This document shows, one piece after another, positions 1-30,943 of a stretch of DNA of 30,943 bases. The stretch is from a virus. A program made the position numbers and the translations under genes. The notes beneath the pieces were generated by a model, which worked only from the letters and a program-made list of their open reading frames with translations, made no database searches and was not told the origin of the DNA. The first letter of the stretch is position 1, and every line of letters starts with the position of its first letter. The stretch is taken from the IMG/VR virus record IMGVR_UViG_3300035698_009463, positions 1-30,943 of that record. The stretch is one strand, 5' to 3'.

Positions 1-939
1 AGAGGACATTATACTAAAGAAAAAATAGCTGAACAAAAAAAGAAATTTGGAACAGAGGGTCAAATGGATGTTTCATCCTTTGCGAAAATGGGTTTAGATA
101 TAGATAGTAACGATAATGATTTCAAGGCCTATGAACAATGGATTAGTTCTACTCAACAAGATGTATTAGCATCGATTCCTAAAGAAGTTATATCTCAAGC
201 AGCAGATTATACATTTGATAGTAATAAATATAAATCAGCTTCATTAGTAGCTCAGTTATTCCAAAAAATCAAAAACTATAATAATTATTATAAGAGAGCA
301 GCAAGTTCAGGCGATCCAATTAAAATAAAAGCATTATTCGATAAATCGTCAGGTGTGGCAACATCTATGAACACACTTAAAACTGATTTTCCAGATATGT
401 ATAATTCATTATTTGCTAATGCATCTAAAATGGGACCGGGATATTCGCAATATTTTTCAGCCGCTATGCAAGGAGCTAAAGACGCAACAGCTATAAGAGG
501 ATTAATAAACACACCAGGAAATATAAAAACTTTCAAATATGGTGGTAATTTACGTTCTCTATCAAGAAATAAAACAGCAGTTATCGGAGAGGGTGGATTT
601 GATGAATTTTATCACCAAGGTAAAATCTCTTCACCAGTTAATAGAAGAGACCACTCTACTATCGAAGGTTTTATGGATAGAGCATTCAGAAAAATACTGA
701 AAACAGGTCAAGGAACAACAAGTAGAATTACTATGCCAAGTGTTCCTGATATAGTTAATATGATGAAGAAAACTCAAGAATATTATATAAATAATATGGA
801 CGATATGCAAAAGAATATGTATAAGAAAACTAATGAAGGTAATATTTTGACAAGCAATAATGCGAATAGTACAGTTATGACTAATAACTCAAATACTACA
901 AATTTTAATAATATGACTAGTTCTATTGTTAATTATTAA
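1..939 (+). CDS. C-terminal part of a probable tail tape-measure protein (5' partial)
   Basis: The frame is open from the first base of the window, so the gene probably begins upstream. An ATG at 64 with AGAGGG at 54-59 is an alternative start that would give 291 aa. A short segment (AVIGEGGFDEF, about residues 176-186 counted from that ATG) recalls the 'VGEAGPEAVIPL'-type patch common near the C-terminus of tape-measure proteins. The tail end is very rich in Asn, Thr and Ser. The position just before a gp48/54-like gene fits T4 gp29, which precedes genes 48 and 54. A tape measure sets tail length and links hub to tube. The fold is not proven; it could be another hub or tail protein. Confidence 0.5.
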   Translation, partial: RGHYTKEKIAEQKKKFGTEGQMDVSSFAKMGLDIDSNDNDFKAYEQWISSTQQDVLASIPKEVISQAADYTFDSNKYKSASLVAQLFQKIKNYNNYYKRAASSGDPIKIKALFDKSSGVATSMNTLKTDFPDMYNSLFANASKMGPGYSQYFSAAMQGAKDATAIRGLINTPGNIKTFKYGGNLRSLSRNKTAVIGEGGFDEFYHQGKISSPVNRRDHSTIEGFMDRAFRKILKTGQGTTSRITMPSVPDIVNMMKKTQEYYINNMDDMQKNMYKKTNEGNILTSNNANSTVMTNNSNTTNFNNMTSSIVNY

Positions 940-951
940 GAGGAGATTATA

Positions 952-2103
952 ATGGTAGGACCGACGGAAATATTTAGTCTTGTTACAGGAGCAAGTATAA
1001 GTTTTAAAGATACATTAAGTAATGCAACTAAACTAAACAAACTAACAAATAAGATTGAAGACAGTACTACATCTATACAATCTTCAATTATCGAAGGATA
1101 CGATAATATTAAGAATTCTTATAGTTGGAAACCAAAAGATGAGAAGGATAGTAAAGAGAAACAAGTAACTCCACCAAATAAAACAGCTAAAAAACCACCC
1201 GAAGTATTTTCATATCCAGCTGGAATAGAAGAAACAAAGGCTCCATATGTAATCCTAAAGGGATTTCCTTTTAAATTTCAATCTGTGGGAAATTTGCAGA
1301 GAGGGATAATAGACCATAGTCAAGTAGATTATAGATTTATATTTAATTCTTATATACCAACTTCTCTATCTTATTCAAATACAATCACATTTAAAGACAC
1401 ACAGGCTTTTTATGCTGGATTGGACGAGAAAGCTATTCAGAGGAATCTAGAGGATGGTTCAATATTAGATAAAGATTGGAAAACAGGACTTACGGACATC
1501 GCGAAACTAGCAGCTGGTGTTGGAGAAGGTATGATAAATAAATTTTTAATTAATGATGGTGGAGATTCTAAGTTAAAAAATATAATAGAAACTACTAAAA
1601 ATTATCAGAAAATTTACAAAGGATATCAAATAAATCCAAAAGATATTAAGATATTTGAAGAAGCTTCTAACCTTAATATAACTCTAGAGTATAAAATAAT
1701 ACCTAAGAATAAAGACGAAGCTAAAAAGATGAGAACTCTAATAGCTGTTTTGGATCAATCTTCTAAACCACAATATGGAGATTTAGGAAATAAAGAAATA
1801 AAAATAGATTATATAGTATCTCCGTTCTTATACAATCTTTCTGTTGTGATACCACAACCTGATAAAAAGGCATCTCCATCTGATACTTGGTTTCTTTATC
1901 AGAACGCCAGATATTTAGCAATGACTGCATTTTCGGCTGATCCTATAAAAAATGACAATAGAGAAGATATTCCTTTTTATTATGATGGTAATACAGTTGG
2001 GTGGGAACTAAAAATGACATTTGAAACTATATTTAAAGTTATTAGAAATTCACAAGGACAAAAGAATGAAGTAATGAAAACTGTAGAGGGGATATTAAAA
2101 TAA
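952..2103 (+). CDS. Putative baseplate tail-tube cap/initiator, gp48/gp54-like
   Basis: 383 aa with a charged, Lys/Pro-rich N-terminal third (residues about 35-85) and a folded remainder. The C-terminal half has the general plan I associate with T4 gp48/gp54: a beta strand ending in a Pro (LEYKIIPKNKDEAKKMRTL), a helix, a strand-rich block with SPFLYNLSV, and a closing strand GWELKMTFETIF, comparable to the terminal strand of gp48. In T4 these proteins form the rings on which the tail tube nucleates, and their genes follow gene 29, as here. The RBS AGGAG lies just upstream. The stop overlaps the next start as TAATG. Similarity is by pattern only, so other tube-fold or hub roles remain possible. 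Confidence 0.45.
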   Translation: MVGPTEIFSLVTGASISFKDTLSNATKLNKLTNKIEDSTTSIQSSIIEGYDNIKNSYSWKPKDEKDSKEKQVTPPNKTAKKPPEVFSYPAGIEETKAPYVILKGFPFKFQSVGNLQRGIIDHSQVDYRFIFNSYIPTSLSYSNTITFKDTQAFYAGLDEKAIQRNLEDGSILDKDWKTGLTDIAKLAAGVGEGMINKFLINDGGDSKLKNIIETTKNYQKIYKGYQINPKDIKIFEEASNLNITLEYKIIPKNKDEAKKMRTLIAVLDQSSKPQYGDLGNKEIKIDYIVSPFLYNLSVVIPQPDKKASPSDTWFLYQNARYLAMTAFSADPIKNDNREDIPFYYDGNTVGWELKMTFETIFKVIRNSQGQKNEVMKTVEGILK

Positions 2104-2510
2104 TGAATTATTTTGAATTTTTTAAAGATTATGAAATAGATTTAACAGATTATTTAAACGAGTATGATATTAAGTTTACTAATTTACAACCAAAGAAAAC
2201 TACATTAAAAGAATTGTTATCATTTGAGCAATTATATTTGAATGTAGAAGATGAGTGGTTGGGAAAATATAATATAGAAGATGAAACTAGATTGGATCAT
2301 CTTTCACAAAAAATATACGATACGGATAAATATTGGTGGGTTATATTGTATATAAACTTTAAAGAAAATCCTTTTTGGTTTATTTTAAATGAAAGACAAT
2401 TGAACGAAATAGCTAATTTACTTAAAACCGGAGAAAATAAATATTCTTCTGAATTAGTTTATTACGATATGTTATCTGAGATGAATGATTATAATAAGAC
2501 ATTTATATAA
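2103..2510 (+). CDS. gp53: Baseplate wedge protein, gp53-like
   Basis: 135 aa. The core reads DETRLDHLSQKIYDTDKYWW followed closely by NPFWFI. This matches the gp53/LysM-like wedge pattern of a helix, 'ayaiYgdp.lyWvll..N', then an aromatic stretch that continues into a helix. T4 gp53 joins wedges together around the hub. Its start overlaps the stop of the preceding gene by one base (TAATG), which suggests translational coupling. It is shorter than T4 gp53 (about 196 aa) and lacks that protein's C-terminal extension. It is the last gene before the first TATAAATA-bearing gap. Confidence 0.7.
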   Translation: MNYFEFFKDYEIDLTDYLNEYDIKFTNLQPKKTTLKELLSFEQLYLNVEDEWLGKYNIEDETRLDHLSQKIYDTDKYWWVILYINFKENPFWFILNERQLNEIANLLKTGENKYSSELVYYDMLSEMNDYNKTFI

Positions 2511-2523
2511 TTAAGAAAAGATA

Positions 2524-2531
2524 TATAAATA
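2524..2531 (+). promoter_or_regulatory. T4-type late promoter core TATAAATA
   Basis: Exact TATAAATA inside the 64-nt gap between the gp53-like and gp27-like genes. It ends 43 nt before the ATG at 2575, leaving room for a leader. In T4 this octamer is the gp55-recognised late -10 element. A 9-bp AT-only hairpin follows directly. Confidence 0.65.
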
Positions 2532-2532
2532 G

Positions 2533-2555
2533 TTTTTTTAATATTCTTAAAAAAA
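2533..2555 (+). other. AT-only hairpin in the leader of the gp27-like gene
   Basis: TTTTTTTAA (2533-2541), loop TATTC, TTAAAAAAA (2547-2555): a perfect 9-bp inverted repeat immediately after the late promoter core. It has no G-C pairs, so it is thermodynamically weak and could be chance in AT-rich DNA. It could protect the 5' end of the late mRNA or be part of a weak terminator for the upstream unit. Confidence 0.3.
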
Positions 2556-2574
2556 TAGTTCAGAGTGGGGAATA

Positions 2575-3825
2575 ATGTATATAAATTATGTTTTATATAA
2601 ACCTATGTCTGGGGATGAAGTAGTTATAAAAAAAGAAGATGTTTCTATTAATATTTCTCAAGATATTTTCTTTCCTATTACTCAAATAGAAGTTACTATT
2701 TCAAATGGATATACTTTTGGAACAATACAACCATCTTACGGAGATAAGTTAGAAGTTAGTTACACATATACTAAGATAGATCCTACGAAATCTACATATG
2801 CAGATCAGGAGATATTAAAAGATATTGTCGAATATTTCATCTATAAAAAAACATCTGCTGAAATAGGCATTAGAGAATTTAGATCTTTTACCTTATCTTG
2901 TGTTACTTCAGAAAATGTAGTTGATTTTTACACTAAATCTTATAGTAGATCATTTAGTGAAGAAACAACTGGATATATAATTCAAAAGATATTTGACAAT
3001 CACAGTTTAGAAGTAGAATTCTATAACAAGAGTAATATGAAATTAGATCATTTTACATCTCCTTTATGGACGGGAATAAAGACTTTAAAATATATGTTGA
3101 ATTTTGCATTAGATTCTAAAGATAATGGAGCATATGTTGTTTGGCAGGATTTTTTCACAGGTAAATTTAATTTAGTGACTATACCTGCTTTATTCAATGA
3201 TGAATTTTTAGAAAAATTTGAAGATGATGAAGTATATGATGACTATAAACAAGCGACAGTATATGATCCAGTAGGAAAATTTTCTTCTAAGGATTCCAAC
3301 TTTAATAAATTAGATCATCTTTTTATATCAAAAGATTTTGACTATATGAAAATGTTAAACATAGGATTTGGTAAATCAAATTATACTAGTTTTGATCTAA
3401 ATAAAAATGAGTTATTCACAACTGATAAAAAAATAGATGATATAGGATCGACACATCTATCTACTTTCTTTGTAACAGGTGATGATTTTTTAGGTAAGAA
3501 TTCATCAGATTTTATCATTCAAGATTCTAACAAGGAAATAACAAGAGGATATATGAAGACCAGATATTCCAAAATGTTAGTTGATACAATCGAATTAAAA
3601 TTTTCATTAAATGGAAATCTAAGAAGAAAAGTAGGTATGATATTAGATATTGAAGTTCCTACCCAAGAGCAGGATGAATGGTATAATCCTGAGACTGTTT
3701 ATAGTGGAAAATATCTAATAAGAGGAATAAATCATAAAATAACAGGATATTCATATAAACAAGAAATAACAGTTGTATCTACAGGATATAACGATAACAT
3801 AAATAAAGAATTAAAGAGATGGTAA
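2575..3825 (+). CDS. gp27: Baseplate hub protein, gp27-like (gpD/VgrG N-domain type)
   Basis: 416 aa, close to T4 gp27 (391 aa). Matches to the family plan include SRSFSEETTGYIIQKIF (about residues 123-139), the PLWTGIKTLKYMLNFAL helix followed by AYVVWQDF, which parallels 'PWTSTFENYLSYVREVA ... FVFVWQDI' in gp27, and a C-terminal IRGINHKITGYSYKQEITVV strand pair typical of gpD/gp27 proteins. gp27 trimers form the hub ring that adapts the trimeric spike to the hexameric tube. It is followed directly by an OB-fold gp5-type gene, the expected spike partner. It heads a unit behind a TATAAATA promoter and stops in a TAATG overlap with the next gene. Confidence 0.75.
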   Translation: MYINYVLYKPMSGDEVVIKKEDVSINISQDIFFPITQIEVTISNGYTFGTIQPSYGDKLEVSYTYTKIDPTKSTYADQEILKDIVEYFIYKKTSAEIGIREFRSFTLSCVTSENVVDFYTKSYSRSFSEETTGYIIQKIFDNHSLEVEFYNKSNMKLDHFTSPLWTGIKTLKYMLNFALDSKDNGAYVVWQDFFTGKFNLVTIPALFNDEFLEKFEDDEVYDDYKQATVYDPVGKFSSKDSNFNKLDHLFISKDFDYMKMLNIGFGKSNYTSFDLNKNELFTTDKKIDDIGSTHLSTFFVTGDDFLGKNSSDFIIQDSNKEITRGYMKTRYSKMLVDTIELKFSLNGNLRRKVGMILDIEVPTQEQDEWYNPETVYSGKYLIRGINHKITGYSYKQEITVVSTGYNDNINKELKRW

Positions 3826-4133
3826 TGGAAGATTTTTCAGATGTATGTCTTGAGGGAATTCATCAAGCAAGAGTTTTAGATAACATAGATAAATATGGAA
3901 GAGAACGTCTATTTGTAAGAGTTTATGGAATTCACGATACTACAGATTTTAACAATAAATCATATGGTATCCCTGCTCAACACTGTGCTCCATCTGCATA
4001 TGAATCTGGGGATATACCTCCTATAGATTCTGAAGTATGGATTATGTTTAGAGGAAATTCTAAATATGGATTTAATCCTAATGAATGTGTTTGGTTAGGA
4101 ATAGTAAGAAAAAATAATTATGAGAGGGAATAA
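3825..4133 (+). CDS. Spike-base OB-fold protein, gp5 N-domain-like, no lysozyme
   Basis: 102 aa from the ATG at 3825. That start overlaps the preceding TAA (TAATG) and has AGAG at 3814-3817 as a sensibly spaced RBS. The in-frame ATG at 3819 lies too close to that RBS. The pattern GIHQARVLDNIDKYGRERLF, VRVYGIHD, IPAQHCAPSA, SEVWIMFRGN and a final WLG fits the OB-fold of gp5/VgrG/gpV spikes. In T4 this domain joins the spike to gp27, the product of the neighbouring gene here. Unlike T4 gp5 (575 aa) there is no lysozyme domain and no triple beta-helix needle, so those parts must be encoded elsewhere or be absent. Confidence 0.65.
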   Translation: MEDFSDVCLEGIHQARVLDNIDKYGRERLFVRVYGIHDTTDFNNKSYGIPAQHCAPSAYESGDIPPIDSEVWIMFRGNSKYGFNPNECVWLGIVRKNNYERE

Positions 4134-5138
4134 ATGCTTTTATTTACAGGTGCGGGTTTAGTAGAAAGAACTACTGCTTCATTGACATCACATATTCAAA
4201 AAAATAATGGTTTTTTAATACCTAGTATTTCTGCATTGGCGGGACACGCAGCTAGTGAGGTAATAATGTATCTTGGTAGACAGTGGGGATCAATAGGAAT
4301 AAACGATACACTAGATACACAAAGTCAGATAACTAATGTAGATTATACTCCTTCTATAAGTTACGATATAAGAAATCATAAAGAAATTGATCCACTAAAA
4401 GATATATCTTTTAATAATATAAAAGATGTTTTTCATAATATTTATATGGATGACTTTGTTCAGAATAATCTTTATTATGTAACGATATTAGAAAAAAATA
4501 TAAGTTTATTTGGTGAAGATCCTTCTCCAATCATAATTGATTATAAATCAGATGATAGACAGTTAGTAAGTCAGACTGTCCTTTTAACAGCTCTAACTAA
4601 CACAATTGCTCTTCCTGGTATAGTCACAACTCCTACTGTGTTTAATAGATTTGGACAGAATATTACTTTTGCTAACAATTATGGTTATGACTCTGGATTG
4701 GCTTGTGTTTTTCATAATGATTTGAGAGGAACAATTAATAAACTTACTCATAGAATGATAGAAAATAATAGATATATGACTAATAATCAAACAAAGGATG
4801 TAGACACAAGATCGGAATTTGATATTATGATATATACATTCTCTAAGAAATTTAAACCTAGTCCTACCGGAGTGATAAACCAATATGCAAAAGATATTTA
4901 TTTCTTGGAAGGATATCGTTTTGAAGATGTGTCCATTTCTAATATAGCAGGTGTAGAATTGAGCTCAGAAAGTAAAGATACATTTGGTTCAAAGACAATT
5001 ACATTTAGTAGCAATAACATCATCCAAGAAAATTTTGATTTAGTAGATAATATAAATGGAACATCTTCTGAGGAGTATTTATCTCATTTAGTTTATGACC
5101 AATATCAATCTATTATCAGAAAGACAGAAGATTTATAA
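4134..5138 (+). CDS. Baseplate/hub protein of unknown type with a possible tube-like C-terminus
   Basis: 334 aa, no signal peptide. The start has AGAGGGA at 4123-4129. The N-terminus is glycine-rich and mildly hydrophobic (IPSISALAGHAASEVIMYLG). The C-terminal part (about residues 225-305: a strand with DIMIYTFSKKFKP, then YFLEGYRFEDVSIS, IAGVELSSESKDT and TITFSS) resembles the strand order of tail-tube-fold proteins, where an 'f.PS....' strand precedes a strand pair ending 'D.....vtF.y'. With the gp48-like protein upstream, it could be the second member of the gp48/gp54 tube-cap pair. This is inference from position and pattern. It closes the hub unit; a promoter follows. Confidence 0.35.
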   Translation: MLLFTGAGLVERTTASLTSHIQKNNGFLIPSISALAGHAASEVIMYLGRQWGSIGINDTLDTQSQITNVDYTPSISYDIRNHKEIDPLKDISFNNIKDVFHNIYMDDFVQNNLYYVTILEKNISLFGEDPSPIIIDYKSDDRQLVSQTVLLTALTNTIALPGIVTTPTVFNRFGQNITFANNYGYDSGLACVFHNDLRGTINKLTHRMIENNRYMTNNQTKDVDTRSEFDIMIYTFSKKFKPSPTGVINQYAKDIYFLEGYRFEDVSISNIAGVELSSESKDTFGSKTITFSSNNIIQENFDLVDNINGTSSEEYLSHLVYDQYQSIIRKTEDL

Positions 5139-5145
5139 TAATTTT

Positions 5146-5153
5146 TATAAATA
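5146..5153 (+). promoter_or_regulatory. T4-type late promoter core TATAAATA
   Basis: Exact TATAAATA in the 56-nt gap after the hub unit, ending 41 nt before the ATG at 5195. That ATG has its own RBS, AAGGA at 5184-5188. It would drive the neck-wedge unit up to 13401. Confidence 0.65.
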
Positions 5154-5194
5154 ATAGTATATAAAATAGAAAATTTTAAATAAAAGGACAACCA

Positions 5195-5815
5195 ATGAAA
5201 AAAATGAAATATAGTGATTTTTTGGGGTTAACAAAAGAAGAAGAAATAGATGAAAGTTTTGCAAATACATTAGGATCAGCTGTAGTAAGTACAGGAAGTG
5301 CTAATGTCGCAGAACCAGGTTCTATAATGTCAGATGATGCAGCTATGGATAATGATTGGGGAGATTATGAACCAAGAAGTGATACAGATGGACCATTGAG
5401 TGAAATAGAGATTGAATATAAAAAATGGATGAAAGAAACATCCGCAGGTAGTTATGACTTCTTTAGTGTGTTCCCTGTTCTTAACCCAAAGAGCAAATTC
5501 TTTGATCGTCAGATACAAGAACAAAAGAGAGATGGTTCACCCGTTATTGTATATGAAGATGCAACTCATTTCTCTTTAATAAATTTTGATCCTTATGGAA
5601 CAATCGTAGAGAACAAAGGAACTATACAAGAAGATATGATTATCTTAGAAACAACAGATAATACTACATATTCAGTAATATTGAACTTTAATAAAAATAA
5701 GAATGCTCATAGATTACAATGTGAAGATTTAATTTATATTCAAGAGTTTGTAAATATGACTGGTAAGACTGTTTATGTATCACATCCTGATATTGACGAA
5801 ATCATAAAATTTTAA
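5195..5815 (+). CDS. Unknown structural-region protein with a possible capsid-targeting N-terminus
   Basis: 206 aa, not recognised. The N-terminus MKKMKYSDFLGLTKEEEIDE recalls the T4 capsid-targeting peptide (internal protein III starts MKTYQEFIAE), and residues 18-20 (IDE) form an [I/L]xE motif of the kind cut by the gp21 prohead protease. Residues about 40-65 are acidic and low in complexity. The C-terminal half (about 105-206) looks like a compact alpha/beta or beta domain with VIVYEDATHFSLINFDP and a closing YVSHPDIDEIIKF. It is first in its late unit, directly upstream of the W/G-repeat pair. An internal head protein is one possibility, an assembly factor another. Function unknown. Confidence 0.6.
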   Translation: MKKMKYSDFLGLTKEEEIDESFANTLGSAVVSTGSANVAEPGSIMSDDAAMDNDWGDYEPRSDTDGPLSEIEIEYKKWMKETSAGSYDFFSVFPVLNPKSKFFDRQIQEQKRDGSPVIVYEDATHFSLINFDPYGTIVENKGTIQEDMIILETTDNTTYSVILNFNKNKNAHRLQCEDLIYIQEFVNMTGKTVYVSHPDIDEIIKF

Positions 5816-5823
5816 GGAATCTT

Positions 5824-6297
5824 ATGGAAATAGAAAAGAAAGATGTTTTTCAAGAACCCTCTAGTGATTTAGATGCTGATCCAGTTGGAAAGGAATTGTC
5901 AGGACCAACTGATGATATCACTAAGAAATTTTCTGATAAAGTTATAGAAAGAAAAAAACTTAGAAAGGGTGAATATTACGAGTATTGCGTAATGAGAAGA
6001 AACTGTACTAATTTGGGAGCTACTCTTTATCATTGTATTTGGTACGATGGTATTTGGGAAGATGGAAAATTTGACGGTGGGAAATGGCACTCAGGTAAAT
6101 GGATACAAGGTACTTGGAAAAAAGGAATTGACCAAAACAATAAAAGAAGAAACACTCCCCCAAATAAGTGGGAGGAAGAATCTTATGTCTATGGAAATAA
6201 AGTAAACACAGATGTAGACACAGTAATAGAAAGTATACAAGATAAAGTAAAAGAAATCATAACTAAAAATAAAGATGAGATTTACAATGGAAAATAA
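5824..6297 (+). CDS. W/G pentapeptide-like repeat protein (short paralogue)
   Basis: 157 aa. After a polar N-terminus, residues 60-71 read NCTNLGATLYHC. From residue 73 a period-5 repeat follows, each unit of the form [WF]-x-x-G-x: WYDGI, WEDGK, FDGGK, WHSGK, WIQGT, WKKG. This periodicity suggests a small beta-solenoid or pentapeptide-repeat-like stack with an aromatic ladder. A Pro-rich linker (TPPNKW) and a helical C-terminus follow. The next gene has the same NCTN-GAT entry and the same repeat type, so the two are paralogues. RBS AAGGA overlaps the previous stop. The repeats suggest a rigid binding surface; no enzyme motif is visible and the function is unknown. Confidence 0.7.
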   Translation: MEIEKKDVFQEPSSDLDADPVGKELSGPTDDITKKFSDKVIERKKLRKGEYYEYCVMRRNCTNLGATLYHCIWYDGIWEDGKFDGGKWHSGKWIQGTWKKGIDQNNKRRNTPPNKWEEESYVYGNKVNTDVDTVIESIQDKVKEIITKNKDEIYNGK

Positions 6298-7453
6298 TAT
6301 CGAAGAAAAATATGGTGTAAATATCAAAGATTTAATTCTTAATGGTTTAGACGAAAGATCAACAAGAAAAATCTCTGAAATTTTAGATCAGAAAAAAGTA
6401 GCAATTGAGGAAGAAGAGTCAGATGAGGATAACTCTGATGAAGCCTCACTGGCCGAAGGCGATGTATATATGGGATCTAGAGTCAAGGTATTAAAATGGC
6501 TCTTTAAGGCTTTCGGTCCAAAAGAAACCTTTGATCCCAAACAATCAAAATATGAAGATAAGTGGTTTCAAGATGAAATCTTGAATTCAGGACAGACATT
6601 CGTTAGATGTTATTTTGTTAATTGTACCAATAAAGGTGCAACTATGATAAACTGTGCATTTAAGGGTGGAAATTGGTTGGACGGTACATTCAAAGGTCCA
6701 GGTAAGTTTATAAGCAGTTTTTGGAAATCAGGTACTTTCGATGGTGGAATTTGGTATGCAGATTCTGATTGGAAAGGTGGTGCTTGGGTTAGTGGAAAAT
6801 CTGTAGATGGGGAAATTAAGAAAGATGATCCTAACAAGTGGTATCTAGAAAATGTAATAACAAACCCGAAAGATATTAAGAAAGTTAAGAAGTTAGTTTT
6901 GAAAATGAAAAAACTAATTGCTCCTGAAAAGGAATTAGATTCGATGTCAGAATTCATCGAGCAAAATAATGTTATGCCTATGTTTAAAATATTTAATACA
7001 TATGAAAAACGAGCTCAGGGAGAAATAGATACAGAAGATAAAACTACATTAAAAGATCGTGAGGAAGTCGAAGATAGATTGAATATGGAACATAGTGGTA
7101 TTCAAAAAGATAATCAATTATTTATGGATAGGAAAGAGAAATGGGCTAAATCTCAATATGCCAAACTGAACGATGATTTAGCACACGACCCAACTATAAA
7201 TTATAGTTTATTAAAAAGACAATTGGATATCACAATTGACGATCAAAGATGGAAGTGGAACAAAATGATTAATAAAGATTTGTCAGCTTTTGAAAAAAGA
7301 AAGAAAGCTGCATTAAAAAAATTCGATAAGGATAAAATTACTCATTACAAAGATGGTAATTTTACAATGAAGAATTTACTTCTTAAAGATGGTAGACCTA
7401 TAATGAGTCAACTAAGAACAATACTTCAAAAATATACTAGGATAGAGGAATAA
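6287..7453 (+). CDS. W/G pentapeptide-like repeat protein (long paralogue)
   Basis: 388 aa from the ATG at 6287. An in-frame ATG at 6275 would add four residues but lies deeper inside the previous gene. An acidic N-terminal region is followed at about residues 112-171 by NCTNKGATMINC and a run of [WF]xxGx units (FKGGN, WLDGT, WKSGT, FDGGI, WKGGA, WVSGK), less regular than in its upstream paralogue. A DPNKW segment then matches the PPNKW after the repeats in that protein. The C-terminal half is highly charged and probably helical or coiled coil (EEVEDRLNMEHSGIQ, AFEKRKKAALKKFDKD). The 11-nt overlap with the short paralogue suggests coupled translation and perhaps a complex. Function unknown. 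Confidence 0.7.
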   Translation: MENNIEEKYGVNIKDLILNGLDERSTRKISEILDQKKVAIEEEESDEDNSDEASLAEGDVYMGSRVKVLKWLFKAFGPKETFDPKQSKYEDKWFQDEILNSGQTFVRCYFVNCTNKGATMINCAFKGGNWLDGTFKGPGKFISSFWKSGTFDGGIWYADSDWKGGAWVSGKSVDGEIKKDDPNKWYLENVITNPKDIKKVKKLVLKMKKLIAPEKELDSMSEFIEQNNVMPMFKIFNTYEKRAQGEIDTEDKTTLKDREEVEDRLNMEHSGIQKDNQLFMDRKEKWAKSQYAKLNDDLAHDPTINYSLLKRQLDITIDDQRWKWNKMINKDLSAFEKRKKAALKKFDKDKITHYKDGNFTMKNLLLKDGRPIMSQLRTILQKYTRIEE

Positions 7454-7454
7454 A

Positions 7455-8129
7455 ATGGAATCTCCATTTAGAAAATGTGGACAAATATTAAGATTTAGTA
7501 ATAACTCTGATAAGGAATTTCATCTTCAAGATGTTCTTTTCAGAGATGCGGTCCGTCTATATGGAGATCCTGTTGTTTATATTGAGGTGGATAATTTTGT
7601 CGTGGATGAATTCTTTGGTGAAGCTAGAAATAAAGTATTGAGCAAAGCTCACAACTTTTATATATTTAATCAAGATACTGACGAAGATCCAATGACAGCG
7701 ATATTCGGAAATGGACATCAGATGTATAACGAGGGAGAATATTCCTTGTTTACAGCTATAAGTTTCTTTAAGGACGTAGGACTTATGCCAAAGGAAGGTG
7801 ATCTTGTTTGGATTCCTAAATTAGAACAATTAGTCGAAATTGAATTTGTAGATGACTCTCCTACATTTGTAATTCATTCTAAAAATTTAGCCTATGTTTT
7901 CAGATGTAAACTTTATGATTATAATTCTAACATTACAGTTAGTAAAGAAGTTGGTACAGCAGTTCCAGCAATAAATCAAGAGCTATTAGAAGAATTGAAT
8001 GATTTAGTAATAGAGAATGGAAATATTAAGATTGAGGAACAAACAGAAGAAGCTGATATAATAAATAACGATGAAGATTATAACAGAGTGATAAACACAC
8101 CTCCAGTAAGTAAATTTAGTAGAGATTAA
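7455..8129 (+). CDS. gp14: Neck protein, gp14-like head completion/connector protein
   Basis: 224 aa (T4 gp14 is 256 aa). The collinear pattern matches gp14: LQDVLFRDAVRLYGDPVVYI against '[20 protein letters not shown]'; VVDEFFGEARNKVLSKAHNF against '[20 protein letters not shown]'; then GLMPKEGDLVWIP against 'EPKEGDLIYFP', followed by an 'EI..VDD.P.F' strand and the YVFRCKLYDY strand. gp14 acts at the head-tail junction. It lies immediately before the gp15-like terminator gene, as in T4. A gp13 homologue is not next to it here and may be elsewhere. RBS GAGGA overlaps the upstream stop region. The acidic C-terminal tail is not conserved. Confidence 0.8.
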   Translation: MESPFRKCGQILRFSNNSDKEFHLQDVLFRDAVRLYGDPVVYIEVDNFVVDEFFGEARNKVLSKAHNFYIFNQDTDEDPMTAIFGNGHQMYNEGEYSLFTAISFFKDVGLMPKEGDLVWIPKLEQLVEIEFVDDSPTFVIHSKNLAYVFRCKLYDYNSNITVSKEVGTAVPAINQELLEELNDLVIENGNIKIEEQTEEADIINNDEDYNRVINTPPVSKFSRD

Positions 8130-8131
8130 AA

Positions 8132-8779
8132 ATGATACAACCAACAACTAGAAAATATTCAGCTTCGAGAAATTATATATTAGCATTTATGAATCTATTC
8201 AAAGATTTGTATATTGTAAGATATAATGAACAAGATAGTGAAATTAAATACCCTCGAGTTCCTATTGTGTTTCCTTTTACAGAAAAATGGTTCTCTTACA
8301 ATAATGTTTTGTGGGGAACTAGAAAAGATATGAACAAAGAAGCATTATTTGAAATTAGTAAGACTCTTCCTTTAATATCTTTAACAGAGATAGGAATGGA
8401 TTATGCTACTGATTATCAACATAATAAACAAGAAAAGATTTTAAAAAATAATAAAGAATCTTTTGCTCCTGTTTGTTATGATCTAACTCTATCAATTTCA
8501 GTATTCACTAAACTATTAGATGATATGTTTATGATATTAGAGCAAATAGTTCCTTATTTTCCTCCATCATATAGTATAGACGTAAATCCTATAGATGATT
8601 TTTCTGAAACAGAAAGTGTACCGGTTAAAATAACCGGTAGTAGTATCGAAATGCCGGATGCTTTGGATGAAGGAGAAGCTAGAATATTCAAATCTACATT
8701 AAGCTTTTCTATGAAAGTTAATTATTATCCACAACAAACAGATTATACAGCACCTACAATTACAATGGATTTAGAATAA
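8132..8779 (+). CDS. gp15: Tail terminator / sheath stabiliser, gp15-like
   Basis: 215 aa (T4 gp15 is 272 aa). Clear family pattern: an N-terminal helix with FMNLFKDLYIVRYN (T4 'LMGDLFSNIQIKRQ'), YPRVPIVFPFTEKWF ('IRVPITYASKEHF'), ISKTLPLISLTEIGMDY ('ETILPRINLHLVDFSY'), and the strongest block, YDLTLSISVFTKLLDDMFMI followed by LEQIVPYFPPSY ('YELSIFTRYEDDMFQIVEQILPYFQPHF'). The hexameric protein caps the finished tail and binds the neck. It lacks the Pro-rich C-terminal extension of T4 gp15. Its stop overlaps the gp25 start (TAATG). Confidence 0.88.
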   Translation: MIQPTTRKYSASRNYILAFMNLFKDLYIVRYNEQDSEIKYPRVPIVFPFTEKWFSYNNVLWGTRKDMNKEALFEISKTLPLISLTEIGMDYATDYQHNKQEKILKNNKESFAPVCYDLTLSISVFTKLLDDMFMILEQIVPYFPPSYSIDVNPIDDFSETESVPVKITGSSIEMPDALDEGEARIFKSTLSFSMKVNYYPQQTDYTAPTITMDLE

Positions 8780-9144
8780 TGAAAACATTTATAGATATAC
8801 CAAAAAATTTTATAGTTTCACAAAAAGATATTGTAATATATACTAAAGAAGCTAGTATTTTAGAAAGTATAAAAAACATTTTAGACATTGAATTAAATAC
8901 TAAATTTATGGATTTAGAATTTGGATCTCAAGTAAAGACAATGTTATTTAGACCAATGACAAATAGTACAGCACAATTGATAATAAATTTAGTTGAAGAA
9001 GCTATATACGATCAAGAACCGAGAGTAGAAGAAGTTTATACAACAGTAAATTATAGTGATGATGATTATATAAATTTAGATTTAACAATATTCATTGCTG
9101 ACAATAAACAAATAGGATTTAATAATTCATACGATTTAACATAA
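8779..9144 (+). CDS. gp25: Baseplate wedge protein gp25 (GPW/gp25 family)
   Basis: 121 aa, near the T4 length (132 aa). It carries the family signature: SILESIKNILDIELNTKFMD, then a GS.V...LF.P stretch, a helix NSTAQLIINLVEEAI, and the conserved EPR motif at residues 80-82 (YDQEPRVEEV), followed by a beta hairpin. gp25/TssE proteins lie at the junction of baseplate wedge and first sheath ring and help trigger contraction. It is translationally coupled to the gp15-like gene through TAATG and is followed 9 nt later by the gp6-like gene, the usual wedge pair. Confidence 0.94.
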   Translation: MKTFIDIPKNFIVSQKDIVIYTKEASILESIKNILDIELNTKFMDLEFGSQVKTMLFRPMTNSTAQLIINLVEEAIYDQEPRVEEVYTTVNYSDDDYINLDLTIFIADNKQIGFNNSYDLT

Positions 9145-9153
9145 AGGTAAAAG

Positions 9154-12021
9154 ATGGCAGATAATACATTTAATTTCTCATTGAATCTTCTAAAAAATGA
9201 AGATATAAGAGAGGAAATCAAAAGATTTTTCAACGAATATAGAGACATAGATTATCAAGATGGTAACAACATTGGATATATAGTAGATTTTTTATCTAAT
9301 CTAAATATGTTAATGTCTTATCAGCTAACTAATGTTGCAAAAAATATTTCGTTTTCAACTATCATAAAAAGAACAACTGGTGTAGAATTATCTCAAAAAT
9401 TAGGTTATGTTCCTACTAGAAAAGTTTCATCTAAATTGATTGGAACTTTAGTTTTAAATACTACAGATACAGACTTAGCTGGTTCTGACCCTGGTGAAAC
9501 ATTATATTTTCCTACTATAACTTTTTCAGGAGAGGATAATGGACTTTATTTTGAAGCTAATGAGATTACATTAACAAAGGCTTATGCACTTACCGGAACT
9601 CATCTTTATGTCTATAAAGGAAGTTTTATAGCTGAACAAAAAAAATCTAAAACCTACACTACATACGGAACAGGTGATGAAAATCAGGAAGTTCTATTAG
9701 ATTCAATAAAGATTTCAAATAATCCAATTATTACTAAAGTGGATGATGGGGTAGAAACAGTTTGGACTGAATTTAAAGCTTATGATAATATGCCAACTTC
9801 AACTTCCAATATTTACTTTTTAACAGAAAGTGTCGATGATCCATATAAAACAAAGATTACATTTGGTAATGGTATAATTGGTGCTATGCCTAATAATACA
9901 GATACATTAAACTTTGAATATTATGAAACAGAAGGTGAAGATGGAAATGGAGAGACAGGTTTAATTTTTAGAGATATCTTTTATACTGTTGCTAATACTA
10001 AGAAAAATTCATATTCTAGTTCGTTTACTTTTGAAAATATTACATATTCATTTGGTGGTAGATCAGCAGAAACATTAGATGAAATAAAAATAAATGCCCC
10101 TAAATACTTCTCTACTAAGAATAGATTAGTTACCAGATTGGATTATGAAAATCTTATACAAGATATAGATGATGAAAATGTTAAATTTTTCAATGTGATC
10201 GACTTATATTCAAATGATAATTTAACTTATCTTACAAATTTAGGAAATATTTATTTCTCAATAGTACCAGATTCGATGTATTCTGAAAATATAATCGAAG
10301 GATCATCTGGATATATAGAAACTGGGGAAACATTAAGTTTTGATCCTATAAAAACTAATTCAGATATAAAAGATCTGACAATGTCTTCCTTAACAGATTT
10401 GGATGACACCTTTATAAATATTTTAAATAATTTTGATGAAAAATCTATCCTATCGACAAATAGAGTAATAATATCTCCTTCATATTTTTATGCAGAATTA
10501 TATCCTAAAATTGAAGTTAAAAATAGTGTATATGATTTTAATAGTGTTTCAAATGAATTACTTGGGGATTTATACAACGAAATAAAGACAAATAATATGG
10601 GATTCAATAAAGATTTTAGGATGAGTAATCTTGTAGAAATATTAGAAACTGACGATAATATAAAATCAGCAGATTTAGATATAACATATAATTTAATTAC
10701 TTCGTCTGATAATATAATGGATATTATGACTCTCAAATTCCCTGATAATATATTGGAGACTAACGATAATCAAAGAATAAAAGATAATATATTTTCGGAT
10801 ATACCAACTTATACATTAGCTAATATGCCACTAGAGAGAAGGACTGTTTTAGCTACTCTAGAAAACTCCAGTGAATCGTTTGATAGATATTTAGTAAATG
10901 ATAATATCCAAATAATTGAAAGTGCTAATAAAGCAATGGATATAAAAATAGAATATGATACTTCTACTAGTGATTATAAAATAGAGTCTTCAGAATCTTA
11001 TCCAATAATATCTTATGATGGAGGAGTTACTTTAGTAATAGCGGAACATACTTTAGGCAGCACAATTAAATTAAGATATAATAAATATAATCCTACTAGT
11101 GATTATATAACTTACACTCCATCAGCGACTGAGATTATTGATGATATTGTTAATAAATGGTTATTATACATACCATATGGAAATTACTATTATTTAATTG
11201 GTGAGATAATAAGATTTAAATCAAATTCCCAACCAGATGTATATTCAATCGTAACTAGAAGTGTAGACACGAATGCTAGAATTACTTATCTCAATAATAT
11301 TTTTGAAGAACTAGGATTTGAAATTTATGGAGATAAATTATTCCTTTCTAATGTAGATGAAAACTATAATATTAAATTAAGTAACGATGTTAATGATTAT
11401 AGAGTTAAAATACATATATTGAATAATCAAGTTTCGGAGAACATTAATGAAAACTTAATAATAAAGTCTAGAAAGAAAATAGGATATGTATCACAAAATT
11501 TAAAAAATAATACATCGTTTGAAATTGAAGATACTAATTTTTCAGTTACATCAGATAGCTTATCAAAGGTAACAATAAAAGCTTCTGATGCTACTTCAAT
11601 TATATCTATAGAATATATCAATGGACTTTATGAAACTACTACCCTAAATGATTATCCAGCTTTATCAGCTTATACAAATTATAAAGATCAAACATTTACT
11701 TTAGATTATGAATCGGGAGTATATAATTTATACAGTTACGAAACAATTTCCGATACAGCTATTGGGTATCTAGATAGATCTAAGAATGAGTTGGTATTTT
11801 ATTCAAATGTTATTTCAGCTAATGATTTTTTAGATAGTTCTTTTGAAGATTTTATGATAACAGATAATTCAATATTAGATATTACAAAAAATTATAAAAT
11901 AGCTTTTAAATCTAAATACACAATAGAAGAAGATATAGTAAAATATACTAAAGATTTTAACTCAGCTTATAATATTTGTACTTTATATAATATTCATAAA
12001 CCTATATTAAGAGAGATATAA
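9154..12021 (+). CDS. gp6: Baseplate wedge protein, gp6-like (gpJ family), enlarged
   Basis: 955 aa, much longer than T4 gp6 (660 aa). The N-terminus has the gp6/J pattern: a helix covering IGYIVDFLSNLNMLMSYQLT, then ELSQKLGYVPTRKVSSK, like T4 'AAQDNGYLPTSKSA'. FGNGIIGAMP begins at about residue 237, followed by EGEDGNGETG. The block SFGGRSAETLDEIKINAPKY (about 299-318) with RLVTRLDYENLI is the J-family core. gp6 dimers with gp7 form the ring that defines the wedge and transmits the contraction signal. The extra residues are mainly in the C-terminal 400, which are beta-rich and rich in Asp, Asn, Ser and Tyr. RBS AAAGG; stop overlaps the next start (TAATG). Confidence 0.87.
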   Translation: MADNTFNFSLNLLKNEDIREEIKRFFNEYRDIDYQDGNNIGYIVDFLSNLNMLMSYQLTNVAKNISFSTIIKRTTGVELSQKLGYVPTRKVSSKLIGTLVLNTTDTDLAGSDPGETLYFPTITFSGEDNGLYFEANEITLTKAYALTGTHLYVYKGSFIAEQKKSKTYTTYGTGDENQEVLLDSIKISNNPIITKVDDGVETVWTEFKAYDNMPTSTSNIYFLTESVDDPYKTKITFGNGIIGAMPNNTDTLNFEYYETEGEDGNGETGLIFRDIFYTVANTKKNSYSSSFTFENITYSFGGRSAETLDEIKINAPKYFSTKNRLVTRLDYENLIQDIDDENVKFFNVIDLYSNDNLTYLTNLGNIYFSIVPDSMYSENIIEGSSGYIETGETLSFDPIKTNSDIKDLTMSSLTDLDDTFINILNNFDEKSILSTNRVIISPSYFYAELYPKIEVKNSVYDFNSVSNELLGDLYNEIKTNNMGFNKDFRMSNLVEILETDDNIKSADLDITYNLITSSDNIMDIMTLKFPDNILETNDNQRIKDNIFSDIPTYTLANMPLERRTVLATLENSSESFDRYLVNDNIQIIESANKAMDIKIEYDTSTSDYKIESSESYPIISYDGGVTLVIAEHTLGSTIKLRYNKYNPTSDYITYTPSATEIIDDIVNKWLLYIPYGNYYYLIGEIIRFKSNSQPDVYSIVTRSVDTNARITYLNNIFEELGFEIYGDKLFLSNVDENYNIKLSNDVNDYRVKIHILNNQVSENINENLIIKSRKKIGYVSQNLKNNTSFEIEDTNFSVTSDSLSKVTIKASDATSIISIEYINGLYETTTLNDYPALSAYTNYKDQTFTLDYESGVYNLYSYETISDTAIGYLDRSKNELVFYSNVISANDFLDSSFEDFMITDNSILDITKNYKIAFKSKYTIEEDIVKYTKDFNSAYNICTLYNIHKPILREI

Positions 12022-12587
12022 TGATAATAAACCCATTTAAACATATTAATAATTTTATGTCGGTATCTCATTACGATGATTATCCTTCTAACTTAATAAC
12101 ATATTTCGATGGCAAGGAAATTATAAATTGGACAGTCAATGAAGCATCTATTACAGATGTTTGGATAAAAACTAGTTTTGAGGAATCTATTTTGATAGAA
12201 AATCTTAATGTTTATATCGATCCTAGTTTATCTTCATTTTCAGCTATAGAAATTTTTTATAGTATAGATAATATAAATTGGACACAAGTAGTATTCAATG
12301 GAAAAAATCTATTTACTGAATTTGCTGGAACAGAAACAGAAATAGAAATAGAATTCGATGAAGTATCGACAAAATACATAAAGGTAGTATTCACTAATAC
12401 TACAACACTAAAGATAATAAATCTAACAGCTTCTATATATGAGTTTTTTAATGATTTGAAAGTAAAAGATATAATTGAAAGATATCTTTTCCACGATTAT
12501 TATAATAATATAAACAGTAGTTTTAAAGATACTGATTTAGGTAATATAGTAGAAAGTTATTTATTAATGTTATATCCAGAGGAATAA
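12021..12587 (+). CDS. Baseplate-region protein with an F5/8C (discoidin)-like beta-sandwich
   Basis: 188 aa. Residues about 30-135 have the rhythm of F5/8 type C or galactose-binding jelly rolls: INWTVNEASITDVWIKTSF, a strand IENLNVYID, IEIFYSIDNINWTQV (typical 'y.vqYS.Dg..W..v'), and a late strand KYIKVVFTNT. The last 50 residues look helical (VKDIIERYLFHDYY). The gene is wedged between gp6-like and gpI/gp7-like genes with a one-base overlap upstream and one spacer base downstream, so it is probably a wedge component. Such domains often bind sugars or proteins, but no ligand residues can be assigned. With the next ORF it fills the position of T4 gene 7. Confidence 0.5.
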   Translation: MIINPFKHINNFMSVSHYDDYPSNLITYFDGKEIINWTVNEASITDVWIKTSFEESILIENLNVYIDPSLSSFSAIEIFYSIDNINWTQVVFNGKNLFTEFAGTETEIEIEFDEVSTKYIKVVFTNTTTLKIINLTASIYEFFNDLKVKDIIERYLFHDYYNNINSSFKDTDLGNIVESYLLMLYPEE

Positions 12588-12588
12588 A

Positions 12589-13401
12589 ATGCGTTCAGCC
12601 ATAAATGTATATGAAAAAATATTAAATTTAACTAAGATAGAAGATATAGAAGAAATTATAAACAATCCTGATTTGTTTAATTATACTTATGATAAATATG
12701 TTTTCGATTCTAATCTAAAATTTAATGAGTTAATAGAAAGTAATAAAGTAATTAATAATAGTTTATTCCTCGAGTTAGAATATGTAAAAACCCATTTCTA
12801 TTATTTTTATGATTATTACGAGCATATAACATCACGGGATATATTTTCAGAAACTGTATTAGAATATAATACTAGAATAGAAAATATTAAAGATACAAGA
12901 ATTACTTTATTAAAATTATTACCCGAATTGGAATTTTTAAGAGGATCGGAAATTTTCTTAAGATTTGTTTTTAAATTTTTTAAGTGGATAAAATATGATA
13001 CAACCGATTATACTTGCGAGGTAACACAACTATCAAATTTTGTTTATTCTGTATATGGAGATCTAACCGAAGATGAGTGGCTTACTTATATAAAACCACT
13101 GACACACCCATACACTTGGGTATCTATATATATTGTATCAACTAATTATGTTACAGATTTTGAACAAAGAAATATTGTATATCTAGAGAATAAACCAACT
13201 ACATTAGACATTGGATATTCATTGTATGTTTTATTTTCCACAGACGCTACTTTAAATAATTTTTTCAATATAAAGTTGGAGAATTTAGACAGACCTTATA
13301 AATTCAATAAAGGTAATCTTACAATAGAAGGGACTTGGGATGAGACTGTTATGGATAAAAATGGAACATTAACTGATATAGCAGAATCCAGGACAGAATA
13401 A
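12589..13401 (+). CDS. Putative baseplate wedge protein in the position of gp7/gpI
   Basis: 270 aa, not securely recognised. The middle part (about residues 85-200) resembles tail protein I / gp7 C-domains: a helical LLKLLPELEFLRGSEIFLRF then FKFFKW, a strand pair, a DEWLTYIKPLTHPYTWVSIY segment, and a Tyr-rich strand. In P2-like phages gpI follows gpJ, and in T4 gene 7 follows gene 6; here it follows the gp6-like gene after one small ORF. Mature T4 gp7 is over 1000 aa, so if the assignment is right this version is strongly reduced or split. RBS GAGGA at the upstream stop. It ends the unit; a late promoter follows 3 nt after the stop. Confidence 0.45.
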   Translation: MRSAINVYEKILNLTKIEDIEEIINNPDLFNYTYDKYVFDSNLKFNELIESNKVINNSLFLELEYVKTHFYYFYDYYEHITSRDIFSETVLEYNTRIENIKDTRITLLKLLPELEFLRGSEIFLRFVFKFFKWIKYDTTDYTCEVTQLSNFVYSVYGDLTEDEWLTYIKPLTHPYTWVSIYIVSTNYVTDFEQRNIVYLENKPTTLDIGYSLYVLFSTDATLNNFFNIKLENLDRPYKFNKGNLTIEGTWDETVMDKNGTLTDIAESRTE

Positions 13402-13403
13402 TT

Positions 13404-13411
13404 TATAAATA
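13404..13411 (+). promoter_or_regulatory. T4-type late promoter core TATAAATA
   Basis: Exact TATAAATA in a 27-nt gap, starting 3 nt after the preceding stop and ending 17 nt before the ATG at 13429. The RBS AAGG at 13419-13422 follows closely, so the leader would be very short. It would drive the gp8-like and fibre genes. Confidence 0.6.
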
Positions 13412-13428
13412 AAAGAAAAAGGTTTTAG

Positions 13429-15306
13429 ATGGCTAAACAATTAAATGGATTCAGAACAGACACAATAAATAATTTGGATTATCTAATAGATATAAAAGAT
13501 GATTTATATATTGGTTTGTTAGATAGATCTATGACTTCTTGGGGTGGAGCTGTTCTTATAGGAATAGATAATTTTATATATACTCATACTCTAACAGTAG
13601 GAAGTACTTTTATAATCACTGCTTTAACAAAAACAATATTTTTGGGAGCTGCAGATGGAGACCTAACTGGTTATTTTTCAGCTGGGGATATTATCTCTTT
13701 AGCTAATTTTGATGTTGCGATTAATAATACTTCTTTTACAATAGCTTCTGTTACTTGGGACGCAACTAACACAACAATAACTGTCGAAGAAACTATATTA
13801 AGTGATGAAACAGATACAGCTGTAGATGAAACTATTTCAGTAAGAGGAATAACAAATACTGACTATACATTCATTCAACCATTTAACGATAATTCAGATG
13901 CTCCTAAATTTGAGATATTAGATAGTGGTGTCAGCGATCATTGGGTTATTTTTAGCAATGAAGATGAAGATGGTAATTTATTTTCTGATTGGTATGATAC
14001 AAAAGCTCCAACTGTATCTAATATGACAATAGATTTTACAGGTGTAGTAGTAACTGAAACTAATACAGTTACTTCTTCGTTTACTCAAACAACAGGAACT
14101 TTTAATATAGTTGCACAAGATTGGACAGATACTCTTAGTGTAGGAGATGAAATATTAACATCTTCATTCGCTAATTCTGAAAATAACAACGTATGGTTGA
14201 CCATAACTTCAATTTCAATACCTGTAGCTGATACGATTATTGTAGTAACAGGAGCAGATAATATGGTTGATGAAACAATGGACGGAACTGGTGAAGAATT
14301 AAGTAGAATGAGCAGAGTTAATTTAGATATAAGAAGTTCTAAAGGTTCAGAGAATGATTATTATAGTATAAGTAAAACTGTTTCGTTGAGATCGCAAGGA
14401 ATGGATATTGCTAATTCTAATTTTGAAAATTTAATTATGTTAGAAAATTCAAAGGATGCATCTTATATAAAAATTACTAATTTAGATAATACAGTAATAA
14501 GAAAAATAGATACTGGTTCATTGAATCTAACAAATACTCACTATGATTTGGTAGATGAAGATGGAAATATAATAATAAAAGGGTTATCATATTCGAGTTA
14601 CGCTTCATTAGATAATTCTGAGATATTGATATTTGAATATTCCACACCTAGTGGAGTTAAAAAGGTTTCTGTATCTAATGATTATATTTCTAATGAGTAT
14701 TTGATTTTTCCAGATTCTGTGATCGACAATGTCTATGAAATTTCAAATGATGGTAATCATACTTCTTTGGATATGAAATTGATGGCTGATAATTTTTTAT
14801 TAGAAGGAATGTTTATCCCAGCTTCATCGACTGTTACTTCACATTTAATGAATGATTGGGATTTAATTGAATATAATAAATTAACAAATGCTAGTCCAGA
14901 TCTAACTACCTTTGGTGGAATAGAAACTACTGATAACGCTAGTATAGGAACTCAAGTAACAATAGATGATATTGATTATAGATATTTAGATAATAGTGAC
15001 TCTGCTAATACAGAATTAATAAAAAGATATAATCTAAATAAAGTCTATATAAAATATCTTTTAACAATTCCAATTTCAGCTCCAATAACAGGTGCAGAAA
15101 ATGATTTATATTATGCAACTTCAGTTTTAAAGAGATGCTCGGTAGCTGGAACACCGGGAACTTGGGTTGATACAAATAATAAAACTAGACAATTAGGAAT
15201 TTTCTATATAAACCCTAGTGATAGTACTGATAAGAGATTGATTTATTTAACTAACATAGATAAAATAGATATGACATCTGATATAACATTTAATTTAATG
15301 ATTTAA
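13429..15306 (+). CDS. Baseplate wedge candidate, gp8-like ends around duplicated beta-modules
   Basis: 625 aa. The N-terminus GFRTDTINNLDYLI...YIGLLDRSMTSW parallels T4 gp8 'KFRTEKMLNFYNSI...FITFGRSEPW', and the C-terminus RLIYLTNIDKIDMTSDITFN recalls its 'MIYMENRPPI...EEINILF' end. Between them lie two related beta-modules at about residues 65-123 and 221-278: a strand, G-D-[IE]-I, a [FW]-x-I-x-S-[VI] strand, then T-x-I-x-V. Similar modules occur in the sheath genes downstream. Its position after the gp7/gpI-like gene and before fibre genes also matches gene 8, which connects wedge arms and fibres. T4 gp8 is only 334 aa, so this would be an expanded form. A fibre-attachment protein is the main alternative. 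Confidence 0.5.
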   Translation: MAKQLNGFRTDTINNLDYLIDIKDDLYIGLLDRSMTSWGGAVLIGIDNFIYTHTLTVGSTFIITALTKTIFLGAADGDLTGYFSAGDIISLANFDVAINNTSFTIASVTWDATNTTITVEETILSDETDTAVDETISVRGITNTDYTFIQPFNDNSDAPKFEILDSGVSDHWVIFSNEDEDGNLFSDWYDTKAPTVSNMTIDFTGVVVTETNTVTSSFTQTTGTFNIVAQDWTDTLSVGDEILTSSFANSENNNVWLTITSISIPVADTIIVVTGADNMVDETMDGTGEELSRMSRVNLDIRSSKGSENDYYSISKTVSLRSQGMDIANSNFENLIMLENSKDASYIKITNLDNTVIRKIDTGSLNLTNTHYDLVDEDGNIIIKGLSYSSYASLDNSEILIFEYSTPSGVKKVSVSNDYISNEYLIFPDSVIDNVYEISNDGNHTSLDMKLMADNFLLEGMFIPASSTVTSHLMNDWDLIEYNKLTNASPDLTTFGGIETTDNASIGTQVTIDDIDYRYLDNSDSANTELIKRYNLNKVYIKYLLTIPISAPITGAENDLYYATSVLKRCSVAGTPGTWVDTNNKTRQLGIFYINPSDSTDKRLIYLTNIDKIDMTSDITFNLMI

Positions 15307-15316
15307 GAGAGATAAT

Positions 15317-16768
15317 ATGACAAAAAGATTAGAAATAGGATATGAACAAAACATCCAAGATATTAAAACGTATTTTAATTCTTTGTTAACTAGATTAGAT
15401 AACAAAGGATATAAGAATTATTTTACTAATAGTAACTTCTATCAAGAAATTGTAGATAGTAGTTCAGATGATGTTATATTTGGATGGTTAGACACCGATG
15501 ATACTTCTGTTGATTTATCAGATAGTAAATTTGAGAAATTAGTAGCACCAAATGAAGGAATCTTTCAAGCATCTTTAAAAGACGATGAAGGAGTAAAACA
15601 AGAAGTAGAAATTACTGAAATGGATGTAGATAATAATAACTATACATATACTGTTTCAATTATATATGCTTCAGATTATACAATAGATATTCAACTCATA
15701 AAAGAAGAAGCGGTTCCTTTTGAAATAACAGAAACTTCTGAAACAACAGATATATTATCTACATATACTTACAATGCAGTTACTTATAATATAAAACAAA
15801 CTACAAAAGTTTATTATCTGAGTGATGTATCAACTCTATTTCCAACTACAGTGAATACATTCTCTGTAAATTTCTTTGGGTCAGAGGCTACCTCACAAGA
15901 TTATATTATGTTAGATTCTTTTGCATATTTTGGAAAAGCAGATTTATCTTCATTGGTTTATAATAAAGAAGCATTTATATCTGCTACAAGATATAATAGC
16001 GGAAGATGGGAAATCACTAATGATGGAATTAGTTATAATCCGTTCGGTATCTCAACTTTTTATAGTGTTGGTACAGGTGGGGATTATGCAACATTAGACC
16101 TAGCAATAGATGCTGGACATACATATTCTAATTTTTATTTCATTAGTGATGTTACATTATCAACTTCAAAAACATTACCAATCGGAACAACTATACTAGG
16201 AAACAGTAGGACATTAACAATAAGTGGTTCGGATGTTAGTTTAACCATAGGATCGGAATTTAATATTAAAGATTTAGAAATTCATTGTAATTCAACTTTC
16301 TCATCCCCCAATGTAGTTGCATCAGCACCAATATATTTATCAAGTATAACAGGACAGAGAGGAATATTTGAAAATTGTCATTTTTATACAATTAGTAACG
16401 TAACTAGTAGTATGATTGGAGCATATATAGTAGAAGATGTTCACTTTATAAATTGTCAGGCATTCGGTCAAATAAAATATATAATTAGGGGAGAAAGAGT
16501 AGATTATTGTAATTTTGAATTTACTCATATCAACGCACTAGGTTATCATAATGGTGGTGTAGATTTGACAGGATATGGTTTCTATTTGACAAATTCAGAT
16601 AATAATAAAATATACATAAATGAGTTTCAATCCGTGAGAAATTATTATGGATCAGGACTTGCTGCACCAACAACTGGAATAATAACATATATGAGTTTGA
16701 CAACTTCAGATGATAACGATATTACGTGGTTAGCTGAAACTCTATCAATAACATATAGTGCACCATAA
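15317..16768 (+). CDS. Tail fibre/spike protein with one beta-helix domain
   Basis: 483 aa. Residues 1-245 form a polar N-terminal region, presumably the baseplate attachment. From about residue 250 a VGTGGDYATLDLAID motif opens a right-handed parallel beta-helix-like domain: short strands with IGTTILGNSRTLTISGSDVS, IKDLEIHCNS and FENCHFY, and Asn-rich turns, as in pectate-lyase-type phage spikes. No catalytic residues can be assigned, so the domain may bind or degrade a surface glycan. The following gene holds two more copies of this module with the same opening motif. RBS AGAGAGA. It is transcribed with the gp8-like gene. Confidence 0.7.
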   Translation: MTKRLEIGYEQNIQDIKTYFNSLLTRLDNKGYKNYFTNSNFYQEIVDSSSDDVIFGWLDTDDTSVDLSDSKFEKLVAPNEGIFQASLKDDEGVKQEVEITEMDVDNNNYTYTVSIIYASDYTIDIQLIKEEAVPFEITETSETTDILSTYTYNAVTYNIKQTTKVYYLSDVSTLFPTTVNTFSVNFFGSEATSQDYIMLDSFAYFGKADLSSLVYNKEAFISATRYNSGRWEITNDGISYNPFGISTFYSVGTGGDYATLDLAIDAGHTYSNFYFISDVTLSTSKTLPIGTTILGNSRTLTISGSDVSLTIGSEFNIKDLEIHCNSTFSSPNVVASAPIYLSSITGQRGIFENCHFYTISNVTSSMIGAYIVEDVHFINCQAFGQIKYIIRGERVDYCNFEFTHINALGYHNGGVDLTGYGFYLTNSDNNKIYINEFQSVRNYYGSGLAAPTTGIITYMSLTTSDDNDITWLAETLSITYSAP

Positions 16769-16788
16769 AATTAAAAATAGGATAAAAT

Positions 16789-18654
16789 ATGGCAGTAACA
16801 AACAAATCAATAATAACAGATGGATCTTCTCTTAGAAACAATGTTGATATAAATGACCCAAATAGAACTATGACTATTGGAACGCCAGGAGATGTTATAA
16901 TAAAACATAAGGAAACCTTAGTTGTTGGAACAAATATAGATACTACAACTGGAGATGCAGATCATTATATTCCTATTACTACAGAAAGTTTATCTAATCT
17001 AGCTTCAACAGATAATGACCTAAAATTATTAACCTCTAGTGCTATTCAAACAGCTATTGTAGATAATAGTATAAGAGTTCCAAATCTTGTGTCAGTAGGT
17101 GTGGATGGAGATTATCTAACATTAGATGATGCAATAGATGGGATCCCGTCTAATAACTACATAATAAATATAATAGATAGTGAAATTACCTTATCAACTG
17201 CTAAGTCATTACCACAAGGAACTCAATTATGGGGTAATGGAAATAGATTAACAATAACTGGAGGTTCATTAACACTTCTTTCTTATTGTAATATAAAAAA
17301 TATAGATATTTACACAGAGGATAAGATAATATTATCTGGTAATTATATAAACATTGAAAATAGTTCAATTTGGGCTACAGCTGGAGAATCTGGAGGTTCA
17401 GTTATATATGCCAGTGGAGATTATACTAATATGAATAATGTAAGGATAGATAATCAATCTTTACAACACTATACTTTCGATATTACATCCTCAGACAATG
17501 GTACATATACAGACATTGAAGTTTTTAATGTTGGAAGGAATAACGCGGGTGCAATATCTAGTAAAATAATTAATATGAACAACAGTAACCACAATAAATT
17601 TGAGATAACATATGCTCATAATGAAAACATATCAGGTATAATTGTTAGTATCTCAGTAATCTATTTTGAAGGATCAACTTGTGATAATAATACCTTCAAA
17701 GTATATAAACAAGATTTCTCAAGTTCTGGTGGAGGATCTTTATCAGTTAGTTCAGTACTAAATGGAGGAGGCGTTGGGGATTATAACAAATATAATTTCT
17801 TAGATATGTATGAACATTCAACATATGGATATACTATAGAAACTACCGATGAAATATTAAATATAAAAAAGATAGTAACTGTTGGAGTAAAAGGTGACTT
17901 CGCAACTTTCACAGATTTGTTATCATCTGGTTTCATAGCAGATTTTAGAGAAATTTCTTTATTAGAGAACACTACTTGGGACACAACAACATATAATCTA
18001 TTACCTAGTAATTGTGTCATAAATGGCAATGGATACACATTAACAACATCCGGTACTAATAATCCTGAGACTGGCGGAAATTTTTTGATAATTAAAAATA
18101 TAGTAATAGCTTTGGGAGTTAATACTCACGTATTTGAACTAGCAAATAATAATATATCAATATATGATAGTACAATAACAGCTAATGGTAGTACAGCATC
18201 TACATATACTACAGCAGTTACTAATTGTGTATTAAATATAGATTCTAATGTATCAACAATAAAAAATGTTACAATAGACGCAGGTAACGTTCGACAAAAT
18301 GGTGTTGTTTTTGATGGTTCATATTGTAATTTCGAATTTAATAGGATACTTAATTGGGGATATGACCAAGCTACATATACCTCAGGAGAAACTGAACTAG
18401 CCGGAGTTTTCGTTAGCGGTGTAACTCTTTATAATAAAATAGAAATATTGTATTTAGCCTCTGATTTAACTGCATATGCAACAACTTGCACAGATTATGC
18501 TTACGGAATTTATAATGTTATTACTGGGAGTACTTATAATTATTGGACAATAAATCAATTCACATTAACAAATTTTACAGTGAGTCCAGCTCAAACTAGT
18601 GGTTTTTATACTATATCACCAAATGCTCATAAAACAGTGACATTTATAGCTTAA
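16789..18654 (+). CDS. Tail fibre/spike protein with two tandem beta-helix modules
   Basis: 621 aa. A roughly 100-residue N-terminal part (GDADHYIPITTESL then SNLASTDNDLKLLTSSAIQ) resembles short fibre segments that join helices to baseplate proteins. Two beta-helix-like modules follow. The first starts at about residue 102 (VGVDGDYLTLDDAID, with LPQGTQLWGNGNRLTITGG), the second at about 362 (VGVKGDFATFTDLL, with LPSNCVINGNGYTLTTSG). Both share the opening and the 'LP-G...GNG-[RY]-LT' segment with the single module of the preceding gene. This suggests internal duplication and possible receptor-range evolution. No chaperone or endosialidase tail is visible. The gene is followed by a strong terminator. 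Confidence 0.7.
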   Translation: MAVTNKSIITDGSSLRNNVDINDPNRTMTIGTPGDVIIKHKETLVVGTNIDTTTGDADHYIPITTESLSNLASTDNDLKLLTSSAIQTAIVDNSIRVPNLVSVGVDGDYLTLDDAIDGIPSNNYIINIIDSEITLSTAKSLPQGTQLWGNGNRLTITGGSLTLLSYCNIKNIDIYTEDKIILSGNYINIENSSIWATAGESGGSVIYASGDYTNMNNVRIDNQSLQHYTFDITSSDNGTYTDIEVFNVGRNNAGAISSKIINMNNSNHNKFEITYAHNENISGIIVSISVIYFEGSTCDNNTFKVYKQDFSSSGGGSLSVSSVLNGGGVGDYNKYNFLDMYEHSTYGYTIETTDEILNIKKIVTVGVKGDFATFTDLLSSGFIADFREISLLENTTWDTTTYNLLPSNCVINGNGYTLTTSGTNNPETGGNFLIIKNIVIALGVNTHVFELANNNISIYDSTITANGSTASTYTTAVTNCVLNIDSNVSTIKNVTIDAGNVRQNGVVFDGSYCNFEFNRILNWGYDQATYTSGETELAGVFVSGVTLYNKIEILYLASDLTAYATTCTDYAYGIYNVITGSTYNYWTINQFTLTNFTVSPAQTSGFYTISPNAHKTVTFIA

Positions 18655-18671
18655 AATAACATCGAAGATTT

Positions 18672-18700
18672 AAAAGAGGTTCACTACGAACCTCTTTTTT
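18672..18700 (+). terminator. Intrinsic terminator after the fibre genes
   Basis: Perfect 11-bp stem AAAAGAGGTTC (18672-18682) and GAACCTCTTTT (18688-18698) with loop ACTAC, running into a T tract up to 18701. It lies 18 nt after the stop of the second fibre gene. It is the only G/C-containing hairpin plus T tract I saw. The T tract is shared with the next promoter. Confidence 0.85.
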
Positions 18701-18708
18701 TATAAATA
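18701..18708 (+). promoter_or_regulatory. T4-type late promoter core TATAAATA
   Basis: Exact TATAAATA starting at the last T of the terminator T tract, 30 nt before the ATG of the 59-aa ORF. It would restart transcription for the terminase and first sheath genes. Confidence 0.68.
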
Positions 18709-18738
18709 AAGAATATATGAATAAAATAAGGCAAAATT

Positions 18739-18918
18739 ATGGAAGAAATAGAAAAGATGTACGAACTTCTTATTGAAGGAGAATTAACAGAAGGAGCTGA
18801 TGATAAATTATTATCTCAGATTATTGCATTGATTAGACAACAGACTAGAAAAATGTCAGACGACGATGCGTACTCTTTCCACCAAAAATTAGTGAAGTGG
18901 ACAAGTAGTGTATTATAA
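18739..18918 (+). CDS. Small hypothetical protein (59 aa) upstream of terminase
   Basis: ATG at 18739 with AAGG at 18728-18731, TAA at 18916-18918. The sequence opens MEEIEKMYELLIEGELTEGA and closes KLVKWTSSVL; it is acidic at the N-terminus, basic and probably helical in the middle (LLSQIIALIRQQTRKM). It fills the space between the late promoter and the small terminase gene, shares the strand, and leaves only a 20-nt spacer to the next start, so it is likely a real gene. The N-terminal LIE and LTE triplets fit the [L/I]xE cleavage rule of T4 gp21, so a packaged head peptide is possible but weakly supported. Function unknown. Confidence 0.65.
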   Translation: MEEIEKMYELLIEGELTEGADDKLLSQIIALIRQQTRKMSDDDAYSFHQKLVKWTSSVL

Positions 18919-18938
18919 TACCTAACAGGATGGACAAA

Positions 18939-21813
<2,875 letters not shown>

Positions 21814-21814
21814 A

Positions 21815-24406
21815 ATGTTAAATAAATTACCTGGTGTATATATTAAAGAAACAAACTTAGTTCAACAAACCCAAGAAGATCCGGGTTTCGTTCCTGTTGT
21901 TGCTATGTTACCAGCTGAAACAGGATATGCTAATGAAAACACTATAGTATACGACCAATTAGATTTTATAAGTAAGTTTGGATATCCAACTGAATATAAT
22001 TTTAAATACTGGTTTAATATTTATAACTATCTAGGATATTTTAATTACATTAATGTAATGAGAGTCATTGATCCTGATACTCACAAAAATTTTTCATTAT
22101 TATATGACGATACATCAGTAACTAATAATTCACTTTCAAATATTTATAATTATAATATGTCTATTGATAATTTAACTACTTATGATATAACTGGAGATTA
22201 TAAATTTGAAATATTTAACAGAAAGATATCAAATTATGATGATATAGCTGTTAGTATATGTTCATCAGAAGACTATTATGAAGAACCAATATCTATTGAA
22301 ACATTGGATGAATATATAATAAATGATAGTTTATACATCCCTCCTTCTGTTTATTCATTGAGTAACGAAGATAAATATATAATAGATAATAATAAATTAG
22401 CAATAACTTTAATTGCCTTAGGTGTAGGGGATGTATTAGAAATAACTGTTAGTGAAGATATAACAAATGATGTATCAGCTTTAGATTATATAAAAATAAC
22501 AAACAGTGGATACACACTATCTACTGCTGGGGCTCTAGATACAATAGAAATGTTTAGAATCGTAAGTGTTGTATATACAACTAGTACATTGATAACTTTA
22601 GCTGCATATGCCGGAGAAACATTAAGTAATGATGGGACAGGATATGGCTATATAAACTATTCAACTGACCTATGGAACACTAGTACAAATAATGAAGGAA
22701 TAGTTGCAGAATTTTCTGCATCCATTGTGGATATATACGATATTAAAACTAATTCCTCAAATGTAACTGAAATAACAATATTAGGAGATTACACAGCTGA
22801 TATCTTATTAAATGGATATATCTATATAGTTGAAAATAATATACAAGGGACACAAGGAAAATATCTAGTGAGTGCTAATTCAACTGTATCTAGTGGATAT
22901 ACTACAATATTACTATATGAAGATTTAGAAATAACTTCTATATCAGGTTCTGTTTTAATAGATTCAACTATTGCTTGGGCAATATCAAATGTTGTAGCGG
23001 ATACTTCTTATTATGTAAATAATAGAGAAACTGAATATTCTTTAGTTAGTGCAGTTTGGACAAAATCTTTATTGGAACTTAGTTATGTAGTATATGAAGG
23101 AGTTGTTCACAGAAAGATGTATGATTCATATACTCAAAATTCTAGAACTGGTACCATAAAATCTTTTAAGGCTTTGATAGGAGAGAATGTAAATTTTGAT
23201 AATGAGATAGTTTTAATTGTTCACAAAAAGGGGTATAATCAAACCTTCTTCACATCTACTGAATTTTATGTTGTTAGTTTAGAATCTAGTAATGTAATAA
23301 GAGATAAAAATAATTTTTGCGAAAATATAATAAATGAAAAGTCTAATTTAATTTATTTTAGACTTGGGGATATGACTAATGTTACTATCCAAGATATGAA
23401 AGTAGATACTTATGATGGTAGTTTAATAGATTATATAATAGAAGATACTGATAGTTACGATTATGATAATATAAAAGATTATGACTTATATTATTCAAAA
23501 AGTAGCTTTTATAGAAATAATAAAAATATAGCATTTTCATATTTCTTAGGATTGGAATTAATAAAAACTATAAGTGCAGTAGAACACGACACTATGAATT
23601 TAGCTAGTATTATAGCTGCAGAAAGGGAAGATATAATTGCTATCATATCTCCTTGGGATGAATCTAGATATCTGAATTTAACTGAAACTCAATATGCAAC
23701 TAAAATAATAGAAGATTTTGGATGTAACAGAACAGAAGATAGTTTATATTTCAGTGAATTTAGTACTTACTCAGCAATATATAATAATATGAAATTAGAT
23801 CTTGACAAACTAAATTTAAAATATAGATGGTTACCATTGATTGGTGATATAGCCGCAATTTATGTAAATGAGGATATTTATAATTCAGAATTCTCAGCTC
23901 CAGCTGGATTATCTACATTAGGAATTAAAAATATATCTAAACTTCTTTTTTCTACAGATGATGAAGATTTATCTAACGAACTAATCTATAATTCTATAAA
24001 TAATATTGTAAGAGATAACATAACTAGAAGTTATATTTTATTTGATATTCTAACAGCTACAGATGAAGATTTGCTAACAAGTAGATTGAATATAAGAAGA
24101 ATGGTAAATTATTTAAAAAGAAGACTTAATGTTTATTTAAAAGCTTATTTATTTAAAGAAAATATTCCATTGACAAGATCTGATATATCAAATGGTTTAA
24201 ATAGTATATTGTCTGATATAAAAGCAAACAAAGGAATTACTGATTATGAAGTTATATGTGATGAAAGAAATAATTCATCAGTTACTGTTAATAATGAGGA
24301 GTTAATAATCAATATTGCAATTAATCCAATAAGAGTAATAAGACAAATATTTATAAACATAGATTTAGTAAAGAGCACAATAAATATAACAGAAATTGAA
24401 ATATAA
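21815..24406 (+). CDS. gp18: Tail sheath protein paralogue 1 (gp18-like)
   Basis: 863 aa from the ATG at 21815, one base after the terL stop, with GGAG at 21806-21809. An in-frame TTG at 21800 is an unlikely start. The N-terminus KLPGVYIKETNL is the classical sheath start. DFISKFGYPTEYNFKYWFNI follows, and YRWLPLIGDIAAI begins near residue 670. The C-terminal block (LNIRRMVNYLKRRL, RSDISNGLN, DYEVICDERNN and the last strands) is the conserved polymerisation domain. Two beta-modules sit at about residues 224-268 and 315-372 in the inserted region. Its position directly after terL matches gene 18 in T4. It is more diverged from paralogues 2 and 3 than they are from each other. Confidence 0.88.
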   Translation: MLNKLPGVYIKETNLVQQTQEDPGFVPVVAMLPAETGYANENTIVYDQLDFISKFGYPTEYNFKYWFNIYNYLGYFNYINVMRVIDPDTHKNFSLLYDDTSVTNNSLSNIYNYNMSIDNLTTYDITGDYKFEIFNRKISNYDDIAVSICSSEDYYEEPISIETLDEYIINDSLYIPPSVYSLSNEDKYIIDNNKLAITLIALGVGDVLEITVSEDITNDVSALDYIKITNSGYTLSTAGALDTIEMFRIVSVVYTTSTLITLAAYAGETLSNDGTGYGYINYSTDLWNTSTNNEGIVAEFSASIVDIYDIKTNSSNVTEITILGDYTADILLNGYIYIVENNIQGTQGKYLVSANSTVSSGYTTILLYEDLEITSISGSVLIDSTIAWAISNVVADTSYYVNNRETEYSLVSAVWTKSLLELSYVVYEGVVHRKMYDSYTQNSRTGTIKSFKALIGENVNFDNEIVLIVHKKGYNQTFFTSTEFYVVSLESSNVIRDKNNFCENIINEKSNLIYFRLGDMTNVTIQDMKVDTYDGSLIDYIIEDTDSYDYDNIKDYDLYYSKSSFYRNNKNIAFSYFLGLELIKTISAVEHDTMNLASIIAAEREDIIAIISPWDESRYLNLTETQYATKIIEDFGCNRTEDSLYFSEFSTYSAIYNNMKLDLDKLNLKYRWLPLIGDIAAIYVNEDIYNSEFSAPAGLSTLGIKNISKLLFSTDDEDLSNELIYNSINNIVRDNITRSYILFDILTATDEDLLTSRLNIRRMVNYLKRRLNVYLKAYLFKENIPLTRSDISNGLNSILSDIKANKGITDYEVICDERNNSSVTVNNEELIINIAINPIRVIRQIFINIDLVKSTINITEIEI

Positions 24407-24421
24407 AAGACAGGATTAAAA

Positions 24422-26833
24422 ATGATAAATAAAAAATACAACCCAACAATGACTTTTACTGAAACTGAAGTTAGAAATCCAGTAAGGGAAAAACTTGGGG
24501 AAACAACAACAGGGATGATACTAGGTTCTAATTCCGGATTTGCTGGAATCCCAACTAAGATTTCAACAGAAAAAGAACTAGTTCAATTATTTGGTGAACC
24601 AACTGACTATAATTATAGAGATTGGTTTAATGCAGCTGGATATTTGAATTATGCTTCAAATTTATATGTTGTGAGACCATTTAGTTCAACTTGGGAAAAT
24701 GCAGGTGCAGAAATTTCTCATTTATCAACTACGGTAGGTATATCAGGAGTTATGAAATCAGATTTGTATAACGAAGAAATTGCAGAGGGAACTTTAAATG
24801 ATGATATAACTTTCTCAGACACAGATAATACAAAACTTAAAATCTACAATAAATTTGTATCCACAAAAGATGATATTGCTTTTGCAATAGCAGGAGATGA
24901 AACAAGCTTTGGGAATTACATATCTAACGATGTAAATAACTTTACTATAAAAGAAACAACTGTTTATGCCTTAGCTCCAAGTATAGTTGATTATCTTCAC
25001 GGAGATGGTGTTGTTATAAAACCTATAATATCAGGTTCAACAGTAGTAAATACAATAACAATCCCTTGGTTATCAGATGCTCCTGTAGTTTCTGATGAAG
25101 GAGCTTATATAACAATAACAGGAACAGGTATTGTTGTAGGTACTGATATTAAAATTGGTGATTTGATTGAAATAAATGGGACATACTGGCCTATATTAGA
25201 TATAGAGACTGGAGTTTTAACAATCCAAGATACTGGTGATCCTTGGGCTATTCCAGTTATTGACACAGACCACGATACATATTTAGGATTTAATTTAGTT
25301 CTAAAAGCAGATAAAATAAATAATGTTTGGGTTGAAAATACAAACGCGTTTATAAATGATGAAGTAGTGTACGTAACTAGTGAAAATAAATATTATACAT
25401 ATGACACTGTAACATATAGTTTTGCAGAAGCAAGTACATCTCTTCAATCAGAAAAAACAGTTGTTGTAAAAGATGTTACAACTGGTTTAATTGATTATGT
25501 TGTTAGACAGAATATGAATTCGATATATTATAATAGTGACAAGACTCCTTATATATTCTCTGACATTTTTAACTATACTCCTGATTGGGAAAATAAAGAA
25601 GTGGCTTTAATAATCTTTAAGAAAAATTCAGATATTAATCTTTTTGAAATTGTGGAAACTTTTGTAGGATCATTATTAGAAAATGCTAAAGATAGTATCG
25701 GCTATAGTTCTTATATAGAAAAACTTGTTAATAAGAAATCAAACTATATTTATTTAAAAGCTAGAAGTGCAGCTGAGATCACAGCTTGGGAAACAACTCA
25801 AAGTGCAACATATGGTTATAATACAAACTTATCGACAAATACATTTAATTTAAAGCAAACTACTTTAACAGATTCAAATGGAACAATAACAGATTATTCA
25901 CAAACAGCAGATGATGTTACAGGTGGATTATCAACAACTAATTTAATAACAGCTAGTGAATTCTTTGGTCTTAGTGGTGTTATGAATCCACATATTCTTT
26001 TAGGATTCGATAACTTGAGAACAGCTGGTTATCTTAACACAATGCCTCAAATCGCAGAACAAACCGGTATGAGTTTAGCACTTGTAGGAATTTGGGATAT
26101 AGGTTCAATGGGTACTTATATAGAATCTAGAAAAAACACAACAGTTTTATCTTTATTAGGAAATAATAGAGAAGAACCTTCTGTTGGAGCATTAACTGAA
26201 TTTAATGATTGGACAATGGTATTTGGAAACTTAAAAAGAATTAAAGATTCTTATAATAACATAAATAGATGGGTACCGGTTATTGGAGATATTGCAGGAA
26301 AGATGACATACAATGATTATATAAATGGTTCACAAAGTCCAGTAGCAGGAATAAAAAGAGGTTTGTTAACTAATTTTGATAAATTACTTTTAAAGAACAC
26401 TGATGAAAATGAATTCTCAAAGAATGGTATAAACTCAATCATATACGATAACGAATTAGATATCACTATGATTTTCGATTATATAACTAATACATTAAAA
26501 GATCTTATTGTTAGAGAAGCGAATATCAGAAGAATGATTATCTCAATCAAACATTTTTTAAAGAGAGTTTTAAAAGGTAATTTCTTCGATTTCAATAACA
26601 CAGCAACAAGAAACTTGACATTATTTAATATAAGTACAGTATTTTCTTACTTTAAATTAAATGGTGGATTGTTTGATTATGAATTAATTTGTGACGAAAG
26701 TAATAATACACCAGATCAAATAAATCAAAACAATTTTATATTAGATATTAAAATACAGCCAAATCGTACAATTAAATATATTTATGTGAATATAGTTAAT
26801 TATGATATGGGATTAGATATAAAAGAATTATAA
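24422..26833 (+). CDS. gp18: Tail sheath protein paralogue 2 (gp18-like)
   Basis: 803 aa. The N-terminus contains MTFTETEVRNPVREKLGET, then LVQLFGEPTDYNYRDWFNAA; the core RWVPVIGDIAGKMTYNDY begins at about residue 616, and the C-terminus has NIRRMIISIKHFLKR, FNNTATRNLTLFN and DYELICDESNN. All are sheath hallmarks. It is the closest relative of paralogue 3: the N-terminal 100 and C-terminal 350 residues align nearly without gaps, and a 111-nt block is 96% identical. The inserted region (about 180-330) is unlike that of paralogue 3, apart from a beta-module at about 227-272. It has no promoter of its own and only 15 nt upstream, so it should be co-transcribed with paralogue 1. RBS AGGA. Confidence 0.92.
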   Translation: MINKKYNPTMTFTETEVRNPVREKLGETTTGMILGSNSGFAGIPTKISTEKELVQLFGEPTDYNYRDWFNAAGYLNYASNLYVVRPFSSTWENAGAEISHLSTTVGISGVMKSDLYNEEIAEGTLNDDITFSDTDNTKLKIYNKFVSTKDDIAFAIAGDETSFGNYISNDVNNFTIKETTVYALAPSIVDYLHGDGVVIKPIISGSTVVNTITIPWLSDAPVVSDEGAYITITGTGIVVGTDIKIGDLIEINGTYWPILDIETGVLTIQDTGDPWAIPVIDTDHDTYLGFNLVLKADKINNVWVENTNAFINDEVVYVTSENKYYTYDTVTYSFAEASTSLQSEKTVVVKDVTTGLIDYVVRQNMNSIYYNSDKTPYIFSDIFNYTPDWENKEVALIIFKKNSDINLFEIVETFVGSLLENAKDSIGYSSYIEKLVNKKSNYIYLKARSAAEITAWETTQSATYGYNTNLSTNTFNLKQTTLTDSNGTITDYSQTADDVTGGLSTTNLITASEFFGLSGVMNPHILLGFDNLRTAGYLNTMPQIAEQTGMSLALVGIWDIGSMGTYIESRKNTTVLSLLGNNREEPSVGALTEFNDWTMVFGNLKRIKDSYNNINRWVPVIGDIAGKMTYNDYINGSQSPVAGIKRGLLTNFDKLLLKNTDENEFSKNGINSIIYDNELDITMIFDYITNTLKDLIVREANIRRMIISIKHFLKRVLKGNFFDFNNTATRNLTLFNISTVFSYFKLNGGLFDYELICDESNNTPDQINQNNFILDIKIQPNRTIKYIYVNIVNYDMGLDIKEL
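25975..26085 (+). repeat. Near-identical sheath block, copy 1
   Basis: 111 nt matching 28406-28516 in the same orientation with only four mismatches (at 26008, 26014, 26015 and 26017). The last 68 nt (26018-26085) are identical. It encodes the core GVMNPHILLGFDNLRTAGYL and the following residues. A second block, 26568-26613 against 29002-29047, differs at one base in 46. Confidence 0.95.
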
Positions 26834-26836
26834 ATA
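26829..26836 (+). promoter_or_regulatory. T4-type late promoter core TATAAATA overlapping a stop codon
   Basis: Exact TATAAATA that includes the TAA stop (26831-26833) of sheath paralogue 2 and ends 34 nt before the ATG of paralogue 3. A strong AAGGAG RBS is at 26857-26862. It gives paralogue 3 its own late transcript. Confidence 0.65.
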
Positions 26837-26870
26837 ATAGAAAAAGAAACATTAACAAGGAGTTAAAATA

Positions 26871-29270
26871 ATGGCAAATAAACAAGTAAGCCCTTTTATG
26901 GCTTTTACTGAAACTGAAGTTAGAAATCCTATCCAACAAAAATTGGGTTCGACAAATACTGGTATGATATTACCAGCTTCAAATGGTCCAGCAGGAAGTC
27001 CTATCAATATTACAACTGAAAACGAACTTGTTGATATATTTGGAAAACCAAGCGCAGGGAATTATAGAGATTGGTATAATGCAGCAGGTTATTTGAAGTA
27101 CGCTTCAAATTTATATGTTGTAAGACCAATTAAAACAACTTGGGCAAATTACGGTATAATGTTAGACATTACAGATCCAGCTGATATGGTTGCACCTGAC
27201 AGTTTAACAAATATGTATAACAAAGAAATAGCTCAAGATACTTTAGATGCAGCGGCAGATTTAGCTAGTAATGAAGTATTGGCATTCTACAACAAATATA
27301 TTAATAAGAAAGATGAAATAGCAGTATTAGTTTGTGCGAAAGATGATGATTATGAAGAAAGAATTACAGCAGATTCGATAACAAACTACGTTTCATCATT
27401 AACAAGATATACAGGAGCGGGAGCAGTAACAATTCTTCCAGCACCTTCTACTATTACTCACGGAGATGCATATATAATTTCTGCAACCTATGATACTGGA
27501 GTAGTAACAAATGGTAAAACATATACAAATGCTTCTGTATCAGCTACAGCAGGTGTTTTCACATTAACTTCGGCTAGTACATTAGTTGCAGTAGGTCAAG
27601 GGATAGTTTTCATCCCGACAGCTGGAACAGCAACATCATATACTATAACAGAAGTTACAACCGGTACTTTCACAGTAAGTGATCTAACAGCTGCAGCTTC
27701 AGGAGTTAATATAGATGTATATAACACTCTAATGGAAGCTGAATTAGCAAATGGTGACGAAACTATAACAGATTATCACATTATGACAATGAACAAACTT
27801 GGAACTTATAATGATTGGACATTAAGTGCAGTTCTTGTAGCAGGAGTTGATATTTATAACGCAGCTGATAAAAATGTTTGGACATTTGTTGCTGGTGCAA
27901 CAGATACAGCAATAACTTATCAACCTAAAGATTTCACTATTCACAAAGATGCTGATACTTTATTAATAGATTATGTTGTAGCAAAATATCTTGGGTCTAG
28001 TTTATACAGAAGTGATAAGAAGCCAATTAAATTCTCAGACGTATTTTCAACTAAGCCTGATTTCCTAGCGAATGAACTTGGTGTTATCGTATTGAAGAAA
28101 GATGGTATTGGTTACTGGCAATTAGTAGAAAACTTTATTGGTTCTTTCAATAGTTCAGCTACTTATCCATCAGGATTAAGTAAATTTATTGGAAAACAAG
28201 TAAACAAAAATTCAAATTATGTTTATTGTAGAGCACAACCAGGTTATACTGGAACATTCTCAACTAAAGATTATTCAGTTAGAGATATGGTATTAGTAGA
28301 TGGTAATTCAGATGTGGTAGATTATTCATATACTACTGATATGACAGTTACTTATGGATTGAGTACATCAGACTTAGAAACAGCAACAGAGTATTTCGGT
28401 CTCAATGGTGTTATGAATCCACATATTCTTTTAGGATTTGATAATCTTAGAACAGCTGGTTATCTTAACACAATGCCTCAAATCGCAGAACAAACCGGTA
28501 TGAGTTTAGCACTTGTTGGTGTTTGGGATTCAGTAGGAATTGCTGGTCAGACAGACGCAACCATAAATCAAGCAATAATTGATTTATTAGGAAATAAAAG
28601 AGCTGAGCCTTCTGTTGGAGCTTTAACAGAATTCAATACTTGGACAATGGCGTTCGGTACTCTTAAATATGTATATGACCAATATAACGATACACATAGA
28701 TGGGTTCCTGTAATTGGTGACATAGCCGGAATGATGACCTATAATGATTTCACAAACGGTCCTCAGAGTCCTGTAGCGGGTATCAAAAGAGGTATCTTCA
28801 AAAATTATGAAAAGTTGATATTCAACGGAAACTACGACCAAAATGAACTTTCTAAAAACGGTATCAATGCAATCGTTTATGATTATGACATCGACGGAAC
28901 AATGGTATTTGAATATATCACTAATACATTAGAAGACCTTATTGTTAAGGAAGCAAATGTTAGAAGAATGATTATTGCGATAAAGCATTACTTAAAGAAA
29001 ATTTTAAAAGGTAATTTCTTCGAGTTCAATAACACAGCAACAAGAAATTTAACATTGTTCAACATCTCAAAAATATTTACTTATTTCTTGGGTAATGGTG
29101 GATTGTTTGATTATCAGTTAATCTGTGACGAGAGCAATAACACTGATGAAAGAATAAATCAGAACGAGTTTGTATTAGATATTAAACTACAACCTAATAG
29201 AATAATCAAGTATATTTACGTTAATATAATCAATTATGATATGGGATTAGATATAAGAGAAAATGTATAA
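26871..29270 (+). CDS. gp18: Tail sheath protein paralogue 3, probable major sheath (gp18-like)
   Basis: 799 aa. It starts MANKQVSPFMAFTETEVRNP; LVDIFGKPSAGNYRDWYNAA follows. The core RWVPVIGDIAGMMTYNDF begins at about residue 610, and the C-terminus has NVRRMIIAIKHYLKK, FNNTATRNLTLFN and DYQLICDESNN. The inserted region (about 180-370) is rich in Ala, Thr and Gly and carries a beta-module at about 228-273. Of the four sheath genes only this one has both its own late promoter and a full AAGGAG RBS at ideal spacing, so I infer that it is the most abundant sheath subunit. T4 gp18 (659 aa) is shorter; the excess lies in the insertion, which should face outward. Confidence 0.93.
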   Translation: MANKQVSPFMAFTETEVRNPIQQKLGSTNTGMILPASNGPAGSPINITTENELVDIFGKPSAGNYRDWYNAAGYLKYASNLYVVRPIKTTWANYGIMLDITDPADMVAPDSLTNMYNKEIAQDTLDAAADLASNEVLAFYNKYINKKDEIAVLVCAKDDDYEERITADSITNYVSSLTRYTGAGAVTILPAPSTITHGDAYIISATYDTGVVTNGKTYTNASVSATAGVFTLTSASTLVAVGQGIVFIPTAGTATSYTITEVTTGTFTVSDLTAAASGVNIDVYNTLMEAELANGDETITDYHIMTMNKLGTYNDWTLSAVLVAGVDIYNAADKNVWTFVAGATDTAITYQPKDFTIHKDADTLLIDYVVAKYLGSSLYRSDKKPIKFSDVFSTKPDFLANELGVIVLKKDGIGYWQLVENFIGSFNSSATYPSGLSKFIGKQVNKNSNYVYCRAQPGYTGTFSTKDYSVRDMVLVDGNSDVVDYSYTTDMTVTYGLSTSDLETATEYFGLNGVMNPHILLGFDNLRTAGYLNTMPQIAEQTGMSLALVGVWDSVGIAGQTDATINQAIIDLLGNKRAEPSVGALTEFNTWTMAFGTLKYVYDQYNDTHRWVPVIGDIAGMMTYNDFTNGPQSPVAGIKRGIFKNYEKLIFNGNYDQNELSKNGINAIVYDYDIDGTMVFEYITNTLEDLIVKEANVRRMIIAIKHYLKKILKGNFFEFNNTATRNLTLFNISKIFTYFLGNGGLFDYQLICDESNNTDERINQNEFVLDIKLQPNRIIKYIYVNIINYDMGLDIRENV
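28406..28516 (+). repeat. Near-identical sheath block, copy 2
   Basis: Partner of 25975-26085, offset 2431 bases. It lies inside sheath paralogue 3 at the equivalent codons and in the same reading frame. Confidence 0.95.
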
Positions 29271-29280
29271 AAGGAAATAG

Positions 29281-30903
29281 ATGACATCTATTAAATTTAC
29301 AGAAAATTCTTTTCAGAAAACTACAAAAGATAATGTGAGCGACAATCATTTAGAGATTGTCGCACCATTATTATTCAGTTATAATTACGGAAGATATCCA
29401 GTGACACTGACATCTATCTCTGAACTAATTAGAGAATTTGGATATCCAACAGATAGTAATTATAGAGAATGGTTTCAAGTATATAATTTCCTTAATTACA
29501 GCGATTCTATAGATGTAGTAAATCCAACAACAGAGGAGATAGCAAACACTGTTCTTTCTTATAAAGGGATAGTAGTTCCTCCGGTTACATATGTAACAAG
29601 TTTTTATAATCCGACTATAAAAGATTTAGATTTAATTATACCGGATGATACAGAAACATTGAAAGTAGTAGAAAAATATCCTAATATGACAGATACTAAT
29701 TTAGCTGTTTTAATTTGTGGATTATCTACAAAATGGACTGAACCTATTTCAGTTGAGACAACAACAATATATAATGAGTTTTATCAAACAGGAACAACTG
29801 TAGTTTCTTGGAATGATTTATTCACTACAAAACCAGATTTTGATAATTCAGAATTCGCAATGCTTGTTGTTAGGAAAATAGGAGATTATTATGAATTTCA
29901 AGAGAGATGGATTCTTTCTTTAGATTCCATAAGTTCTAAATATGTTGGTACGTTAAATGACGATTCTAAATATGTTTATGCTAAATATGGAGATGATTTA
30001 ACTTCATATATTGACACTAGTGAAATGTCATTATTATCTTGTGTGTTTGTTCCTGATACTTCAATAACAGAACAAACTGTAGCTGAAATGTATAGTGACA
30101 CATTCGATGAAATAGATTTAGAAGCTTATAATATTATGATAGGATATGTAACAAATCCTTATATTTCAATAGATGAGTGCACAACAAAATTTACAAATAG
30201 TAGTTGTGTTTGTATAACAGGATTATATGACGAAACAAGATACTCAAATATGGATACTAGATTAGAAGATATTATAAATGATGTTGGGTTATTCCCAACA
30301 ACCAGTTCAGGATATTTTACAGATTTTCATTCTAATATTTTTATAACAGGTAATATCAAAAAGCAATATGATGAATTTAATGATACTTATAGATGGTTGC
30401 CTTTATTTGGTGATGTAGCTGGTTTGATGGATATCAATTATTTGGAAACTAGTATAGCAGGATTTAAAAGGGGTGAGATTAAAAATTGTAGCAAATTATT
30501 AATTTATCCTAGTGATAGTCAATCAACTTTATTAGGAAAAAATTCAATCAATCCTATTATTTATGATAGAGATTATAATGGAAAATTTCTTTTTGGAGAG
30601 AAGACTTGTGAAGAAATTGAAATTAAATTTAAGTATATAACAAATAGAATAACTCATAATAAAATAGAAACTACAGTATCTGGATATATAACAAATTCAG
30701 GCATAACAGATACTGAACCAAAGAATGTAGAAAGGATATTAACCAAAACAAGAAAATTATTGAATTATTATAAAACACTTGTGAAAATATCTGATTATAC
30801 CATTCAATATACTATAAATAATAATGAGGTTGAGTATAGTTTAAGTATAAACTATCCATCAACTATAAACGAAATAACAATAAATATAATTTATAAAACA
30901 TAG
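29281..30903 (+). CDS. Short, divergent tail sheath paralogue 4
   Basis: 540 aa. The sheath plan is still visible: LIREFGYPTDSNYREWFQVY, a short domain, DTYRWLPLFGDVAGLMD from about residue 369, SIAGFKRGEIKNCSKLLIY and NPIIYDRDYNGKFLF. The large beta insertion of the other three is missing. The C-terminal domain is altered: the [NV]-x-RRM helix, the 'NNTATR' strand and the '[YF]-x-[LV]-[IV]-CDE' strand cannot be found, and a different Thr/Lys-rich region (FKYITNRITHNKIETTV) stands there. It may be a capping or baseplate-proximal variant rather than a bulk subunit. It ends with TAG, the only non-TAA stop in the window. RBS AAAGGA. Confidence 0.78.
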   Translation: MTSIKFTENSFQKTTKDNVSDNHLEIVAPLLFSYNYGRYPVTLTSISELIREFGYPTDSNYREWFQVYNFLNYSDSIDVVNPTTEEIANTVLSYKGIVVPPVTYVTSFYNPTIKDLDLIIPDDTETLKVVEKYPNMTDTNLAVLICGLSTKWTEPISVETTTIYNEFYQTGTTVVSWNDLFTTKPDFDNSEFAMLVVRKIGDYYEFQERWILSLDSISSKYVGTLNDDSKYVYAKYGDDLTSYIDTSEMSLLSCVFVPDTSITEQTVAEMYSDTFDEIDLEAYNIMIGYVTNPYISIDECTTKFTNSSCVCITGLYDETRYSNMDTRLEDIINDVGLFPTTSSGYFTDFHSNIFITGNIKKQYDEFNDTYRWLPLFGDVAGLMDINYLETSIAGFKRGEIKNCSKLLIYPSDSQSTLLGKNSINPIIYDRDYNGKFLFGEKTCEEIEIKFKYITNRITHNKIETTVSGYITNSGITDTEPKNVERILTKTRKLLNYYKTLVKISDYTIQYTINNNEVEYSLSINYPSTINEITINIIYKT

Positions 30904-30912
30904 GGAGTAAAA

Positions 30913-30943
30913 ATGGCAGATATAGTATATTCTACACTAGATG
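30913..30943 (+). CDS. Start of the next gene, possibly tail tube (3' partial)
   Basis: Only ten codons (MADIVYSTLD) are present before the window ends. The ATG has GGGAG at 30903-30907 as RBS. In T4 the tube gene 19 follows the sheath gene 18, so a tail-tube protein is the natural expectation, but the visible residues cannot confirm it. Confidence 0.45.
   Translation, partial: MADIVYSTLD

Follow-up and report, generated by a model that had tools for sequence, protein, structure and literature searches.

The contractile sheath of a phage is usually regarded as a single protein repeated along the tail. In T4 gp18, inserted domains lie on the tail exterior and the C-terminal part builds the lattice, and in known sheaths the N- and C-terminal arms connect adjacent subunits. 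Phages with more than one sheath protein have nevertheless been described. Phage PaBG has a two-component sheath (Kurochkina et al. 2018, as cited in PMC7412058), and both of its sheath proteins are listed in its structural proteome. Alexandravirus has two sheath proteins (PMC9686651), and three gp18 ORFs of Campylobacter phage vB_CcoM-IBB_35 were detected by mass spectrometry (PMC3322345). In the open-access papers searched, the maximum found was two sheath proteins per phage (PaBG and Alexandravirus) and three gp18 ORFs (the Campylobacter phage). The eCIS Afp (Afp2-4) and PVC (Pvc2-4) encode several sheath paralogues, with a bulk protein and minor ones (PMC12961389). An initial annotation of the DNA described here had pointed to such eCIS as contractile systems with several sheath proteins, and the PVC baseplate structure 6j0n agrees, as it contains Pvc3 and Pvc4 as minor components of six chains each beside the bulk protein Pvc2.

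The window analysed here is a whole IMG/VR virus record, a 30,943-base fragment with a GC content of 0.287, and it ends 40 bases past the last of four neighbouring sheath genes, named S1-S4. A T4-like tail module on a single strand encodes a gp48/54-like tube cap, a gp53-like protein, a gp27-like tail protein, the head-closure protein Hc2 (gp14), gp15, gp25 and gp6. It is followed by several genes without assignment, then by the large terminase gp17, and finally by S1-S4 up to the contig end:

8132..8779, + strand: gp15-like tail sheath stabilizer, contractile-tail context (phrog_227, 9.2e-37)
8779..9144, + strand: gp25-like baseplate wedge subunit, context (phrog_43, 2.3e-14)
19510..21813, + strand: large terminase (gp17) with intein, upstream neighbour of S1 (Pfam PF03237, 3.5e-22; intein domain, 1.4e-4; alignment to the terminase of a second phage, G001)
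21815-24406, + strand: S1, class I sheath paralogue, 863 aa, directly 3' of the terminase gene (phrog_23, 1.6e-41; PF17482, 3.8e-10)
24422-26833, + strand: S2, class II sheath paralogue, 803 aa, with S3 as its youngest relation (phrog_23, 1.1e-34)
26871-29270, + strand: S3, class II sheath paralogue, 799 aa, candidate bulk sheath protein (phrog_23, 7.3e-41; fold, 1.6e-22)
29281-30903, + strand: S4, class III sheath paralogue, 540 aa (phrog_23, 7.6e-25; fold, KP1 9.1e-23 and T4 gp18 2.2e-22)

As the gene order in T4-like phages is gp17-gp18-gp19, the four sheath genes occupy the slot of a single gene 18. Terminase and head-closure genes are encoded on the fragment, which therefore belongs to a phage and not to a headless eCIS particle. 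The terminase is interrupted by an intein-like insert of ~153 aa (19822-20280), located after QSRQSGK of the ATP-binding loop and before the next T, and the G001 terminase has an intein-like insert at the identical site. Elsewhere in the window, two adjoining proteins (15317-16768 and 16789-18654) have a 'VG..GDYATLD.AID' segment in common and resemble paralogous fibre-type or beta-helix proteins, with no match for either in family searches. Another adjoining pair (5824-6297 and 6275-7453) has a common Gly/Trp-rich repeat-like stretch (RxNCTNxGAT...FxGG.W..G.W), possibly from a tandem duplication.

All four genes encode gp18-family sheath homologues. The initial annotation had read the neighbouring genes of 863, 803, 799 and 540 aa as sheath genes and had proposed profile searches and structure prediction as checks, and both bore it out. 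The ORFs are all intact, occupy the + strand from the terminase gene to the contig end, and each of them matches the phrog_23 'tail sheath' profile, over nearly its full length in S1-S3 and at positions 63-434 of 496 in S4. With an upstream TTG start instead, S1 would measure 868 aa. The sheath C-terminal domain PF17482 was above cut-off in S1, S2 and S3 and was not found in S4 by the Pfam search; the S4 model retains the C-terminal helix pair and beta hairpin. As described before, the RW[LV]P..GD[IV]A core is present in all four proteins, and RRM and CDE..NN in S1-S3 only. The N-terminal 'FG.P....Y..W' segment, likewise claimed for all four, occurs in this form in S2-S4, and S1 carries F in place of Y (FGYPTEYNFKYW). 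Structures were predicted for S3 and S4, and the phrog_23 match strength of S1 and S2 is comparable to that of S3. The AlphaFold model of S4, made from a 20-sequence alignment (mean pLDDT 68, pTM 0.62), is matched best in the PDB by tail sheaths, including those of KP1 and T4. The S3 model (pLDDT 57, with the outer insertion at ~169-354 at very low confidence) matches the same proteins, so that both predicted folds match solved phage sheaths best. The profiles, the folds and the second phage rule out chance or misannotation of four sheath genes.

This second phage was found in an IMG/VR scan as a 61-kb contig (IMGVR_UViG_3300033153_003434, G001) whose sheath genes likewise number exactly four and which has a single gp19-type tube gene, placed between C and D:

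G001 sheath copies: A, 787 aa (near the terminase); B, 767 aa; C, 611 aa; D, 827 aa

Additional genes interrupt the G001 copies, so the sheath set has been kept although the spacing has not. In front of C, an HNH-like gene (30558-31520) opens with a copy of the C start, with AGAAATACTATAAGTT and the peptide NRNTIS in common, and looks like an insertion trace at the gene start. A short third contig (G003, IMGVR_UViG_3300033148_003281) is a near-copy of G001 and carries A and B; its copy B (10277-12577) lies in two frames (439 and 312 aa), reflecting either a sequencing error or a real break. The split of B on this contig, and the fact that both phages come from metagenome contigs only, might suggest an assembly artefact or decaying duplicates. 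Yet the window holds four intact, closely spaced ORFs, the same set is found on an independent contig, and dN is below dS in all pairs compared (with dS near saturation), making such an origin highly improbable.

The eight copies form one clade in the tree (support 98/99). S1 pairs with A (100/100; class I) and S4 with C (100/99; class III), while S2, S3, B and D constitute class II (100/100), with S2 and S3 as its youngest pair. A topology grouping all of S1-S4 together is rejected (p 8e-7), and class members of the two phages have 28-46% BLAST identity. As the tree pairs copies across phages, at least three classes predate the split of the two phages. Within class II, one-to-one orthology of S3 with B and of S2 with D was tried and rejected (p 0.007 and 0.0005, respectively); D lies outside S2, S3 and B (95-99% bootstrap), with the alternative B+D pair not rejected (p 0.066). 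The S3 branch is the shortest among the eight. No relative turned up in scans of genome collections with the alignments of classes I and II, and a viral scan with the sheath C-terminal domain added, among the matches listed, only distant single-sheath loci.

Divergence is unevenly distributed along the proteins. S2 and S3 are 51% identical overall. In S3 numbering, their identity falls from 79% in the C-terminal domain (686-799) through 58% for the core to 27% over the insertion (170-380), and the other class II pairs display the same gradient. The C-terminal domains of S1 and S4 are 33% and 23% identical to class II, respectively. The outer insertion spans ~279, 199, 210 and 9 residues in S1, S2, S3 and S4, and is thus longest in S1. 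Since the insertions of T4 gp18 are external and the insertion lengths differ here, S1-S3 would, by analogy, share an inner lattice with different outer faces, with S4 left bare. In the alignment, the CDxxNN loop seen in the remaining sheaths is missing from both S4 and C. S4 is moreover without the last C-terminal strand, and C without the N-terminal arm. With the linking arms partly lost, class III would suit a ring at the lattice end or a protein gone from the lattice. That class III, having lost the loop and one arm each, may sit outside the lattice speaks against a sheath composed of all classes. It could be speculated further that the sheath is built by class II (S3 and S2) only, and that S1 and S4 have been repurposed, for example as a collar at the neck or baseplate or as an assembly factor. 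Their distance from class II in the C-terminal domain, the missing loop and last strand of S4, and the missing N-terminal arm of G001 C would agree with such roles, but both proteins retain the sheath core motifs, S1 has a complete C-terminal domain, S4 has a predicted sheath fold, and no match points to another function, so we consider this rather unlikely. Finally, columns of the C-terminal domain sort by phage more often (7 to 5 vs 14 to 67 elsewhere, Fisher p 0.004; small numbers, chosen post hoc), which would fit co-evolution within one lattice.

A separate promoter had been proposed for the third paralogue. As a sigma-70 promoter it was rejected, since a sigma-70 scan found 86 sites vs 85.7 expected, nothing over chance. 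A T4 late-promoter element was put in its place:

26829..26836, + strand: TATAAATA, T4-type late-promoter element, 42 nt before S3

A perfect copy of TATAAATA, the T4 late-promoter element, also precedes G001 B (by 39 nt) and T4 gene 18 (by 36 nt). Among the sheath copies, only S3 and B have the perfect element, and S2 has AATAAATA at 43 nt. The count in the whole window is at chance level (16 vs 14.3 expected), so the position of the element, not its number, is informative. It is found 20-60 nt upstream in 10 of 59 genes on the two contigs, exceeding each of 55 other anagrams, with none for its reverse, which suggests that the lineage uses T4-type late promoters. Individual occurrences at 2524, 5146, 13404 and 26829, and many in G001, are located 25-51 nt before gene starts.

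Translation signals were compared as well. The excess of G/C-ending codons is highest in S3 among 23 genes (z 3.29) and in B among 27 (z 3.23), and the strongest ribosome sites of the sheath genes belong to S3 (AAGGAG) and B (AGGAG). As a control of the codon measure, gp23 came first and gp18 second among the T4 genes; for Campylobacter phage NCTC12673 a high rank was obtained by the capsid protein but not by the sheath, and codon bias is thus supporting evidence only. Taken from sequence signals, this favours S3 (and B) as the abundant bulk sheath copy. It also favours unequal amounts of the paralogues, which the initial annotation had supposed. Alternatively, the genes may be alternative or dosage copies, with one main kind per tail depending on host, timing or surface exposure and with outer domains swapped between virions. 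The low identity of S2 and S3 in the outer insertion (27%) vs the C-terminal domain (79%) is in line with this. However, three classes are retained in two phages, the genes lie close together on one strand, and the expression signals indicate one main copy and minor ones, leaving exchangeable copies a quite improbable explanation.

A heteromeric sheath, as put forward initially, is the best reading because the signals of unequal amounts are combined with a shared lattice and differing outer surfaces. On balance, the window probably carries an expanded gene-18 locus of a T4-like lineage, in which one contractile sheath is built from several paralogues. The homology of all four, the predicted folds of S3 and S4, the conservation of three classes in the second phage, the uneven divergence and the expression signals stand as observed, whereas the presence of S1-S4 in the virion, their ring stoichiometry and their ring positions are inferred. 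Duplication would have given rise to at least three old sheath classes. S3 (class II) would form the bulk rings around the tube, and S1, S4 and possibly S2 would replace S3 in special rings, with the baseplate and neck ends as their most probable sites, such that the paralogues use a common inner lattice and present different outer faces. A fifth sheath gene, the orthologue of G001 D, is possible beyond the contig end, because G001 has D behind its tube gene and only 40 bases of the window remain past S4. Tentatively, the sheath might even consist of four, perhaps five, different subunits whose rings follow a fixed order, in which a bulk protein is joined by end rings specific to each class and the outer faces vary, although we hold this full version to be doubtful. 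The retention of three old classes in one lineage suggests that ring identity may be sequence-encoded, as in eCIS, and the locus offers a natural system for studying what determines the order of rings, how a lattice of mixed subunits contracts, and what purpose differing outer domains have.

The premise of a single sheath gene in most myoviruses was borne out by the sets tested, with the two-component sheath of PaBG as an already known exception. Among the matches listed, 234 other loci, some of them overlapping pieces of one record, have exactly one sheath ORF, and the loci with more are all pieces of G001 or G003. A whole-record profile search of 80 sheath-bearing T4-like contigs (up to 212 kb long; a sample set with many fragments, in which paired matches are two parts of one frame) found one gene each. 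By profile search, T4, P-RSM4, OspM_OC, RaK2, Atu_ph07 and SCTP-2 also have one sheath gene each, and RaK2, SCTP-2 and Atu_ph07 were thus rejected as multi-sheath jumbo phages. PaBG has two full sheath genes, and a third match of 34 positions is marginal. Campylobacter phage NCTC12673 (NC_015464) has four tail-tube family matches, vs one in G001 and three in T4, and a single sheath gene; it multiplies tube-type genes instead of sheath genes.

Compared with known systems, S1-S4 are like T4 gp18 in family and fold, in the slot after gp17, and in TATAAATA before gene 18, whereas T4 has one sheath gene at the place where four are found here. PaBG is similar in encoding paralogous sheath proteins in one phage, but it has two copies, far apart in the genome, which pair together in the tree at a distance from the S1-S4/A-D clade and reflect a separate, independent duplication. 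The related Campylobacter phages CP21 and vB_CcoM-IBB_35 also have more than one gp18-type gene; those of CP21 differ in that they look like one full and one split gene at distant places, on a single long branch in the tree. Afp and PVC are not phages, and their sheaths, of 354-451 aa, are only distantly alike. Still, PVC is the nearest solved case for the proposed sheath with S3 in bulk and the other paralogues in special rings. Judged from genes alone, the feature that unites PaBG, Afp and PVC as heteromeric sheaths, at least two encoded paralogues, is found here with four, and with four in G001. Four sheath genes in one phage would thereby represent a new variant, going beyond the known two-component sheath of a phage (PaBG) and the three-component sheaths of eCIS (Afp and PVC).

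Follow-up and report, generated by a model that had tools for sequence, protein, structure and literature searches.

Probable gene conversion between two of four tandem tail sheath genes in a phage genome fragment

How do two neighbouring phage genes, most of whose silent positions have drifted close to saturation, come to share stretches of nearly identical DNA? The question is raised by a virus record of 30,943 bases (28.7% G+C), a fragment of a genome, which was analysed over its whole length and is hereafter called the window. Four consecutive genes of the window, S1 to S4, match the tail sheath family phrog_23. The Pfam signature PF17482 was found above its cut-off in S1, S2 and S3, and S4 has no Pfam match. 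Upstream of this array, T4-type tail and neck matches comprise a tail tube cap, a baseplate wedge, a weakly matching tail tube, the head closure protein Hc2 and a sheath stabilizer; they are followed by the terminase large subunit gene, which precedes the sheath genes. The latter are separated by spacers of 15, 37 and 10 nt, as follows (Ga and Gc are sheath genes of a related contig described below).

21800-24406, + strand: sheath gene S1, 868 aa; phrog_23 E 1.6e-41, PF17482; groups with Ga in the tree
24422-26833, + strand: sheath gene S2, 803 aa; phrog_23 E 1.1e-34, PF17482; codon usage points weakly to it as the likelier recipient
26871-29270, + strand: sheath gene S3, 799 aa; phrog_23 E 7.3e-41, PF17482; codon usage points weakly to it as the likelier donor
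29281-30903, + strand: sheath gene S4, 540 aa; phrog_23 E 7.6e-25; groups with Gc in the tree

A profile built from ten sheath proteins, the four of the window and six from related loci, matched solved tail sheath proteins, including gp18 (PDB 3j2m, 3foa and 9mkb). The best match was to 9ev2 (E 8.3e-90), and Gp18 of 3j2m, from T4, was matched with E 1.2e-85. A structure prediction for S3 from 10 sequences reached a mean pLDDT of 42.4, which is too poor for use. Two minor features of the window concern other genes: the terminase large subunit (19510-21813) shows a weak, sub-cut-off similarity to PF14890, the intein splicing domain (E 1.4e-4, residues 122-215), and the 24 listed genes end in TAA in 23 cases, in TAG in one and in TGA in none.

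Within the array, alignment of S2 and S3 confirmed the near-identical blocks claimed in an earlier note made from the sequence. Block 1 matches at 107 of 111 bases and contains a perfect 68-nt run, and block 2 matches at 45 of 46.

25975-26085, + strand: block 1, S2 copy; 107/111 identical to the S3 copy, perfect run at 26018-26085
28406-28516, + strand: block 1, S3 copy; 68-nt run from 28449
26568-26613, + strand: block 2, S2 copy; 45/46 identical to the S3 copy
29002-29047, + strand: block 2, S3 copy, as aligned to the S2 copy

The window contains the 68-mer at two places only, 26018 and 28449, which lie 2431 bases apart. None of the other 54 among the 55 sheath pairs compared has an identical run longer than 23 nt. 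Both blocks have sharp edges: mismatches number 11 and 13 in the two 30-nt flanks of block 1, compared with four in the 111 bases inside, and 9 and 11 in those of block 2. All four block 1 mismatches (26008, 26014, 26015 and 26017) are synonymous. At block 2, a run of identical silent codons (16 of 16) spans 26552-26611.

Elsewhere the two genes differ clearly, as had also been stated. Amino-acid identity is 51% over the aligned genes and 48% outside the blocks (350 of 725 residues), and among degenerate codons that specify the same amino acid in S2 and S3, 246 of 383 (64%) are identical, against 208.7 (54%) expected for independent draws from the codon usage of the window. By region, block 1 shows a local excess over the rest of the pair, with 30 identical silent codons out of 33 (16.7 expected). 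Block 2 has 13 out of 13 (7.4 expected), and the remainder of the genes 203 out of 337 (184.6 expected). Silent sites outside the blocks are thus near saturation, and the uniformly low synonymous divergence that the earlier note had set against its own reading is absent.

The blocks had been picked for matching, and the in-block comparison is therefore post hoc; scans over the whole S2/S3 pair are not. When same-amino-acid codons were shuffled over the S2/S3 alignment, a 68-nt run was obtained with P = 0.0002 (20,000 permutations), and when all codon columns were shuffled it was never reached in 5,000 permutations, the largest run being 37. A tract test using codons only gave P = 0.005, 0.0006 or 0.010 for block 1, varying with the background model; the value of 0.0006 corresponds to a background fitted outside the two blocks and that of 0.010 to the codon usage of the four sheath genes. 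Under the latter model, two of 44 control pairs fell below 0.05, S2/Gb (0.003, arising in a sparsely matching region) and S3/Gb (0.045), Gb being another sheath gene of the related contig, which indicates that this codon-only test is noisy. The significance of block 1 with silent codons alone (P 0.0006 to 0.010) is accordingly moderate. Block 2 on its own is borderline (P 0.12 or 0.05, depending on the background model); as the second-best tract it has P 0.0006 under the model whose background was derived from the sequence outside both blocks.

Could the blocks be leftovers of a recent whole-gene duplication, or the product of protein conservation combined with codon bias? They do lie in conserved sheath motifs, with 36 of 37 residues identical between S2 and S3 in block 1 and 13 of 15 in block 2; on an alignment to 9x3p, counted by hand, they correspond to approximately residues 366-407 and 568-581. 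Codon bias, however, is already part of the null models, and six windows over 26189-26479, each with 20 to 28 identical residues out of 37, show less codon identity than expected. The near-saturated silent sites outside the blocks imply that the S2/S3 duplication is old, and they rule out a recent whole-gene duplication. We therefore regard this explanation, taken with its conservation variant, as very improbable.

An assembly artefact, in which the metagenome assembler homogenised or mis-joined the repeats, deserves mention, as a perfect repeat of 68 nt is within the k-mer range of short-read assemblers. The two copies nevertheless differ at four bases and are set in clearly different flanks. 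Moreover, we reason that a wrong traversal of two tandem direct repeats would drop the loop between them rather than leave both genes intact. Assembly error is unlikely, and we consider it the least probable of the explanations weighed here.

Comparison with other viral sequences was used to place the S2/S3 pair. The best relative obtained is the contig IMGVR_UViG_3300033153_003434 (61,040 bases), which carries four sheath genes, Ga, Gb, Gc and Gd. A second contig, IMGVR_UViG_3300033148_003281 (14,761 bases), matches it at 99.96% identity over its whole length; in this shorter contig Gb has an in-frame stop (L015:9318-9320) where the relative has a sense codon, which reflects either an error of sequencing or a gene copy that is broken. 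Two or more sheath open frames were found in seven of the 92 loci examined, a count that leaves out 11 loci corresponding to the window itself or to single matches in the relative, and all seven are stretches of these two contigs; the same holds for three of 15 loci in a second set. Many of the other loci are short, and their phages are not thereby shown to be single-sheath. Searches with sheath profiles yielded the four-sheath contig, its shorter near-identical counterpart and distant loci (in one search, among the best 80 of 157 matches), and a search of viral contigs with S3 alone returned two loci, one of them useful, and no close relative with the same S2/S3 pair. An exact 35-mer from block 1 was absent from all contigs of the viral collection, although that collection may not include the record of the window itself. 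Among genome contigs, 277 pattern matches included no relative, a search with the terminase found none, and nothing in the phage collection matched the S2-S3 DNA. With the S2 protein as query, 2414 records of that collection gave matches, in 2416 places; all were below 60% identity and no match extended over 80% of the protein, indicating that a second detectable sheath gene is rare there, although more distant ones may be missed.

In a protein tree computed without the blocks, S1 groups with Ga and S4 with Gc, and the remaining genes are arranged as (Gd,(Gb,(S2,S3))), with support of 96/96 for the S2+S3 node and Gb branching next. The blocks are not homogenised in Gb and Gd, and the codons of these genes match those of S2 and S3 there at about chance level, in what is a single and distant four-sheath relative. 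Thus, in block 1, identical codons number 14 of 25 for S3/Gb (12.6 expected), 11 of 24 for S2/Gb (11.9), 7 of 18 for S3/Gd (8.7), 6 of 17 for S2/Gd (8.0) and 7 of 16 for Gb/Gd (7.9). The excess identity is therefore particular to the S2/S3 pair of the window.

The same counts bear on the alternative offered in the earlier note, that a nucleotide-level constraint, such as an RNA structure, a regulatory site, an overlapping gene or an endonuclease recognition site, prevents the block from changing in either gene. Identity of silent positions at two places is what such a constraint would produce. With Gb and Gd at chance-level codon identity to S2, to S3 and to each other in the blocks, however, no nucleotide constraint reaches the relative. 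In addition, stop codons interrupt all five alternative reading frames of block 1 in both copies, the fold z-scores of the two copies are ordinary (-1.22 and -0.85), no Rfam family was found at its gathering score in the window, and promoter-like sites in 21700-30943 are as numerous as in shuffled sequences (67 vs 67.0). The constraint alternative is thus unsupported, and we give it little credence; a constraint confined to the window's own lineage would still be compatible with the sequences.

Recent non-reciprocal recombination between the paralogues S2 and S3, i.e. gene conversion, is in our judgement the probable origin of the near-identical stretch. We propose that S2 and S3 arose long ago by tandem duplication of a gp18-like sheath gene, and that ectopic homologous recombination recently occurred between them, either inside a single genome or between genome copies replicating in the same cell. 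Some 110 nt of one gene would have been overwritten by the sequence of the other without crossover, leaving a conversion tract. Towards the 3' end, a further and shorter tract (about 46-60 nt) may stem from the same event or from another. The copying of a short tract between paralogues accounts for silent identity that is local and sharply bounded. Phage or host recombination functions would presumably have carried out the conversion. The position of the blocks in conserved sheath stretches would fit such a course of events, as the recipient protein would tolerate the swap there and residual DNA similarity would be highest. For block 1, the data (30/33 silent codons, P 0.0002) support the earlier note's proposal of recent gene conversion or recombination; for block 2 that proposal is plausible.

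One feature of block 1 does not conform to the simplest form of this model. Its mismatches are clustered within 10 nt (26008-26017; P 0.002 under random placement), which is not what a single clean tract followed by random later mutation would leave and thus counts against that simple model. The cluster may represent an unconverted island or a mosaic of two tracts.

The direction of transfer was addressed through codon usage, using a log ratio towards S3. The S2 copy of block 1 scores 4.87, a value reached by 1.4% of 643 overlapping S2 windows and by 4.2% of S3 windows, and the S3 copy scores only 2.00, reached by 14.6% of S2 windows. The codon usages of the two genes overlap broadly (mean log ratio -0.12 in S2 and 0.52 in S3), and the values for block 2, 3.89 in S2 and 4.64 in S3, are uncalibrated. 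Codon usage would thus point weakly to a transfer from S3 to S2. Since the searches brought up no close relative that shares this S2/S3 pair, the event is neither dated nor polarised by comparison.

Phylogenetic signal was also compared on the two sides of block 1, in an alignment of four genes. Downstream, S2+S3 is strongly preferred, rival topologies being worse by 25 log units (AU 0.0004). Upstream, the topology leans to S3+Gb, S2+S3 being worse by 3.6 (AU 0.22), a difference that is not significant and was obtained with no closer outgroup. Earlier exchange may have affected the 3' third; alternatively, the 5' part may simply have diverged too far to be informative. Mosaicism of the whole gene was considered, given that the two sides lean to different topologies, but the upstream signal is not significant.

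A special form of conversion would be one in which a homing endonuclease cut a conserved sheath site and the paralogue served as the repair template. Its plausibility comes from the relative, which has two DUF7487 genes (E 2.7e-55 and 2.6e-50; L001:3045-3773 and L001:8065-8985) that also match homing-endonuclease PHROGs. They lie within its sheath array, where one overlaps the 3' end of Gb and the other overlaps the 5' end of Gc by a few bases. In T-even phages, free-standing endonucleases cause localised gene conversion through their cuts, as described in PMC2988022. The window itself, however, has no match to DUF7487 (PF24308) in a six-frame search, compared with two in the relative, and none of its 24 listed genes matches a homing-endonuclease PHROG, the window being a fragment. 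Its sheath-gene spacers are too short for an endonuclease gene, and no cleavage site is known. An endonuclease trigger therefore appears unlikely in this case. Still more speculative, and to our mind quite doubtful, is the idea that the four-sheath array is partly homogenised by repeated conversion driven by homing endonucleases that relatives carry within the array, which would keep conserved stretches of mixed-sheath subunits compatible while outer domains diversify.

Gene conversion is an ordinary, known process; its setting here, four sheath genes in a row, is unusual. The homing-endonuclease-driven co-conversion and marker exclusion of T4-related phages (PMC2988022) likewise consist of local non-reciprocal replacement via break repair, but the exchange there takes place between co-infecting phages or alleles, whereas here it would involve two paralogues of one genome, with an endonuclease gene not found in the window. 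The T4 sheath is made of copies of one protein according to PMC3622015, unlike the four-gene array described here. The sheath gene is likewise duplicated in the Pseudomonas jumbo phage PaBG, whose two-component tail sheath comprises proteins 38% identical to each other (PMC7412058); the window has four such genes in tandem, and homogenised blocks in two of these. For Vibrio phage Pv27, the annotation lists two tail sheaths (PMC12063606). The extracellular contractile injection systems Afp and PVC combine several sheath proteins in one particle (PMC8894135), paralleling the multiple sheath genes found here; they are not phages, and their sequence similarity to the sheaths of the window is only distant. 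Literature matches to 'four tail sheath' turned out to concern subunits or discs of one protein (PMC10491603, PMC12362608). Within the available text of the open-access literature searched, we encountered neither a case of conversion among the sheath paralogues of a phage nor a phage with four sheath genes, at most two being described.

If conversion between S2 and S3 did take place, the pair would illustrate, clearly and on a small scale, how paralogous structural genes of one phage recombine ectopically, a process that can preserve the compatibility of interlocking subunits. With its four sheath genes in tandem, the phage lineage goes beyond the two-component sheath reported for PaBG, and gene number in such arrays may change by recombination between copies. 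Finally, the 68-mer is in the same codon phase in S2 and S3, so that a deletion between the two repeats, of the kind envisaged in the earlier note, would give an in-frame S2/S3 fusion, an outcome that the sequence would permit.
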